Part shown: positions 1 through 64,000 of the stretch, in pieces
Layout: each line of letters starts with the position of its first letter
Numbering within the stretch: the first letter of the stretch is position 1
From: an uncultured Pelagibacteraceae bacterium
GTDB lineage: Bacteria > Pseudomonadota > Alphaproteobacteria > Pelagibacterales > Pelagibacteraceae
Assembly (NCBI GenBank): GCA_902624535.1
Contig: CACNYF010000001.1
Span: forward strand, 1-64,000
DNA length: 64,000 bases
Direction: 5' to 3'
Position numbers and translations under genes: made by a program
The notes under the pieces: model-generated
Told to the model about the DNA's origin: nothing
The model's database searches: none
What the model saw: only the letters and a program-made list of their open reading frames with translations

Positions 1-450
1 AATAATTCCTAAAGATTGAATTGGATTTTTTTTTAATCCATAAATAGTTAATGCACAAATAAATCTTGCCTTAATTTTTTTTGACTTCCAGTTTTTATCT
101 TTTTTTGATAGCTTTTGATATACTTTGGAAATTGCTAAATTAAAATCACCTTTTTTTCCACCCCATCTTGCTGAATAAATACCTGGTTGATTATTTAGCA
201 ACTCAATTTCAAGCCCAGAATCATCTGATATGCAAATTTTATTTGTTTTTTTTGAAAAATACTTAGCTTTGATTAATGAATTTTTAAGAAATGTATCTCC
301 ATTTTCTTTAGGGCTTTTGAGCCCGTAGTCCTTTGGAGAGGTAATAACATAGTATTTGGGCAATAAATCTTTTATTTCTTTTATTTTTCCCTTGTTATTT
401 GACCCTACAACAATTTCTATATTTTTTTTTTTTAACATCTGGAATTTCAT
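1..450 (-). CDS. rdgB: RdgB/HAM1-family XTP/dITP diphosphatase (3' end cut by window edge)
   Basis: This cytosolic house-cleaning enzyme hydrolyses XTP, ITP and dITP to monophosphates, keeping deaminated purines out of nucleic acids. The 150 visible codons, read by hand on the minus strand, show GSNNKGK (residues 16-22), ENGDTF (49-54) and the metal-binding block SDDSG (75-79) followed by PGIYSARW (89-96), all family hallmarks. The C-terminal quarter lies beyond the left edge. I use the ATG at 450; a second in-frame ATG at 438 gives an N-terminus closer to the usual family start. The gene diverges from grpE with 24 bp between start codons, and its first codons overlap the palindrome and promoter upstream of grpE. 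Confidence 0.92.
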   Translation of the reverse strand, partial: MKFQMLKKKNIEIVVGSNNKGKIKEIKDLLPKYYVITSPKDYGLKSPKENGDTFLKNSLIKAKYFSKKTNKICISDDSGLEIELLNNQPGIYSARWGGKKGDFNLAISKVYQKLSKKDKNWKSKKIKARFICALTIYGLKKNPIQSLGII

Positions 451-468
451 GAAATTCTTACCATATAG
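439..468 (+). promoter_or_regulatory. Sigma-32-type heat-shock promoter of grpE-dnaK-dnaJ
   Basis: CTGGAA (439-444), a 16-bp spacer and CCATATAG (461-468) resemble the heat-shock consensus CTTGAA / CCCATNT. As I recall it, E. coli dnaK P1 has the same spacing. The hslV promoter in this window has exactly the same architecture. Counting 6-7 bases past CATATA puts the transcription start at about 474-475, the A of the grpE ATG, so the transcript would be leaderless or nearly so. This is prediction from sequence only. Confidence 0.55.
442..457. repeat. 16-bp perfect palindrome in the grpE/rdgB divergent promoter
   Basis: GAATTTCATGAAATTC is its own reverse complement. It starts inside the -35 element of the grpE heat-shock promoter, fills most of the spacer and contains the rdgB start codon. 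That is a good position for a dimeric repressor, but no regulator is identified. It is not the CIRCE element of HrcA. Confidence 0.6.
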
Positions 469-474
469 GCTTTA

Positions 475-1113
475 ATGGAAAAAGAAGAAACACAAAGTAA
501 AGATGATCAAAATCTAAACGATGAAAACTCAGAGCTTAATATAGATAAAGAGGCTCCAGAAGAGAATGAAAAAAAAGACGAAAATGAGCAACTTTCGCCT
601 GAAGACGAAATTGCAAATCTTAAAGATAAAGTTGCTAGAACATTTGCTGAAATGGAAAACCAGAGAAGAAGGTTTGAAAAAGAGAAAGACGAAGCTTTTG
701 AATATGGTGGTTTCTCATTTGCAAGGGAAACACTTAATCTCCTAGATAATTTAGAAAGATCAAAACAAACTCTGGAAAGTGATGAAACTATAAAAGATAA
801 AGACACATTAAAAAAATTGATAGAGCATATTAATATTATTAATAAAGATATGATTTCAATCTTCAAAAAAAATAATATTGAGCCAATTAAAGCAATTAAT
901 GAAAAACTAGATCCAAATTTACATCAGGCCATGATGGAAGTTGAAGATGATACCAAAGATCAAGGAACAATTGTTCAAGAAATTCAAAAAGGTTTTATGA
1001 TGAAGGATAGGTTGTTGAGACCTTCATTGGTAGCTGTATCTAAAAAAAAAGTTGAAGAGAAACAGAATGACCAAAAAAACCAAGAAAATCAGGAAAAAGA
1101 GGCAAAAAATTAA
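475..1113 (+). CDS. grpE: GrpE, nucleotide exchange factor for DnaK
   Basis: GrpE releases ADP from DnaK and so drives its substrate cycle in the cytosol. The 212-residue protein begins with a charged, low-complexity segment (1-50). A long coiled-coil helix follows (about 50-125) and then the C-terminal beta domain, whose signature region runs from HQAMMEVEDD (about 152) through GTIVQEIQKGF to LLRPSLVAVSK. No alternative start codon precedes the conserved part, so ATG 475 is well supported. It leads a grpE-dnaK-dnaJ cluster with gaps of 61 and 28 bp, probably transcribed from the heat-shock promoter immediately upstream. The acidic/lysine-rich tails are ordinary for AT-rich genomes. Confidence 0.96.
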   Translation: MEKEETQSKDDQNLNDENSELNIDKEAPEENEKKDENEQLSPEDEIANLKDKVARTFAEMENQRRRFEKEKDEAFEYGGFSFARETLNLLDNLERSKQTLESDETIKDKDTLKKLIEHINIINKDMISIFKKNNIEPIKAINEKLDPNLHQAMMEVEDDTKDQGTIVQEIQKGFMMKDRLLRPSLVAVSKKKVEEKQNDQKNQENQEKEAKN

Positions 1114-1174
1114 TTATTTATTATGGTTGTAGTTGTAAAATTAGCACTTATATGAGCATCAAACAGGACAGATT

Positions 1175-3097
1175 ATGAGCAAAGTAATAGGAATAGATTT
1201 AGGAACAACCAATTCTTGTGTAGCCGTTATGGAGGGAACGCAAGCAAAGGTTTTAGAAAATGCTGAAGGAGCAAGAACAACTCCTTCTGTTGTTGCATTT
1301 ACTGATGAAGGAGAAAAATTAATAGGTCAACCTGCAAAAAGACAAGCTGTTACAAATCCTGAAAATACAATATTTGCAGTTAAAAGATTAATTGGAAGAA
1401 ATTTTGATGACCCAACAGTTAAAAAAGATGTAGAAACTGCTCCTTTTAAAATAGTTAATTCTGACAAAGGCGATGCATGGATTGAAGCAAAAGGCCAAAA
1501 ATATTCGCCATCTCAAATTTCAGCTTTCACACTTCAAAAAATGAAAGAAACAGCTGAAAAATATTTAGGTTCAGAAGTAAAACAAGCTGTTATAACTGTT
1601 CCAGCATATTTTAATGATGCTCAGAGACAAGCTACTAAAGATGCAGGTAAAATAGCTGGCCTAGAGGTTTTAAGAATTATAAATGAACCTACGGCAGCAT
1701 CTTTAGCTTACGGTTTAGATAAAAAAGCCAATAAAAAAATAGCCGTGTACGATCTAGGTGGTGGAACATTTGATGTTTCAATTTTAGAATTGGGTGATGG
1801 TGTATTCGAGGTAAAATCAACTAATGGTGATACATTTTTAGGCGGAGAAGATTTTGATAATGCTATTGTAGATTATTTACTCTCAGAATTTAAAAAAGAA
1901 AATGGTATTGATTTAAAATCAGATAAATTAGCCTTACAGAGATTAAAAGAAGCTGCAGAAAAAGCGAAAATAGAATTATCATCTGCAACACAAACTGAGA
2001 TAAATCTTCCATTTATTACTGCTGATAAAACTGGACCAAAACACATTAACTTGAAAATGACTAGAGCTAAATTAGAGGCATTAGTCGAAGATCTGATTTC
2101 AAGAACAATTCCACCATGCAAAACTGCTCTAAAAGATGCAGGCTTATCTGCAAGTGAAGTGGATGAAATTGTACTAGTTGGTGGTATGACTAGAATGCCG
2201 AAAGTTATAGAAGAAGTAAAAAATTTCTTTGGGAAAGATCCTAACAAATCTGTAAATCCTGATGAAGTTGTTGCTATGGGCGCAGCAATTCAAGCAGGTG
2301 TCTTACAAGGTGATGTAAAAGATGTATTACTTTTAGATGTAACTCCTTTGTCTTTGGGAATAGAAACATTGGGTGGTGTATCTACAAAATTAATTGATAA
2401 AAATACAACAATTCCAACAAAAAAAAGCCAAGTATTTTCAACTGCAGAAGACAATCAACCTGCTGTATCAATTAGAGTTCTTCAGGGTGAAAGAGAAATG
2501 GCATCAGATAACAAAGTTCTAGGAAATTTTGAATTAGTTGGCATAGCTCCAGCACCAAGGGGTGTTCCACAAATTGAGGTAACGTTTGATATTGATGCAA
2601 ATGGTATAGTTAATGTATCAGCTAAAGACAAAGGAACTGGTAAAGAACAAAAAATTCAAATTCAAGCATCAGGAGGATTAAGCGATGAAGAAATTAATCA
2701 AATGGTAAAAGATGCAGAGTCTAATAAAGAAGAAGATAAAAAGAAAAGAGAAGCTGTTGATGCAAGAAATCAAGCAGATACATTAATTCATTCAACTGAA
2801 AAAAATTTAAAAGAACATGGGAGTAAAGTTTCTGATGCAGATAAAAAAGCAATCGAAGATGCATCAGCAAATCTGAGAAATGCTCTTAAAGGAACTGACG
2901 TAGAAGAGATTAAGAAAAAAACACAAGATTTAGTTCAGGCATCTATGAAATTAGGTGAAGCGATCTATAAATCACAACAAAATGCAAAACCTGAAGATGC
3001 TACGAAAGACGCAAAGAAAGAAGATACGAAAGACGATAACGTTGTTGATGCAGATTTTGAAGAAGTAAAAGACGAGAATAAAGAAAAAAGCGCCTAA
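1175..3097 (+). CDS. dnaK: Chaperone DnaK (Hsp70)
   Basis: DnaK is the ATP-dependent Hsp70 chaperone that folds and refolds cytosolic proteins together with DnaJ and GrpE. The 640 residues are full length. The ATPase domain shows the phosphate loop [11 protein letters not shown] (about 5-15), [12 protein letters not shown] (about 190-201) and [12 protein letters not shown] (about 334-345). The substrate-binding domain carries the linker [16 protein letters not shown] (about 385-400), and the lid ends in an acidic tail with [13 protein letters not shown] 1175 directly precedes the conserved N-terminus. It lies between grpE and dnaJ; I see no convincing separate heat-shock promoter in the 61-bp gap, so co-transcription from the grpE promoter is likely. 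Confidence 0.98.
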
Positions 3098-3125
3098 TAA
3101 AACAACTGTTTGTCTATAACATGTT

Positions 3126-4250
3126 ATGGCAAAAAGAGATTATTACGAAGTTTTGGGTGTAAACAAAAGTGCTTCTCCAGAACAAATAAAATCAGCTTAT
3201 AGAAAACTCGCAGTTAAACATCATCCAGATAAAAATAAAGGCGATAAAGGTGCTGAAGAAAAATTTAAAGAAGCATCTGAGGCTTATCACGTGCTCTCCA
3301 ATCCTGAAAGAAAGCAAAATTATGATAATTTTGGTCACGCAGCTTTCGAAAATGGAGGCGGTGGAAGAGGTGGTTTTGGAAATTTTGATTTTTCAAATCA
3401 TTTCTCTGATATTTTTGAAGACTTTTTTGGAGAAGGTTTTGGGGGAGGCCGTAGATCAAGGAGATCAAATAACAGGGGATCGGATTTAAGATATGATTTA
3501 TCAATATCTTTGGAAGAGGCCTTTTCAGGAAAGAAACAAGATATAAAATTTTCTACATCAGAAAAATGTGATACTTGTAGTGGTTCGGGTTCAAAACCTG
3601 GTCATCAAGCAGGAGTATGCTCGATGTGTGGTGGTCATGGTCAAGTTAGATCAAGCCAAGGTTTTTTTACAGTGCAACAAACATGTCCTCAATGTGCTGG
3701 TGCGGGAGAGGAAATTACTCATCCTTGCTCTAATTGTAATGGACAAGGTAAAAAACAGGCTTCAAAAAGATTATCTGTTACTATTCCAAAAGGAGTGGAT
3801 GATGGAACCAGAATTAGACTTTCAGGAAAAGGTGAAGCTGGATCAAGAGGCAGTAGTAATGGTGATTTATATTTATTCGTCAATGTTCATTCTCATGATT
3901 TATTTAAAAGATCTGATGAAAACTTATTTTTCGAGTGTCCGGTCTCAATAGCTGATGCTGCTCTAGGCACCTCGATTGAAATTCCAACAATTGATGGTGG
4001 TAAAGCTAAAATTAAAATTCCTGCTGGAACCCAAAGTGGTAAGCAATTCAGGTTAAAAGGTAAGGGTATGCCTTACATGAGAGGAAGTGATTTTGGAGAC
4101 CTTTATGTACAAGTAAATACTGAAGTTCCAATATCACTAAATAAAGAACAAAAAGAATTATTAGAAAAATTTAGAGAAATCGAAAATGAAAAATCTAATC
4201 CAAGTATTAAAAAGTTCTTTCAAAAGGCTAAAAGTTTCTGGAAAAACTAA
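3126..4250 (+). CDS. dnaJ: Co-chaperone DnaJ (Hsp40, class A)
   Basis: DnaJ binds unfolded clients and stimulates DnaK ATPase activity. The 374 residues have the full class A plan: J domain (1-70) with the catalytic HPD at 33-35, a Gly/Phe-rich linker (about 75-115), and a zinc-finger region with four CxxCxGxG repeats ([32 protein letters not shown]). A C-terminal substrate-binding/dimerisation domain completes it. It follows dnaK by 28 bp and precedes dapB by 27 bp, so it is likely the last heat-shock gene of the unit. Nothing looks truncated. Confidence 0.98.
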
Positions 4251-4277
4251 TCAATAGTGCTAATCTAAATCCTTACA

Positions 4278-5054
4278 ATGGGTAAAATTAATATAGCCAT
4301 AACAGGTTGCATGGGAAGAATGGGCCAACAACTCATAAAATCTGCTATTAAAGACAAGTCAACTAAATTAGTTGCTCTTACTGAAAATAGATCCATTCAT
4401 AAAAAAATTAGTGGGATTAAACCTGAATTAAATACTGAAAAAGCTCTTAACAAGGCAAATGTAATTATAGATTTCACAATACCAAAATGTACATTCGAAG
4501 TTTTAAAAATAGCTTCAAAACTAAAGAAAAAAGTAGTTATTGGCACAACAGGTTTTACAAAAAAAGAAGAGGATTTAATAAAGAAGTTTTCAAAAAAAAT
4601 TCCAATTTTAAAAGCTGGAAATATGAGTCTTGGTATTAATTTGCTAATGTACCTTACTGAAATCGCATCTGCATCACTGGGAAGTAATTATTTGTGTAAA
4701 GTTTTTGAAGTTCATCACAAACACAAGAAAGATCATCCTTCTGGAACAGCTTTGATGCTTGGAAGGGGAATTGCTGTTGGAAAAAATAAAGACTTTTATA
4801 AAATGATGGGAAAAAGATACTTAAATAAGAAAAAATTTCCTTACGGAAAGAAAATTAATTTCAATTCAATTAGAAAAGGTGAGATTATAGGAGAACACGA
4901 AGTTGCTTTTTCAAGCGGAAAAGAAATTATAAAACTAAATCATGAGGCTTTCGACAGAGCTTTATATTCAGAAGGAGCAATAACTGCTGCTAAATGGCTA
5001 ATAAATAAAAAACCAGGACTTTATTCAATGAGAAATCTTCTGAATTTCAAATAA
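4278..5054 (+). CDS. dapB: 4-hydroxy-tetrahydrodipicolinate reductase
   Basis: DapB catalyses the NAD(P)H-dependent second step of the lysine/meso-diaminopimelate branch from aspartate, supplying both protein and peptidoglycan synthesis. The 258-residue protein has the nucleotide-binding loop GCMGRMG (10-16), the mid-domain VVIGTTGF and the active-site segment EVHHKHKKDHPSGTA, with catalytic His and Lys. It is slightly shorter than the common 265-270 residues but intact. Its stop codon overlaps the first base of the nth start (TAATG), so translation of the two is probably coupled. Confidence 0.96.
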   Translation: MGKINIAITGCMGRMGQQLIKSAIKDKSTKLVALTENRSIHKKISGIKPELNTEKALNKANVIIDFTIPKCTFEVLKIASKLKKKVVIGTTGFTKKEEDLIKKFSKKIPILKAGNMSLGINLLMYLTEIASASLGSNYLCKVFEVHHKHKKDHPSGTALMLGRGIAVGKNKDFYKMMGKRYLNKKKFPYGKKINFNSIRKGEIIGEHEVAFSSGKEIIKLNHEAFDRALYSEGAITAAKWLINKKPGLYSMRNLLNFK

Positions 5055-5707
5055 TGAATGAAATACAGAGAGCCAAAATAGTTTTAAAGATTCTTAATAA
5101 AACTTATCCGACAACGCCCATACCATTAAAGCATAGAAATATATTTACACTTTTAATATCAGTACTACTTTCAGCTCAATGTACAGATGTAAATGTTAAT
5201 AATGTTACAAAAAATATTTATCCTAAATACAATAAACCTAAGCATTTTGTAAAACTTGGAAGAAAGAAAATAGAAAAATTGATAAAAAGCATAGGCATTT
5301 TTAGAATTAAAGCAAAGAGCGTTTATAATCTTTCAAAGACTTTAGTGGAAAAATATAATGGTAGGGTTCCAAAAACTTTTGAGGAGTTAGAGGAACTGCC
5401 TGGAGTAGGGCATAAGACAGCAAGTGTAGTTATGTCCCAAGGTTTTGGATATCCTGCATTTCCGATAGATACTCATATACACAGACTTGCTCAACGTTGG
5501 GGTTTAACTAATGGAAAAAATGTTGTCCAAACAGAAGAAGATTTAAAGCGTTTATTTCCAAAAAAAAATTGGAATAAACTTCATCTTCAAATAATTTATT
5601 ATGGAAGGGAATATTGTAAAGCGAGAGAGTGTTACGGTATTTCTTGTAAAATTTGTACATCTTGTTATCCTAAAAGAAAAAGACCAATTAAAACAAAGAA
5701 AGCATAA
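5054..5707 (+). CDS. nth: Endonuclease III (DNA glycosylase/AP lyase)
   Basis: Nth removes oxidised pyrimidines and cleaves the abasic site in base-excision repair. The 217-residue protein has the helix-hairpin-helix ELPGVGHKTASVV with the catalytic Lys (about 119), followed by PIDTHIHRLAQRWG with the catalytic Asp. The C-terminus should bind a [4Fe-4S] cluster, but the cysteines, beginning at residue 188, are spaced C-x4-C-x4-C-x2-C-x2-C instead of the classical C-x6-C-x2-C-x5-C. The cluster may be bound differently or lost. Translation is probably coupled to dapB (1-bp overlap), and the kinase gene begins 1 bp after its stop. Confidence 0.94.
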   Translation: MNEIQRAKIVLKILNKTYPTTPIPLKHRNIFTLLISVLLSAQCTDVNVNNVTKNIYPKYNKPKHFVKLGRKKIEKLIKSIGIFRIKAKSVYNLSKTLVEKYNGRVPKTFEELEELPGVGHKTASVVMSQGFGYPAFPIDTHIHRLAQRWGLTNGKNVVQTEEDLKRLFPKKNWNKLHLQIIYYGREYCKARECYGISCKICTSCYPKRKRPIKTKKA

Positions 5708-5708
5708 G

Positions 5709-6638
5709 ATGAAAATTCTAGGAATTGGAAACGCAATTGTAGATGTAATTTGTAAAGTTGACGAAAAATTTATTGAAAAAAATAAATTAACAAAAGGTAC
5801 AATGAAGCTGATTTTTGATGATAAAGAATTTCATTCTTTGATGACTGATCTTAAAATTGAAAAAACTATATCAGGAGGGTCGGTTGCTAATTCTATTGTA
5901 GGACTTTCACAACTGGGAAATGAAGTAGGTTTTATAGGTAAAGTAAGTGATGACGATTTGGGCGCTAAATATGAAAATGGATTAAAATCTGAAAATGTTC
6001 AATATTTTTACTTAAAAAAGAAAGAAGAATTGCCGACAGGAACATGTTTAATATTGGTAACACCTGATTCAGAAAGAACCATGTGTACATTTTTAGGTAC
6101 AGCAGGAAAAATTAATGAAAACGATGTAGATGCAAAAATTATAAAACAGTCTGAAATGATATTTTTAGAAGGCTATTTGTGGGACGAAGGTGAGCCTAAA
6201 AAAGCTTTTGAAAAAGCTATTAATAATGCAAAAAAAGTTGCCATGTCTCTATCTGATCAATTTTGTGTTGATAGACATAAGTCTCATTTCTTTGAATTAG
6301 TTAAAAATAAGTTAGATATTACTTTTGCAAATGAGCAAGAGGTAATGTCATTAATTGATGCTAAGAATTTTGAAGAAGTGATTGAGTTTGGAAAAAATTT
6401 AAACAAACAATTAGTTATAACAAGAGGAGATAAAGGAGCAATATTAATAAATGGTAGTGATGTGATTGAAAATGGGATTGAGAAGAGTCTTGATATAAAA
6501 GACCTTACTGGTGCTGGAGATTTATTCGCTGCTGGATTTTTACATGGATATTTAAACAATTATAGTAATATTGATTGTTTGAATAAAGGTAGAGAAATGT
6601 CATCCAAAATAATTCAACAAATTGGTGCTAGGCTTTAA
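5709..6638 (+). CDS. PfkB-family sugar/nucleoside kinase (adenosine kinase-like)
   Basis: This is a ribokinase/PfkB-fold kinase of about 309 residues. It shows the substrate-side motif GGSVANSIVGLSQLG, followed by GFIGKVSDDDLG, and the C-terminal signature DLTGAGDLFAAGFLHG with the catalytic Asp and anion hole. The overall pattern (start KILGIGNAIVD, then VICKVDE) resembles the alphaproteobacterial adenosine kinase-like subgroup, but the sugar or nucleoside substrate cannot be read from sequence. I use ATG 5709, which gives the canonical N-terminus and lies 1 bp after the nth stop. The open frame extends upstream to 5601 but that part would overlap nth. Its 3' end overlaps the minus-strand ArfA-like ORF by 11 bp. 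Confidence 0.9.
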   Translation: MKILGIGNAIVDVICKVDEKFIEKNKLTKGTMKLIFDDKEFHSLMTDLKIEKTISGGSVANSIVGLSQLGNEVGFIGKVSDDDLGAKYENGLKSENVQYFYLKKKEELPTGTCLILVTPDSERTMCTFLGTAGKINENDVDAKIIKQSEMIFLEGYLWDEGEPKKAFEKAINNAKKVAMSLSDQFCVDRHKSHFFELVKNKLDITFANEQEVMSLIDAKNFEEVIEFGKNLNKQLVITRGDKGAILINGSDVIENGIEKSLDIKDLTGAGDLFAAGFLHGYLNNYSNIDCLNKGREMSSKIIQQIGARL

Positions 6639-6744
6639 TATTTTTTCTATTATAACTACCTTTCCCTTTTTTAGCCTTTATAATTCTAGGTTTATACTTT
6701 CTTGTAAAAAGCTCTTTGGCATGAATATTTTTTTTTTTAAGCAT
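6628..6744 (-). CDS. ArfA-like ribosome-rescue peptide, 38 codons
   Basis: A very short minus-strand ORF was read by hand from ATG 6744 to TAG 6628. The peptide is highly basic and contains KAKKGKGSYNRK (residues 25-36 or so), which matches E. coli ArfA KNKKGKGSYMRK at 10 of 12 positions; the preceding residues (KPRII against RQRVE) fit as well. ArfA is an alternative ribosome-rescue factor that places its basic tail in the empty mRNA channel of stalled ribosomes and recruits RF2. This peptide ends soon after the motif, so it lacks the later basic residues of E. coli ArfA. Its ATG overlaps the end of the upstream response-regulator gene (ATGCTTAA, 8 bp), suggesting coupled translation. The family assignment is motif-based inference. 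Confidence 0.6.
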   Translation of the reverse strand: MLKKKNIHAKELFTRKYKPRIIKAKKGKGSYNRKNIKA

Positions 6745-7306
6745 TTAATTTGTAACCATCTTTAAGACTAGTAATAAACAATTTGTCTCTAAACTTTTTT
6801 TCGATTTTTTTTCTTAACCTGTATATGTGAGTTTCAACCGTGTGTGTTTCTAGTTTGGACTTATGATCCCAAACTTCTTTTTGTAAATCGGTTATAGGCA
6901 CTGGATTTTTTGATTTATTTAAAAAAACAACAATCTTAGCTTCTTTTTCAGTCAATGGTAACTTTTCAGAATTTCTATTCATTACTCTAGAGTTTAAATT
7001 TATAATATACTTTCCTATTTTAATATTATTCTGCTCATTAAATTTGTGCTTTAAAAAATTAATATTAATTATCTCGACCAATTTTATTATATTAATTGGA
7101 TACTCTTTTATATTGATTTGATTATTTAATTTAGATTTTTTTTCTCCAGAAATAATTAGAAAATTTTTGTCGTTTTGTATTTCATCAATTTTGCTTATAT
7201 TACCTAACATTATTTTAAAATTAAAGTGATCTTCAAGCTCCATTAAAATGTTAAATAATACATCAAATTTGTATATTATTAATGTTTGTTGATCTAACAT
7301 AAACAT
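6737..7306 (-). CDS. OmpR/PhoB-type DNA-binding protein with degenerate receiver
   Basis: This is a transcriptional regulator of about 189 residues. The C-terminal third is a clear OmpR/PhoB winged helix: LTEKEAKIVVFL, then ITDLQKEVWDHK, the recognition helix THTVETHIYRLRKKIE and the wing LKDGYKL. The N-terminal region has a receiver-like length and hydrophobic strands but no recognisable phospho-acceptor Asp pocket, so it probably does not work as a phosphorelay receiver. The open frame begins with TTG at 7318, inside the divergent gene; ATG 7306 or 7300 is more likely, and 7306 is used here. It overlaps the downstream ArfA-like ORF by 8 bp. Its targets cannot be told from sequence. Confidence 0.75.
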   Translation of the reverse strand: MFMLDQQTLIIYKFDVLFNILMELEDHFNFKIMLGNISKIDEIQNDKNFLIISGEKKSKLNNQINIKEYPINIIKLVEIININFLKHKFNEQNNIKIGKYIINLNSRVMNRNSEKLPLTEKEAKIVVFLNKSKNPVPITDLQKEVWDHKSKLETHTVETHIYRLRKKIEKKFRDKLFITSLKDGYKLNA

Positions 7307-7311
7307 ACAAT

Positions 7312-7806
7312 ATGACAATTGTAGTAAAAAATAAAGATACTCTTATTTATGACGATTTTATATTCAAATGTTGCGTAGGAAAATATGGTTTTACTAAAAA
7401 AAAAATTGAAGGAGATAAGAAGACACCAATTGGAAAATTTTCTCTGGAGTATATTTATTATAGATCTGATAAAAAAAACAAACCTAATACTAAGTTAAAA
7501 TCATTAAAAATAAAAAAAAATATGAGATGGTGTAATGATGTTAAATCAAAAAAAAATTATAATAAACTTATTAGAAAAAAAACAAAATTAAGATGTGAAA
7601 AACTTTTAAGGCATGACTATAAATATGATTATTTATTGCCCATAAAATTCAATTGGAATAAAACTAAAATTGGAAATGGAAGTGCTATTTTTATTCATCT
7701 AACAAAAAATTATAAACCTACAGCAGGATGCATAGGCATATCAGAAAAAGATTTTCTAATATTAATAAAGTTAATTAATAAAAATACAAAAATAAAAATT
7801 CTTTAG
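7312..7806 (+). CDS. YkuD-family L,D-transpeptidase domain protein
   Basis: YkuD-fold enzymes form 3-3 peptidoglycan cross-links or anchor proteins to the wall. The 164-residue protein has GDKKTPIGKF (34-43) and the active-site segment IFIHLTKNYKPTAGCIGIS with His129 and the nucleophile Cys140. That arrangement, with about 10 residues between His and the GC(I/V) motif, is the family signature. I see no signal peptide, as in other short stand-alone alphaproteobacterial members, so its location is uncertain. It diverges from the regulator gene with only a few bases between starts, and its stop overlaps the end of the convergent yggS-like gene by 4 bp. Confidence 0.82.
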   Translation: MTIVVKNKDTLIYDDFIFKCCVGKYGFTKKKIEGDKKTPIGKFSLEYIYYRSDKKNKPNTKLKSLKIKKNMRWCNDVKSKKNYNKLIRKKTKLRCEKLLRHDYKYDYLLPIKFNWNKTKIGNGSAIFIHLTKNYKPTAGCIGISEKDFLILIKLINKNTKIKIL

Positions 7807-8465
7807 TATCTTTGACCAAATATTTCTGATCCTATTCTAACAAAAGTAGAATCATATTTTATTGCACTTATATAATCTGCTGACATTCCCATACTTAATT
7901 CTTTTAATCCAATTTTTTTGTTTAATTCTTGCATTCTCAAAAAATATTTTGTGCTATCCTGATTAAAAGGAGGTATGCACATTAGACCTACTATATTTAA
8001 ATTAAGATCTTTACAGTATTTATAAAAATCAAATAATTCTTCTTCAAGAATACCAGATTTTTGTTTTTCTTTTCCTAAATTGACTTGAATAAAAATTTTT
8101 GTTTCCATATTTTGCTCTTTTAGCTGATAGGAAATTTTGTCAGCAAGTTTCTTGCTATCTAATGAGTGAATGTAATCAAATATTCGAACAGCAAGTTTGA
8201 CTTTATTAGTTTGCAAGCCACCTATCAAATGTAATTTAATATTTTTATTTTTGTTTTTTATATTAGTCCATTTTTCTATTGCTTCTTGAACTTTATTTTC
8301 GCCATAATCTAGATGACCATGATCAATTAATGGCATTATATGATCAATTTTAAATGTTTTTGAAACAGCAATTATTTTTGGAGATACAATTGTTTTTTTT
8401 ACATTTTGTAGATTTGTATTAATATTTTCTTTAATCTTAAGTAAATTTTTTATTGTAACATGCAT
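7803..8465 (-). CDS. YggS/PLPBP-family pyridoxal-phosphate homeostasis protein
   Basis: This non-catalytic PLP-carrier protein of the YggS/PROSC family influences vitamin B6 and amino-acid homeostasis. The 220 residues show the PLP lysine in IIAVSKT (Lys36), then HLIGGLQTNKVK, IQVNLGKEKQKSG, GLMCIPP, LSMGMSADY and the C-terminal VRIGSEIFGQRY; all are diagnostic. Its start codon lies inside the 6-bp palindrome ATGCAT (8460-8465), which also contains the start codon of the divergent thiE-like gene, so the two coding sequences overlap at their first two codons. The 3' end overlaps the YkuD gene by 4 bp. Confidence 0.93.
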   Translation of the reverse strand: MHVTIKNLLKIKENINTNLQNVKKTIVSPKIIAVSKTFKIDHIMPLIDHGHLDYGENKVQEAIEKWTNIKNKNKNIKLHLIGGLQTNKVKLAVRIFDYIHSLDSKKLADKISYQLKEQNMETKIFIQVNLGKEKQKSGILEEELFDFYKYCKDLNLNIVGLMCIPPFNQDSTKYFLRMQELNKKIGLKELSMGMSADYISAIKYDSTFVRIGSEIFGQRY

Positions 8466-8987
8466 AATACTTTTCCAAATAAATTTTATTTTATAAATAC
8501 TTTTAAAAAAAATAATATTGATAAATTAAATGTTAATACAGGAGTAATTTTCAGAAATTATAACAAAAAAGTAAGTATTTATGAAATTATTCAAATAAAA
8601 AAATACTGTAAAAAAAGAGGTTTAAAATTTTTTTTATCAAATAATTTTAAGTTGGCTATTAAACTTGACTTGGATGGCAGCTATATACCTGCGTTTAATC
8701 AAAGCTTAAGGCACCTTAATTACAAAACTAAATCATCTTTTATTATCATGGGATCTGCTCATAATGTTAAAGAAATAAGAAAAAAAGAGGCTCAAAGAGC
8801 AAAATTTATTTTTATCTCGTCAATTTTTAAGAAAAATAAAAATTATTTAGGATTGTATAGATTTAGACTTCTCTCTAAATTAACAAACAAAAGTGTTATA
8901 GCTCTTGGTGGTATTTCAAAATTAAACCAAAAAAAAATTAGATTGTTAGACTGCTCTGGAATAGGTGGAATATCTTATTTTGAGTAA
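8460..8987 (+). CDS. ThiE/TenI-like protein, divergent
   Basis: This 175-residue protein has the layout of the thiamine-phosphate synthase/TenI superfamily (TIM barrel). LDLDGSYIPA stands where ThiE has its DGVHLGQ-type strand, a SAHN segment follows, and the C-terminal phosphate-binding strands are IALGGIS and GIGGISYFE. Key ThiE residues for the pyrimidine diphosphate are not obvious and the protein is shorter than usual (about 200-210), so activity as ThiE is doubtful; a TenI-like or specialised role is possible. It shares the ATGCAT start palindrome with the yggS-like gene. It is followed within 10 bp by a strong terminator. Confidence 0.6.
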   Translation: MHNTFPNKFYFINTFKKNNIDKLNVNTGVIFRNYNKKVSIYEIIQIKKYCKKRGLKFFLSNNFKLAIKLDLDGSYIPAFNQSLRHLNYKTKSSFIIMGSAHNVKEIRKKEAQRAKFIFISSIFKKNKNYLGLYRFRLLSKLTNKSVIALGGISKLNQKKIRLLDCSGIGGISYFE

Positions 8988-9017
8988 AAAAAAAGGCCCC
9001 AAAAAAGGGGCCCTTTT
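8986..9017. terminator. Bidirectional intrinsic terminator between thiE-like gene and porin
   Basis: GGCCCC (8995-9000), an A6 loop and GGGGCC (9007-9012) form a 6-bp GC stem. It is flanked by nine A on the left, which is a U9 tract for the minus-strand porin transcript, and TTTT on the right for the plus-strand gene. It serves both convergent genes and is the stronger of the two clear hairpin terminators seen here. Confidence 0.88.
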
Positions 9018-9037
9018 AAATAGTTTATTTTTGCAAA

Positions 9038-9961
9038 TTAGAATGCAAAAGTTAACACCATTTGATAACCTTCTCTATCGTCTGAAGAAGTGTTATTTAC
9101 GTTGTCAATTGAATGCATTGAAACTGCAACACCTAATGATCCAATTGTGTATGAAGCACCGATAGCTACAGCTTCTTGGTCATCAGATCCTACTTTTTCT
9201 CTAGTATTATTACCATAAGAAATAGTTAGATCATCATTAACTGCGTAAGATATACCAATACCAGTTGACTCTAAATCAGAAGAAGACTCGTTGTCTTGCT
9301 CTGATTTTTGGATACCAACTGTCGCTCCACCGATTGCATATTTAGCAAATAATGTGCTTTCATCTGATTTAGTTCCAGTTGTTACTTCAACATCACCTTG
9401 ACCAAAACCAATAGTTAACCCTTCCATACCAGTGTAAGTTACACCGTAGTCAGAATAAGACACATCGTTTTCTGCATCAGCAGCATTGATGTATGTTAAT
9501 GTTAGGTTAAGACCTGACTCATGCGCGTAAGTATATTTAAACGCATTGTTTGCAGCATGACCATTAATTACACTTGTGTCTCCACCTGTAATTACATCCC
9601 ACGGCTCTTCTGAAGCAGTTGGCATTACGTCATCGTTTGCTGACAAGAATGATGATCCACCATGTCCATCAAATCTTAGAACTCCAGCATCACCAAAGTC
9701 CATAGATAGTGAGTAATCATCTACACCAGTTGTACCATCTAGCTCAACGCTATATGTTACTGCGAAATCATTTACATCTCCTGTAGCAGAAAACGAAACT
9801 GAATCTCCCATTACCCAACCGTTACCTAGTGTTGCTTTTTCATCACCACCAGTATAGGTCATTGTAGCACTACCAGAAACTGACATTTCAGCAGCTGAAA
9901 CAGATCCAGCAACTAAAGAACCAGCAAGAGCTGTTAGTCCTATTTTTGTATATTTGTTCAT
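9038..9961 (-). CDS. Outer-membrane porin (Gram-negative porin superfamily)
   Basis: This beta-barrel porin of 307 residues allows passive diffusion of small solutes across the outer membrane. The N-terminus is a textbook signal peptide: MNKYTKIG, a hydrophobic core with LTALAGSLVAGS, and cleavage after VSAA. The mature part begins EMSVSGSATMTYTGG. Alternating Gly-rich amphipathic strands follow, with an acidic loop content and a terminal aromatic residue in VLTFAF, the BAM recognition signal. Codon use is more GC-rich than the neighbours, and the strong AAGGAG site (9970-9975) fits high expression. An 18-bp palindrome lies in the leader and the bidirectional terminator lies downstream. Confidence 0.93.
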   Translation of the reverse strand: MNKYTKIGLTALAGSLVAGSVSAAEMSVSGSATMTYTGGDEKATLGNGWVMGDSVSFSATGDVNDFAVTYSVELDGTTGVDDYSLSMDFGDAGVLRFDGHGGSSFLSANDDVMPTASEEPWDVITGGDTSVINGHAANNAFKYTYAHESGLNLTLTYINAADAENDVSYSDYGVTYTGMEGLTIGFGQGDVEVTTGTKSDESTLFAKYAIGGATVGIQKSEQDNESSSDLESTGIGISYAVNDDLTISYGNNTREKVGSDDQEAVAIGASYTIGSLGVAVSMHSIDNVNNTSSDDREGYQMVLTFAF

Positions 9962-9969
9962 ATTAAGTA

Positions 9970-9975
9970 CTCCTT
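9970..9975 (-). promoter_or_regulatory. Strong ribosome binding site of the porin gene
   Basis: On the minus strand AAGGAG lies 8 bases before the porin ATG. Most genes in this window have weak or no Shine-Dalgarno sequence, so this is unusual and supports both the start choice and high expression. Confidence 0.8.
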
Positions 9976-9981
9976 GTTTTT

Positions 9982-9999
9982 ATGTTTAATATTAAACAT
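9982..9999. repeat. 18-bp perfect palindrome in the porin leader
   Basis: ATGTTTAATATTAAACAT is self-complementary and lies 20 bases upstream of the porin start codon, just before the Shine-Dalgarno. It could be an operator or, as RNA, a short AU-rich hairpin in the mRNA leader. The sequence does not tell which. Confidence 0.55.
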
Positions 10000-10177
10000 G
10001 ATTTTTCTATCAAAATTCTCCTAAAACTCACAAAAATTAAACTTTCTGCTTTAATTTATTATTAATGTGTTGCATATTTGCATCATAAAAAAACTTAGAT
10101 AAATATAGGTTTTTTTCGATTTTTTATATAAATCTATATAATTTAAAGTTTATCTAGTTAATTATATTAATTTTTTT

Positions 10178-10702
10178 ATGAAACAAAATTTTTTAAAGTT
10201 ATCATTGGTATTACCAGTTATTTGTATACTAATTTTAAGCTCTTGTAAAAACGCAGGTGATGCGCGTACAAGACCACCTAATGTAAAAGATAGAGTTCAA
10301 AAAAATATTGAGGAAGGCAGAGGAGTAAAGCTATTTAGCAATAACCAAAAAAACATAGGTGATTTTGATTTTGCAAGTTCAAATGAGTTATGGAGAGCAT
10401 CATTAGACACTTTAGATTTTATGCCCCTAGCTCTAGCAAATTATAGTGGTGGCGTGATAGTTACTGACTGGTACAGTGATAGTGATATAAATAATGAGTC
10501 AGTAAAAATTTCTGTGAGATTTTTAAGTAATGAAGTAAGAGCTGATGCATTAGTAGTTAAAGTTTTTTATAAAAACTGTTCAGTTCAACAAACTTGTAAG
10601 ATTACCGATAGGTCCGGAGCATTATCGGAAGAATTAACTAAAAAAATTTTAAGTAAAGCTGCCATTTATGAAAAAGAAAATAAGTCTAAAAAAAATAAAT
10701 AG
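10178..10702 (+). CDS. DUF3576-type lipoprotein
   Basis: This is a 174-residue envelope lipoprotein. Residues 1-23 form a lipoprotein signal peptide ending in the lipobox ILSSC, so the mature N-terminal Cys would be acylated. The body contains FDFASSNELWRASLDTLDFMPLALANYSGGVIVTDWY (read in two parts: ELWRASLDTLDF and SGGVIVTDWY), which I recognise as the conserved core of the alphaproteobacterial DUF3576 family. Function is unknown; the family is found next to leuS and lptE in many alphaproteobacteria, and leuS follows here at 48 bp. That context suggests a role in the outer-membrane assembly neighbourhood, which is inference. Confidence 0.85.
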   Translation: MKQNFLKLSLVLPVICILILSSCKNAGDARTRPPNVKDRVQKNIEEGRGVKLFSNNQKNIGDFDFASSNELWRASLDTLDFMPLALANYSGGVIVTDWYSDSDINNESVKISVRFLSNEVRADALVVKVFYKNCSVQQTCKITDRSGALSEELTKKILSKAAIYEKENKSKKNK

Positions 10703-10750
10703 ACAAAAAAAACTTTCGTAATTTGAGAAATAATCACTAAATTTAGAAAC

Positions 10751-13294
10751 GTGGAAAGATATAATTTCAAAGAGTTTGAAGACAAGTGGCAAAAAATTTG
10801 GGAAAAAAGTAAAGATTTTCAAACCAAAATAGATAGGTCTAAAGAAAAATTTTATTGTCTAGAGATGTTCCCTTATCCATCTGGAAAGATACACATGGGA
10901 CATGTCAGAAATTACACGATAGGCGATGTTTTATCTAGGTATAAAAAGCTAAAAGGTTTTAATGTTTTGCATCCAATGGGCTGGGATGCATTTGGTATGC
11001 CGGCAGAAAATGCAGCAAGAGAAAACAAATTAGATCCTAAAGACTGGACAAATAAAAATATTAACACTATGAAAAATCAGCTTAAAAAGTTGGGATTATC
11101 AATTGACTGGGATAGAGAAATTTCTACATGTAATGAAGATTACTATAAACATCAACAAATTTTCTTCTTAGAACTACTTGAAAAAGGCTTAGTTTATAGA
11201 AAAGAGAATTATGTAAATTGGGACCCAGTTGACGAAACTGTCTTAGCAAACGAACAAGTCATAGATGGAAAAGGTTGGAGATCAGGCGCACTTGTTGAAA
11301 GAAAAAAACTAAGTCAGTGGTTTTTTAATATTTCAAAATTTTCTCAAGATTTATTAGATGGTTTAGAAGAACTTGAAACATGGCCTAACAAAGTAAAAAC
11401 TATGCAAAAAAACTGGATTGGAAAGTCATTTGGATGTGAAATTAATTTTGAAATCGAGGGCAATTTACCAATAAAAAATATAAAATGTTTTACAACAAGA
11501 CCTGATACTCTTTTTGGTTTTTCTTTTCTTGCTTTATCTGTAGATCACGAAGTTTCAAAATTTTATAACAACAATGAGGAATTCCTTAAGTTTAAAGAAG
11601 AGTGCTCTAAAACTGGCACTACTGAAGAAGCAATAGCAGTTGGTGAAAAAATCGGATTTAAAACTGATTTATTTGCAAAAAACCCATTGCGTCCAGAGCA
11701 AAAAGTCCCAGTTTATTTTGCTAATTTTGTCTTAATGGATTACGGTTTTGGAGCTGTATTTGGATGTCCCGGTCATGACCAAAGAGATTTTGATTTTGCT
11801 AAAAAATACAATTTAGAAATCAAAACTGTAGTCAAACCATATGAAGAAAATGATGATTTTAAGGTATCCAAAGAAGCATATTCTGGACCGGGTATAATTA
11901 TAAATTCAGAATTTTTAAATGGTTTCAAAGCTCCTGATGATTCTATTATAAAAACGATTAATATTTTGGAGAAAAAAAATTTAGGTAAAAAAAAGATAAA
12001 CTATAGATTAAAAGACTGGGGTGTATCACGTCAAAGGTATTGGGGATGCCCAATACCAATAATCTACGACGAAAATGGTAACCCTAAACCATTACCAAAA
12101 GAAATGTTACCTGTAAAACTTCCAGAAGATATTGACTTATCAGTTAAGGGAAATCCTCTTGATAATGAAAAAAATTGGAAAGAAATAACTATAGATGGAA
12201 AAAAATATACCAGAGAAACTGATACTTTAGATACATTTGTCTGCTCCTCTTGGTATTATTTAAGATTTTGCTCACCTAAAGAAAAAAGTTATGGATTTAA
12301 AAAAGAGGAGATCGATTATTGGATGCCTGTTGATCAATACATTGGTGGAGTTGAACACGCAATTCTCCATTTATTATACTCAAGATTTTTTATGAGAGCA
12401 ATAAATTATGAAAACAAAGATTTTAACATAAAGGAACCTTTTGAAAGTTTATTTACTCAAGGTATGGTGTGTCACGAGACCTATAAAGATGAAAATAATA
12501 ATTGGCTAAGCCCGGATGAAGTTGAAAAAGTTAATAATCAAATTGTTTTAAAGAATGACAATAAAAAATTAGTAAAAGTAGGGCCTTCCGAGTCAATGTC
12601 AAAATCAAAAAAAAATGTTGTTGACCCAGAATATATCATTAATAACTATGGAGCAGATTCAGTCCGATTATTTATTCTATCTGACAGTCCACCAGAAAAA
12701 GATGTTCAATGGTCTGAACAAGGAATGGTCTCATCTTATAAATTTATCCAAAAGCTTTGGAGCATGCATAACCAAATTAAAAATAAAATATTAGATGAGG
12801 AAAATCATCATTTAGATGAAGATCTAGAAAAATATACGAATAACTTAATAGCTAAAATTACTAATAATCTTGAAAAATTTAATTATAATGTGATAGTTGC
12901 AAATATGTATGAAACATATAATTATCTAATAAATTTTATTAAGGATAAACAAGATTTAAAAAACTTAGAAGAAAATTATAAAAAAATATTAGTTTGCTTT
13001 TTACCAGTAATTCCACATTTTAGTAGCGAGTGTCTTAGTGACCTGAACACAAATGAAGAAATAAAGTGGCCAGACTATGATAAATCTATTTTGGATAATG
13101 AGGAGGTAAAATTTGTTGTTCAAATAAATGGTAGAAAAAGAGCTATTTTAAATGTTAAGAAAGATATTTCAGAAAATGAACTTTTGAAGTTGGCAAAAGA
13201 TAACAATATTATTGATAAATATTTAAGTAATGCCGAAATAAATAAAGTAATTTTTGTACAAAATCGTTTAATTAATATTTTAACAAATGAATAA
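10751..13294 (+). CDS. leuS: Leucyl-tRNA synthetase
   Basis: LeuRS charges tRNA-Leu with leucine and proofreads in its CP1 domain. The 847-residue class I synthetase has the HIGH motif as HMGH in [16 protein letters not shown] (about 40-55) and the CP1 editing domain with TTRPDTLFG (about 248-256). [13 protein letters not shown] and the KMSKS loop as [11 protein letters not shown] (about 617) follow, with a C-terminal anticodon-binding domain last. The start is GTG at 10751, matching the family N-terminus ([13 protein letters not shown]). Its 3' end overlaps lptE by 8 bp. Confidence 0.97.
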
Positions 13295-13745
13295 GCTATT
13301 AAAGATATTCTTTGCCTTATTTTTATTAAATGGATGTTCTTACGAACCATTACTAATAAAAAAAAATTATGACTTTTATTTTTTAGAAGTAAAATCAGAA
13401 GGTGAAAAAAAAATCAATAGAATTATTAAACAAAGATTCAAAGAGAGAACAAACATAGAAAGTGTCAAAAATTATCAAATATTTTTTGTATCAAAACTAA
13501 ACAAAGACATCGTATCATCTAACAAGAAAGGAGACCCAACAATCTATAAAATAAGTATTAATTTAAATTATAATCTTAAAAAAGATAATAACATTGTTTT
13601 TAAAAATGAAATTTTGAAACAATCAACATTTAATAATATTGACGATAAATTTGAATTGTTAAAATATGAAGAAAATATAATTGAAAATCTCTCAGAAAAA
13701 ATTGCAGAAGATATTTTAATATCGATGGCGTCTCTAACAAGATGA
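13287..13745 (+). CDS. lptE: LptE-like LPS-assembly lipoprotein
   Basis: LptE plugs the LptD barrel and helps insert lipopolysaccharide into the outer leaflet. The 152-residue protein has a lipoprotein signal peptide with lipobox LNGC (Cys17), followed by SYEPL, the (S/G)CGYxPL-like start typical of alphaproteobacterial LptE. The remaining sequence is poorly conserved, with a late [15 protein letters not shown] helix. Assignment relies strongly on context: leuS-lptE-holA is a conserved order in proteobacteria. It overlaps leuS by 8 bp and holA by 4 bp (ATGA), so translation is probably coupled. Confidence 0.78.
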
Positions 13746-14719
13746 TATTTAAGAGTTTTCAATTAAGTAAATTAGATTTTGATAACTATAATTTATATCT
13801 TTTTTATGGGAAAAATGAAGGTTTTATAAATGAAGTTATCCAAGATTATTTTATTAATAATTTTGAAGGCGAAATTATAAAATACGATGAAAATGAGGTT
13901 TTAAATAATAACGAAGTCATCATTGGAGAAATTTTAAATAAGTCGCTTTTTTGCGAAAAGAAGATATTAATTATATCTAGAACGACTGATAAATCTGTTA
14001 AAATTATTGAAGAAATCATAGATAAAAACTTAAACGATATAAAAATAATTTATAAATCTAGCGCACTTGAAAAAAAATCAAAATTAAGAAATTTTTTTGA
14101 AAAAAATAAGAAAATAGTAATTATTCCATTTTATGAAGATGATCTTAAAAGTTTATTACCAATAGTAAATAATTTTATTAAAAAAAATGGAATAAGAATA
14201 TCTCGGGAAAGCATAAATTTATTAATTGAAAGAGCCAATGGTAGCAGAGAGACTCTTAATAAAGAGTTAGAAAAAATTTATAATTATTCTATCTCGGTAA
14301 AAAATTTACAACATGAAACAGTGAAAAAGCTTACAAATTTATCAGAGAACATTAATGTTAATGAGTTAGCTGATCAATATTTAATCAAAAACACAAAACA
14401 TGTAACTAAGATCCTTAACGAGAATAATTATTCTGATGAGGATTGTATGTTAATATTAAGAACAATTCTGATTAAATCAAAAAGATTATTAGGGATAATA
14501 GAGAAAAATAATATGGTAGGAAATATTGATGAAGTAATTAACAATATTCGTCCTCAAATTTTCTGGAAAGACAAAGAAAAAGTGAGAAAACAAGCAAATA
14601 TCTGGGATCTTAGAGAATTAAGAAGGAAAATTTATCAAATCAATGAAGTTGAAACTTTAGTTAAGAGTAGCTCTATAAACTCATTAAATATTGTTTCAAA
14701 TTTCATGCTAAATTATTAA
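13742..14719 (+). CDS. holA: DNA polymerase III delta subunit
   Basis: HolA opens the beta sliding clamp within the clamp-loader complex. The 325-residue protein is divergent but has the N-terminal pattern LYLFYGKNEGFINEV, equivalent to the degenerate P-loop region of delta, a central AAA-like region, and the C-terminal collar helices with RRKIYQINEVETLVKSS near the end. It overlaps lptE by ATGA and is convergent with parB, overlapping it by 4 bp. Position after leuS-lptE supports the identification. Confidence 0.85.
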   Translation: MIFKSFQLSKLDFDNYNLYLFYGKNEGFINEVIQDYFINNFEGEIIKYDENEVLNNNEVIIGEILNKSLFCEKKILIISRTTDKSVKIIEEIIDKNLNDIKIIYKSSALEKKSKLRNFFEKNKKIVIIPFYEDDLKSLLPIVNNFIKKNGIRISRESINLLIERANGSRETLNKELEKIYNYSISVKNLQHETVKKLTNLSENINVNELADQYLIKNTKHVTKILNENNYSDEDCMLILRTILIKSKRLLGIIEKNNMVGNIDEVINNIRPQIFWKDKEKVRKQANIWDLRELRRKIYQINEVETLVKSSSINSLNIVSNFMLNY

Positions 14720-15567
14720 TAATTATCTTTAATAATGGATATAAGTCTGTCTAATTGATCAACCCCCTTATATTCAAAAATAAGGCTGCCTGAATTATTT
14801 TTTTTTGTTTTTAAGAAAACACGCATACCTATTTTGTCCATAAGTTCATTTTCTGTTGCAGCAATATTTGGATCCTTTGAATTTTTTTTTATTTCAGATC
14901 CCTTTTTTAAAAGTCTAACTAAATTTTCGCTTTGTCTTACTGATAATTTCTTTTTAATTATTTTCTCTGCTAAAAATATTGCATTTTCCAGTCCTATCAG
15001 AATTTTTGCATGACCCTGTGAGATTTTTCCATATCTAATCATATCAATTAATTTTTCTGGCAAATTTAATAATCTTAAAGAATTTGAAATATGAGATCTA
15101 CTTTTTCCTATAAATTGTGATACTTGTTCTTGATCGTAACCAAAATTATCAATGAGATTTTTGTAGCTCTCAGCTTCCTCAATAGCATTTAAATCTTTTC
15201 TTTGAACATTTTCTATAATTGCAAGTTCTAATGATTTTAAATTATCTGCCTGAATTATTGTGACAGGAACCTCGTGAAGTCCTGCCAATTGTGCAGCTTG
15301 CCATCTTCTTTCACCAGCAATAAGTTCATATTTGTTATCTTGATCATCTGATCTTCGAACTATTAAAGGTTGGATGATACCTCTTTCTTTGATTGAATTT
15401 TTCAATTCATCAAGTGACTCTTTTTCAAACATTTTCCTAGGTTGATTTTTATTTGGAACTATTGATCCAATATTAATTTTATTACTTGAAATTTTTATAT
15501 CACTATCTCCAATTAGTGAGGACAAGCCTCTTCCTAATCCTTTCTTATTTTTAAAAGGATTTATCAT
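14716..15567 (-). CDS. parB: Chromosome partitioning protein ParB
   Basis: ParB binds parS, spreads along DNA as a CTP-dependent clamp and works with ParA to segregate the origin. The 283-residue protein has the N-terminal KKGLGRGLSSLIG patch that contacts ParA, the CTPase motif GERRWQAAQLAG (about 86), a central helix-turn-helix (QEQVSQFIGKSRSHISNSL) and a short C-terminal dimerisation domain. The start overlaps the parA stop by 4 bp. Two parS-like sites lie in the next two genes upstream (rsmG, mnmG), about 1.4-1.7 kb away, which fits its function. Confidence 0.97.
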   Translation of the reverse strand: MINPFKNKKGLGRGLSSLIGDSDIKISSNKINIGSIVPNKNQPRKMFEKESLDELKNSIKERGIIQPLIVRRSDDQDNKYELIAGERRWQAAQLAGLHEVPVTIIQADNLKSLELAIIENVQRKDLNAIEEAESYKNLIDNFGYDQEQVSQFIGKSRSHISNSLRLLNLPEKLIDMIRYGKISQGHAKILIGLENAIFLAEKIIKKKLSVRQSENLVRLLKKGSEIKKNSKDPNIAATENELMDKIGMRVFLKTKKNNSGSLIFEYKGVDQLDRLISIIKDNY

Positions 15568-16364
15568 GCTGCACTCTCCACTTGCTTATCTTGGTCTAAA
15601 AATTCCTCTGTAAATTTGAAATATGCTTTACTTCCTGGGCAAACCCTATCATACAGAAGCACTGGTATGCCATGAGATGGAGCTTCAGATAATCTTACAT
15701 TTCTTGGAACTAATGTTGAGTAAACTTTTTCTTTAAAGTAGTTTCTGGCTTCTATTTCAACCTGCCCCGATAACCTATTTCTTTTATCAAACATGGTTAA
15801 CAAGATGCCTCTTATGTCTAATTGAGGGTTAAGCTTAGATTTAATCCTCTCAATCGTTTTCATAAGTTGTGTAAGACCTTCTAATGCAAAAAATTCAGTC
15901 TGCAGCGGTACTAGTAAAGAATCGGATGCCACTAAAGCCATAATTGTTAGAAGGCTAAGTGATGGAGGACAATCGATTAGGATATAATCATAGGTAGCTC
16001 TAGAATCGTTTAAAATAGCGGTTAATTCGTCCTTTAGTTTGAAAGCTCTTCTGCTGTCACCAGCAGTTTCTACTTCAAGACCTGATAAGTCGACATTTGA
16101 TGTGATTAGATTGAGATTTTCAAAGCTTGTTGGTTGTATTACCTCATAAATTTTCTTTTGTCCATTTAAGACATTATAGATTGATGCTTCTGAAGTTATA
16201 CTGTTGGACAATCCAAGACCAGTTGTTGCATTACCTTGGGGATCAAGATCTATAACAAGAACTTTTTTTTCCTTCATGGATAAACCTGCTGCTAAATTGA
16301 TTACGGTAGTTGTCTTTCCAACTCCACCTTTTTGATTAATGACTGAAATTATTTTTTTATACAT
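15564..16364 (-). CDS. parA: Chromosome partitioning ATPase ParA (Soj)
   Basis: ParA is the Walker-type ATPase that moves the ParB-parS complex over the nucleoid. The 266-residue protein begins [19 protein letters not shown], with the deviant Walker A motif KGGVGKTT at 12-19. It also has DLDPQGNATTGLG (Walker A') and the Walker B segment YILIDCPPSLS. The open frame runs upstream to 16463, but those codons overlap rsmG and are not part of the family; ATG 16364 is the natural start. It overlaps the rsmG stop by 8 bp and parB by 4 bp. Confidence 0.97.
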   Translation of the reverse strand: MYKKIISVINQKGGVGKTTTVINLAAGLSMKEKKVLVIDLDPQGNATTGLGLSNSITSEASIYNVLNGQKKIYEVIQPTSFENLNLITSNVDLSGLEVETAGDSRRAFKLKDELTAILNDSRATYDYILIDCPPSLSLLTIMALVASDSLLVPLQTEFFALEGLTQLMKTIERIKSKLNPQLDIRGILLTMFDKRNRLSGQVEIEARNYFKEKVYSTLVPRNVRLSEAPSHGIPVLLYDRVCPGSKAYFKFTEEFLDQDKQVESAA

Positions 16365-17001
16365 TCTTTTCTCTAAGATTTGAAATTTTAACAATAAAGG
16401 AACCATCATTTGTTGAACTTTTTTTTTCTTCATAGTCAAAAGTCCAAAACTTATGCGTATCATTTAAAATTTTTTTTCCACTCTTGCCTAAAAAAATAAT
16501 AATGTACTTAAAATTTTTAAAATTTGTTTTTGCTATTTGAAATATTATGGGCAGAGGTTTAAATGCTCTGCAAATAATTACATCAGTTTTTAAATTTTTT
16601 TCGTTAAAAATATTTTTTTGATGAATTTCAGAATTTAAATTAAATTTTTTAGTCATTTGTTTTAAGAACATGCTTTTGTGGTAGCTCTTTTCATAAAAAA
16701 TTAGCTTAAATACTGGTTTTTTTGATTTCATCAAAATACCTAAAACTATACCAGGTAAACCAGCTCCAGATCCAAGATCAGTACAAACTTTTATGTCATT
16801 TTTATTAATAAAATCAATGGTTTGTGCACTATCTTCAATATGCCTTGAATTTATTGACTTTTCTGTGCTTTTACTAATTAAATTTATAGAACTATTTCTT
16901 CTAATTATTTCTTTTGAATAATCATTAAGCTCTCTTAATGTTTCACGTGAAACATTTGAGAATGACAATTTGTCAATTTTTAAAATGTTCGAATCAATCA
17001 A
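16357..17001 (-). CDS. rsmG: 16S rRNA (guanine527-N7)-methyltransferase RsmG
   Basis: RsmG (GidB) methylates G527 of 16S rRNA with S-adenosylmethionine. The 214 residues include [13 protein letters not shown], the SAM-binding motif [15 protein letters not shown] (about 96-110), a divergent middle and the GK loop FLGKSGKK near the C-terminus. The N-terminal [10 protein letters not shown] segment is encoded by the parS-like palindrome at 16937-16956. It overlaps mnmG by 4 bp and parA by 8 bp in the classical mnmG-rsmG-parA-parB order. Confidence 0.96.
16939..16954. other. parS centromere site (exact 16-bp match), inside rsmG
   Basis: TGTTTCACGTGAAACA is identical to the canonical bacterial parS palindrome bound by ParB. 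The symmetry extends to 20 bp (AATGTTTCACGTGAAACATT, 16937-16956). It lies in the rsmG coding sequence as codons for NVSRET, about 1.4 kb from parB and 8 kb from the probable origin. Confidence 0.93.
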
Positions 17002-18869
17002 GCTATATGCTTAATAGACTTTCTTTTAAGATGAGACAACAAAATATATACAGCGGCCGGTGTAATTCCATCGATTCTTAAAGCCTGACCCATAGTTTTT
17101 GGTCTAATTTTCTTAAATTTAGATTTTACTTCATTTGAAAGCCCAGAAAAACTGTCATAATTTATGTTTTCTGGTATAATTAAATTTTCATCTCTTTTAA
17201 AAGCCAATATATCTGCCTTTTGTTTTTTTAAATAACCTTTATAATGAGAGCTTATTTCTAATTGTTCATCAATTTCACGTGAAACATATTTAATTTCTGG
17301 CCATATTTCTCTTATTTTTCTCATATTTACTGATTTCTGGCCTAATACTTGATATGCTGTACGACTAATACCATCTTTTGCGATATTTATACTAAATTTA
17401 GCAATTTTTGATGGCGTAATCGTTAACCTATCCATTTTAACTTTAATTTTTGTTAATTCTTTATGTTTTTCTTGGAATTTTTCCATTCTTTCTTTTAAAA
17501 CAAGTCCCGAATTTATTCCTTTATCTGTTAATCGAATATCTGCATTATCTGACCTTAAAGAAAGTCTATATTCTGCTCTTGATGTGAACATTCTATATGG
17601 TTCTGCAACACCTTTTGTTATAAGATCATCTATCATAACGCCTATATATGCTTCTGATCTATCTAAAATAAATGGTTCTTTCCCTTTTACAGCAAGAGCT
17701 GCATTTGCTCCTGCAATCAAACCTTGAGCTGCTGCCTCTTCATAACCAGTTGTTCCATTAATTTGCCCAGCAAGGAATAGATTTTTTATTTTTTTTGTTT
17801 CTAATGTTATAAAAAGCTCCCTTGGATCTACAAAATCATACTCGATCGCATATCCTGGCCTTAATATTTTTACACTCTCTAAACCATTGATTTTACTACA
17901 TATTTCTTGCTGCACATCTTCTGGTAAGGATGTAGAAATACCATTTGGGTATATTGTGTTATCATTCAATCCTTCTGGCTCTAAAAAAATTTGATGTCTT
18001 TCTTTATCTGCAAATTTTTTTATCTTATCCTCAATTGACGGACAATATCGTGGACCCACACCTCCGATGCTTCCTGAATACATTGCACTCCTTTTTAGAT
18101 TTTTAGAAATAATTTTATGAACTGCTTCGTTAGTATATGTCATTCGGCATGAAATTTGTTTATTAAGATTTTTTTTAGTTAGAAATGAAAAAAAGTAAGG
18201 ATCATCGTCTGCATGTTGCTCTTCTAAGTTTTTAAAATTTATTGTACGAGCATCAAGCCTTGGAGGTGTTCCAGTTTTTAATCTTCCTATTTTAAAATTA
18301 TATTTTTTTAACTGCTCGCTTAAACCTGTTGAGGGTTTTTCATTAAATCTTCCGGCAGGAGTTTTGCTATCGCCAATATGAATCAAACCATTCAAAAATG
18401 TTCCGGTTGTTAGAATTATCTTAGATGATTTTATTTCTTTACCAGATTGCGTAATAAATCCAATTATATTATTTTTTTTAAAAATAAACTTAATTACAGG
18501 ATCTGAAAAAATGCTTAAATTACAGTAGTTTACAAGTTTTTCTTGCATGAATTTTTTATATAACGACCTATCACTTTGAGTTCTAGGCCCTCTAACAGCT
18601 GGTCCTCTGCTTCTATTTAATAGTCTAAATTGAATGCCAGATTTGTCTGCTACCACACCCATAACTCCATCAAGGGCATCTATTTCCCTTACCAAATGTC
18701 CTTTGCCCAATCCACCAATTGCAGGATTACATGACATCTCACCTATTGTATCAAAGCTATGAGTAAATAATGCGGTATTAACACCTAATCTTGCTGATGC
18801 TGCTGCAGCTTCACAGCCAGCATGGCCCCCACCTATTACAACAACATCGAAGAATAACTCATTTTTCAT
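16998..18869 (-). CDS. mnmG: tRNA cmnm5U34 modification FAD enzyme MnmG (GidA)
   Basis: MnmG, with MnmE, builds the carboxymethylaminomethyl group at wobble uridine 34. The 623 residues show the FAD-binding [14 protein letters not shown] (about 10-23), [17 protein letters not shown], the NADH region [10 protein letters not shown], and [22 protein letters not shown]. The C-terminal helical domain for MnmE/tRNA binding includes KPETxGQALRI-like [19 protein letters not shown] second parS-like site sits in its C-terminal part (17271-17286). A probable promoter lies between it and mnmE. Confidence 0.97.
17271..17286. other. Second parS-like site, inside mnmG
   Basis: AATTTCACGTGAAACA matches 14 of 16 positions of parS and keeps the full 12-bp core TTTCACGTGAAA. 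On the coding strand it specifies VSRE in the same frame as the rsmG copy, using GTT TCA CGT GAA. It lies 332 bp from the first site. Confidence 0.8.
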
Positions 18870-18934
18870 AGTTGTAATTTATTATTGATCTTAAAATTTA
18901 CAAGAAAACACTCAAAATTGTTAAAAAAATAAGC

Positions 18935-18961
18935 ATTATAAACGATTATTTGCCTATGCAA
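18935..18961 (-). promoter_or_regulatory. Probable sigma-70 promoter of mnmG
   Basis: On the minus strand a perfect -10 TATAAT (18935-18940) is preceded, after a short 15-bp spacer, by TTGCAT (18956-18961), which lies in the last codons of mnmE. The -10 is about 65 bases upstream of the mnmG ATG. The spacer is suboptimal, so the -35 assignment is tentative. Confidence 0.4.
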
Positions 18962-20277
18962 AAATCATTGAAAATTGATCCTAATACCTCTTCAACATCA
19001 ACTTTACCAACTATCATTCCAAGATATCTTACAGCCAATCTTAAATCTTCTGCTCCTTTATCGAAATCTTCAAGAGATTTTTTTTTTTGAAAATTTTTTA
19101 AATGTTCAACACAATTTTTTAGATTAGATCTATGCCTTTCTCTAGTAATGTAAATATCTTCAGATGAGATAAATTTATTTTTTAAATTTTCTTTAATCAG
19201 ATCAATCAATTGATCTAAATTTTTTTCTTTCTTTACGGATATAAATATTGGGTTATATTTTTCGATTTCATTGCTAATTTCATTAACACCCAAATCTGAT
19301 TTGTTTATTACTAAAATTGACTTCTTTATTGCAGATTCATTAAAAAAGTCTCTAAAATCTTGACTTTTAGGCTCTAGTACAATTATATTTAAATCAGCAT
19401 TTTTGGCCTTTTTTAGAGCCAATTTAATTCCTTTTTTTTCTATCTCATTTTTTGAAACTCTTATTCCAGCAGTATCTGATAAAATAACTGGGAAGCCGTC
19501 TAAATTTAAATGAGCCTCGATCACATCTCTTGTAGTTCCAGCAATTTCTGAAACAATTGCAATATCTCTTCTTGATAAATAATTTAAGAGTGAAGACTTG
19601 CCAGCATTAGTTGGGCCTACAATTGCAATTTTAAAACCTTCCCTAATTCTTTCTCCTACTCTTCGGTCATTTAATATTTTTTCTATTTCATTTCTAATAT
19701 AATCAGTTTCAGTATGAATATTTTCTAAAATATCATCAGGTAAATCATCTTCTGGAAAATCTATTTTTGCTTCAACATTAGATAGAATTTTTATCAATCT
19801 TGATCTTAAGGAATTAAATTTTTCTGAACTTTTTCCAGACATGATTTTAATGGCTTGCTGTCTTTGAATTTCTGTTTCAGAAGATATTAAGTCTGAGATA
19901 CTTTCGGCTTTTAAAAGATTTATTTTTCCGTTTTGAAAAGCTATCTTGGTGAATTCACCTGGATCTGCCAGTCTGCAGCCATCAATTTTTGATATTGTGT
20001 CTTGGATGGAATCTACGACTGCTTTGCTACCGTGAACATGGAATTCAGCCATATCCTCACCGGTGTAGCTGTATGGACCAGGAAACCATATTAATATTCC
20101 TTCATCTATAAGCTCATTATTGTTGATTTTGTTGAATTTTCTTAATGTTGCAACTCTTGGCTCTGGTGCTTTTTGCTTGGTTAAATTAACAATAACATCC
20201 TTTGTTTTCGAGCCAGATACTCTTATGACAGAAATTCCAGCAATACCTGGGCCTGAGGATAGGGCATATATTGTCAT
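18946..20277 (-). CDS. mnmE: tRNA modification GTPase MnmE (TrmE)
   Basis: MnmE is the GTPase partner of MnmG in wobble-uridine modification. The 443 residues contain the N-terminal tetrahydrofolate-binding domain (TIYALSSGPGIAGISVIRVSG, then PGEFTKIAFQNGKINLLKAE). The G domain has G1 GPTNAGKSSLLN, G3 DTAGIR and G4 NKSD, and the C-terminus is the invariant CIGK, where the Cys takes part in catalysis. The start at 20277 gives the expected N-terminus. It diverges from the sulfotransferase gene with 46 bp between starts. Confidence 0.97.
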   Translation of the reverse strand: MTIYALSSGPGIAGISVIRVSGSKTKDVIVNLTKQKAPEPRVATLRKFNKINNNELIDEGILIWFPGPYSYTGEDMAEFHVHGSKAVVDSIQDTISKIDGCRLADPGEFTKIAFQNGKINLLKAESISDLISSETEIQRQQAIKIMSGKSSEKFNSLRSRLIKILSNVEAKIDFPEDDLPDDILENIHTETDYIRNEIEKILNDRRVGERIREGFKIAIVGPTNAGKSSLLNYLSRRDIAIVSEIAGTTRDVIEAHLNLDGFPVILSDTAGIRVSKNEIEKKGIKLALKKAKNADLNIIVLEPKSQDFRDFFNESAIKKSILVINKSDLGVNEISNEIEKYNPIFISVKKEKNLDQLIDLIKENLKNKFISSEDIYITRERHRSNLKNCVEHLKNFQKKKSLEDFDKGAEDLRLAVRYLGMIVGKVDVEEVLGSIFNDFCIGK

Positions 20278-20323
20278 TAAATTAATTATAGCTAGTATTA
20301 GAATTAAATATATAAATTTTTCT

Positions 20324-21163
20324 ATGATTATTTGGATTGCATCTTACCCAAAATGTGGAAACACTTGGGTGAGGTCACTTCTATCAGCGTATTATTTTTC
20401 TAATGATGGAGAGTTCAATTTTGATCTTTTGAAAAATATTAGACAATTTCCAAGTCCATATTTTTTTCCTAATAAAGTTAATAATGTTGAAGAAGCTTCC
20501 GCTAATTGGATACCTGTTCAAAAAAAAATCAAAGAAACCAAAAAAGTTTTTTTTTTAAAAACACACAATGTATATGGAGCATATAAAGGAAATAATTTCA
20601 CTTCTCCAGATTACACATTGGGGGCGATCAATATTGTAAGAGATCCTAGAAATGTAATTACTTCTTTGATGAATCATTTCTCAATTAATGAAGAGGATGC
20701 GCTTAAAATGATGAGCAATGTGAATAGAAATTTAAGAGATCGAAATGATAAAGATAATTATGCAACTTATTCTTTTATTAGTTCTTGGGACAAAAACTAT
20801 AGGTCTTGGAAATTAACTAAAAATATAAATAAAATTCTTATAAAATATGAAGACCTAGAAAAAGATATCGAGAATACTTTTTTGAAAATTATTAAGTTCA
20901 CGAATAAAATAATGAGAAAAAATGATGAAATTAATTTTGAGAAACTTAGGAAATCTATTAAAACAACAGAATTCGATCTACTAAAAAAAAAAGAGGAAAA
21001 AGAGGGTTTTGATGAAGCTATATACTCATCAGATAATAGTAAAACAAAGGCATTTTTTAATTTAGGAAGAAATAACGACTATAAAAAACTGTTAAATAAT
21101 AAAACAATTAAATCTATTGAAGAATTGTTTGGTGAAGAAATGAAAGAGCTTAGATATCTTTAA
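20324..21163 (+). CDS. Sulfotransferase-domain protein (copy 1)
   Basis: This is a PAPS-dependent sulfotransferase-fold protein of 279 residues. The 5'-phosphosulfate loop is SYPKCGNTWVRSLL (about 7-20), and the 3'-phosphate motif VRDPRNVITSLMNHFS lies near residue 105. The C-terminus is FNLGRNNDYKKLL...EMKELRYL. The loop has Cys where the second copy at 59267 has Ser. The open frame extends upstream to 20120, antisense to mnmE; ATG 20324 is the sensible start because it opens directly into the conserved loop. The acceptor is unknown; a cell-surface glycan or lipid is the usual guess. It lies alone between mnmE and rho, convergent with rho. Confidence 0.85.
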   Translation: MIIWIASYPKCGNTWVRSLLSAYYFSNDGEFNFDLLKNIRQFPSPYFFPNKVNNVEEASANWIPVQKKIKETKKVFFLKTHNVYGAYKGNNFTSPDYTLGAINIVRDPRNVITSLMNHFSINEEDALKMMSNVNRNLRDRNDKDNYATYSFISSWDKNYRSWKLTKNINKILIKYEDLEKDIENTFLKIIKFTNKIMRKNDEINFEKLRKSIKTTEFDLLKKKEEKEGFDEAIYSSDNSKTKAFFNLGRNNDYKKLLNNKTIKSIEELFGEEMKELRYL

Positions 21164-21165
21164 AT

Positions 21166-22437
21166 TTAAGAAGGTTTATTCATTGAATTAAAAAAATCAG
21201 AATTATTTTTAGTTTCTTTCAATTTAGAATTAATAAACTCAATTGCATCCATAGATCCCATGGGAGCAATAATTCTTCTTAATACGTTCATTTTTTGAAG
21301 GTCATTTTTCTCGAAGATTAACTCTTCTCTTCTAGTTCCAGATTTGGTTATATCAATAGCAGGAAATATTCTTTTTTCTGAAATTTTCCTGTCTAATATA
21401 GTCTCGCTATTACCTGTTCCTTTAAATTCTTCAAATATTACCTCGTCCATCCTACTACCCGTATCTATAAGAGCGGTAGCTATAATAGTCAGCGATCCCC
21501 CCTCTTCAATATTTCTTGCTGCACCAAAAAATCTTTTTGGTCTTTGTAATGCGTTTGCATCAACTCCTCCGGTCAATACTTTTCCTGAACTTGGGACAAC
21601 TGCGTTGTAAGCTCTGCCCAATCTTGTTATTGAGTCTAGAAGTATTACTACATCTTTTTTATGTTCTGTTAATCGTTTAGCTTTCTCAATTACCATTTCA
21701 GCAACTGCTACGTGCCGCTGTGCGGGTTCATCAAATGTTGAACTTATAACTTCTCCTTTAACAGTTCTTTGCATATCTGTTACTTCTTCAGGTCTTTCAT
21801 CGATCAGTAAGACCATCAGGTAACACTCTGGATGATTTGCTGTTATAGAATTTGCAATACTTTGTAAAATCATTGTTTTGCCTGCTTTAGGCGGTGAAAT
21901 GATTAATGATCTTTGTCCCTTTCCTATTGGGCTAACTAAATCAATCAATCTTGGAGTTAAATCTACCTTTTTGTCTACTTTCACAGCCTCAACTTCCATT
22001 ACTAGCTGTTTGTTAGGGTAAAGGGGGGTTAGATTGTCAAAAGCGATCTTGTGTTTAAATTTTTCGGTTTCTTCAAAATTAATTTTACTAACCTGTAGCA
22101 ATGCAAAATATCTCTCTCCCTCTTTAGGGGCTCTTATTGGTCCCTCAACGGTATCACCAGTTCTTAATCCAAATCGTCTTATTTGATTTGGGCTTACATA
22201 TATATCATCTGCTCCTGGTAGGTAATTGGATTCCATTGCTCTTAAAAAACCAAAACCATCTTGAAGTAACTGAAGAACGCCACCTCCAGTAATTTCTTCC
22301 CCTTTTTCTGCAAGTTTTTTTAAAATAGCAAAATAGATCTCTTGTCTTCTGAGTGTACTAGCATTTTCTATTCCTAAATTTTCAGCTTCTTTGATTAACT
22401 GCTCTGAGCTTTTTTCTTTTAATTCTTGTATATTCAT
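21166..22437 (-). CDS. rho: Transcription termination factor Rho
   Basis: Rho is the hexameric RNA-dependent ATPase that terminates transcription. The 423 residues show the N-terminal helix domain ([20 protein letters not shown]), the cold-shock-like RNA-binding domain with [15 protein letters not shown] (about 67-81), and the P-loop SPPKAGKTM (about 178). [13 protein letters not shown] and the Q-loop/R-loop region with [22 protein letters not shown] follow. Length matches compact alphaproteobacterial Rho. A well-formed promoter lies 30-60 bases upstream; the 3' end is 2 bp from the convergent sulfotransferase. Confidence 0.98.
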
Positions 22438-22465
22438 AATGGGAGGTTTTTAATTAGATATCCTT

Positions 22466-22494
22466 AATATAGTTATTTGACAAAGTAATTTCAA
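22466..22494 (-). promoter_or_regulatory. Sigma-70 promoter of rho
   Basis: On the minus strand TTGAAA (22489-22494), a 17-bp spacer and TATATT (22466-22471) each match 5 of 6 consensus bases at ideal spacing. The predicted start near 22460 leaves a leader of about 20 bases before the rho ATG. That leader contains CCTCCC just ahead of the start, the opposite of a Shine-Dalgarno. Confidence 0.55.
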
Positions 22495-22526
22495 CCCTAG
22501 ATATGCTTATTTTTTACCTTAAAAAG

Positions 22527-23057
22527 CTATTTATTTTCAATATTTATTTCATCTGCAAATAGTTTCACTTTATCCCAGTCTGTAAACTCATATGACATAC
22601 TCGTGTCGATTGGGCCTTTCGTAATAAACATTATAAATCTTATAATAAATTTATTAAAGAAATTGTAGTTTGGGTAATCTACTTTGCCTGCAAAAACGCT
22701 AATTAGGTTCGGCTTCCAGTCAGTTCTAGCAAAAAATTTTCTAATATATGGGTTTGTCTCTGGGGTATTTTTATTCTCTTTTCTAGCCACTACATTAACA
22801 GAAAAAAAAGCACAATATTTATTTTGCAAAATTTTTAAATTTTTATTAACGAACTTTAAAACAAGCGAATTATACCTACCATATCTTATGCTTGCTCCGA
22901 TAATAATCTTTTCATAATTTTCCATATTTAAATTTAATGCCTCATTAATCGATACAAGACTAACGGAAGATTTTTTGATTACACTTTCCATTATCCTTTC
23001 ACAAATTTTTTTAGTTTGGCCATCTGTGCTCGAATATATTATTAATGATTTTGTCAT
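22527..23057 (-). CDS. hemG: Flavodoxin-type protoporphyrinogen oxidase HemG
   Basis: HemG oxidises protoporphyrinogen IX to protoporphyrin IX using FMN, coupled to the quinone pool at the inner membrane. The 176 residues align closely in my memory with E. coli HemG: LIIYSSTDGQTKKI (FMN phosphate loop), IIIGASIRYGRYNS, then CAFFSVNVVARKENKNTPETN with PYIRKFF after it, and FAGKVDYPNYNFFNKFIIRFIMFITKG (the membrane-contact helix, split by the RF core). It lies 6 bp after hemH, in the order hemE-hemH-hemG on the minus strand, so these probably form one operon. Confidence 0.93.
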   Translation of the reverse strand: MTKSLIIYSSTDGQTKKICERIMESVIKKSSVSLVSINEALNLNMENYEKIIIGASIRYGRYNSLVLKFVNKNLKILQNKYCAFFSVNVVARKENKNTPETNPYIRKFFARTDWKPNLISVFAGKVDYPNYNFFNKFIIRFIMFITKGPIDTSMSYEFTDWDKVKLFADEINIENK

Positions 23058-23063
23058 ATTTAC

Positions 23064-24056
23064 TTAAATACATCTTGTTACTAAACTTTTAATCAATTTA
23101 ATATGATCGTCATTATCATTAAGGCATGGAATCATATCAAAATTTTTTCCACCAGACTCCATGAAACTTTCTTTGCCTTGTATAAGTATCTCCTCCAAGG
23201 TTTCTACACAATCTGAAGAAAAGCCAGGACATATTGCTAGGACATTTTTTTTTCCATCATTTGGTAAACTTTCAAGGGTCTTATCTGTATAAGGTTGCAA
23301 CCATTCTTGTGGTCCAAATCTTGATTGAAATGTCGTTTTAATTTCTATGGCATTAAATTTTTCAGTCATCAATCTTGTGGTTTTGTAACAATAACAATGA
23401 TATGGATCGCCCTTATCAAAGTACTTTTTAGGAATACCGTGATAAGAGGCTAATATTAAATCTGGTTTCCAATCAATCTCACTAATTTTTTTATTTATAG
23501 AGTTTACTAATGCCTCTATGTATAATGGATGTGATTCATAGTGTGGTATTATTTGCAAAGATGGCTGCCATCTCATATTCATTAAAGACCTATAAACCTC
23601 ATCACAAACAGTTGCGGTAGTAGCTGCAGCATATTGGGGGTATAAAGGTAAAATCACTAAATTTTCACATCCTTCTGAATGTAGTTTTGCTATTTTGCTC
23701 TTGATACTTGGGTTCCCATATCTCATTGCAAAATCAATAATTAAATTTTTACTTTTAAAATGTGCAGAAGTTTTTTCTGTTTGTTTTTTTGTGTAATAAA
23801 GTAATGGAGACATGTTTTCATCCTTCATCCAAATTTCTTTATAGGCTTTTGCTGTTTTAGAGGGTCTAAAGGTTAAAATAAAAAGATTAAGAATTATTTG
23901 CCAAATAATTGGGTTGACCTCTATTACTCTCCTGTCAGACAAAAATTCTTTTAAGTATTTTCTTATATCAAACCAACTTGTAGAATCCGGAGTTCCAAGA
24001 TTGATCAATAAAACTCCAGTTTTTCCAAATTTTATAGGCGGATGTTGTTCATTCAT
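23064..24056 (-). CDS. hemH: Ferrochelatase
   Basis: HemH inserts Fe2+ into protoporphyrin IX, the last step of heme b synthesis, at the cytoplasmic face of the membrane. The 330 residues show KTGVLLINLGTPDS, LKEFLSDRRVIE, the metal-binding His in ASYHGIPKKYFDKGDPYHC, FQSRFGPQEWLQPYTD and CPGFSSDCVETLEEI with the conserved Glu. The start overlaps the hemE stop by 4 bp and hemG follows at 6 bp, giving a compact late-heme operon next to the origin. Confidence 0.97.
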   Translation of the reverse strand: MNEQHPPIKFGKTGVLLINLGTPDSTSWFDIRKYLKEFLSDRRVIEVNPIIWQIILNLFILTFRPSKTAKAYKEIWMKDENMSPLLYYTKKQTEKTSAHFKSKNLIIDFAMRYGNPSIKSKIAKLHSEGCENLVILPLYPQYAAATTATVCDEVYRSLMNMRWQPSLQIIPHYESHPLYIEALVNSINKKISEIDWKPDLILASYHGIPKKYFDKGDPYHCYCYKTTRLMTEKFNAIEIKTTFQSRFGPQEWLQPYTDKTLESLPNDGKKNVLAICPGFSSDCVETLEEILIQGKESFMESGGKNFDMIPCLNDNDDHIKLIKSLVTRCI

Positions 24057-25054
24057 TTATAATTTCTCACTATATTCACTAGTTCGTAGACCATATCAAC
24101 GGGCGTTTCTGGTAAAATTCCATGCCCTAAATTAAATACATAAGGATGATCTTTAAATATATCTAAATATCTTTTAATTTCTTTTCTTAAACTTTCTTTG
24201 TTTGACAAAAGAATTTCTGGATTTAATCCACCTTGTATTGGTATGTCTAAATATTTTATTATATCTTTGGGATCTACATCATAATCGATATTAACCATGC
24301 TAGGCTTAACAATTTTACTGAATTTAACATAATCAGAAATACCTCTTGGAAAACATATAACGGGTACACCTAAATTTTTTACATGATCTACTAGAGACAA
24401 TGTTGGACTATATAAAAATTTATCAAAATCATTTTGTATTAAGCCGGCCCAACTGTCAAAGATTTGAATTATTGTGGCACCTGCTTTTATTTGATTTTCT
24501 ATATGAGTCTTTATAAATTTATCTAGCAAATTTAAAATTTCGTTAATTAAAATCTTATCTTTGGAAAAAACTTCTGACAATCCATTTTTAGGTGAAACTT
24601 TATTAATCATATATACTAGCAGTGTCCATGGAGCTCCAACGAAGCCTATTAGGTCTTTGTTATCGAGTTGATTGCTATTTTTAAGATTTGATAACAATTT
24701 GTATACTGGTGAGAGTTTTTTTGTAAAGTTATCTTTGGTGACGTTCTGAAGTTTTTGTAACTCTAGACTCCCTAGATTTGGACCAAGATTTTTTTTAAAT
24801 TCTACAGTTTGACCCATTCCGTAAGGTACCATAAGTATATCTGAAAATATTATCGCAGCATCAAAACCAAATCTTTTTATTGGCTGTAATGTTATTTGTT
24901 CTGATAAATTATGATTTAGACATAATTTAATAAAATCTGGATTTGATTTTCTAATTTCTCGGAATTCTGGTAGATATCTTCCAGCTTGTCTCATTAACCA
25001 AACTGGATTTATTTTAGTATTTTTATTTATTAAACATTTTTGTATTGGTGTCAT
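24053..25054 (-). CDS. hemE: Uroporphyrinogen decarboxylase
   Basis: HemE decarboxylates uroporphyrinogen III to coproporphyrinogen III. The 333 residues include the N-terminal signature WLMRQAGRYLPEFREIR (about 19-35), SDILMVPYGMG with the substrate-binding Asp, GFVGAPWTLLVYM, QIFDSWAG and FNLGHGILPETP. It is the first gene on the left side of the probable replication origin, transcribed away from it, exactly as in Caulobacter and Rickettsia origin maps. It leads the hemE-hemH-hemG operon. Confidence 0.97.
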   Translation of the reverse strand: MTPIQKCLINKNTKINPVWLMRQAGRYLPEFREIRKSNPDFIKLCLNHNLSEQITLQPIKRFGFDAAIIFSDILMVPYGMGQTVEFKKNLGPNLGSLELQKLQNVTKDNFTKKLSPVYKLLSNLKNSNQLDNKDLIGFVGAPWTLLVYMINKVSPKNGLSEVFSKDKILINEILNLLDKFIKTHIENQIKAGATIIQIFDSWAGLIQNDFDKFLYSPTLSLVDHVKNLGVPVICFPRGISDYVKFSKIVKPSMVNIDYDVDPKDIIKYLDIPIQGGLNPEILLSNKESLRKEIKRYLDIFKDHPYVFNLGHGILPETPVDMVYELVNIVRNYK

Positions 25055-25336
25055 TTATATTAAGATAATTATATTTAGTATTTATTATTAGTATGTATTG
25101 TTAATAACGTAAATTACTCAATTTCAACACTTTGTTAACTTTTTATACATTCAAGCATCTAAAAAACCCTATAAATTGTAGACTATTTAATTATTTTATA
25201 AAACTATAAAATTGTTAATAAGATATTCACATTAATTTTAAATGTTAATTAAATGAGAACAAAAAATACTTCTTTTATAATTTTACCAAATAAGAATTAT
25301 TTCTTAAATTAAAACTAATTTATAAACAATTTATAC
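25055..25336. other. Probable chromosomal replication origin (oriC)
   Basis: This 282-bp AT-rich gap contains no gene. It lies between divergent hemE and the DUF299/ppsR gene, the conserved alphaproteobacterial origin junction. Near-DnaA boxes (8 of 9 to TTATNCACA) are TTATTAACA twice on the minus strand (25099-25107, 25213-25221) and ATATTCACA on the plus strand (25223-25231). TTATACA starts occur at 25143 and 25331. There is an exact 11-bp repeat ATTGTTAATAA (25097, 25211) and a near repeat CTATAAA(A)TTGT (25169, 25204). Genes run away from it on both sides, and parS/parAB lie 8-10 kb away. Confidence 0.75.
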
Positions 25337-26158
25337 ATGAAAAATACATATCAAATATTTCTAATTTCAGATTCTACAGGTGAAACATTGGAAAGAATTT
25401 TCATGGCTCTAAAAGCTCAATTTAGTAACTTTGATTATGAACTTAATAAATTTTCCTTTACACGAACAGAGAGTCAATTATCAGCTATCCTTAAAAAGGC
25501 AAAGGGGAAAGATAGCCCTATTATATTATACACTGTAGTAAATAGTAAACTTGCAAAACATTTAGCAGAAAAGGCAAATAAAATTGGTATACCTTGTTTT
25601 GGTGTTTTAGGAGATCTAATTTTAAATTTTTCAAAAATTCTAAATCAAAAAGCGACTCATAAACCTAGTGGTCAACATATATTAAATGACGAGTATTACA
25701 AAAGAATTGAGGCGATTCAGTTTACAATGAACCATGACGACGGTAATCAAACAGATAATGTTCTCGAGTCAGATATAGTTTTAATAGGCGTTAGCAGAAC
25801 AAGTAAAACACCAACTTCTATTTATTTGGCAAATAAAGGATTAAAAACTGCCAATATACCACTAGTGAATGAAATGAAAATCCCGAAAGATGTGTTAGAA
25901 TCAAAAAATTTGTGTATAGTTGGTTTAGTAACAGAAGCCGAAAGACTATTTGACATCCGACGTAATAGACTTAGCTCACTTAAAGAGAATGAAGCATCTG
26001 ATTATACCGACTTAGAAAAAATTAAAGTTGAGGTTGAACAGTCAAAGAAAATTTTTAAAAGGAATAGATGGCCCACAATAGATGTAACAAGAAAATCTGT
26101 TGAAGAGACCGCCGCATCAGTTATTAAAATATATGAAATAAAAAATAAAAATGCTTAA
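25337..26158 (+). CDS. Pyruvate, phosphate dikinase regulatory protein (DUF299/PPSR)
   Basis: This bifunctional serine/threonine kinase and pyrophosphorylase switches pyruvate phosphate dikinase (or PEP synthase) off and on with ADP and phosphate. The 273 residues start FLISDSTGETLERI and contain the P-loop GVSRTSKTPTSIYLAN (about 152-167), GQHILNDEYYKRIEAI and the C-terminal WPTIDVTRKSVEETAA. It is the first gene on the right side of the probable origin and starts the ppsR-maf-aroE-coaE-dnaQ series typical of alphaproteobacterial origins. It overlaps maf by 8 bp. Confidence 0.93.
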   Translation: MKNTYQIFLISDSTGETLERIFMALKAQFSNFDYELNKFSFTRTESQLSAILKKAKGKDSPIILYTVVNSKLAKHLAEKANKIGIPCFGVLGDLILNFSKILNQKATHKPSGQHILNDEYYKRIEAIQFTMNHDDGNQTDNVLESDIVLIGVSRTSKTPTSIYLANKGLKTANIPLVNEMKIPKDVLESKNLCIVGLVTEAERLFDIRRNRLSSLKENEASDYTDLEKIKVEVEQSKKIFKRNRWPTIDVTRKSVEETAASVIKIYEIKNKNA

Positions 26159-26732
26159 GTTAGTTTTGGCCTCAAAAAGTAAAGTAAGACATGAAATCTT
26201 ATTAAAATATAATATTAATTGCATAGTTGAACATTCAAATGTTGATGAAGAACCTGTAAAACAAAGTTTGTTAAAAGAAGGTGCAACTCCAGAAATTATC
26301 TCAAAAAATTTAGCTGAATTAAAAGCAAATAAAGTAAGCCAAAAAATATATGATCATTTTGTTTTGGGGGCAGATAGCGTTATAGACTTAGATGGAGAGC
26401 TAATTTCTAAACCTGAAAATCGAGAGCAAGCATTCAATATTTTGAAAAAATTAAATGGAAAAATGCACTATTTAATAAGTTCTGTGTGCATATCAAAAAA
26501 TGGATCAATGGTATGGAATTATACAGATAAAGCAAATTTAACGATGAAAGAATTTAATGACGATGACTTAAGAAGATATTTAAGCAAAATAAGAGACGAA
26601 GCATTATACGCTTATAATGTCTACCAAATTGAAGGTGAAGGAAAAAATTTATTTTCTAAAATTGAAGGAGATAAAAATACTATCATGGGTCTTCCCGTTG
26701 ATAAAATTAAACAATATATTGAGGGTTTATAG
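26151..26732 (+). CDS. maf: Maf-family nucleoside-triphosphate pyrophosphatase
   Basis: Maf proteins hydrolyse non-canonical or excess nucleoside triphosphates (dTTP, UTP or modified pyrimidines) to monophosphates. The 193 residues show the N-terminal LASKSKVRHEILLK (a variant of ASxSxxR), VDEEPVK, the catalytic Asp in LGADSVIDLDG, and LPVDKIKQYI at the end. The exact nucleotide cannot be assigned. It overlaps ppsR by 8 bp and the aroE GTG start by 1 bp. Confidence 0.9.
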   Translation: MLKLVLASKSKVRHEILLKYNINCIVEHSNVDEEPVKQSLLKEGATPEIISKNLAELKANKVSQKIYDHFVLGADSVIDLDGELISKPENREQAFNILKKLNGKMHYLISSVCISKNGSMVWNYTDKANLTMKEFNDDDLRRYLSKIRDEALYAYNVYQIEGEGKNLFSKIEGDKNTIMGLPVDKIKQYIEGL

Positions 26733-27535
26733 TGAAAAAATATTTAGTAGTTGGAAATCCTATTGAGCATTCGTTATCACCTAAGCTTCAAAATTATTGG
26801 TTAAACTCTAACAATATTGAGGCAATTTACGGAAAATTACAAGTATACGATGATGATCTTAAAGAATTATGTAGTAATATTAAAAATGGAAAATTAGACG
26901 GCATTAACATTACAGTACCTTTTAAAAAAAAAATTATACCTCATTTAGATGTACTAAGTGGTCATGCATTAAGAACTCAATCTGTAAATACAGTTTGTCT
27001 TAACGACGGAAATGTTACTGGTTACAATACTGATATAGATGGATTTGAGCTTAGTATAAAAAGATTGGATTATGATGTTAGCAATAAAAAAGTTGTTATT
27101 TTAGGAGCTGGAGGGGTGGCACCTTCAATCATTTATGCTTTAAAAAAAATGAAAGCTCAACAAATTTATTTGAGCAACAGAACTAAAGAGAAAGCACAAA
27201 TATTAAAAAACTTATTTGAAGGAATAGAGATAATAGACTGGGGAGAGCTACCTGATTTTGATATGATTATTAATGCCACAAGTTTAGGATTAAAGGAAAA
27301 TGATAAATTTGGAATTGATTTTTCAATTAGTGGAAACAATAAACTGTTTTATGATGTTATTTACAATCCATTCAATACTGATTTTTCGGAAGCTGGAAAC
27401 AAATCAGAAAATATATTAGAGAACGGTTTAAATATGTTTTTATTTCAAGCTCAAAAAGCATTTAGTATATGGCACAAAATTGAACCAGAAATCGACCAAG
27501 GAGTAATAAAATTTTTAAAAAGCTATAATCAGTGA
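26732..27535 (+). CDS. aroE: Shikimate dehydrogenase
   Basis: AroE reduces 3-dehydroshikimate with NADPH in the aromatic amino-acid pathway. The 267 residues contain VVGNPIEHSLSPKLQNYWL with the shikimate-binding serines, the catalytic Lys in NITVPFKKKIIPHLD, NTDIDGFELSIKR, and the nucleotide-binding loop GAGGVAPSIIYALK. The start is GTG 26732, overlapping the maf TAG by one base; the SDR gene begins within its stop (GTGA). It belongs to the operon running right from the origin. Confidence 0.96.
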   Translation: MKKYLVVGNPIEHSLSPKLQNYWLNSNNIEAIYGKLQVYDDDLKELCSNIKNGKLDGINITVPFKKKIIPHLDVLSGHALRTQSVNTVCLNDGNVTGYNTDIDGFELSIKRLDYDVSNKKVVILGAGGVAPSIIYALKKMKAQQIYLSNRTKEKAQILKNLFEGIEIIDWGELPDFDMIINATSLGLKENDKFGIDFSISGNNKLFYDVIYNPFNTDFSEAGNKSENILENGLNMFLFQAQKAFSIWHKIEPEIDQGVIKFLKSYNQ

Positions 27536-28272
27536 GACTTAATAATAAAATTGCAATAATAACAGGCTCAGCCTCTGGATTTGGCAAAGGAATAGCTGAG
27601 AAGTTTACCGAAGAAGGAGCCAATTTAATATTAGTTGATTTAAATTCAAAATTATTAAAAAAAGTTTCTAAAAATTTATCTCAAGATTACTTTGTTGCCG
27701 ATGTATCTAAAGCCTCAAGTTTTAATTCTCTACTCAAATATGCTTATAAAAATTATAACTCTGTGGACATATTTGTAAATAATGCCGGCATAACACATAA
27801 ACCTAAATCTATGGAAAATGTAACTGAAAAAGAATTTGATAAAGTATTTAGTGTAAATGCAAAGTCGGTTTATTATTGTGGAAAATACTTTGTTCCAAAA
27901 ATGAAAAAAATAAAAAAAGGAGTTATTTTAAATGTTGCTTCAACAGCAGGTTTATCCCCAAGACCTAAATTAAATTGGTATAATGCTAGTAAGGGCTGGA
28001 TGATTACGGCTACGAAAGCCATGGCTATAGAATTGGCACCTTTTAAAGTTAGAGTTAATGCTATAGCCCCAGTTGCTGGAAAAACACCATTGCTAAAGTC
28101 GTTTATGGGAGGCAACACGCCAAAAAAAAAACAAGCTTTTCTATCAACAATACCAATGGGAAGATTTTCTACCCCTCAAGATATGGGGAATGCTGCATGT
28201 TTTTTGTGTTCTGATGAAGCAAGTATGATAACAGGAACAGTTTTGGAAGTTGATGGTGGGAGATGTATTTAA
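27532..28272 (+). CDS. Short-chain dehydrogenase/reductase (SDR) family oxidoreductase
   Basis: This is a classical SDR of 246 residues with NAD(P) loop GSASGFGKG (12-20), NNAGITHK, the catalytic Ser in VASTAGLSPRP, and YNASKGW (YxxxK) near residue 150. The C-terminus is TGTVLEVDGGRCI, typical of the FabG-like group, but substrate cannot be inferred. The start is GTG 27532 overlapping the aroE stop by 4 bp. It is inserted between aroE and coaE, which are adjacent in many alphaproteobacteria, so its presence here may be lineage specific. Confidence 0.85.
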   Translation: MRLNNKIAIITGSASGFGKGIAEKFTEEGANLILVDLNSKLLKKVSKNLSQDYFVADVSKASSFNSLLKYAYKNYNSVDIFVNNAGITHKPKSMENVTEKEFDKVFSVNAKSVYYCGKYFVPKMKKIKKGVILNVASTAGLSPRPKLNWYNASKGWMITATKAMAIELAPFKVRVNAIAPVAGKTPLLKSFMGGNTPKKKQAFLSTIPMGRFSTPQDMGNAACFLCSDEASMITGTVLEVDGGRCI

Positions 28273-28278
28273 ACTTAT

Positions 28279-28866
28279 ATGATTAGAGTTGGAATTATAG
28301 GAGCAATTGGATCTGGCAAGTCTTTTATATCTAAACTCTTCAATTCGCCTGTCTTTAATGCAGACAGGGAGGTGAATACCTTATACAAAAATAGTTTAGA
28401 GTGTTACGAGAAATTAAGAAAAAAACTCCCTCGATATGTTAAATCTTTCCCAATACCAAAAACTCAATTAATAAAAGCAATTAACGAAGATAAAAAAAAT
28501 CTAAAAAAGATATCTTCTGTGGTTCACCCATTAGTTAGAAAAAAAATGAAATTATTCTTAAATAAAAATAAAAAAAGTAAAATTATAATTTTGGATATTC
28601 CCTTATTAATAGAAAATAAACTTTATAATAAAAGAGATATATTAATATTCGTAAAATCTAATCAAAATAACGTGATAAATAGATTGAAGAAAAGAAAAAA
28701 TTATAACAAAAAAATTCTCTTAAATTTAAGAAAAAACCAAGCCAATTTGTTGAAAAAAAGAAAATTGGCAAATTATATTATCGATAATAATTTTGGTCCA
28801 AATATAATGAAAAAAAAAATTAATTCTTTAAAGAATAAAATTTTAGATGAAAGAAATAGTACTTGA
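28279..28866 (+). CDS. coaE: Dephospho-CoA kinase
   Basis: CoaE phosphorylates dephospho-CoA to coenzyme A, the last CoA step. The 195 residues have the P-loop VGIIGAIGSGKSFISKLF (about 4-21), the substrate region FNADREVNTLY, HPLVRKK and DIPLLIENKLY, followed by a long Lys/Asn-rich C-terminal helix. It overlaps dnaQ by 20 bp. The coaE-dnaQ-secB series is the usual origin-flanking order. Confidence 0.93.
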   Translation: MIRVGIIGAIGSGKSFISKLFNSPVFNADREVNTLYKNSLECYEKLRKKLPRYVKSFPIPKTQLIKAINEDKKNLKKISSVVHPLVRKKMKLFLNKNKKSKIIILDIPLLIENKLYNKRDILIFVKSNQNNVINRLKKRKNYNKKILLNLRKNQANLLKKRKLANYIIDNNFGPNIMKKKINSLKNKILDERNST

Positions 28867-29515
28867 TACCGAAACCACAGGTCTTTCAGTGAAGGACGGT
28901 CACAGAATAGTCGAAATTGGTTGTATAGAAATTGAAAATTTAATACCAACCAAAAGTATTTTTCATTGTTATTTAAATCCTGAAAGAAAAGTTTCTGAGA
29001 GCGCATTAAAAGTTCATGGATACACAGATGATTTTTTAGCTGATAAAAAAAAGTTTAGTGATGTAGCAGATGATTTTTTAAAATTTATAGAAGGCAAAAA
29101 AATAATAATTCATAATGCAGAATTTGATATAGGTCATCTAAACAATGAGCTCTCGTTAATTAAAAAAAAAAAGATTTCAAAAGAAAATGTTGTTGATACT
29201 CTTGAAATCGCTAGAAATAAATTTCCTGGATCTGGAACAAGTCTAGATGCATTGTGCAAGAGATTTAGAATAGATAATTCTAAAAGAGAAAAACATACAG
29301 CCTTAATAGATTGTGAATTATTAGCTAAAGTTTATATCAATTTAATTGATCAAAAAGAGCCCATATTTCAATTTCAAAAAGAAATAATTAAACAGGAGAA
29401 CAAAAATAAAGAAGAGATAGTTTATTCAAAAAAAGTCATAAAACCATCAAAACAAGAGCTAGAAAATCATAAAGAATTTATGAAAAGAGAATTCAAAAGA
29501 AATTTCTTTAATTAA
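28847..29515 (+). CDS. dnaQ: DNA polymerase III epsilon subunit (3'-5' exonuclease)
   Basis: DnaQ proofreads newly replicated DNA as part of the polymerase III core. The 222 residues show ExoI VLDTETTGL (Asp7, Glu9), ExoII HNAEFDIGHLNNEL and ExoIII HTALIDCELLAKVY, which together define the DEDDh family. A C-terminal extension links to the alpha subunit. The start lies 20 bp inside coaE; ATG 28847 is required to include the ExoI motif. It ends convergent with secB, overlapping it by 8 bp. Confidence 0.95.
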   Translation: MKEIVLDTETTGLSVKDGHRIVEIGCIEIENLIPTKSIFHCYLNPERKVSESALKVHGYTDDFLADKKKFSDVADDFLKFIEGKKIIIHNAEFDIGHLNNELSLIKKKKISKENVVDTLEIARNKFPGSGTSLDALCKRFRIDNSKREKHTALIDCELLAKVYINLIDQKEPIFQFQKEIIKQENKNKEEIVYSKKVIKPSKQELENHKEFMKREFKRNFFN

Positions 29516-29939
29516 GTTTCTGTTGATAGAGTTTTTCAAAATCAATTTTTTTATCTAACTTCATGTCAGGAAATCCAGCATCTTTAATTGACTTTAAAAA
29601 AATTTTTTCTAAATCAGGATATATATCATTTTGTAAATCACAAAGTATAAGTCTTTCTAATTCGTCTTTTTTCATATTTTTATTTTTTAATTTAATTACA
29701 GTGGCATATGAAATTTCAAAATATGATTTTCTTTTGTTTTCATTTTTATCTTTGTAATTTAAATTTGTGATAACTTCGATAGTTTGATCTTTAATAGGAT
29801 TTGTTTTTATATTTAAACCAAGTGTATATTTTGTTATATTTTCTCTACTAAAAATAAATGTTTCAGCATTAGGAATTTCTATTGAGAGATCTTTAATATA
29901 ATTAAGAATTATTTCATAATTTTTTGTCATTATCGTCAC
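29508..29939 (-). CDS. secB: SecB-like protein-export chaperone
   Basis: SecB holds precursors unfolded and passes them to SecA. The 143-residue protein is divergent. It shows LSIEIPNAETFIFSRENI where SecB has its SxExPxxxxxF strand, LNIKTNPIKDQTIEVITNL (beta strands), and the YEISYATVIKL and IYPDLEKIFLKSIKDAGFP regions. The position after dnaQ and before fxsA is the conserved alphaproteobacterial secB locus, which carries much of the weight. The start may be ATG 29939 or 29930; either overlaps the end of fxsA. Confidence 0.72.
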   Translation of the reverse strand: MTIMTKNYEIILNYIKDLSIEIPNAETFIFSRENITKYTLGLNIKTNPIKDQTIEVITNLNYKDKNENKRKSYFEISYATVIKLKNKNMKKDELERLILCDLQNDIYPDLEKIFLKSIKDAGFPDMKLDKKIDFEKLYQQKLN

Positions 29940-30339
29940 TTATATCCTCATAATCACCTTCAATATAATTATTTTTTTTTTTATTTTTATTAATATTTGT
30001 TTTAACAAATCTTCTAAGCAAAATTTTTCTAGTAAATGGAATAACTAAAAGAATACCTATCAGATCAGTGGCAAATCCAGGTAAAATCAAGAGAAAAGCT
30101 GCAAATGCAAGAGTTGCACCTGATATAATTTCATATACTGGCATCTCGTTTTTTACTAATTGTCCAATTCCTGATTTTAAAGTATTAAATCCCTCATACC
30201 TCGCGTAAGCGACTCCAATCACGGCTGATGTTAATATAAGTAAAACCGTATTAAATGCGCCTATTTGTGATCCAATCTTGATAAATAAATATATTTCAAT
30301 AAGCGGAATACCTATAATTAAAATTAATGCTGTGTTCAT
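29914..30339 (-). CDS. fxsA: FxsA-family membrane protein
   Basis: This small inner-membrane protein of 141 residues belongs to the FxsA family, named for suppressing F exclusion of phage T7. It has IPLIEIYLFIKIGSQIGAFNTVLLIL (first segments, in two parts), ARYEGFNTL, then LAFAAFLLILPGFATDLIG, the family's LLLxPGxxTDxxG motif. Three to four membrane segments are visible, and the C-terminal tail is charged (Asn/Lys/Asp-rich). Physiological role is unclear. Its 3' end overlaps secB, and it diverges from timA by 58 bp. Confidence 0.88.
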   Translation of the reverse strand: MNTALILIIGIPLIEIYLFIKIGSQIGAFNTVLLILTSAVIGVAYARYEGFNTLKSGIGQLVKNEMPVYEIISGATLAFAAFLLILPGFATDLIGILLVIPFTRKILLRRFVKTNINKNKKKNNYIEGDYEDISDDNDKKL

Positions 30340-30397
30340 TTGTCTATTATTTAATTAGCAGGTTGAAATTTCTCAACATAGTAAATATTATAAATAT

Positions 30398-30985
30398 ATG
30401 AGTTATAGCTTTGAATACATCGATATCATCCTTCTTGCAATGATTGCTGGTTTCATTTTTTTAAGATTACGAGGAATTCTAGGGAAAAAAACAGGTTTTG
30501 AAGAAGATATAGCGTCAAGCTTTGCTCATGAAACTCCACCCTCAAAACAAACAATTAATTTGAATGCTAGCACATTTGATGAAAATGCTAAAGAAGAATT
30601 TGTAGAAGGAGCAAAAATTGCATACGAGACAATCATTACAAATTTTGCAAAGGGAACATTAAAAGATATTAAAGCATTGTTAGATAAAAGTGTTTATCAA
30701 CAATTTGAAGATGCAATAAAAGATAGACAATCAAGACAACATTCTTCTGAAACAACATTTATTGGAATTAGTTCTGCAGAAGTAAAACAACACGAACAAA
30801 ATAAGAATATGCTTGAAGTAACAGTTGAGTTTGTAAGTGAAATTATTTCATGTGTAAAAGATAAAGATAATAAAGTAATATCAGGAGATCCAGAAAAAAT
30901 AAAAAAAGTATTAGATACTTGGAAATTTTCAAAAGATAGTAGATCTACAAATCCTAACTGGTTACTAATTGATACTCAAGCTTGA
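30398..30985 (+). CDS. Tim44-like domain protein (TimA)
   Basis: This is a membrane-anchored Tim44/TimA protein of 195 residues: one N-terminal transmembrane helix (IDIILLAMIAGFIFLRLRGILG), an acidic linker, then the Tim44-like domain from about residue 65 (FVEGAKIAYETIITNFAKG, LKALLDKSVYQQFEDAI-type helix, LEVTVEFVSEIIS and DTWKFSKD near the end). Bacterial TimA is thought to act in inner-membrane complexes; its function is not settled. It lies between fxsA and smr as in other alphaproteobacteria, but the mltA gene often found between timA and smr is absent. Confidence 0.87.
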   Translation: MSYSFEYIDIILLAMIAGFIFLRLRGILGKKTGFEEDIASSFAHETPPSKQTINLNASTFDENAKEEFVEGAKIAYETIITNFAKGTLKDIKALLDKSVYQQFEDAIKDRQSRQHSSETTFIGISSAEVKQHEQNKNMLEVTVEFVSEIISCVKDKDNKVISGDPEKIKKVLDTWKFSKDSRSTNPNWLLIDTQA

Positions 30986-31395
30986 CAAATAAGCTTTCAG
31001 ATAAAGATAAAAAAGATTGGCAAAAATTTTTAGATAGTTCAGAAAAACTTCTGAATAAAGACGTTGATAATTTAAATAATAAGATTAATTCTGAAAGAAC
31101 AATCGATCTTCATGGATATACTTTGGAAGATGCTAACAAAAAAATTTCAGAATTTATTGAGAATTGTTATGTAAACAAAGTAAAAAAAGTAAATGTTATT
31201 ACTGGAAAAGGAATGAGATCTAAAAATTTAGACGATCCTTATCAATCTAAAGATCTAAGTATTTTAAAATATTCAGTGCCAGAATATATTAAAAGTAATC
31301 CTGAATTAATGAGTAAGATTATTAAGATTGATTTAGAGTCTGTTCTCAGCCCCTCAAAAGGAAATTTTGATATATTTTTAAAAACTATAAAATAA
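30982..31395 (+). CDS. Smr-domain protein
   Basis: This is a 137-residue protein with a C-terminal Smr domain, a small DNA/RNA-nicking or RNA-cleavage fold. The motifs are [16 protein letters not shown] (DLHG at 42-45) and [12 protein letters not shown] (TGKG), followed by a long [10 protein letters not shown] segment typical of the alphaproteobacterial group. The N-terminal 40 residues are a charged helix. The start is TTG 30982, overlapping the timA stop (TTGA); no ATG is available before the conserved domain. Substrate is unknown. It ends convergent with hslU (11-bp overlap). Confidence 0.88.
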
Positions 31396-32752
31396 ATTTT
31401 GAAAGATCTGTATCTTTTACTAATTCTCCAATATTATCTTTTATATATTTACCATCGATGGTAATTTTTTCTCCAGCTCTGTCAGTTGCTGTAAAACTAA
31501 TTTCATCTAATACTCTCTCAATTATAGTGTGTAATCTTCTTGCTCCAATATTTTCTACTGATGAATTGACCTCACTTGCTATGTGAGCAATAGTATTTAT
31601 TCCATCTTCTGTAAATTCCAAATCTACTTTTTCAGTTTTTAAAAGCGCTTTGTACTGTTTAATTAAACTGTTATCTGGCTCTTTTAATATTCTAATAAAA
31701 TCTTCACTGTTAAGTGCATCAAGCTCTACTCTTATAGGCAATCTCCCTTGTAATTCTGGCAAAAGATCGGATGGTTTTGCTAATTGAAAAGCACCTGAAG
31801 CAATAAATAAAATATGGTCAGTTTTAACAGGTCCATATTTTGTATTAACGGTTGTTCCCTCTATTAATGGTAATAGGTCTCTTTGAACGCCTTCTCTCGA
31901 TACATCACCACCAACACGGTCTGTTCTTGCTGAAATTTTATCAATTTCATCCAAGAAAACTATTCCATTATTCTCTGTTGAATCTTTTGCTGACTTAATA
32001 ATTTTGTCTTGTTCAATAAGTTTGTCAGACTCCTCGTTTATTAAAATTTCATGTGATTCTTTAACAGACATTTTCTTTTTTTTAGGTTTTTGACCCATAG
32101 ATTTTCCAAGCATGTCAGAAATATTAATCATTCCAACGTTTGCACCCGGCATTCCAGGTATTTCAAATGACGGCATTTGATTAGACTCGCTAATAGCTAT
32201 TTCAATTTCATTATTATCTAAATCCCCATCTCTTAGTCTTTTTCTAAAACTTTCTCTTGTTGCTACACTAGCTTTATTGCCAACTAGTGCGTCTAAAACT
32301 CTTTCCTCAGCTAATTTCTGTGCTTGAGCGTGGACTTCTTTTCTTCTTTTTACTTTTTCCATTGCAATTGCTATTTCCAAAAGATCTCTAACAATTTGCT
32401 CAACGTCGCGTCCTACATAACCAACTTCTGTAAATCTTGTTGCTTCTACTTTTACAAATGGTGCTTCTGCTAATTTAGAAAGTCTTCTAGAGATTTCAGT
32501 TTTACCAACACCAGTAGGTCCAATCATTAAAATATTCTTTGGAAGAACCTCGTCTTTCATATCATCTTTTAATGCTTGTCTTCTCCATCTATTTCTTAAA
32601 GCAATAGCAACAGCTCTTTTGGCTTTATTTTGCCCAACAACAAATCTATCTAATTCTGAAACAATTTCTCTCGGTGATAATGAATTTGCTATTGTTGTTT
32701 TTTCTTTTTCTACCTTTTCTTTAGGAAATGTTTTTACATTTGAGTTTTCCAT
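31385..32752 (-). CDS. hslU: HslU, ATPase subunit of HslUV protease
   Basis: HslU (ClpY) is the AAA+ unfoldase feeding the HslV peptidase. The 455 residues show [24 protein letters not shown], the Walker [15 protein letters not shown] (about 63-76), a substrate-handling I domain (about 110-240), Walker [12 protein letters not shown], and the sensor region [17 protein letters not shown]. The C-terminus DLSKFIL docks into HslV. It overlaps the hslV stop by one base and is expected to follow hslV on one heat-shock transcript. Confidence 0.98.
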
Positions 32753-33267
32753 TATATTTTCTCCATACTCAAATTATCATTAGTAAATACACATATATCA
32801 GAAGCAACTTTAATTGATTTTTTTGCAATTTCTTCAGCAGACATATTTGTATCCATTAAAACTTTTGCAGCTGCTAAAGCATAATTTCCACCTGAACCAA
32901 TTCCAATTACATCTCCCTCAGGTTCAAGAACATCACCTGTTCCAGAAATTATAAAACTTTTTTCTTTATCACCTATTGCCATTAAGGCTTCTAATCTTCT
33001 TAAATATTTGTCTGTACGCCAGTCTTTTGCTAATTCTACAGCAGCTCTAGTTAGGTTACCTGCATGCTTCTCAAGCTTTGACTCTAATCTTTCGAACAAT
33101 GTTAAAGCATCTGCAGTAGATCCAGCAAAACCTGCGATCACATTTCTTTTCTCAATTTTACGAACTTTGTTAGCTGTTTTCTTAATGACCGTATTGCCCA
33201 TGCTGACTTGACCGTCACTAGCCACAACTACGTCATTATTTTTTCTTACAAGCACAATTGTTGTCAT
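32752..33267 (-). CDS. hslV: HslV, proteasome-like peptidase subunit
   Basis: HslV (ClpQ) is the dodecameric peptidase of the HslUV heat-shock protease. The 171-residue protein begins [20 protein letters not shown]; removal of Met exposes the catalytic N-terminal Thr, so this start is fixed by mechanism. KTANKVRKI and [18 protein letters not shown] follow, then [15 protein letters not shown] sigma-32-type promoter ends only 5 bases before the ATG, so the message should have practically no leader. It is transcribed divergently from hisB. Confidence 0.98.
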
Positions 33268-33272
33268 GGACT

Positions 33273-33302
33273 ATAGATGGATATGAATTTTAATAGTTCA
33301 AG
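33273..33302 (-). promoter_or_regulatory. Sigma-32-type heat-shock promoter of hslVU
   Basis: On the minus strand CTTGAA (33297-33302), a 16-bp spacer and CCATCTAT (33273-33280) match the heat-shock consensus closely. Architecture is identical to the grpE promoter in this window. CATCTA plus 7 bases falls on the A of the hslV ATG, predicting a leaderless mRNA. Confidence 0.7.
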
Positions 33303-33357
33303 CCCAGGTTTAGTATTATTGATATAATCAAAAATACCTATATACCTAATTTAAATT

Positions 33358-33948
33358 ATGAAAAGAAAAGCAAAAATATCTAGAAAAACAAAAGAAACTA
33401 ATATTAGTGTGGATCTTAATATTGATGGTAAAGGTAAGTACAAAGTTGACACAGGAATAGGGTTCTTAGATCATATGCTTGAGCAGTTATCTAAACACTC
33501 ATCAATGGATTTAACAGTTAAAGCTAAAGGTGACACACACATAGATCTTCATCATACAACTGAGGATACAGGAATTGCTATTGGAGAATGCTTAAAAAAA
33601 GCATCGAAAAAGTTTGTAGGCATTAAAAGATATGCCCATATTTTATTACCGATGGATGAAACATTAACAAGAGTTGCAATAGATGTTTCAAACAGACCTT
33701 ATTTGATATGGAATGTAAAATTAAAAGTTGAAAAACTTGGTGAGATGGACACTGAATTGTTTAAAGAATGGTTCCAAGCCTTTTCTCAAGCGGCAGGAAT
33801 TACATTGCACGTTGAAAATATTTACGGTGACAATAGTCACCACATCATAGAGTCTTGTTATAAAGGCTTGGCAAGGACCTTAAGAGCTGCACTAGAATTA
33901 GATCCTAGGAATAAAAGTACAATTCCTTCTACAAAGGGCTCCTTATAA
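33358..33948 (+). CDS. hisB: Imidazoleglycerol-phosphate dehydratase
   Basis: HisB (monofunctional dehydratase) converts imidazole glycerol phosphate to imidazole acetol phosphate. The 196 residues show [14 protein letters not shown], the metal-ligand motif [15 protein letters not shown], the second half with [23 protein letters not shown], and the end IPSTKGSL. The duplicated Mn-binding His motifs are intact. It starts the his gene series; hisH follows after 5 bp. Confidence 0.97.
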
Positions 33949-33953
33949 AATTA

Positions 33954-34580
33954 ATGGACGTCATAATTGTTGACTATAAATCTGGAAATATTAGCTCAGT
34001 AATTAACTCCTTTAAGGAAGTTGCTAAAGATAAAGTAAATATCAAAGCAACCTCAGATTTAAATAAAATTAAATCTAGTGATAAGGTAGTATTGCCAGGG
34101 CAGGGATCATTTAAGAGCTGTATAGATGGCTTAAATAGCATAAATGGTTTGATTGATACCTTAAGTGAATTTGCGTTAAATAATAAAAAACCTATTCTAG
34201 GTATTTGTGTAGGTCTACAAATGTTTGCTGATGTTGGCTATGAAGAAGTTGAAACTAAAGGATTAGGATGGATTTCAGGCAAAGTTTCTAAAATTGATAA
34301 CCAGGATGGAAAATATAAACTTCCTCATATTGGTTGGAACCAAATAAATATTGTTAAAGAAAGTAAAATTTTTAAAGATATAGAAAATAATTCACATATG
34401 TATTTCGTTCATAGTTATGAATTTATTCCAATAGATAACTCGGTCACTACTGCAATAACAGATTATTCATCAAACATTGTTTGTGCTGTAGAAAAGGAAA
34501 ATATATTCGGAACACAGTTTCATCCTGAAAAAAGTGATAAGACTGGTTTAAAAATAATCAATAATTTTATAAATTTATAA
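33954..34580 (+). CDS. hisH: Imidazole glycerol phosphate synthase, glutaminase subunit
   Basis: HisH releases ammonia from glutamine and channels it to HisF. The 208 residues begin VIIVDYKSGNISSVINSF and carry LPGQGSF, the nucleophile Cys in LGICVGLQMFAD (about 80-91) and the catalytic His-Glu in GTQFHPEKSD near the C-terminus. Two bases separate it from the secreted lyase-like gene, which together with two more envelope genes separates hisH from hisA. Confidence 0.97.
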   Translation: MDVIIVDYKSGNISSVINSFKEVAKDKVNIKATSDLNKIKSSDKVVLPGQGSFKSCIDGLNSINGLIDTLSEFALNNKKPILGICVGLQMFADVGYEEVETKGLGWISGKVSKIDNQDGKYKLPHIGWNQINIVKESKIFKDIENNSHMYFVHSYEFIPIDNSVTTAITDYSSNIVCAVEKENIFGTQFHPEKSDKTGLKIINNFINL

Positions 34581-34581
34581 A

Positions 34582-35721
34582 ATGAAAAAATTTATTTTAG
34601 CGATTGTTATATATTTATTATGTTTTCAAAATTATGCCAATGCAAAAGTTAAATCAGAACATATAACTTTTCCAAAACATTTTTATACTGAACAGATAGG
34701 GGTTTGCTTTGCAGCAGGAAATGAAAGTTTTAAATCTAATTATACTAAAACTAGAATTGAAAGCCTAATTAATTTGGATTGGATGAGTGAATGGGCAAAA
34801 GGAAATTCAAGAAGTGTAAATCATGAAAATTTGACTGGTCCAATGACGTTATTTGCGGTTACCACACATACTGCAATTGGAAATAATGATAAAGAAGAAA
34901 TTAATTTAGCTAAAAATGTTCTAATACAAATGGCAAAGGCAAATATCCTGTATGACACAATAGGAAGAGAAGAATTAAAAGAAAAGCCTAGATGTTGGAA
35001 AGACGGAAATCCAGAAGCACCTTGTTGGTATCATGCCTATGAATTTGCAAGAGATGCTTTCACAAATTACATGATTATTGCTACTTATTTAAAAGATCAT
35101 TTAAGCAAAGAAGAACTAAAGACAGTAAATAAATATATAAAAAAAATGCATAAAAAATTTATAAAACCAGAGGAATTTGCGAATAAAAAAAAAGGTTTTT
35201 ATGCAATGGGAAACGGAGGTATTCCAAATTTAGTTTATGCGAGTTGGACAAATAATAAAAAATTAGCTGCGAAAGAAATAAATTTTAGATTCAATTATAT
35301 AGATAAAGTATTCTATGAAGATGGATATATTAATAATAACTCATTTAGAGGGTATAGAGGTTTATGGTATCACTCTTATGGATTAAATTCCGCATTAGGA
35401 TATATCTATTTAGCTGACTTATGGGGTGCAAAAATTCCAAAAAAGATTATCAAAAAAGTAACGAAAGCAGCAGAGGTCCTAAATTTAGGAATTACTGATT
35501 ACGAGAAATTTGCTTCTAGAAAGTATGAAGGAGATCAAACTAACAACCAATACAAAAAGAAAAATGCAAGAATGCATACTCATCAAGATGCATTGGCAAT
35601 TGATATTTTGATGGAGATGATTACTGGGGTAAAACTAGAAAATGACCCAACTTATTTATATAAAAGACCTGTTTCAGGCATTGATGATTTAATTGGATTT
35701 AATGCAAATTGCGTAAAATAA
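34582..35721 (+). CDS. Secreted alginate-lyase-like (alpha/alpha toroid) protein
   Basis: This is a 379-residue periplasmic or secreted protein. Residues 1-21 are a signal peptide (KKFILAIVIYLLCFQNYANA). The mature part is rich in aromatic helices: WYHAYEFARDAFTNYMII, YAMGNGGIPNLVYASW and FRGYRGLWYHSYGLNSALGY, in a repeated helical pattern that recalls the alpha/alpha-toroid polysaccharide-lyase fold (alginate-lyase-like). I cannot identify catalytic residues with certainty, so enzymatic activity is inference. It sits two bases after hisH inside the his operon and its stop shares one base with the next gene. Confidence 0.5.
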   Translation: MKKFILAIVIYLLCFQNYANAKVKSEHITFPKHFYTEQIGVCFAAGNESFKSNYTKTRIESLINLDWMSEWAKGNSRSVNHENLTGPMTLFAVTTHTAIGNNDKEEINLAKNVLIQMAKANILYDTIGREELKEKPRCWKDGNPEAPCWYHAYEFARDAFTNYMIIATYLKDHLSKEELKTVNKYIKKMHKKFIKPEEFANKKKGFYAMGNGGIPNLVYASWTNNKKLAAKEINFRFNYIDKVFYEDGYINNNSFRGYRGLWYHSYGLNSALGYIYLADLWGAKIPKKIIKKVTKAAEVLNLGITDYEKFASRKYEGDQTNNQYKKKNARMHTHQDALAIDILMEMITGVKLENDPTYLYKRPVSGIDDLIGFNANCVK

Positions 35722-36644
35722 TGAAATTTTTTTTTCCATCTTTGTTAATTTTGTTTATCAATTTTTTTTCAACTTTTTCCTTTTCTAAAGAATTAGATGT
35801 TGGAGTACATAAAGTCATCTTTCCTAATAAATTAAATATAATTAACTGGAATGAAACAATTTATTCTTCAGCTTTCTGTAAGGAGTTTTCAAATTGCTTT
35901 GGATTTGTAGATGATAAAGCTTTAGATATAATTGAACAACTAAACACTGGAAAAAATTATGAAGATATAAAATTGATACAGCCCATCATAAAAAAATATA
36001 ATAAAATGCTAAATTCTTTCTCTGAAAGTAACTTTAAAAGTTTAATGAAAACCACTAAATCAATATTAAAAAAAAATAAATCTGGAACAATTTATACTTA
36101 CATGAGGTCTGAAGAGAAAATAACGGAAAGTGATTTCTTTAATGACTATGAGATAGAAATTGATGAAATACGAAAAATGAATAAAAGTGGACTTAAAAGT
36201 TACTCAAAAAAATTGAAAAAAGAAATAACATCAGGAAAAGGTTATTACATGTTTATGGACGGATTGTTTGTAAACTTTGATAAATTTCTCATATCAAAAA
36301 ATTCTAATAACATACCTTATTTAATCTTTAATGGAGAAATTACTTATCTGCTAGGATCCTCTAAAACAAAATTAGGTAGAATGGTTTATTATGTTTCAGA
36401 GATTAATAATAATTTATTTATTTTAGATGGATTTTGTATTGTTAATTGTAAAAGTTTTTTTTCAGACTTTGATAATATTATTAACAAGTCATTTAATAAT
36501 TCTATCCAGAAAACAAGTATAATTAATAGTAATGATGAAAATTCTAATATTGTTGAACAGTTTGAGCAGCTAAATAGTTTATATAAATCAGGTGTCCTAA
36601 CTAAAGAAGAGTTTGAAAAAGCTAAGAAAAAAATTCTAAATTAA
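35721..36644 (+). CDS. Secreted protein with C-terminal SHOCT domain
   Basis: This 307-residue protein of unknown function has a signal peptide (FFFPSLLILFINFFSTFSFS) and a middle region without a recognised fold. The C-terminal about 28 residues, VEQFEQLNSLYKSGVLTKEEFEKAKKKIL, form a SHOCT motif (a short helical pair common at C-termini; shown here across 29 residues as EQFEQLNSLYKSG then LTKEEFEKAKKK). Two Cys pairs (FCKEFSNCFG and FCIVNCK) could form disulfides. I prefer ATG 35721, which overlaps the previous stop by one base (TAATG), over the upstream TTG 35709. It lies inside the his operon. Confidence 0.6.
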   Translation: MKFFFPSLLILFINFFSTFSFSKELDVGVHKVIFPNKLNIINWNETIYSSAFCKEFSNCFGFVDDKALDIIEQLNTGKNYEDIKLIQPIIKKYNKMLNSFSESNFKSLMKTTKSILKKNKSGTIYTYMRSEEKITESDFFNDYEIEIDEIRKMNKSGLKSYSKKLKKEITSGKGYYMFMDGLFVNFDKFLISKNSNNIPYLIFNGEITYLLGSSKTKLGRMVYYVSEINNNLFILDGFCIVNCKSFFSDFDNIINKSFNNSIQKTSIINSNDENSNIVEQFEQLNSLYKSGVLTKEEFEKAKKKILN

Positions 36645-36645
36645 A

Positions 36646-36765
36646 ATGAAAAAATTGTTAATTATTTTATTTTGTATATTGGCTTCTTGTCAAAGCCCTT
36701 ACGAAATTAAAAGAAATAGTTCAGATAATTTAAAAAATATGAATGTAACAACCGACGGAAAATAA
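36646..36765 (+). CDS. Small predicted lipoprotein, 39 residues
   Basis: A micro-ORF was read by hand between the SHOCT gene and hisA. It begins MKKLLIILFCILASC, a lipoprotein signal peptide with lipobox LASC (Cys15), followed by QSPYEIKRN and ends MNVTTDGK. Its start is 1 bp after the upstream stop and its own stop is 7 bp before the hisA GTG. Tight packing in frame with an ideal signal peptide makes chance unlikely. Function is unknown; it could be a small outer-membrane lipoprotein. Confidence 0.68.
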   Translation: MKKLLIILFCILASCQSPYEIKRNSSDNLKNMNVTTDGK

Positions 36766-36772
36766 AATCAAA

Positions 36773-37489
36773 GTGAAAATATTTCCAGCAATAGATATCA
36801 AAGATAAAAAGTGTGTTAGATTAGTCAAAGGAGACTTTGAAAATAAAACTGAGTATGAAATATCTCCTGTGGAGCAAGCTGGTAATTACAAAGATAATGG
36901 TTTTAAAAATTTACATATCGTTGATTTAGATGGCGCATTAACTGGAGATCCAATCAATATTGATATTATTAATGATATAATTAGAAAATTTGACCTTGAA
37001 ATAGAAATAGGAGGTGGAGTTAGAAATTTTGAGACTATTCAAAAATATATTGATGCTGGTGTTGAAAAAGTAATCTTAGGAAGTGCTGCTATAAGAGATA
37101 GAAGATTTTTAGAAGAAGCTTGTAAAAAATTCCAAAATCAAATTGCTTTAGGTTTGGACGCCAAAGATGGATACCTTGCAATCTCAGGATGGACAGAAGA
37201 ATCTGATAAATTAACGACTGAATATTTAAAAAAAGTAAATAACTATGGGGTTGGCAGAATCATTTACACTGATATTAATAGAGACGGAACAAAGCAAAGT
37301 CCAAATTTTGAAGAAACACAAAAGGTGGCAGATCTTTCAAATTGTCCAGTAGTTATATCTGGAGGTGTTTCATCAATTAATGATATTAAAAAAGCTAAAA
37401 ATTTAACTAATATCGAAGGTGTTATAGTCGGGAAAGCTATATACGATGGAGATATAAAGTTAGACGAATTGGCAAAGGAAATAATTTAA
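36773..37489 (+). CDS. hisA: ProFAR isomerase HisA
   Basis: HisA isomerises ProFAR to PRFAR, an Amadori rearrangement in histidine synthesis. The 238-residue TIM barrel begins IFPAIDIKDKKCVRLVKGDF with the catalytic Asp, has IEIGGGVRNFETI (first phosphate loop), LGLDAKDGYLAISGW, YTDINRDGT (catalytic Asp) and VVISGGVSS (second phosphate loop). The start is GTG 36773. It is followed directly by a 29-residue membrane micro-ORF and then hisF. Confidence 0.96.
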   Translation: MKIFPAIDIKDKKCVRLVKGDFENKTEYEISPVEQAGNYKDNGFKNLHIVDLDGALTGDPINIDIINDIIRKFDLEIEIGGGVRNFETIQKYIDAGVEKVILGSAAIRDRRFLEEACKKFQNQIALGLDAKDGYLAISGWTEESDKLTTEYLKKVNNYGVGRIIYTDINRDGTKQSPNFEETQKVADLSNCPVVISGGVSSINDIKKAKNLTNIEGVIVGKAIYDGDIKLDELAKEII

Positions 37490-37579
37490 ATGAAATCGTT
37501 TGATTATTTTAGTCTCTATCTTGTTGTAATAGTTTTGTGTTTAGTGAGTGTAAATTGCCTTTATAGGATGTATTTTTAA
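37490..37579 (+). CDS. Predicted single-pass membrane micropeptide, 29 residues
   Basis: A micro-ORF (hand-read) fills the hisA-hisF gap exactly: ATG 37490 directly follows the hisA TAA and its TAA ends 2 bp before the hisF ATG. The peptide begins MKSFDYF, has one hydrophobic span [18 protein letters not shown] with two Cys, and ends RMYF. Composition is that of a small inner-membrane peptide. Whether it is translated is unproven. Confidence 0.5.
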
Positions 37580-37581
37580 TA

Positions 37582-38334
37582 ATGCTTAAAAATAGAATTA
37601 TTCCTTGTTTAGATGTTAAAAAAGGTCGTGTTGTGAAAGGTATTAACTTTGTTGACCTTAAAGATGCAGGAGATCCTGTTGAACAAGCAAAAATTTATAG
37701 CGACGGCGGTGCAGATGAAATTTGCTTTTTAGATATTACCGCTTCAAATGAAAATAGAGATACAATTTATGAAGTGGTAGAGAAAACTTCTAAGAAATGT
37801 TTTGTACCTTTAACGGTTGGAGGTGGTGTTAGAAGTATAGATGACATTAATAAATTACTTCATTGTGGGGCTGATAAAGTATCTATAAATACAGCTGCTG
37901 TTCAAAATTCAAAAGTTGTTGAGGATAGTTCAAGAAAATTTGGATCGCAGTGTATTGTTGTTGCAATTGACGCTAAAAGGGGCAAAAATGGATGGGAAAT
38001 ATTCACACATGGTGGTAGAAAATCAACAGGTATAAATGCAATAGACTTTGCGGTAAAGATGGAAAAATGTGGTGCAGGGGAGCTCCTAGTGACTTCTATG
38101 GACAAAGATGGCACACAGACTGGATACGATATAGATCTTATGAAAGAAATATCATCAATAGTTAATATTCCCGTTATTGCATCTGGTGGAGTAGGTAGTT
38201 TAGATCATTTGGTAAATGGAATAAAAGCTGGTGCAAGCGCTGTTTTAGCTGCATCTATTTTTCATTATGGTAAATATTCAATTAAGCAGGCAAAAGAGTA
38301 TTTGGATTCAAAATCAATTCCAATGAGAATCTAA
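37582..38334 (+). CDS. hisF: Imidazole glycerol phosphate synthase, cyclase subunit
   Basis: HisF uses ammonia from HisH to convert PRFAR to imidazole glycerol phosphate and AICAR, so it also feeds purine synthesis (purH lies at 49695). The 250-residue barrel begins [19 protein letters not shown] with catalytic Asp, and contains [46 protein letters not shown] with the second catalytic Asp, and VIASGGVGS. All key residues are present. It follows the micropeptide by 2 bp and abuts the glycosyltransferase. Confidence 0.97.
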
Positions 38335-39087
38335 ATGAAAGAAATTAAACTTTATATTGGTATACCTTGCTATAATAACAGCATCTCGGTTCCAACTTTT
38401 CATAGTTTGCATAAACTTAGTAAATTTTTTTATAAAGAAAAAATTGAATTTAATATTTTCACACTAGGTCAAGAGTCATTAATTCCAAGAGGTAGAAATT
38501 TCTTAGCGTCTAAAATGTATGATGATGAAGAAAATTATACACATTTACTTTTTGTAGATGCTGATATCGGTTTTGAAGTCCAAAACTTAATTAGATTAAT
38601 TAAGCAAGATAAAGAAATTACGTGTGGAGTTTACCCGAAAAAGAATATTTATTGGAAAAGATTACTAGATAGATTAAAGGATGGAAAAAATATTGATGAA
38701 AAATTTTTAAATGAAAATTCCACAAATTTTGCTTTAGATTTTGAGGATCCAACTAATATCAAAATTAAAAATGGTTTTACGAAATTAAAACATGGTGCAA
38801 CTGGATTTATGCTAATTAAAAGAGAAGTTTTCAAAGTTATGAGAGAAAAATATCCTGAACTGAAATACGAAGCTGATGACGGATATGGAACAATATATGA
38901 TTTTTTTAAAACGGGTATTATTGAAGATAAGCAAACAAAAAGATATGCCTCAGAAGATTATTATTTTTGTCACTTATGGAGAAATATTGGCGGTGAAGTT
39001 TGGGGTGATCTTGAGTCAGCATTAACACATATGGGTAGTCATGAATATCACGGTAAAGCTTTGTCACTTTTAAAGAAGAAAGAGTAA
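38335..39087 (+). CDS. GT-A-type glycosyltransferase-like protein
   Basis: This is a 250-residue protein with a GT-A glycosyltransferase appearance. It has an N-terminal nucleotide-sugar strand YIGIPCYNNSISVPTFHSL, the arrangement SLIPRGRNFLASKM, a metal-binding DxD in HLLFVDADIGFE (about 76-87), TCGVYPKKNI, GATGFMLIKREVF, and a late DYYFCHLWRNIGGEVWGD. No signal peptide or membrane segment is visible. Donor and acceptor are unknown. It abuts hisF with no gap and precedes hisE by 2 bp, so it is co-transcribed with histidine genes. Confidence 0.75.
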   Translation: MKEIKLYIGIPCYNNSISVPTFHSLHKLSKFFYKEKIEFNIFTLGQESLIPRGRNFLASKMYDDEENYTHLLFVDADIGFEVQNLIRLIKQDKEITCGVYPKKNIYWKRLLDRLKDGKNIDEKFLNENSTNFALDFEDPTNIKIKNGFTKLKHGATGFMLIKREVFKVMREKYPELKYEADDGYGTIYDFFKTGIIEDKQTKRYASEDYYFCHLWRNIGGEVWGDLESALTHMGSHEYHGKALSLLKKKE

Positions 39088-39089
39088 AT

Positions 39090-39362
39090 ATGCTTAATAT
39101 TTTAGAAGATTTAATTAAACTTGCACGAGAGAGGAAAAGAAATCCGGTTGAAGGCTCATATACTAATAAACTTTTAGAGGATAAATCTTTAGCAAAGAAA
39201 AAGGTTTTAGAAGAGATAAATGAACTTATAGAAGCTGTAGAGCAAGACTCTAATAAAATCCATGAAGCAGCAGATGTTTTATACCACTTAATCATGTACC
39301 TTGAAAAAAGTGGAATAAAAATAGAAGAAGTCATGGAAGAATTAAAACAAAGAAAGAAGTAA
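39090..39362 (+). CDS. hisE: Phosphoribosyl-ATP pyrophosphohydrolase
   Basis: HisE hydrolyses phosphoribosyl-ATP to phosphoribosyl-AMP in the second step of histidine synthesis. The 90-residue all-alpha protein has the MazG-like metal-binding series: GSYTNKLLEDKSLAKKKVLEE, INELIEAVEQD and the helix HEAADVLYHLIMYLEKSG with EAAD as in other HisE proteins. It lies two bases after the glycosyltransferase gene. hisI, hisG, hisD and hisC are not in this window. Confidence 0.94.
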   Translation: MLNILEDLIKLARERKRNPVEGSYTNKLLEDKSLAKKKVLEEINELIEAVEQDSNKIHEAADVLYHLIMYLEKSGIKIEEVMEELKQRKK

Positions 39363-39372
39363 TTTGAGTAAA

Positions 39373-39936
39373 ATGAAAAAATTATTAATATTTTTAACAT
39401 ATATTTTATTTGTCTGTAATAATGGATTGGCAAAAACAATTGATCAAAGATTAGAAAGTATAGAAAAACGACTAGAGAATATTGAAAATAGTTTAAAATT
39501 TTTAGATTTAATAAATAATTTATCAGAAGAAACGAGTAATTCTTCAACTAAAGCTAAGACCTTAAAGTCAAAAGATAATAATAAGAGTAAAGTTAAATTT
39601 GAGTTATTAAAGATTGGGTGTGAAAAAGAGGATTTTTCAACAAAACTTAAAATTTACTACACTTTAAAAAATGATTATCAAAAAACAATAAAATTGATTG
39701 ACGCAAATTTTATTATAAATAATTTATTTGATGAGAAATTGTATGGAGCAAAAATTCTTAGAAGTGCTTATGTAGACTCAAAAAAAGAAAAAAAATTTTC
39801 CGCTCAAATTGATAAAACTTTTGATATAGATAACAGTTGTTCAAAGTTAGAACAGTCAAGTTTGGAAGATTACAAAATAATTTTTAGAGTTGATAAAATT
39901 GCTTTTGAAGATAATTCAATATTAAATTTTAAATAA
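39373..39936 (+). CDS. Secreted coiled-coil protein of unknown function
   Basis: This protein of about 187 residues has a signal peptide (KKLLIFLTYILFVCNNGLAK). A heptad-like coiled coil follows (TIDQRLESIEKRLENIENSL, about 24-43), then a Ser/Lys linker and a C-terminal domain of predicted beta strands containing two Cys. No family is recognised; the late domain with LKIYYTLKNDYQKTI could be an immunoglobulin-like fold, which is speculative. ATG 39373 is preferred over TTG 39364 because it opens the signal peptide directly. It is the last gene of the his series, abutting the convergent dctM. Confidence 0.6.
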   Translation: MKKLLIFLTYILFVCNNGLAKTIDQRLESIEKRLENIENSLKFLDLINNLSEETSNSSTKAKTLKSKDNNKSKVKFELLKIGCEKEDFSTKLKIYYTLKNDYQKTIKLIDANFIINNLFDEKLYGAKILRSAYVDSKKEKKFSAQIDKTFDIDNSCSKLEQSSLEDYKIIFRVDKIAFEDNSILNFK

Positions 39937-41202
39937 TTATAATTTATTTGGCAACCAGGTTGAGAATATTGGAAAGAGTATCATTAGTATTCCATAAATT
40001 ATTCCAACGATTGTAAATAGAGGAACTTCTTTAAAAGCTTTGGCTGGATTTTCTTTGATCACACCTGCAGCTGTATAAATACCAACGCATACGGGGGGTG
40101 TGATCATTCCTATTCCCGCAAAGGCAACGAACACCACATAAAGATGAAGTAAGCTTTGGTTAAATGATAATGTGATTGCTGCAAAAATTGGAACAGTTAA
40201 ATAAAATACAGGTACAATTTCAATAAACGTTCCAAGAATTAAACAAATTGCTCCAAGCATTATCCAAAATAAATTTACGCTCACACCTTTATCTGTGAAG
40301 AAGGTAATAATTTTTTGAGGAGCCTGAGTGTAAGTTAAAACAACACTTAAGAATGTAGCAGTTGCTATAATTGCAAAAATAACTGCTGTTATGATTGCTG
40401 TTTCTCTTAAACAGCTCATCAAAGATGAAAATGTAAGTTCACGGTAAATTAAAAATCCTATAAGAACTGCATAGACACCCGCAACTGCCGCAGATTCAGA
40501 TGGAGTTAGTATTCCAGCATAAATTCCACCTAAAATTATAACTGGAGTGATCAAAGCCGGAAGTGCGGCTATGAAAGAACTTACTCTTTCTTTAAAAGAT
40601 GCCTTCTCATCTGTTCTAATATGCCTGCATTTAAACAAAACTAGAAGGACCATCAAAACAAGTAGAACTAAGCCTGGAATAACACCTGCAGCAAATGTTT
40701 TAGAGACTGGAACATTAGTTAGAGCACTAAATAGTATGGCTGCATTAGATGGAGGTATCAATGCCTCTAAAAGAGCAGCAGAAGCAGCTAGAACAACAAC
40801 AAAAGGAGTTGGATAACCTTGTTCAATCATCTTTGGCATCATGATTGTTCCAACTGCAGTAATTGCAGCTAAGATAGAACCACAAAAAGCTGCAAAGAAA
40901 CCCATCGCAATAACCATAGCAACACCCAATCCGCCTGGCCAATGTCCAACTAGTGTTGTTGTGAACTTAACTAATCTCGATGCAGCACCTCCTTTTAACA
41001 TTGCCATTCCGGTGAATATGAATAATGGAACAGCGATTAGAACGTGTTTTGTTAATGCACCAAATGAAACTTGAATTAAAACTGACCAAGGTAAATTTAA
41101 TCCTGCAATAGCCGCTAAAGAACTTCCTAGGCCGAAAACTAAAAAAATTGGAACTGAAATGACTAATGTTACAAGAGAAATAATAAAAGCTAATCCAAAC
41201 AT
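39937..41202 (-). CDS. TRAP transporter large permease (DctM family)
   Basis: This is the inner-membrane large subunit of a tripartite ATP-independent periplasmic transporter, driven by the Na+ or H+ gradient. The 421 residues show about 11-12 membrane segments, including the family motif LFIFTGMAMLKGG (near 60), GFFAAFCGSILAAITAVGTIMMP, and LIPPSNAAILFSAL. Substrate specificity lies with the binding protein. Gene order on the minus strand is dctP-dctQ-dctM, with the large and small permease genes abutting. Confidence 0.95.
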   Translation of the reverse strand: MFGLAFIISLVTLVISVPIFLVFGLGSSLAAIAGLNLPWSVLIQVSFGALTKHVLIAVPLFIFTGMAMLKGGAASRLVKFTTTLVGHWPGGLGVAMVIAMGFFAAFCGSILAAITAVGTIMMPKMIEQGYPTPFVVVLAASAALLEALIPPSNAAILFSALTNVPVSKTFAAGVIPGLVLLVLMVLLVLFKCRHIRTDEKASFKERVSSFIAALPALITPVIILGGIYAGILTPSESAAVAGVYAVLIGFLIYRELTFSSLMSCLRETAIITAVIFAIIATATFLSVVLTYTQAPQKIITFFTDKGVSVNLFWIMLGAICLILGTFIEIVPVFYLTVPIFAAITLSFNQSLLHLYVVFVAFAGIGMITPPVCVGIYTAAGVIKENPAKAFKEVPLFTIVGIIYGILMILFPIFSTWLPNKL

Positions 41203-41697
41203 TTATTCTTTCCCTGAAAGTTTTTTAAAATTATCTAAAATAAGCTCTAATGAAGTTAATGCTAAAATTAAAAAACCAACTGGAAATGCTAAGAACATCC
41301 ACCAGATAGGAATATTAATTTCTAATTCCATCATTTGTCCTAAATTGTAATACATTGTTGTTGCATCAACTCCTGCTTTAAAGAATACACATGCAGAAAT
41401 TAAAGCTATTAAATTTACAATTGTTCCAATAATATTTTTTGATTTTTCAGATAAATAGTGACTTAAAAAGTCAACTTTAATATGTTGCCCTTGTTTTAAT
41501 AAAGGACCAAGTAATGGAAAAACCAGCCAACTCACCATTACGGGTGGTAATTCAATAAACCACGCAAATCCTGTACCTGTGATAAATCTTGTTGTGGCGC
41601 TTAAAGCTAAAGCTGCCACCATTAAAAAGACAATGAACATTGCGAGCGAAATTGCAGCTTTTGCTAGCAAATTATTAATAGCTCGCAATGCCCTCAT
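41203..41697 (-). CDS. TRAP transporter small permease (DctQ family)
   Basis: This is the four-helix small membrane subunit of the TRAP system, 164 residues. Hydrophobic spans lie at about 15-38, 48-68, 90-110 and 135-155, with the typical WFIELPPVMVSWLVFPLLGPLL region and GQHIKVDFL motif. DctQ bridges the binding protein and the large permease. The stop codon of dctQ directly meets the dctM start; dctP lies 28 bp upstream. Confidence 0.92.
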   Translation of the reverse strand: MRALRAINNLLAKAAISLAMFIVFLMVAALALSATTRFITGTGFAWFIELPPVMVSWLVFPLLGPLLKQGQHIKVDFLSHYLSEKSKNIIGTIVNLIALISACVFFKAGVDATTMYYNLGQMMELEINIPIWWMFLAFPVGFLILALTSLELILDNFKKLSGKE

Positions 41698-41725
41698 AAT
41701 CTTTTTAGAAAAAGTTTAACTTCTT

Positions 41726-42742
41726 CTAATTGCTCTTGGCATATGCTTGTGCTGCCTCTAGGGCGTCAGCATCAATCATTTTAGCCATTGCTGGCATTAC
41801 TTCATCTTTCATAAGCTTATCAAACTTAGCTTTTTCAGCTCCTGAAAGTGTAGTAACAACCCCACCTCTTTCTTGGAATTTTTTAAGAGTACTTTCTCCA
41901 GTATCCATAATTAAGTCAGTTGATCTTTTTCCAATTTCTTTTCCAACATCCATTATGATTTTTTGTAAGTCTGGAGATAGACTATTAAACCAAGTTGAGT
42001 TTGCCATAATATATGCATCAGCATAATATTGATAAGGCTTTTGAGCGTATTTTAAAAACTCCCACCAGCTATATGCTTCTATGCTTCCCGGAGGACTGTT
42101 AATCGTATCAATCATTCCAGTTTGTAATGAAGTATAAACTTCACCTGTAGGCAACGATACTCTGTTTGCTCCTAAAGCATCCCACATTGGCTCTTCACTT
42201 TTTAAAAGTCTTCTAGCCTTAAGACCTTTCATAGCATCTATACCTGTTAATTCTTTTGCGCTTGAAAAAGTCATTACAGGTCCAACTGGGTTATACATTA
42301 CTAATGTTGAATTAGTTTTTTTTGTTAATTCACCCCAAATTTCTTTTCCTTTAGGTGAATTTTGAAAAAAACCTCTTTGTTGTTCCCACGAATTAAATAA
42401 TCCTGGGAATGAAGCAACATTAAAGTTTTTGTTTATTGGTGGAAAACTTACCACTCCAACAATTCCTCCAAGTTCAACTGCACCAGAAGTTACCGCTCCC
42501 ATTACTTCTCTAATTCCAAATAATTGTTTAGATGGATAAACTTCGATTTTTAATTTTCCTTTTGCTCTTTTATTTACTTCATCTGCAAAAATTTGAGCAT
42601 GTTTTGCACTGTGGTGCTTCGGACTCCAGTGAACAGATAATCGTCCCACTATTTCTGAAAAAGCAGCTGTTGAAGTAAGAACAAATGAAAAAATAAACGT
42701 TAAGCTAATAATAGCTTTATAAATTGATTTAAATTTATTCAT
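41726..42742 (-). CDS. TRAP transporter periplasmic binding protein (DctP family)
   Basis: This is the extracytoplasmic solute receptor of the TRAP system, 338 residues. It has a signal peptide (residues 1-30, ending TAAFS) and the DctP pattern: HSAKHAQIFADEVNKRAKGK, IEVYPSKQLFG, SGAVELGG, the signature GLKARRLLKSEEPMWDALGA with the carboxylate-binding Arg, and PTGEVYTSLQTGMIDTINSP. The ligand is probably an organic acid because of the conserved Arg, but which one cannot be read. A GAGAGGA site precedes the start. Confidence 0.94.
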   Translation of the reverse strand: MNKFKSIYKAIISLTFIFSFVLTSTAAFSEIVGRLSVHWSPKHHSAKHAQIFADEVNKRAKGKLKIEVYPSKQLFGIREVMGAVTSGAVELGGIVGVVSFPPINKNFNVASFPGLFNSWEQQRGFFQNSPKGKEIWGELTKKTNSTLVMYNPVGPVMTFSSAKELTGIDAMKGLKARRLLKSEEPMWDALGANRVSLPTGEVYTSLQTGMIDTINSPPGSIEAYSWWEFLKYAQKPYQYYADAYIMANSTWFNSLSPDLQKIIMDVGKEIGKRSTDLIMDTGESTLKKFQERGGVVTTLSGAEKAKFDKLMKDEVMPAMAKMIDADALEAAQAYAKSN

Positions 42743-42832
42743 TTTTCCTCTCTTTTTTAAAAATTGATCTTATTAGTTGCATATATTTTAACAATGCAAA
42801 ATTTTAATAAATTTAATAGAATATTTTTCTAA

Positions 42833-43324
42833 ATGAAGCGCAATGGTTTCACATTAATTGAATTACTTGTTGTAGTGGCAATAATAGGTATATTAGCTGC
42901 AGTTGGAGTTGTTGCCTATAGTGGATATACTAGTGGAGCAAAGAAATCAGCGGCTAATTCAAATCATCAAGCAGTAGTCAAATATATAACTACAGAAGTA
43001 TTAAAGTGTTCAATAGGTGAGAGTACAGCTATGGATGGAGAATTGGATTGCACAAAAAGTGGCACATCTAACTGGAAAAATGATGTAGCACAAACAACCG
43101 TAAAAGTTTTAAATAGAAATTTTAAGAATCCTTATGACACCTCCAAATCACCAGTTTCGCATGGTGGAAATATAACTAACGATACAGATGTTGGATATAA
43201 TAGGCTGAGATCTCCTGGAACAACAATTAAAGTTTGGACTTGTGTTAAAACTCCTTGCTCTGGAACTGAATGTAGTATTCCAAACCACGTTTGTAGTGGT
43301 GATATTGATATAAGTGGTCTTTAA
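42833..43324 (+). CDS. Type IV pilin-like protein (copy 1)
   Basis: This prepilin of 163 residues has a short leader MKRNG followed by FTLIELLVVVAIIGILAA, the N-methylated Phe, Glu5 and hydrophobic helix required for assembly of type IV pili or pseudopili. The C-terminal domain is variable and has several Cys (KCSIGES, LDCTK, VKTPCSG, ECS), probably giving disulfides. It is followed by a second pilin gene whose proposed GTG 43326 start lies just after this stop. The first 34 residues from NG are identical in both. Confidence 0.92.
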   Translation: MKRNGFTLIELLVVVAIIGILAAVGVVAYSGYTSGAKKSAANSNHQAVVKYITTEVLKCSIGESTAMDGELDCTKSGTSNWKNDVAQTTVKVLNRNFKNPYDTSKSPVSHGGNITNDTDVGYNRLRSPGTTIKVWTCVKTPCSGTECSIPNHVCSGDIDISGL

Positions 43325-43325
43325 A

Positions 43326-43805
43326 GTGTCAAAAAAAAACGGTTTTACTTTAATTGAACTTTTAGTGGTTGTTGCAATAATTGGAATTTTAGCTGCTGTT
43401 GGAGTAGTTGCTTATAGTGGCTATACAAGTGGCGCAAAAAATAGAGTATGTCAAAAGCATTTTGCTGATTTAAAAAGACTGATCAATCAACATTGGGCGC
43501 TTTGTGATATTGAGGGGAAAGTATCTTTAAAAACTCAGTATACAAATAATACTGAGGGAACAGCAAGAGACGTTAGTTGCACTAATTTTGGAACAATTGC
43601 GGGAGAGACGGTAAAGCATTTTACTAATTATGCCAAAAGTCCATATGAAAAATTAGATTATAATTTAGGAATATTATCTTATATAGGTGATCCTCCAAAA
43701 GACGGTCAATTTGCTTATTATCCTGAGACAGATGGATTTAAGCTTAGAGTAAGATGTAATGGAAAAGTAGATATTTACCAATGGCCAAAAGCTCAATTTC
43801 CTTAA
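43326..43805 (+). CDS. Type IV pilin-like protein (copy 2)
   Basis: This is a second prepilin with leader SKKNG and FTLIELLVVVAIIGILAA. It is about 159 residues long from GTG 43326; the open frame also allows GTG 43314, which overlaps copy 1. The globular part differs from copy 1 (Cys at QKHF-, ALCDIEG, VSCTNFG and RVRCNGK contexts) and is likely a pilin with its own surface role. Retained 34-residue identity at protein level, with many synonymous changes, points to an old duplication under constraint. No other pilus genes are in this window. Confidence 0.9.
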   Translation: MSKKNGFTLIELLVVVAIIGILAAVGVVAYSGYTSGAKNRVCQKHFADLKRLINQHWALCDIEGKVSLKTQYTNNTEGTARDVSCTNFGTIAGETVKHFTNYAKSPYEKLDYNLGILSYIGDPPKDGQFAYYPETDGFKLRVRCNGKVDIYQWPKAQFP

Positions 43806-43858
43806 AAATTTTTCTCAATAGACTTAACAAGATTATAAGGATATTTTAAAAAAATTTT

Positions 43859-44224
43859 ATGGAATACGATGATAATAATATATTTGCAAAAATCTTAAGA
43901 GGAGAAATTCCTTGCAATAAAATCTATGAAGATGATTATGTTTTATCTTTTTATGATATTAACCCTCAAAAAAAAATTCATGCTTTAGTAATTCCAAAAG
44001 GAAAATATATTGATCTAGATGACTTCAATTCAAATGCTTCAAATGATGAAATAGTAGGTCTAATGAAAGGAATAACAACAGTTTCAAAAAAACTAGGAAT
44101 TTCATCGATTGGTGGTAAAGGTTATAGAGCACTTACTAATATTAGTGACTATGGAGGACAAGAGGTGCCTCATTTACATTTTCATTTATTTGGTGGTGAA
44201 AAAACTGGAAAAATGGTTTTGTGA
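43859..44224 (+). CDS. HIT-family (histidine triad) nucleotide-binding hydrolase
   Basis: This is a cytosolic histidine-triad protein of 121 residues, similar to the HinT group that hydrolyses AMP-lysine or nucleoside phosphoramidates. It shows NIFAKILRGEIPCNKIYEDD, IHALVIPKGKYI, and the triad HLHFHLFGGE (about 107-116), with all three His. The physiological substrate is unknown. Its TGA stop overlaps the GTG start of the GNAT gene. Confidence 0.92.
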   Translation: MEYDDNNIFAKILRGEIPCNKIYEDDYVLSFYDINPQKKIHALVIPKGKYIDLDDFNSNASNDEIVGLMKGITTVSKKLGISSIGGKGYRALTNISDYGGQEVPHLHFHLFGGEKTGKMVL

Positions 44225-44730
44225 TAACTAAAGTTGACAGAAAGTATCTGGAAATTAATTCTCCTGAGGAAATAAATTCATCTGAACCAAAAATAAATTG
44301 TAGGATTGAGCTCAAAAATCCTCCAGATTTTCAAATAAATAAGTTTTTTTACAAGCAAATTGGAAAAAGCTATCGTTGGATAGATCGACTTGTTTGGGAC
44401 GATGCAAAATGGATGAATTATACAGACAATTCTAATTTAGAAACTTATATACTGAGAGAAAATGATGATTTGATTGGCTTTTTCGAGCTCTTATTTCATC
44501 CAGAAACAAGAAAATGTGAAGTCGCCTATTTTGGAATTTTAGATCAATATATCGGAAAAAATTATGGAAAATATCTTTTAACAGAAGCTCTGAGGTTAGG
44601 TTTTAGAAAAAAGACTAAAAAAGTTTGGTTACATACTTGCTCTCTAGATCACAAACATGCCCTAAAAAACTATTTAGGAAGAGGGATGAAAGTTTTTAAA
44701 TCCGAAACTATTAATTTAGATATTAGTTAA
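44221..44730 (+). CDS. GNAT-family N-acetyltransferase
   Basis: This acetyltransferase of 169 residues has the GNAT acetyl-CoA-binding arrangement: YFGILDQYIGKNYGKYLLTEAL, in which QYIGKNYGK is the motif-A pyrophosphate loop, then KKVWLHTCSLDHKHALKNYLGRG (motif B) and MKVFKSE. The region RWIDRLVWDDAKWMNYTDN with DDLIGFFELLFHPE occurs in alphaproteobacterial members described as GNAT proteins. Substrate is unknown. The start is GTG 44221 and the 3' end overlaps lolA by 8 bp in a convergent arrangement. Confidence 0.85.
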   Translation: MITKVDRKYLEINSPEEINSSEPKINCRIELKNPPDFQINKFFYKQIGKSYRWIDRLVWDDAKWMNYTDNSNLETYILRENDDLIGFFELLFHPETRKCEVAYFGILDQYIGKNYGKYLLTEALRLGFRKKTKKVWLHTCSLDHKHALKNYLGRGMKVFKSETINLDIS

Positions 44731-45277
44731 TATAATTTTGAACTCTGAATGTCTTTTCATCAATCATTATATTTAATTTTATATTAAATAATTTTGTTTC
44801 AACTTTATTTTGATAAATATCAGTTGTTGTCCATCCTTTAATTTCATAATTTTTTTTATCAAAAAAAATATTTAATAAATTATTATTATGTGTAATTTCA
44901 AAAGAAAATGTTTCATCATTTTCTTGAACTACTTCAACTTGGTCTAATTTACTTATTAAAAATTTTTTATCTAAAATTAAATTAAGTGGAGTATCTTTTA
45001 GTTTATACCTCAAATAGTTTGAAATTTTTTTACTGTTAATTACTAGTGATCTTCCATTAGATACTAAAATTTTGTTATAAATATCATCATATTTACATAA
45101 AATTTTTTTTGGATACAAAATTACACATTCGCCTTTCTCAGTTTTTTTTCCAATTTTTTGTATAAATTTAAACGATATATTATTTGTCTCTTGTAACTTA
45201 TTTTTTATCAGTTCCTTTGAAGATGCAAAAATATTAATTGGATAAAAAAATATTAAAATAAAAATTATGTATTTCAC
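44723..45277 (-). CDS. lolA: LolA-like outer-membrane lipoprotein carrier protein
   Basis: LolA carries lipoproteins across the periplasm from LolCDE to the outer membrane. The 184 residues have a signal peptide (YIIFILIFFYPINIFAS) and the LolA fold pattern: FKFIQKIGKKTEKGECVILYPKKILCKYD (split here as FKFIQKIGK and GECVILYPKKILC), LVSNGRSLVINSKK and TPLNLILDKK. Sequence is divergent, but location next to ftsK is a conserved alphaproteobacterial pairing. It starts on the same base where ftsK ends, so both are probably co-transcribed. Confidence 0.82.
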   Translation of the reverse strand: MKYIIFILIFFYPINIFASSKELIKNKLQETNNISFKFIQKIGKKTEKGECVILYPKKILCKYDDIYNKILVSNGRSLVINSKKISNYLRYKLKDTPLNLILDKKFLISKLDQVEVVQENDETFSFEITHNNNLLNIFFDKKNYEIKGWTTTDIYQNKVETKLFNIKLNIMIDEKTFRVQNYIN

Positions 45278-47355
45278 TAATTTAAAACTTCTCTTTTGCC
45301 TACATGGTTAGCTTTACTTACCTCACCATTTAATTCCATTTGATCAATAATTCTCGCAGCTCTATTATATCCAATTTGTAACTTTCTTTGCAAAAATGAA
45401 GTAGACGCTTTCCTCTCCGACTTAATTATTTCTAAAGCTTCATTATATAATTCATCAGTTTCTGAATTGTCTTTATTTTTTTCATTAATCTCTTTTTCAT
45501 CTGCAAAGTTTAAAATTTCATCAACATAGTCTGGCTCTGCTTGATTTCTTAAAAAGTTATTTACTTTATCTATCTCTATTTCAGATACATACGGTGCATG
45601 TATTCTTGTTATTCTGTTTGCGGAAGACATATATAACATGTCACCTTTCCCTAAAAGCTGCTCAGCTCCTTGCTCACCTAAAATAGTCCTACTGTCAATT
45701 TTAGAAGTTACTTGGAATGAAATACGAGTAGGAAAATTAGCTTTTATTGTTCCAGTTATCACGTCAACACTCGGCCTCTGCGTTGCCATTATTATATGAA
45801 TTCCAGCGGCTCTAGCCATTTGAGATAATTTTTGAATGTAGTTTTCAATTTCTTTTCCAGCTACTAACATTAGATCTGACATTTCATCAACAATAACAAC
45901 AATATAAGGCATTTTAACTTTGTGCTTTTCATTATAACCATCAATGTTTCTTACACCCACTTTTGTCATTAGTCTGTATCTACTCTCCATTTCTTTAACA
46001 ACCCAACCTAAAACAGATGCAGCTTTTTTTGCTTCAGTTATAACTGGACATAATAAATGTGGTATACCTTCATAAGTTGAAAGTTCTAACATTTTAGGGT
46101 CTATCAAAATGAATTTACAAATTTCTGGTGTGTGTTTGTAAATTAAAGATAGAATAATTGTATTAATACATACAGATTTACCAGATCCAGTTGTTCCGGC
46201 TATCAATAAGTGAGGCATAATACTCAAATCACTTGTTATTGGTTCACCAGATATACCTTTTCCAAGTGCAATTGGTAATTTTATATCTTTTCTTTTAAAA
46301 TTTTTATCTGAAATAATTTCTCGTAAGAAAACGTTTTCTCTTGAAATTTTTGGCAATTCAATACCCACAGTATTACTTCCAGGTATAGTTGCTATTCTTG
46401 CAGACTCAGAGCTGGTATTCCTTGCAATATCCTCAGATAAATTAATAATTTTAGATACTTTTACCCCAGCCGCAGGCTCAAATTCATTGAGAGAAACAAC
46501 AGGTCCATGACTTATTTTTTTTATTTTTCCTTCAACACCAAAATCAAGAAGTATTTTTTCTAAACCTTCTGCATCTATTTTAATGTCATCCTTTTTATTA
46601 GAGTCTTTTTCTGGTTTTTTTAAAAAATCAATTAAAGGTAATTTAATTTTTACATCACTTAAAATTGATTTGTTATTAGAAAACAAATCTTCTTGAACAG
46701 GAGGTTCCTTAGATTTTTCAATTATAGTATTTTCTTTAAAAGTATTTTCTTGAGAAATTAAATTGTCTTTTTTTGATGAAATGAGTTCTTTTATAATAGT
46801 GAAAGAACTTAAAATATGTGAAATTTTAAAATTAGTACTTAAAAGAAAAAATAATAATATAAAAAATATTAATATATAATAACTTATAGTTTCATTAATT
46901 TTCAAAAATTCTGCAATTATGGTTTCCGACATTAAATCACCTACAAAACCATTGTTTCCATTTATTATTAACCAATACGTCTCTTTATGGAAAATACCAA
47001 AGAAAAATGTTGCAATAATAATGTAAAGAATTATGAAAAAAATATTTTCTATAATAACTATTAATTTTTTATTAATTGTTATTGATAATCCAGTGAAAAA
47101 AAGTGAAAAAGGAATTAATAGAGATATTATACCGATTGACTGAAAAAATATATCAGCAACAAAACTTCCTCTAAAACCAAGAAAATTTTTTATTTCCTGA
47201 TTTTCAGGAAATATAAAATTTGGATCTTCTGGCGAATAGCTAATTAGAGACATAAATAGTAATATTGAAGTAACTATTAAAAAAATACCTAATAGTTCCG
47301 CTAATCTCCTTATTATAAAATCGCCTATTTTATTGATATAATTTTTAAATATCAT
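45277..47355 (-). CDS. ftsK: DNA translocase FtsK
   Basis: FtsK couples chromosome-dimer resolution and terminus segregation to division at the septum. The 692-residue protein has four N-terminal membrane helices (within about 15-175), a short Ser/Lys linker, and the motor: alpha/beta modules with LLIAGTTGSGKSVCIN (Walker A), FILIDPKMLELS (Walker B) and ATQRPSVDVITG. The gamma winged helix for KOPS/XerD has RKASTSFLQRKLQIGYNRAA and GEVSKANHVGKREVLN at the end. The short linker is normal for reduced genomes. It diverges from the ubiH-like gene. Confidence 0.97.
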   Translation of the reverse strand: MIFKNYINKIGDFIIRRLAELLGIFLIVTSILLFMSLISYSPEDPNFIFPENQEIKNFLGFRGSFVADIFFQSIGIISLLIPFSLFFTGLSITINKKLIVIIENIFFIILYIIIATFFFGIFHKETYWLIINGNNGFVGDLMSETIIAEFLKINETISYYILIFFILLFFLLSTNFKISHILSSFTIIKELISSKKDNLISQENTFKENTIIEKSKEPPVQEDLFSNNKSILSDVKIKLPLIDFLKKPEKDSNKKDDIKIDAEGLEKILLDFGVEGKIKKISHGPVVSLNEFEPAAGVKVSKIINLSEDIARNTSSESARIATIPGSNTVGIELPKISRENVFLREIISDKNFKRKDIKLPIALGKGISGEPITSDLSIMPHLLIAGTTGSGKSVCINTIILSLIYKHTPEICKFILIDPKMLELSTYEGIPHLLCPVITEAKKAASVLGWVVKEMESRYRLMTKVGVRNIDGYNEKHKVKMPYIVVIVDEMSDLMLVAGKEIENYIQKLSQMARAAGIHIIMATQRPSVDVITGTIKANFPTRISFQVTSKIDSRTILGEQGAEQLLGKGDMLYMSSANRITRIHAPYVSEIEIDKVNNFLRNQAEPDYVDEILNFADEKEINEKNKDNSETDELYNEALEIIKSERKASTSFLQRKLQIGYNRAARIIDQMELNGEVSKANHVGKREVLN

Positions 47356-47416
47356 GAATCAAAACTGCATTTGTCACTTTGTATCATTTAATTTTTATTG
47401 TTAAAATTATTTTGTT

Positions 47417-48499
47417 ATGAAAATTTGTCTTATAGGCCAAAATTTAACAAATTTGATTCTTGCCTACCTTTTTGCTGAAAAAAAACTCAATGTTGACATA
47501 TATTTAAATAAAAAAATTCAAAAGGCAAAAACAAATAGAACAATAGCTTTATCGAGTGAGAATTTTGATTATTTAAAATCTTTAACAAAATCGAATATTA
47601 AACACTGGAAAAGTAAAGAAATTAAAATTTTTACTGAAGATTCTCGATCTAAAGAAAAAATTAATTTTAATAAAAAAAATAAAGAAGTTTTTAATTTAAT
47701 ATCCTATTCTGAATTAAAAGAAATTTTTTTAAAAAAAGTAAAAAAATCTAAATTTGTAAAATTCTTTAATTCAGACACTCTTAGTCAAAACATTTTAAAG
47801 ACAACTAAAATTTATGATTTAGTAATAAATAGTGAAAACAAAAATTTTATTTCAAATAAATTTTTTTCAAATAAAATAAAAAAAGATTATAGAAGTAGAG
47901 CATATACATTTCTAATAAATCATCCACGTAAAGAGAATAATATAGCTATTCAAGTTTTTACAAAATATGGACCTTTGGCATTCCTGCCATTGTCTAGTAA
48001 TAAAACTTCAATAGTTTTTTCTTATAAGGGGATGAAATTAGATGATGAAAAAATAGTCGATATATTCAAAAAATATAATTCATTCTATTCATTCACTAAA
48101 ATTAGTAAAATTGAAAAGTTTAGTCTGAGTTTTGAAATGCTTAGAAATTATACTTATGAAAATATACTTGCTTTTGGTGATCTAATACATCGCATACATC
48201 CACTTGCGGGACAAGGATTTAATATGACAATTAGGGATATTAAAATAATATCAAAAATAGTTAATGAAAGAATATCCTTAGGTCTTCCAATAGATATCTC
48301 TGTTGCTGAAGATTTTCAGAATTCAACAAAACATCTTAATTATCTTTATGGAAGAGCAATAGATGGAATATATGAATTTTTTAGATTAGATAACAATATT
48401 AACAACTCAATTTCAAAACCAGTTTTTAATATTTTAAATAATAATTCTATTTTTAAAAAATATTCTAATATTTTATCAGATAAAGGATTGAATTTATAA
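47417..48499 (+). CDS. UbiH/VisC-family FAD-dependent monooxygenase
   Basis: This is a flavoprotein hydroxylase of 360 residues in the UbiH/UbiF/VisC group, which adds hydroxyls to the ubiquinone ring. The N-terminal dinucleotide loop is degenerate (ICLIGQNLTNLILAYLF), RTIALSSENFDYL is the FAD/substrate segment, and the second FAD motif is ILAFGDLIHRIHPLAGQGFNMTIRD near residue 255. It is a little shorter than usual and lysine/asparagine-rich. Ring position cannot be assigned. It diverges from ftsK by 61 bp and is convergent with the LON-domain gene. Confidence 0.85.
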   Translation: MKICLIGQNLTNLILAYLFAEKKLNVDIYLNKKIQKAKTNRTIALSSENFDYLKSLTKSNIKHWKSKEIKIFTEDSRSKEKINFNKKNKEVFNLISYSELKEIFLKKVKKSKFVKFFNSDTLSQNILKTTKIYDLVINSENKNFISNKFFSNKIKKDYRSRAYTFLINHPRKENNIAIQVFTKYGPLAFLPLSSNKTSIVFSYKGMKLDDEKIVDIFKKYNSFYSFTKISKIEKFSLSFEMLRNYTYENILAFGDLIHRIHPLAGQGFNMTIRDIKIISKIVNERISLGLPIDISVAEDFQNSTKHLNYLYGRAIDGIYEFFRLDNNINNSISKPVFNILNNNSIFKKYSNILSDKGLNL

Positions 48500-48500
48500 A

Positions 48501-49142
48501 TTATTGAAGAGTAGTATTTTCAAACTCGTCTTTAATATAATTATTTAGTATTTGTTCCATTTTCTCTTTTCTAACATTTATATCAAGACTTTCTAATAAT
48601 ATCTGTTTTTCTTCTAATGAGAACGGTGATGCCATTGATAAATCATTAAGAGTTTGGCTAAGATCTTTCTTTTCTAAATCTTTTAAGTTCACAATATATC
48701 CTTGTTTTTTAAAAAATGTTTTCATGTTCTCCATAATTAATTTTAAGTCAGAAAAGTTAACTTCATTGCTTTTTTGCATTATATCTTTTGAAAAATGGTC
48801 GTATTGAACACTGCACTCACGGTACATTTTGTCAGTATTTAATTCTGAGTCAATTTTGTATCTGCAAATCCCATTTAAAATAATAAGTATCCTACCGTCC
48901 TCTGTTTCATTGAAACTTGTGATTTTGCCAATACACCCAATTTTATATAGATCAGGTTTTTTTAAAGACCCAGTTTTTTTTGGTTGTATCATTCCAATCA
49001 TCCTATGCTTTTTCATGCTGTCATTTACCATTTGTAAATATCGAGGCTCAAAAATATTCAGTGGAACAGTTGTCCCAGGAAACATTATAAAATTTGATAA
49101 TGGGAAAATTGGTATAGTTTTCGGTAATTCTTCGAACTTCAT
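48501..49142 (-). CDS. LON N-terminal substrate-binding domain protein
   Basis: This is a stand-alone LON/PUA-like domain protein of 213 residues, without ATPase or protease parts. It shows TIPIFPLSNFIMFPGTTVPLNIFEPRYLQMVNDS, the typical start of this family (key part FPLSNFIMFPGTTVPLNIFE), then GMIQP, IGCIGKITSFNETEDGRI and the late LSLEEKQ-like SPFSLEEKQILLE. Such proteins are widespread in alphaproteobacteria; function is unclear. It precedes the tRNA-Gly gene on the opposite strand. Confidence 0.9.
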   Translation of the reverse strand: MKFEELPKTIPIFPLSNFIMFPGTTVPLNIFEPRYLQMVNDSMKKHRMIGMIQPKKTGSLKKPDLYKIGCIGKITSFNETEDGRILIILNGICRYKIDSELNTDKMYRECSVQYDHFSKDIMQKSNEVNFSDLKLIMENMKTFFKKQGYIVNLKDLEKKDLSQTLNDLSMASPFSLEEKQILLESLDINVRKEKMEQILNNYIKDEFENTTLQ

Positions 49143-49264
49143 AACTCAATTATAATAAATCTTTTCAAGGTTACAACTATACAGAAATGTTTCGTAGTCG
49201 CATTTAACTATTTAATAACTTGCTAAATTCAAAAAAACCTCTTAGTTTTGTCATCTAAGAATAA

Positions 49265-49339
49265 GCGGGCATAGCTCAGTGGTAGAGCGTCTCGTTGCCA
49301 ACGAGAAGGTCGTGGGTTCAAGTCCCATTGCCCGCTCCA
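49265..49339 (+). tRNA. tRNA-Gly (anticodon GCC), CCA encoded
   Basis: The 75-base cloverleaf begins GCGGGCA and closes with TGCCCGC plus T and an encoded CCA. The anticodon arm is TCTCG-TTGCCAA-CGAGA, giving anticodon GCC. The T arm contains GTGGGTTCAAGTCCCAT. All stems pair. It reads GGC and GGU glycine codons. The pterin dehydratase gene starts 16 bp downstream. Confidence 0.98.
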
Positions 49340-49355
49340 TTAAAGGAATTATATT

Positions 49356-49694
49356 ATGAGTGATTTAGCAAATAAAAAATGTATCCCGTGCGAAGGCAAC
49401 ATCCCACCATTTAACACAGAAGAAATTCATAAATATTTAAAACAAGTTGATGGATGGGAAGTTATAGAGGATAAAATCGATGGATTTCATTTAATGAAAA
49501 ATTTTAAATTTGATGATTTTTTACAAAGTCAAGAATTTGTGAATAAAGTTGGAGAAATTGCTGAAAAAGAGGGACATCATCCTGATCTGTGGTTTGGATG
49601 GGGTTATGCAAGAATTAAAATATTTACTCATGCAATCAAAGGTCTTGCTGAGAGTGATTTTATTTTAGCTGCCAAAATAGATAAGATAAATTGA
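49356..49694 (+). CDS. Pterin-4a-carbinolamine dehydratase-like protein
   Basis: This 112-residue protein of the PCD/DCoH family dehydrates 4a-hydroxytetrahydropterin. The hallmark is AEKEGHHPDLWFGWGYARIKIFTHAIKGL (with EGHHPDLWF as the His-His-Pro active site), preceded by WEVIEDK and FLQSQEFVNKVGEIAE. No aromatic hydroxylase gene is near, and in such genomes the protein may serve another pterin or molybdopterin role. It is convergent with purH with no gap. Confidence 0.92.
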   Translation: MSDLANKKCIPCEGNIPPFNTEEIHKYLKQVDGWEVIEDKIDGFHLMKNFKFDDFLQSQEFVNKVGEIAEKEGHHPDLWFGWGYARIKIFTHAIKGLAESDFILAAKIDKIN

Positions 49695-51254
49695 TTAGTG
49701 ATTAAAGTGTCTTGTTTTGGAAAATACTAAAATAGTATTTGTTTTGTTAGCAAATTTAATAATTTCATCATCATTTTTTGAACCCGACGGTTGAATGACC
49801 GCTGAAATTCCTGCTTGTACCAATTTTTCTATACCATCCACAAATGGGAAAAACGCATCAGATGCAGCTAAGATTTCATCACTATCGCTTATTTTCTGAA
49901 ACTTTTTCATTTTGTCAATTGCTATTTTGCAACTATCTAACCTACTTGGTTGACCAGAACCTATGCCTATTGTCTTGTAATCTTTTGTAATGACTATCGC
50001 ATTCGATTTTACACTTCTGCATATATTAAATGCAAAAATAAGTTTGTTTAAAGTTTTATTCGTAGGTTTTATTTTAGATACAATTTTAAAATCTTTCTTA
50101 GAAAAATTTTGAGTATCTGGATCTTGAACTAAAATAGAATTAAATTTATTTATAAAATTAAATCTAAAATTTTTTTCTACTTTACTAGAATCAATTAGCC
50201 TTAAGTTTTTTTTCTGTCTTAAAAGTTTGACTGATTTTTCGTCAAATCCATTTGCGACTATTACCTCAAAAAATATTTTATTAATCTCTTTAGCTAAACT
50301 AATATTTAATTTAAAGTTACATGATACAATACCGCCATAGGCACTAATTGGGTCACTTTCTAAAGCCTCTTTAAAAGATTTAATTTTGTTTGGATTAGTG
50401 GAAACTCCACAGGGATTAGCATGCTTAATTATTGCTACACCTTTATTTTTTGGTAAATTTTTAGATATATTTAAAGCTGAATAAAGATCGTTATAGTTGT
50501 TGTAACTTAGTCGTTTTCCGCTGATTTGAATAATTTCCCCTTTGTTATTTTGTGAATATATTGCCGCCTTTTGATGAGGGTTTTCTCCATATCTTGTCTT
50601 CTCAACTAATTTTCCGGAAAATATATTCTTAATTGGGAAAAGGTTTTTGGACTTCTGATTTAAATAATTAAAAATTTTTGATTCATAATATGCTGTTTCC
50701 ATAAATGCATCTTCAGCCAATTTTTCTCTAAATTTTAAATTCGTTGAACCTCTATTTTTACTTAATTCAATAGTTAAATCTTCATACTGTTTTGTGTTAC
50801 TTAGGATAACTACATCATTATAATTTTTTGCAGCCGCTCTAACCATTGTTGGTCCTCCAATATCTATATTTTCAATTATATTTTTATGACCAGAATTACT
50901 TAATAAAACTTTTTCAAATGGATAAAAATTTATTATAACTAGATCTATATTTTCATAATTGTTAATTTTCATTTCTTTTTGATGTTTTTTATTGTGCCTA
51001 ACATTCAAAATCCCAGAATGAATTTTTGGATGCAATGTTTTTACTCTTCCATCTAGAAGCTCTTTTGAATTTGTAAATTTAGATACTTCTAAGCATTTAA
51101 AACCCATACTTTTAATTTTTTTGTATGTGCCACCTGAGCTTATTATTTTGATTTTATATTTTTTTAGTAAATTTAATAATGGCCTTAAATTGGATTTATC
51201 TGACAATGAAATTAAAGCAGTCCTAATTTTTATTGTATTTTTTCGAATGCCCAT
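49695..51254 (-). CDS. purH: Bifunctional AICAR transformylase / IMP cyclohydrolase
   Basis: PurH catalyses the last two steps of IMP synthesis. The 519 residues comprise the N-terminal cyclohydrolase domain (RTALISLSDKSNLRPLL, then GRVKTLHPKIHSGIL, about 12-200) and the C-terminal transformylase (RYGENPHQKAAIY, IKHANPCGVS with the catalytic Lys-His, SDAFFPFVDGI, and VIQPSGSKNDDEII). It uses AICAR, including that released by HisF. Its start overlaps the heparinase-like gene by 25 bp; the first 10 residues are not conserved, so the true start could be slightly later. Confidence 0.97.
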   Translation of the reverse strand: MGIRKNTIKIRTALISLSDKSNLRPLLNLLKKYKIKIISSGGTYKKIKSMGFKCLEVSKFTNSKELLDGRVKTLHPKIHSGILNVRHNKKHQKEMKINNYENIDLVIINFYPFEKVLLSNSGHKNIIENIDIGGPTMVRAAAKNYNDVVILSNTKQYEDLTIELSKNRGSTNLKFREKLAEDAFMETAYYESKIFNYLNQKSKNLFPIKNIFSGKLVEKTRYGENPHQKAAIYSQNNKGEIIQISGKRLSYNNYNDLYSALNISKNLPKNKGVAIIKHANPCGVSTNPNKIKSFKEALESDPISAYGGIVSCNFKLNISLAKEINKIFFEVIVANGFDEKSVKLLRQKKNLRLIDSSKVEKNFRFNFINKFNSILVQDPDTQNFSKKDFKIVSKIKPTNKTLNKLIFAFNICRSVKSNAIVITKDYKTIGIGSGQPSRLDSCKIAIDKMKKFQKISDSDEILAASDAFFPFVDGIEKLVQAGISAVIQPSGSKNDDEIIKFANKTNTILVFSKTRHFNH

Positions 51255-52855
51255 TTAATTTCCTGAGTTATATCTTTTATTTTGCCTGATAAACATATAT
51301 TTTGGTTTTCACTAGTTACATTTTTATTACCGAAATATATACCTGATTCAATATTTATAATCTCGCAATTAGTTGAAAATTTCCATCCAGAATTTTCAAT
51401 TTCAATTAGTATAGTTTTGTTATCTAGAGTTTTTGTTAATTTAACACCTGGTTCCATATGAAATCTGATATCATATTTTTTTGCCTCTAACTTGTTTTTT
51501 GAAATTAGTTTGTCGGTTCCTATCAATTTATTTTTTTCAACGAAATATTCTAAAGATCTTTCATATAAAATTCCAAATTTTTTTAAAAAGCCATTATGAG
51601 ATGCTTTGATTAACCAATAGTTTTTTTCATTAACAATATTTTTATCACTAATTTTCAAACCATTTTCTAATGTTTTATAGTTTCCATTGTTTCTAAATGA
51701 ACAACTTGAATGATTATCAATTACAAGTGATGAATGAGCAGCAGTAGATTTTGAAATTAGATTTAATTTGTTTTTATAATCCTGAAAGTAACCAGAATTT
51801 GAAATAAGTTTTTTTTCTTTGTAGAAGAATTCAAATGAAAGAGCTCCACTTTGATAGTTGTGTGAAAAGGTTTTTTGGGGTGAATTTCCAACATCCATTG
51901 CAAGAATACAATTTTTGTTTTTTAAAATGGCATATCCTCCTACTTCATTACTTGAATTTTCAAACTTATATTTATAAAGTGAAAGATATTTATTAAATTC
52001 CTTTAAATAATTTTGATAATTTCCATTGAATAGTAAACTTTGTTCGATTTTAGAAAAAACAGAATAAGATTTTCCTAGATAGAAAATTATTTCATCAAGG
52101 TATTCAGGTATATCATTAAAAGACTCCTTTAATAATTCTCTAACAAGAACAAAATATTTTAAATAAAAATTTAATTGCCTGATACTTCTCGTTTTTGGAA
52201 AATACTCATCATCAAAAGAATTAATAATAATTTTTCTTAGTAATTCTAATCCATAATTTAAAAATTTTTCATTTGCGTATGATAATCCTGTAATTATTAT
52301 TGCTATACAGCCTAATAATTTGTCATTAACAGATCGAGATTTGCGTATTTCATTTATTAAATGATTAACCTGTTTATTTACAGAAATATTAAATTTATTT
52401 TTATATTTAGAATCACTTTCATCATATGATAATTTAGAGTTTGCAATCCAAGATATTATTCTCTTTGATAAAATATCTGTTTGCCATGTTAATGAATTAT
52501 AACTTTGATTTTTTTCAATCCATTTAATAATTATTGATTGTGTAATACTTGGTGAAGATTTTAAATCAATACTAAATAACCAATAAAAATTATTTAGTTT
52601 ATTGAGGTTATTACTACTTAATAATTCACTTTCCCAAATATTATCTTTATCTAATTCTTCAATTTTAATTTTTTTTTTATCATATTTAACCAAGCAGCTT
52701 AAAATACTTAGACTTGGTCTATAGGAAATGTTGCTTATCTCAATTTTTGAAATTTTATTATTATAAAATCTTGATTTTAAGTATAAATTTTTTATTTGAT
52801 TTTTAGTGTAGTAAAAAAATTCATTTATTAAAATTAAAGAATTTTTTAAATACAT
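51230..52855 (-). CDS. Heparinase II/III-like protein
   Basis: This protein of 541 residues matches the heparinase II/III-like family. It has an N-terminal alpha/alpha-toroid half (helices such as WLFSIDLKSSPSITQS, RIISWIANSKLSY, LGCIAIIITGLSYANEKF) and a C-terminal beta-sheet half with MDVGNSPQKTFSHNYQSGALSFEFF and HSSLVIDNHSSC. No signal peptide is visible, as in other alphaproteobacterial proteins found between rpe and purH. That placement is conserved, and a role in uronic-acid polymer or wall turnover is often guessed but not shown. It starts 1 bp after the rpe stop. Confidence 0.85.
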   Translation of the reverse strand: MYLKNSLILINEFFYYTKNQIKNLYLKSRFYNNKISKIEISNISYRPSLSILSCLVKYDKKKIKIEELDKDNIWESELLSSNNLNKLNNFYWLFSIDLKSSPSITQSIIIKWIEKNQSYNSLTWQTDILSKRIISWIANSKLSYDESDSKYKNKFNISVNKQVNHLINEIRKSRSVNDKLLGCIAIIITGLSYANEKFLNYGLELLRKIIINSFDDEYFPKTRSIRQLNFYLKYFVLVRELLKESFNDIPEYLDEIIFYLGKSYSVFSKIEQSLLFNGNYQNYLKEFNKYLSLYKYKFENSSNEVGGYAILKNKNCILAMDVGNSPQKTFSHNYQSGALSFEFFYKEKKLISNSGYFQDYKNKLNLISKSTAAHSSLVIDNHSSCSFRNNGNYKTLENGLKISDKNIVNEKNYWLIKASHNGFLKKFGILYERSLEYFVEKNKLIGTDKLISKNKLEAKKYDIRFHMEPGVKLTKTLDNKTILIEIENSGWKFSTNCEIINIESGIYFGNKNVTSENQNICLSGKIKDITQEIKWAFEKIQ

Positions 52856-52856
52856 C

Positions 52857-53516
52857 TTACATTGATTTTAGAGTTTCTATATTTTTTCTAATATCACCAT
52901 TGTTTTCTTTGAATATTGTTGTTCCAGAAACTAATATATTTGCTCCTGCTGATATAACCTCTTTTGAATTAGAGAAATTTATTCCACCATCAACCTCGAT
53001 ATCAAATTTTAAGTTATTATCTTTTTTTACTTGATAAAGTTTTTTAATTTTTTCAATTACTTCTGGTATAAATTTTTGACCACCAAAACCCGGATATACA
53101 CTCATAATTAAAACTAAATCTATTTCTTTTAATAATTTTTCAATGACACTTATTCCCGTATTTGGATTTAAAGATATGCCTACTTTTTTCTTTAATTGTT
53201 TTATAAGTTTAATCGACTCAATCAAATTGTCGGTTGCCTCAGGGTGAATTGTTATTATATCAGATCCTGCTTCAGCAAAATTTTTTATATATTTATGAAC
53301 TGGTGAGATCATTAAATGTACATCAAAAGGTAATTTTGTATAATTTCTAAGTGTTTTTATCACTGGGGGACCAATTGTAATATTGGGAACAAAATGTCCA
53401 TCCATTACATCGACATGAATTAAGTCAGCGCCACCATCTTCTAATCTTTTTATTTCCTCACCTAATTGGCTAAAATCTGCAGAAAGTATTGAAGGCGAAA
53501 TTTGTATATTTTTCAT
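52857..53516 (-). CDS. rpe: Ribulose-phosphate 3-epimerase
   Basis: Rpe interconverts ribulose 5-phosphate and xylulose 5-phosphate in the pentose-phosphate pathway. The 219-residue TIM barrel has ISPSILSADFSQLGEEI (Ser and metal ligands), HVDVMDGHFVPNITIGP with catalytic Asp, FDVHLMISP, MSVYPGFGGQKFIPEV and FDIEVDGGINFSN with the second catalytic Asp. It starts the rpe-heparinase-purH series on the minus strand. Confidence 0.97.
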   Translation of the reverse strand: MKNIQISPSILSADFSQLGEEIKRLEDGGADLIHVDVMDGHFVPNITIGPPVIKTLRNYTKLPFDVHLMISPVHKYIKNFAEAGSDIITIHPEATDNLIESIKLIKQLKKKVGISLNPNTGISVIEKLLKEIDLVLIMSVYPGFGGQKFIPEVIEKIKKLYQVKKDNNLKFDIEVDGGINFSNSKEVISAGANILVSGTTIFKENNGDIRKNIETLKSM

Positions 53517-53563
53517 TAATAACTAAAAACTAGTACTATCAATTTTTGAATATATTTGAATTA

Positions 53564-53899
53564 CTATTTACCAAATATTTTATAAATTTCTGCAGCTATT
53601 TCACTTTCTAATGGAAACGATAACATTCCCATAACAGAATAACCCATTAAATAAGGCATTAAATAAAATCTAAATATATAAAAAAACCAAGCTACATAAA
53701 GTGGAACTAATGGTCCTATAATGAAACTGGGAGTTATGAATTTAAAAATTTTAATAATTGGATTTGTGTATTTTACAAATACTTTCATAAAAAAGAATTC
53801 AGAATCTTCTTTTTGAAAAATATTCATTGCGGATCTTCCAATTAAAGTCCACATGATTATACCCAAAATGTAATCTATTACTAAAATATATAATGGCAT
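53564..53899 (-). CDS. Small membrane protein of unknown function
   Basis: This is a 111-residue integral membrane protein with three hydrophobic stretches (about 2-25, 45-78 and 83-100): YILVIDYILGIIMWTLIGR, then PSFIIGPLVPLYVAWFFYIFR, then LMGYSVMGMLSFPL. Spacing and size are reminiscent of YggT-like proteins but I see no diagnostic motif. Upstream lie the terminator and the SSF gene; downstream is rpe. Function is not known. Confidence 0.6.
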   Translation of the reverse strand: MPLYILVIDYILGIIMWTLIGRSAMNIFQKEDSEFFFMKVFVKYTNPIIKIFKFITPSFIIGPLVPLYVAWFFYIFRFYLMPYLMGYSVMGMLSFPLESEIAAEIYKIFGK

Positions 53900-53906
53900 T
53901 TATCTG

Positions 53907-53933
53907 AAAAAATGGGGGCGGTATCCGCCCCCA
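53907..53933 (-). terminator. Intrinsic terminator of the SSF/DUF4212 operon
   Basis: On the minus strand TGGGGGCGG, a 3-base loop and CCGCCCCCA form a perfect 9-bp stem (53913-53933) followed by six T. It lies 12 bp after the SSF stop codon and its GC-rich stem stands out from the AT-rich surroundings. It probably insulates the membrane-protein gene that follows. Confidence 0.92.
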
Positions 53934-53944
53934 AAAAATTTAAT

Positions 53945-55783
53945 TTAGTGTTGCTTACCAAGTATTGTCTTACCTGATGGAACACGAACTTCGTCTACCA
54001 TTTGCTGTGTAGCTTTATCTGGTTCTTCAGTCATTAAACTTACTACAACCATTACAACTAAACAGACCGACGCTCCGATTATACCGAAACGTAAATGGTC
54101 AATACCCAACCAAGGTGCATTACCCATAAACTTAGGATACACATAAATTAGATAAGCTGTTCCTGATGCAAGACCTGCTATCATACCTGCTATTGCTCCT
54201 TGTCTTGTTGCTCTCTTCCACCATACACCAAGTATTAATGGGAAGAACAATCCTGACATTGCAAAGTCAAATGCCCAAGCAACTGCACCAAGGATACTAG
54301 TGATCCTCATCGATGCAATGTATGCTCCAGCGGCACCAATAACTATTAGAAGTGCTCTAGCAACTAACAATCTTTTTCTTACATCTGCTTTTGGATCAAT
54401 GATTTTGTAATAGATATCATGTGATAAAGCGTTTGCGATAGCAAGAATTAGACCATCGGCAGTTGACATCGCAGCAGCCATTCCTCCTGCAGCAACTAGT
54501 CCAGAGATCACGTATGGTAATCCAGCAACCTCAGGAGTTGCTAGTACAACTACGTCTCCTCTCATGAACCATTCATTTAACTGAAGAATACCATCTCCGT
54601 TAAAGTCTGCTATGAAGGCTTGTTTTACATTAATCCAAGCATTTACCCACTCAATTTGCATAATTTCAGCAATTGGTTTTCCAATAATACCTGTTGGTAA
54701 GTTTGGATCTATTAGTGAGATTTTGGACAATGTTGCAAGCATTGGTGCTGAAGTATAAAGCAATGCAATAAAGAATAGTGACCACGCTACTGATTTTCTT
54801 GCAGCTTTTACACTTGGAGTAGTGAAGTATCTCATTAAAATGTGTGGTAAAGAAGCTGTTCCTACCATCATACATAGTGCTAATGAAATAAACTTCCATG
54901 CAGCCATTCCACCTTCTGGCACACCTGCGTGCGATACAGCGATAGATTTTAGACCACCTGGTACACCTGCAGCTTTGACGTCTGCAGCAGCATTTTTAAC
55001 TAATCCAAATTGAGCTTCAAGATCACCTAATCTAGCCACTTCCTCACCCAACATAAAGTGTGGAAAGAAACCAAATCCAGATTTGTTACTAATCCAGAAT
55101 ACTGGAATTAGGTAAGCAATAATCAATACTATGTATTGTGCAACTTGTGTCCAAGTTACCGCTCTCATTCCGCCTAGCATTGAACAAAGTAAAATACTTA
55201 CTAGTCCAACCCAAACTCCTAATTCAAATGGAATACTTAGTGCTCTAGATGCAATTGTTCCTGTTGCGTTAATTTGAGCTGTTACATAAGTGAAAGATGC
55301 CAATGTTAAAACAACTACAGCACAGAACCTTGCAAAGTTTCCGCCGTATCTTGTTCCAATGAAATCTGGCACAGTATAACATCCAAATTTTCTTAAGTAT
55401 GGTGCTAAAAGTGATGATACTAAAACGTATCCCCCAGTCCATCCGACTAAGAAAGCCATATAAGTATAACCACCAAAGTAAATACCACCAGCCATTGCAA
55501 CGAATGAAGCACCTGACATCCAGTCAGCTGCAGTTGCCATTCCGTTAAATACTGTTGGCACCTGTCTACCAGCAACATAATAAGCGTCGACTTGTACAGT
55601 TCTAGATAAATACCCAATCAAGGCATATATACAAACTGTAAAGGCGACAAACAAAATACCAATTGTTTTAGCGGTCATACCTGCTTGCTCCGCTATCGCC
55701 ATCAATATGATGAATACAATGAAGCCCCCAGTATATGTTCCGTAAATTTTTGGTAGGTTGTCAATAAAATTGCCTTTAAACAT
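53945..55783 (-). CDS. Sodium:solute symporter (SSF family, ActP/VC_2705-like)
   Basis: This Na+-coupled inner-membrane symporter has 612 residues and about 13-14 membrane helices. Motifs are AGRQVPTVFNGMATAADWMSGASF (near 72), VPDFIGTRYG, GGMRAVTWTQVAQY and GMAAAMSTADGLILAIANALSHD, all typical of the SSF fold. Pairing with a DUF4212 small subunit and nearby acetyl-CoA synthetase suggests transport of acetate or a related short acid, which is inference. It overlaps the DUF4212 stop by three bases (TAATG), has an AAGGAGG Shine-Dalgarno, and ends at a strong terminator. Confidence 0.93.
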   Translation of the reverse strand: MFKGNFIDNLPKIYGTYTGGFIVFIILMAIAEQAGMTAKTIGILFVAFTVCIYALIGYLSRTVQVDAYYVAGRQVPTVFNGMATAADWMSGASFVAMAGGIYFGGYTYMAFLVGWTGGYVLVSSLLAPYLRKFGCYTVPDFIGTRYGGNFARFCAVVVLTLASFTYVTAQINATGTIASRALSIPFELGVWVGLVSILLCSMLGGMRAVTWTQVAQYIVLIIAYLIPVFWISNKSGFGFFPHFMLGEEVARLGDLEAQFGLVKNAAADVKAAGVPGGLKSIAVSHAGVPEGGMAAWKFISLALCMMVGTASLPHILMRYFTTPSVKAARKSVAWSLFFIALLYTSAPMLATLSKISLIDPNLPTGIIGKPIAEIMQIEWVNAWINVKQAFIADFNGDGILQLNEWFMRGDVVVLATPEVAGLPYVISGLVAAGGMAAAMSTADGLILAIANALSHDIYYKIIDPKADVRKRLLVARALLIVIGAAGAYIASMRITSILGAVAWAFDFAMSGLFFPLILGVWWKRATRQGAIAGMIAGLASGTAYLIYVYPKFMGNAPWLGIDHLRFGIIGASVCLVVMVVVSLMTEEPDKATQQMVDEVRVPSGKTILGKQH

Positions 55784-56040
55784 TAATCATCCTCCTTTTC
55801 GGTAAAACCAAACTCTTCATCGATTTTTTCCTGTCTATTTGCAAACCAAAAAATTAGGACCACAAATGCAATGATGGAACCTTGCGCACACATGTAATAC
55901 GCTAATGGATATCCCATAAAACTTGAAGTGTTTAAGTCAGAACCAAACATGAAGATCAGATAACCGAAAACAAACCAAATAATTAATGTAATTATCATTA
56001 ATCCTTTGGTTTTTTCCCAGTGCTTTTCTTTGTTTGACAT
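55783..56040 (-). CDS. DUF4212 small subunit of solute symporter
   Basis: This 85-residue membrane protein accompanies SSF symporters. It starts MSNKEKHWEKTKGLM and has two membrane helices (LIIWFVFGYLIFMFGSDL and YYMCAQGSIIAFVVLIFWFANRQ) with the DUF4212 spacing, ending in an acidic tail EEFGFTEKEDD. A GGGAGG Shine-Dalgarno lies upstream. It is the first gene of a two-gene operon with the SSF permease. Confidence 0.92.
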   Translation of the reverse strand: MSNKEKHWEKTKGLMIITLIIWFVFGYLIFMFGSDLNTSSFMGYPLAYYMCAQGSIIAFVVLIFWFANRQEKIDEEFGFTEKEDD

Positions 56041-56151
56041 TATTTTAATCCTCCCTATAGGTTAAAGATATAATTCATACTCATTTAAAGTGATATTTAA
56101 AGAGTAAAAAATGGCATATATTTATAGTAAAAGTTGTAATATCGGTTCTAA

Positions 56152-56781
56152 ATGGGCATCAAATACAAATTAAAGCTCAAAGATTTGAAATTTGAGTATT
56201 TAAAAGAATATTTCATTCCATTCTTAAAATATTTTAAAAAAACAAAAAAAATTGAAAACTATTCTGACTTAAAAGAATTTATCCAAAAAAAATCTGCATG
56301 GGTAAGTCAAGTAACTCTTTATGGATATTTGAAAACTAGAATGGGGGCAAAATATGTATTGATGTTTGAAGATGAAATATTTTTAGGATCGATTAACAAA
56401 GCTAAATGGAATATTTATTCAACTGCATTACAGGATTTAACTTTTTATACAATCTCTTTTTTAAAAAATATCAGAAATCAACATGATACAGAAAAAGCAA
56501 ATGAAATTTATTTTGAAATTTTGGATAATGAACTTAAGAAAAATGAAATGCCAAAGGAAATATATGAGAATGCAAAAAAAAATTTTCTTGAAAGATATCA
56601 AAAGATTAATTGGAATGAATATCATGAGTCATTACCATTTAATACCAGCGCGCTGTCATTATATGAATGGTCTCCAATCGCTGAAGAATTAAAATCATTA
56701 GACAAAAAAATAGTTTTGAATTCTATGATCTTAAAATGGGATAATGTTAAAAAGGAATTTATTGAATTAATAAATTTTTAA
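56152..56781 (+). CDS. Conserved hypothetical protein, 209 residues
   Basis: This is a mostly helical, lysine- and aromatic-rich cytosolic-looking protein without signal peptide or membrane segment. Recognisable stretches are [29 protein letters not shown] (in parts [16 protein letters not shown] and YVLMFED), [15 protein letters not shown] and the C-terminal [13 protein letters not shown] with [13 protein letters not shown] do not recognise a family. It lies between the SSF operon and acs, convergent with acs with a 4-bp overlap, which hints at a link to small-acid metabolism but proves nothing. Confidence 0.6.
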
Positions 56782-58799
56782 GTATTTTTTCTATTTTCAA
56801 CTAAGCTTTTTACTACACTTGGATCTGCCAAAGTTGTTGTGTCACCTAATTGATCATGCTCATTAGCTGCTATTTTTCTAAGTATTCTTCTCATAATCTT
56901 GCCTGATCTAGTTTTTGGAAGTCCAGGTGAAAATTGAATAAGATCTGGTGTAGCTATTGGACCAATTTGTTTTCTAACCCACAGTTTTAAATCTCTCTCC
57001 AAATCTAAAGTCGATTTTTCTCCCACATTTAGAGTTACGTAACAATATAAGCCATTACCTTTAATATCATGAGGATATCCAACAACAGCAGCCTCAGCAA
57101 CTTTTGGATGAGCTACAAAAGCACTTTCTATTTCTGCAGTTCCAAGATTATGTCCTGAAACAATAATTACATCATCAACCCTACCTGTAATCCAGTAATA
57201 TCCATCTTTATCTCTTCTACATCCATCTCCTGTAAAATATTTACCATCAAATTGAGAAAAATAAGTATCAATAAATCTTTGATGATCGCCATAAACTGTC
57301 CGCATCTGACCGGGCCAAGATTGTGCAATACATAATCTACCCTCAGCTTCCCCTTTTAAAACTTTTCCATCTTTATTTACTATTAATGGTTTAATCCCAT
57401 AAAATGGTTTTGTTGCTGAACCCGGTTTCAAATTTATAGCCCCTGTTTGTGGACTAATTAATATTCCACCAGTTTCAGTTTGCCACCAAGTATCGACAAT
57501 CGGACAATTAGAATCTCCAACAGTTTTATAATACCACTCCCATGCTTCGGGATTGATTGGTTCACCTACGGTTCCTAATAATTTCAGTGATTTTCTTGAT
57601 GTTTTTTTAACAGGCTTATCACCTTCTCTCATCAAAGCTCTTATTGCTGTAGGAGCAGTATAAAAAATATTCACTTTATATTTGTCAACGATTTGCCACC
57701 ATCTTGAACTATCAGGATAAGTTGGAATTCCCTCAAACATTATTGTTGTTGCCCCATTTGATAATGGTCCATAAATAATATAGCTATGTCCTGTTACCCA
57801 ACCAATATCAGCAGTACACCAATAAATATCTTTAGGTTTATAATTGAATATATATTGATGGGTCATTGACGCATACACCATGTACCCTCCCGTTGTATGC
57901 ATTACACCTTTAGGTTTTCCTGTTGATCCTGAGGTATATAAAATAAATAAAGGATCTTCTGCATTCATTTCTTCAGGTTCACATTTATTTGAAACTTTTT
58001 TTGTTAATTCGTGGTACCAAACATCTCTTCTTTCATCCCAATTTATTCTATTACCCGTTCTTTTAACAACAACACATTTTTTTACATTCGGGCAATTTAC
58101 TAAAGCTTCATCAGCAATTGATTTTAGGGGTATAATCTTTCCACCTCTTATACCTTCATCTGCAGTAATAAGATAATCAGATTCACAGTCGTTTATTCTT
58201 CCAGAAATACTATCCGGAGAAAATCCTCCAAAGATTATTGAATGCACTGCCCCTATTCTTGCACAAGCTAACATAGTATATGCAAGTTCTGGTATCATAG
58301 TTAAATAAATTGTTACTCTATCACCTTTTTTAACTCCTAATTCTTTAAGACCATTTGCAGCTTTAGAAACTTCTTTGTGTAACTCTTTATAAGAAATTTT
58401 TATTTGAACCTTTGGATCATCTCCAACCCATATAATCGCAGTTTTATCTTTATTTTTTTTTAAGTGTCTATCAATACAGTTTGCTGATGCATTAAGAGTA
58501 CCATCATAGAACCATTTTATCTTAACATCAGATTTGCTATATTTGACATCTTTAATTTTTGTATATGGCTTTATCCAATTAATTCTTTTTCCCTCTTTTT
58601 TCCAGAAGCCATCATTATCCTTTATAGAAGCTTTATATTTTTTTTCATATTGAGATTTATTTACTAAAGCTTTACTAATCCAATCTTTCTTTGTTTTATA
58701 TATAAGTTCTTTGTTTTGTTTTAGCGATTTAGTTTTAGACTTAAATTTTTTTTTAGAGATGATTTTTTTCTTTTTTTTTTTTACTTTTTTTTTTGGCAT
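56778..58799 (-). CDS. acs: Acetyl-CoA synthetase with lysine-rich N-terminal extension
   Basis: Acs activates acetate to acetyl-CoA via acetyl-AMP. The 673 residues have [25 protein letters not shown] (phosphate loop [10 protein letters not shown]), [35 protein letters not shown] and the C-terminal [16 protein letters not shown] with the regulatory/catalytic Lys. Unusually, about 30 residues precede the normal start, and 17 of them are Lys ([16 protein letters not shown] segment). No later Met or alternative start fits before the conserved [17 protein letters not shown]. It could be a real tail or a poly-A-derived artefact. Convergent with the unknown gene. Confidence 0.95.
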
Positions 58800-58813
58800 G
58801 GATTATAAATTTC

Positions 58814-59227
58814 TTAGATACTACTCATCTTCAAAATAATTTTCCAGCATTTAGTGTCGATTGGCATGACAGACAGTCTGCTTTGTTTTATTAGTGCAAT
58901 ATCTTTTAAATCTTTATTTTTTTTAATGTTTTTGAGAGAAACAGGTGTTTTTAGTTTACTTTTATACTTAACTTTTACTGCTACAAATCGCTTCTCTTTA
59001 TCTGTTGGGTCGATAAATGCTGTTTTAATTACTTCAACAATCCCAACGATTTCTTTACCAATATTTGAATGGTAAAAAAAACAAAGATCACCCCTCTTCA
59101 TCTTTTTCAAATTATTTGCTGCTTGATAATTTCTTACTCCATCCCAATTTGCACCTTTCCTGCCAGCTTTAATTTGTTGATCTATCGACCACACATCTGG
59201 TTCTGACTTCAATAACCAATACGACAT
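58814..59227 (-). CDS. EVE-domain protein
   Basis: This is a small PUA-like EVE protein of 137 residues, a fold that binds modified bases in DNA or RNA. It starts MSYWLLKSEPDVWSIDQQ and contains GANWDGVRNYQAANNLKKM, GDLCFFYHSNIGKEIVGIVEV and the late IKQSRLSVMPID, all hallmark positions. Function in such bacteria is unknown, but the binding pocket suggests recognition of a modified nucleobase. It lies downstream of the second sulfotransferase on the opposite strand and 14 bp upstream of acs. Confidence 0.92.
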   Translation of the reverse strand: MSYWLLKSEPDVWSIDQQIKAGRKGANWDGVRNYQAANNLKKMKRGDLCFFYHSNIGKEIVGIVEVIKTAFIDPTDKEKRFVAVKVKYKSKLKTPVSLKNIKKNKDLKDIALIKQSRLSVMPIDTKCWKIILKMSSI

Positions 59228-59266
59228 TTTATTTATTTAAATATATTATATTATGTTAATCTATAA

Positions 59267-60115
59267 ATGATTCTTTGGTTAGCATCATATCCAAAAAGTG
59301 GAAATACATGGGTTAGAATATTTTTATCTACTTTAATTTATTCCAAAGATAATATTGTAAACTTTGAAGATCTTAGCAGAATAAGAACATTTCCAAAAAT
59401 TAGAGATTTTAATGGATTATGTAAAAATGTCCAAAATAGGGATGAATTAATACAAAAATGGATAACAGCCCAAGAAGCCCTTAATTTAAACACTGACATA
59501 AAAATTTTTAAGACACATAATGTTATGTGTAATGTAAAGGGTCATAATTTTTCAAATTTAGAAAATTCTTTGGGAGTTATATACGTTGTTCGTGATCCTA
59601 GAAACGTATTATCATCAATTATGAATCATTTTTCAATCTCAGACCAAAATGAAGCAAAAAATTTTATACAGAATGATTATAATTGGATAGGATTGACAAA
59701 AAATGGTGCCAAAAAAGTTACTGAAATTCCAATTTATATTGGCTCCTGGGGATTTCATTATAATTCTTGGAAAGTATTACCCAAAAATTATTTACTTATA
59801 AAATATGAAGATTTGTTAAATGATCCAGAAAAAGAATTTTTCAAAATATATGAATTTATAAAAAAATTTATTAAAATTGATAAAGAAAAAAAAGTTATAA
59901 AAAAAATTATCGATCAAACATCATTTGTAAACTTACAAGAGAAAGAAAATGAAAATTTATTTACAGAAAATGTTTTTGATTTAAAAAGTAAAAAAAAAAT
60001 TAAATTTTTTAATTTAGGTCCAAGAAATAATTGGAAGCATATGATCGATGAAAAGATCAGCCAAGAAATACAAAATACGTTTAAAAAAGAAATGTCAGAA
60101 TTGGGGTATTTGTAA
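59267..60115 (+). CDS. Sulfotransferase-domain protein (copy 2)
   Basis: This is a paralogue of the protein at 20324, 282 residues long. It starts ILWLASYPKSGNTWVRIFL with a normal PAPS 5'-phosphosulfate loop (Ser instead of Cys). The 3'-phosphate motif is VVRDPRNVLSSIMNHFSIS near residue 112, KYEDLLNDPE follows, and the C-terminus is FFNLGPRNNWKHMID...EMSELGYL. No signal peptide is seen, as in cytosolic prokaryotic sulfotransferases. Acceptor unknown. It diverges from the EVE gene (39 bp) and is convergent with tsaD. Confidence 0.87.
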   Translation: MILWLASYPKSGNTWVRIFLSTLIYSKDNIVNFEDLSRIRTFPKIRDFNGLCKNVQNRDELIQKWITAQEALNLNTDIKIFKTHNVMCNVKGHNFSNLENSLGVIYVVRDPRNVLSSIMNHFSISDQNEAKNFIQNDYNWIGLTKNGAKKVTEIPIYIGSWGFHYNSWKVLPKNYLLIKYEDLLNDPEKEFFKIYEFIKKFIKIDKEKKVIKKIIDQTSFVNLQEKENENLFTENVFDLKSKKKIKFFNLGPRNNWKHMIDEKISQEIQNTFKKEMSELGYL

Positions 60116-60198
60116 TTTTATCCCAGTGCCATTACTCATAGTTTATTGTTGCTTTATCGATCAAACATTGGGTTCTGATTTAATTAACGAACGATTTA

Positions 60199-61269
60199 TT
60201 ACAAAACTACACCAGCTCCTTTTAAAAATTTTGCATTTGCATCCAAGGCTAATCTTGGATTAGCTCTTAAATCCATATTATCAAATTTTTTTATTTTATA
60301 TTTTTCTAGACCAACCAATGCAATCATAGCTGCGTTGTCCCCACATAGTTTAATATCTGGAAAAATCGCCTGAAAGCCATTCTCATTACTTACTTCGATT
60401 AGTTTTTTTCTTATACCTTTATTTGCCGCAACTCCTCCCGCAACAACAAAAGATTTTTTACTAATAGAGTTTTTTAAAAATTCTTTAAAAGCAATCTTAG
60501 ATTTAATATACAATATTTCTTCTATAGTTTTTTGAAAAGACGCTGCTAAATCATATTTTTCTTGTTCTGAATCTATATATTTTGTTATTCTTAGTATTGC
60601 AGTTTTAAGTCCTGCAAATGATAAATTGCATCCACCTTTATTAATTATTGGTTTGGGTAATTTATATTTATTTGGATCACCTTTTTCAGCAAATTTTTCT
60701 AACTTTGGACCACCTGGAAATTCTATTCCTAAAAGTTTTGCAGTTTTATCGAATGCTTCTCCTAGAGCATCATCAATTGTAGTTCCTAACCTTTTATAAT
60801 TACCTAATCCATTCACACTTAAAAATTGACTATGTCCACCTGAAATCAACAGTAGTAAATAAGGATAACTAATATTAGTGTGAAGCTTTGGACTTAAAGC
60901 ATGACCCTCTAGATGATTTACGCCAATAAATGGAACATTTAAAGATGATGCAAGCGATTTTGCAAAATTTAAACCAACACTAAGACATATTATCAATCCA
61001 GGTCCAGTTGTTGCTGCAACAGCAGATACTTTATCAAGGCTTATACCACTTTCCTCTAAAGCTTTTTTTGCAATTAAATTAATTTTTTCAACATGTGACC
61101 TTGCCGCTAATTCTGGAACAACTCCCCCAAATTCTTTATGAATGTCAAATTGACTTGAAACTATATTTGATAAAATTTTTGGTATACCACTTTCGTTATC
61201 TTGAATAATTGAAACCGCTGTTTCATCACAACTTGTCTCAATTCCTAATATTATTGGGTTTTTATTCAT
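60199..61269 (-). CDS. tsaD: tRNA N6-adenosine threonylcarbamoyltransferase TsaD
   Basis: TsaD transfers the threonylcarbamoyl group to A37 of ANN-decoding tRNAs, an essential reaction with TsaB and TsaE. The 356 residues show ILGIETSCDETAVSI (about 8-22), the metal-binding GVNHLEGHALSPKL, LLISGGHSQFL, EAFDKTAKLLG and VVAGGVAANKGIRK, the complete Kae1/TsaD set. It lies next to hemC on the opposite strand, the usual alphaproteobacterial arrangement. The 83-bp gap at its 3' side holds nothing clear except a 15-bp repeat (see findings). Confidence 0.98.
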   Translation of the reverse strand: MNKNPIILGIETSCDETAVSIIQDNESGIPKILSNIVSSQFDIHKEFGGVVPELAARSHVEKINLIAKKALEESGISLDKVSAVAATTGPGLIICLSVGLNFAKSLASSLNVPFIGVNHLEGHALSPKLHTNISYPYLLLLISGGHSQFLSVNGLGNYKRLGTTIDDALGEAFDKTAKLLGIEFPGGPKLEKFAEKGDPNKYKLPKPIINKGGCNLSFAGLKTAILRITKYIDSEQEKYDLAASFQKTIEEILYIKSKIAFKEFLKNSISKKSFVVAGGVAANKGIRKKLIEVSNENGFQAIFPDIKLCGDNAAMIALVGLEKYKIKKFDNMDLRANPRLALDANAKFLKGAGVVL

Positions 61270-61327
61270 AAATTATTTTTTATAATTAATACAATTAATC
61301 TATAAGAATGTAATAAAAATAACTTTT

Positions 61328-62239
61328 ATGAAAAGAGCTAATCTTGTAATTGGGACTCGCGGAAGTAAGCTAGCAATGATTTACGCAGAAAATGTGAAAA
61401 AAGAACTAAAAAAATATTATTCTAAAGAGATTGAATTAAAAAAAATAGTAACAAAAGGAGATCAAAAGCAAGATGAGAGACTATCTGAAATAGGAGGCAA
61501 AGGATTATTTTCAAAACAAATTGAAAAAGATTTATTAAATAAAGATATAGATATTGCAGTACATGCTTTCAAGGATATGCCCACTGAAGAAACTAAAAAT
61601 CTTTTAACTAATAATTTTTTAAAAAGAAATTCTCCTAATGAAATTTTAATAAGTAAAAATAATATAAAATTTGAAGATTTAGAGCCAAACTCAATTATTG
61701 GCACATCATCATATAGACGAGAATATCAACTTAAGAAAAAAAGACCCAACTTAAAATATAAACTTATCAGAGGAAATGTTGATACTAGAATTCAAAAGTT
61801 AGAAAAAGGGGAATATGATGCAATAATTCTCTCAAAAGCAGGAGTAGATGCTTTAAATCTACAACATAAAATTTCGCAAGAATTCAGTGTTGATGAACTT
61901 ATACCTTGTGCGGGCCAAGGAATTATAGCAATTCAATGCAGAGAAGATGATAATGAAATTAAAAAATTACTTGAAAACATTAATGATCAAGAAACAAGAA
62001 CTGTCGCAAAAGCAGAAAGAGAGGTCTTAAAAGTTCTTGAGGGAGATTGTGACACTGCGGTTGGTGTATTTGCAAAATCAAATGGTAAAAAAGTAGATCT
62101 ATTTACCGAATTGTTTTCTGTCGATGGAAAAAATAGATATTTCATAAAAAAAAGTCTTCAAAAAGATAATATTGAGTCTACTAGTAGAATGGTGGGAGAA
62201 GAGCTTAAATTAAAATCAAAAGGTTCTTATAAAAATTAA
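61328..62239 (+). CDS. hemC: Hydroxymethylbilane synthase (porphobilinogen deaminase)
   Basis: HemC polymerises four porphobilinogens to hydroxymethylbilane. The 303 residues include VIGTRGSKLAMIYAENV (about 8-24), FSKQIEKDLL, the catalytic Asp in DIAVHAFKDMPTE (about 75-87), SSYRREYQL, GNVDTRIQKL and the dipyrromethane attachment Cys241 in LEGDCDTAVGVFA. It diverges from tsaD by 58 bp and hemD starts 1 bp after its stop, so they are one unit. Confidence 0.97.
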   Translation: MKRANLVIGTRGSKLAMIYAENVKKELKKYYSKEIELKKIVTKGDQKQDERLSEIGGKGLFSKQIEKDLLNKDIDIAVHAFKDMPTEETKNLLTNNFLKRNSPNEILISKNNIKFEDLEPNSIIGTSSYRREYQLKKKRPNLKYKLIRGNVDTRIQKLEKGEYDAIILSKAGVDALNLQHKISQEFSVDELIPCAGQGIIAIQCREDDNEIKKLLENINDQETRTVAKAEREVLKVLEGDCDTAVGVFAKSNGKKVDLFTELFSVDGKNRYFIKKSLQKDNIESTSRMVGEELKLKSKGSYKN

Positions 62240-62240
62240 A

Positions 62241-62939
62241 ATGCATATATTATTAACCAGACCATTAGATGATAGCAGAGAATTAATTTTAAAATTTACT
62301 TCGATGAAACATAAAGTTTCTCATTTACCACTATTACAAATAAAAAAAATAGAAACACAAGAAATAGATTTTAGCCAATTCAAAGGCTTCATTTTCACGA
62401 GCGCTAATTCTTTAAAAAATCTCAATATTTCAAAAATAGATAAAAAAATAATTTGTTTTTGTGTTGGTCTTGCAACAGAAAGAAAGGCAAAAGAATTAGG
62501 CTTTCAAAATATTTTCTGCGCCGAAGGTAACGTAAATAATCTTAAAGAAATAATTTTACAAAACTTTGACCCAAAGATTGGAACAATGGCCTACATTAGC
62601 GGAGAAATTGTTTCTTATAATCTTGATGAAGACTTAATTTCAGAAAACTATATTATCAAGAGAATTATAAATTATACTGCAATACCAAATGAAAATTTAA
62701 GTGACGATTTTTTAAAAGATATTAAATCTTCTGTGCCAGAAATTGTTTACATATATTCTGAAAATAGTGCGAAGACATTTTTTACGTTAATAAAAAAATA
62801 TAATTTAGATAATATTTGGATGGAAACTAACCTAATGTGTATGGGCGAAAAAGCATCATCAGTATTGAATGATATAAAATGGAAAAAAATTTTTCTTTTT
62901 AACCCTGGTGAAGAGGAGTTTTTGCTATATAAAATTTAA
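62241..62939 (+). CDS. hemD: Uroporphyrinogen-III synthase
   Basis: HemD cyclises hydroxymethylbilane to uroporphyrinogen III. This family is poorly conserved; the 232 residues show ILLTRPLDDSRELILKF at the N-terminus, GFIFTSANSLKNL (FTSxNxV-type motif), FCVGLATERKAKELGF, AYISGEIVSYNLDEDL and IYSENSAKTFF (YFTSPS.A.F-like). Context right after hemC supports it. The mscS gene starts 2 bp after its stop; alphaproteobacteria often have a mitofilin-like gene there, absent here. Confidence 0.9.
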   Translation: MHILLTRPLDDSRELILKFTSMKHKVSHLPLLQIKKIETQEIDFSQFKGFIFTSANSLKNLNISKIDKKIICFCVGLATERKAKELGFQNIFCAEGNVNNLKEIILQNFDPKIGTMAYISGEIVSYNLDEDLISENYIIKRIINYTAIPNENLSDDFLKDIKSSVPEIVYIYSENSAKTFFTLIKKYNLDNIWMETNLMCMGEKASSVLNDIKWKKIFLFNPGEEEFLLYKI

Positions 62940-62941
62940 AA

Positions 62942-64000
62942 ATGGACGTTTTAAATAAACTAAATGACTTATTTTTTTCTGTTTGGAAGCAGGGAATCCT
63001 TGGGGTAGATTTCTTTCAGATAATAGTCGGTCTTGGAATATTTGTATTATTTTTAATATTTAGAGGTCTAATCAGCAAACTTGTAATAAAAAAATTAGAA
63101 TTAATTTCAAAAAGAACAACCAATAAATTAGATGATACTTTTGTAAAATCTATGGAAGGTCCTGCAAGGTTTCTTCCAATTGTTCTTGGTATATTTTTTG
63201 CTAGTTACTATATGTCATTTGATAATGAGACTAGGGGTTTCATAGATAACGTTAACAGAACTCTAATAACAATTTTAATATTTTGGATAATACATCAGAT
63301 AATTGAGCCTATATCATATATTCTAAGTGGATTAGATAAAGTCCTGACAAAAGAATTAATAGGCTGGATTATAAAGTCTCTTAAAATTTTAATTTTTATT
63401 TTAGGTGCAGCAGCTGTTCTAGAGTTATGGGGGATTAAAATTGGACCAATAATTGCGGGATTAGGTTTATTTGGAGTAGCAGTAGCATTAGGTGCTCAGG
63501 ATTTATTTAAAAATTTAATCTCCGGAATTTTAGTTTTAGTTGAAAAAAGATTTAGAATTGGTGATTGGATTAAAGTTGAGGGAGTTATCGAAGGGGTTGT
63601 TGAGAACATTGGATTTAGATCAACTGTTATAAGAAAATTTGATAAATCACTGGCAATTATTCCTAATTTTCAATTTGCAGAAAATGCAGTGATTAATAAT
63701 ACAAGAAAGACTAACTGGGCTATTAGTTGGATAATAACTCTTCAATATGACACTACAATTGATCAATTGAAAACAATAAGAGACGAAATTGAAGATCACA
63801 TAAATAAAGGAGATGATTATGACCAATCCGTAGGAGTCGCTGTTAGAATAGATAAATTTTCAGATAGCTCGATTGATATGTTTGTTAGATGTTTTACAAA
63901 AACAAATAGTTGGACTAATTATTTACAAGTAAAAGAAAATTTGGCAATTGAAATTAAAAAAATTGTTGAGGGTAAGGGAGCTGCTTTTGCTTTCCCGAGT
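62942..64000 (+). CDS. MscS-family mechanosensitive channel (3' end cut by window edge)
   Basis: This small-conductance mechanosensitive channel relieves osmotic downshock. 353 codons are visible, read by hand from ATG 62942. They encode a periplasmic/TM region with spans near 22-42, 77-95 and 110-130, and the pore helix IGPIIAGLGLFGVAVALGAQ (about 166-185), whose Gly/Ala pattern is the MscS signature. LFKNLISGILVLVEKRFRIGDWIKV (in parts NLISGILVLVEKRFRIGD) and the beta domain with FRSTVIRKFDKSLAIIPN follow. The C-terminus lies outside the window. It follows hemD by 2 bp. Confidence 0.93.
   Translation, partial: MDVLNKLNDLFFSVWKQGILGVDFFQIIVGLGIFVLFLIFRGLISKLVIKKLELISKRTTNKLDDTFVKSMEGPARFLPIVLGIFFASYYMSFDNETRGFIDNVNRTLITILIFWIIHQIIEPISYILSGLDKVLTKELIGWIIKSLKILIFILGAAAVLELWGIKIGPIIAGLGLFGVAVALGAQDLFKNLISGILVLVEKRFRIGDWIKVEGVIEGVVENIGFRSTVIRKFDKSLAIIPNFQFAENAVINNTRKTNWAISWIITLQYDTTIDQLKTIRDEIEDHINKGDDYDQSVGVAVRIDKFSDSSIDMFVRCFTKTNSWTNYLQVKENLAIEIKKIVEGKGAAFAFPS

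Follow-up and report, generated by a model that had tools for sequence, protein, structure and literature searches.

The ArfA proteins form an already known family, whose Escherichia coli member (YhdL) frees ribosomes stalled on messages lacking a stop codon and which is best described in beta- and gammaproteobacteria. Comparable small basic adapters, which recruit a release factor (RF) to non-stop ribosomes as the SAR11 protein reported here is expected to do, are ArfT of Francisella, which works with both RFs, and BrfA of Bacillus, which is made from a terminator-truncated message. Both are unrelated in sequence to ArfA (PMC6881298). A further factor, ArfB (YaeJ), backs up trans-translation in Caulobacter, among other Alphaproteobacteria (PMC8012679); it has its own RF-1 hydrolase domain of ~140 aa with a GGQ motif, whereas the SAR11 peptide is without GGQ.

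The E. coli protein places its tail (residues 31-48) in the vacant mRNA channel and extends the RF2 sheet by one strand, formed by residues 25-29. L19, L24 and F25 make up a patch that contacts V198, F217 and W319 of RF2; the substitution A18T blocks RF2 activation, and the protein is active when cut at Asn47 and inactive when cut after Met40 (PMC5378476). Its gene is expressed from a non-stop message via an internal stem-loop (PMC8012679). A 2024 survey covering over 15,000 genomes recorded arfA in none of 2,376 Alphaproteobacteria and stated that ArfA occurs only in Gammaproteobacteria, some Betaproteobacteria and a few Bacillus (PMC11633108). Our search of the literature on ArfA in SAR11 or Alphaproteobacteria returned only a pelagiphage report, in which gp30 of HTVC027P is named ArfA and reported as expressed (PMC12753301).

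The window analyzed here (64,000 nucleotides from an uncultured member of the Pelagibacteraceae) contains on its minus strand an ORF at 6628..6744 which, judged from its sequence, is a genuine ArfA gene of SAR11 (Pelagibacteraceae) in minimal form. It runs from an ATG to a TAG, and its translation (MLKKKNIHAKELFTRKYKPRIIKAKKGKGSYNRKNIKA*) confirms the 38-residue peptide of the sequence-only reading, which had also claimed a match to the E. coli ArfA core at 10 of 12 positions; the same count is obtained between KAKKGKGSYNRK of the window and KNKKGKGSYMRK of the E. coli sequence taken from NC_000913. That reading's further proposal of an ultra-short ArfA relative is supported by the Pfam ArfA model (PF03889), which recovers the window peptide at 29.4 bits (E=5.6e-7; curated cut-off 25.5) and assigns all 34 of 34 aligned SAR11 members to ArfA. 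In a phmmer search of the PDB the peptide aligns, weakly (E 0.08-0.16), to ArfA chains of ribosome rescue complexes and to nothing else. NCBIfam gives no match for any SAR11 ArfA member and leaves them unrecognized; some members may nonetheless carry automatic database annotation. The codons of the core KKGKGSYNR lie at 6647..6672 (minus strand); the degenerate DNA pattern for KKGKG[ST]xxR occurs once in the window and in none of 100 shuffled windows, with zero occurrences expected by chance. While a short, lysine-rich protein from an AT-rich genome does invite the suspicion of a chance ORF or chance resemblance, we consider this ruled out for practical purposes by the shuffles, the Pfam match and an open frame whose conservation extends to dozens of relatives, with 129 distinct conserved sequences in all.

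Both the frame and the motif KGKGS[YF]xR, on whose conservation the sequence-only reading had staked its case, are kept across the family Pelagibacteraceae. Across 128 distinct sequences of equal core length, an N, an L, the KKGKG stretch and an R are invariant and the S is present in 127, with all four glycine codons in use within the invariant KKGKG core. For pairs 75-97% identical, pN/pS is ~0.20 (mean pS 0.58, mean pN 0.11), and purifying selection on SAR11 arfA is clear. The start codon is ATG in 103 cases, TTG in 14 and GTG in 11.

The gene overlaps conserved neighbors on both sides. At its 3' end it shares 11 nt (6628-6638) with the 3' end of a convergent gene (5709..6638, plus strand; 66-84% identity), which we take to encode a PfkB-type sugar/adenosine kinase; a convergent overlap is also seen in E. 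coli, with mscL as the partner. At its 5' end, unlike E. coli arfA, it overlaps an upstream regulator gene by 8 nt (ATGCTTAA, 6737..6744, minus strand), the regulator ending in a TAA inside this overlap. The regulator (6737..7318, minus strand, 193 aa from a TTG) has a winged-helix effector domain of the OmpR/PhoB type (PF00486, E=4.2e-13), and a Pfam scan of it returned this DNA-binding Trans_reg_C domain only, with no receiver domain. Hence, the earlier statement that the ORF starts inside the stop of a response-regulator gene stands as regards the overlap, but the term response regulator is too specific. No receiver domain is recognizable in the N-terminal half of the regulator (~100 aa), and over its full length the protein is poorly conserved by comparison with its neighbors, at 31-68% identity among relatives.

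The overlap of the arfA start with the regulator stop, by 1-29 nt, is conserved in 98 of the 118 distinct loci with a measurable neighbor, the commonest sizes being 4, 1 or 8 nt. The earlier idea of coupling to the regulator is thus borne out in the arrangement of the genes, and the overlap is likely to be the expression device of SAR11 arfA, which would be translationally coupled to, or co-transcribed with, the regulator rather than expressed from a tmRNA-sensitive non-stop message. Control by an RNase III hairpin or a terminator as in E. coli was rejected: a search for the hairpin in 70 SAR11 loci gave a mean folding z of +0.17 over the 3' part of the arfA ORF, and no terminator-like site was found in this stretch of the window. 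SAR11 arfA therefore does not share the non-stop mRNA expression of E. coli-type arfA, a matter of regulation that membership of the protein family does not require. Since hairpin and terminator are lacking and the stop codon is an ordinary one, placed at the point from which the tail extends in E. coli, SAR11 arfA is probably not subject to the tmRNA feedback of its E. coli counterpart. The overlap with both neighbors might instead suggest that the ORF, open by accident, encodes no protein and serves the regulator-pfkB pair as a leader, antisense or 3' element. We give this next to no credence: conservation at the codon level with free synonymous variation contradicts it, no conserved RNA structure is apparent in the 70 loci (z ~0), and the whole ORF is cleanly absent from some genomes.

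The gene is widespread in SAR11, which ranks with the most abundant groups of ocean bacteria. A search with the window peptide recovers 30 of 61 relatives, all within the genus; with the Pfam ArfA model the count is 282 of 397 genomes in the order, all but three of them in a single family; and a profile built from 34 SAR11 ArfAs matches, at E<=1e-8 and with one copy each, 145 of the 198 Pelagibacterales genomes that are at least 85% complete. Most copies sit between the winged-helix regulator and the convergent pfkB, and several genera share the gene order nth - pfkB - (arfA, regulator) - ykuD, in which the bracketed pair is on the opposite strand. The ORF lies beside pfkB in 78 of 80 named Pelagibacteraceae single-cell genomes, the records nearest to the window by its PfkB being AG-453-K23 (94%) and AG-426-M19 (93%). 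In one genus (g5) arfA is ~1.5 kb from pfkB and adjoins a photolyase gene. In the genomes of another genus (g1) that were examined and are without arfA, two of them closed, the regulator and pfkB stops lie near each other, with the ORF cleanly absent. Both ArfA and the compact variant described below are lacking from about 10% of the well-assembled Pelagibacterales genomes, and an ArfA-type factor is therefore not universally needed. Outside Pelagibacterales the Pfam model, at a threshold of E<=0.01, matched only 12 of 385 genomes of the class, and the window's own family accounts for three of these; within the class, ArfA is thus concentrated in SAR11. These results change the map of ribosome rescue, placing ArfA in about three quarters of good Pelagibacterales genomes, in organisms without ArfB. 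As far as the searched papers show, the place of SAR11 ArfA, its near-ubiquity, its minimal form and its altered RF surface have not been described.

The SAR11 peptide aligns without gaps with residues 9-46 of E. coli ArfA (offset 8), the gap-free match to the gamma- and betaproteobacterial proteins running from N14 to ~K43 and including the KKGKGS[YF]xRK core. Like these, it is a single small basic protein; in contrast to the 72 aa of E. coli ArfA it has 34-45 aa, an N-terminus shorter by ~8 residues, no hydrophobic tail, and a gene with a normal stop codon and no hairpin or terminator. SAR11 members stop 2-10 residues past SYxR, in keeping with the earlier description of a protein trimmed after the motif, and so end at the equivalent of E. 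coli residues 43-46, between the Met40 and Asn47 limits. N14, I16 (mostly), L20, R28 (as R/K) and KKGKGS are kept and F25 appears as Y/F; the RF2-activating residues A18, L19 and L24 are not conserved, being K/R, D/E/N and K/R, such that NxxAK[DE]L...K[YF] replaces the E. coli NAIEALL..PLF. A18, L19, L24 and F25 are functional residues of the E. coli protein, not a signature that defines the family, and the phage ArfAs share the same changes. From these alignments, the putative channel-sensing end of SAR11 ArfA is conserved and its RF surface is a variant; because A18, L19 and L24 are changed and only F25 (Y/F) is kept, the predicted RF contact must differ in detail from that in E. coli. SAR11 thereby supplies a naturally minimal ArfA, 34-45 residues long, whose RF contact surface is altered.

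The remaining rescue machinery was surveyed in 28 SAR11 genomes. A split alpha-type tmRNA and SmpB are each present in 28 of 28, and the possibility that ArfA is the sole rescue system, tmRNA having been lost, was accordingly rejected. The RF-1-domain proteins are all 345-374 aa long; 27 of the genomes have two, by sequence reading one RF1 and one RF2, and the window's own 71%-complete genome has one, RF1 having been found in it and RF2 not. No ArfB-sized PF00472 protein was found in any of the 28. The backup role that ArfB plays in Caulobacter (PMC8012679) appears to be taken by ArfA in these SAR11 genomes, from which ArfB is absent. The SAR11 RF2 sequences that were read have the switch-loop Trp: those of G012, G063 and G061 show SPF and the switch loop IGWGHQIRSY, and that of G037 IGWGNQIRSY. 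The ArfA partner positions V198 (as I), F217 and W319 are thus all present, V198 and F217 being given in E. coli RF2 numbering. Five well-assembled genomes (G063, G066, G067, G072 and G130; loci L135, L137, L138, L140 and L141) are without ArfA, the compact form and ArfB; because tmRNA-SmpB is present in them, they may rely on trans-translation alone.

An ArfA homologue might have shifted its job, binding the empty channel but using RF1 or both RFs, as ArfT does, or blocking or hibernating ribosomes. The changes at A18, L19 and L24, which touch RF2 in E. coli (PMC5378476), and the divergence of the family seen in the compact GKGS-less class would fit such a shift. The residues retained in SAR11 ArfA, the intact partner positions of RF2 and the absence of ArfB argue against it, and we hold it to be unlikely. 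We prefer, with a probability of about 0.82, to read the gene as encoding a minimal SAR11 ArfA that performs RF2-type rescue as a backup to tmRNA-SmpB in ArfB's place, its expression being linked to the regulator. By homology, this protein would recognize ribosomes that have stalled on reaching the end of a truncated mRNA, its basic C-terminal KKGKGS[YF]xRK tail (in extended form KKGKGS[YF]xRKKK) being predicted to lie in the empty mRNA channel; it would then recruit an RF, most likely RF2, to cut the peptidyl-tRNA. RF2-dependent rescue as a backup to trans-translation is, on this comparison, its most likely role.

Weak profile matches in genomes without ArfA led to a class of compact peptides, in which the N-terminal half NPxAK.L.T...R.K.V.NKK is kept and GKGS is absent; its motif is KK-x-Y-x-RK, to which KH is often appended. 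In ArfA and BrfA the mRNA channel is bound through a KH motif (PMC8012679). The compact loci are found in Pelagibacterales (L082-L089, L113-L120, L317-L338) and in other Alphaproteobacteria (L339-L349), where related peptides read ...KSKKAYLRRPKH..., ...DKTKYSRKKKHK... and ...NKKTYTRKGKK.... The Pfam ArfA model does not reach this class; in profile comparison with ArfA its two clades score 37.8 and 27.5, whereas 60 column shuffles of each reach no more than 13.2. Among the 198 Pelagibacterales genomes 145 have ArfA, 33 the compact form and none both, a mutual exclusion that is partly phylogenetic because the compact form falls in two clades.

The SAR11 ArfA subtype is also found by tblastn in phages of Pelagibacter, Brevundimonas, Caulobacter, Roseobacter, Ochrobactrum and Erythrobacter, and IMG/VR yielded 193 confirmed relatives, of which 80 were kept. 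The phage proteins (gp30 of HTVC027P, HTVC034P, and those of Brevundimonas phages, Caulobacter phage Cr30 and Roseobacter phage CRP-212) share with the host form the N-terminal subtype NPxAK.L..PK[YF] and the KGKGS core. Because the SAR11 profile was used to select the viral relatives, the N-terminal motif that they share is in part a product of that choice; phage matches found with the single window peptide show the same motif. The phage copies are mostly longer and lie among phage genes (endolysin, clamp loader and terminase in the viral stretches sampled), whereas the SAR11 gene is chromosomal with its place kept across genera; the host neighbors of arfA were found in none of the 80 viral stretches. 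The closest viral core is identical to a host core at 28 of 30 residues (two differences), and in a tree of the 30 residues host and phage copies are intermixed, with the direction of transfer not readable from it. Such closeness to genes of pelagiphages and other alphaproteobacterial phages would be expected if the host gene were a phage-derived moron with no cellular rescue role, an explanation that we regard as very improbable given its constant chromosomal place between housekeeping neighbors in several genera, its low pN/pS and the finding of no phage genes next to host arfA. A cellular ArfA in SAR11 offers a reason why pelagiphages carry ArfA genes.

With the compact variant as query, nothing was found in phages. 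It is conceivable, at odds that we put somewhat short of even, that SAR11 and scattered Alphaproteobacteria use an unrecognized alpha-type branch of ArfA, in which the GKGS-less compact form still rescues with an RF, the two forms replace each other in Pelagibacterales and phages shuttle the long form. If true, RF-dependent rescue would be a second major backup in Alphaproteobacteria beside ArfB.

ArfA genes are common in marine viral contigs (L227-L306) and cultured alphaproteobacterial phages (L061-L067), mostly not so annotated; several of the Brevundimonas phage relatives are annotated as rescue factors. A set of viral ORFs (L247, L250, L260-L262, L283 and L299-L303) consists of fusions between an ArfA-like N-terminus and a conserved extension, whose end reads ...NKAGNYTKPTMRKRLFE.IKAGGKGGAPGQWSARKAQMLA..YK..GGGY.
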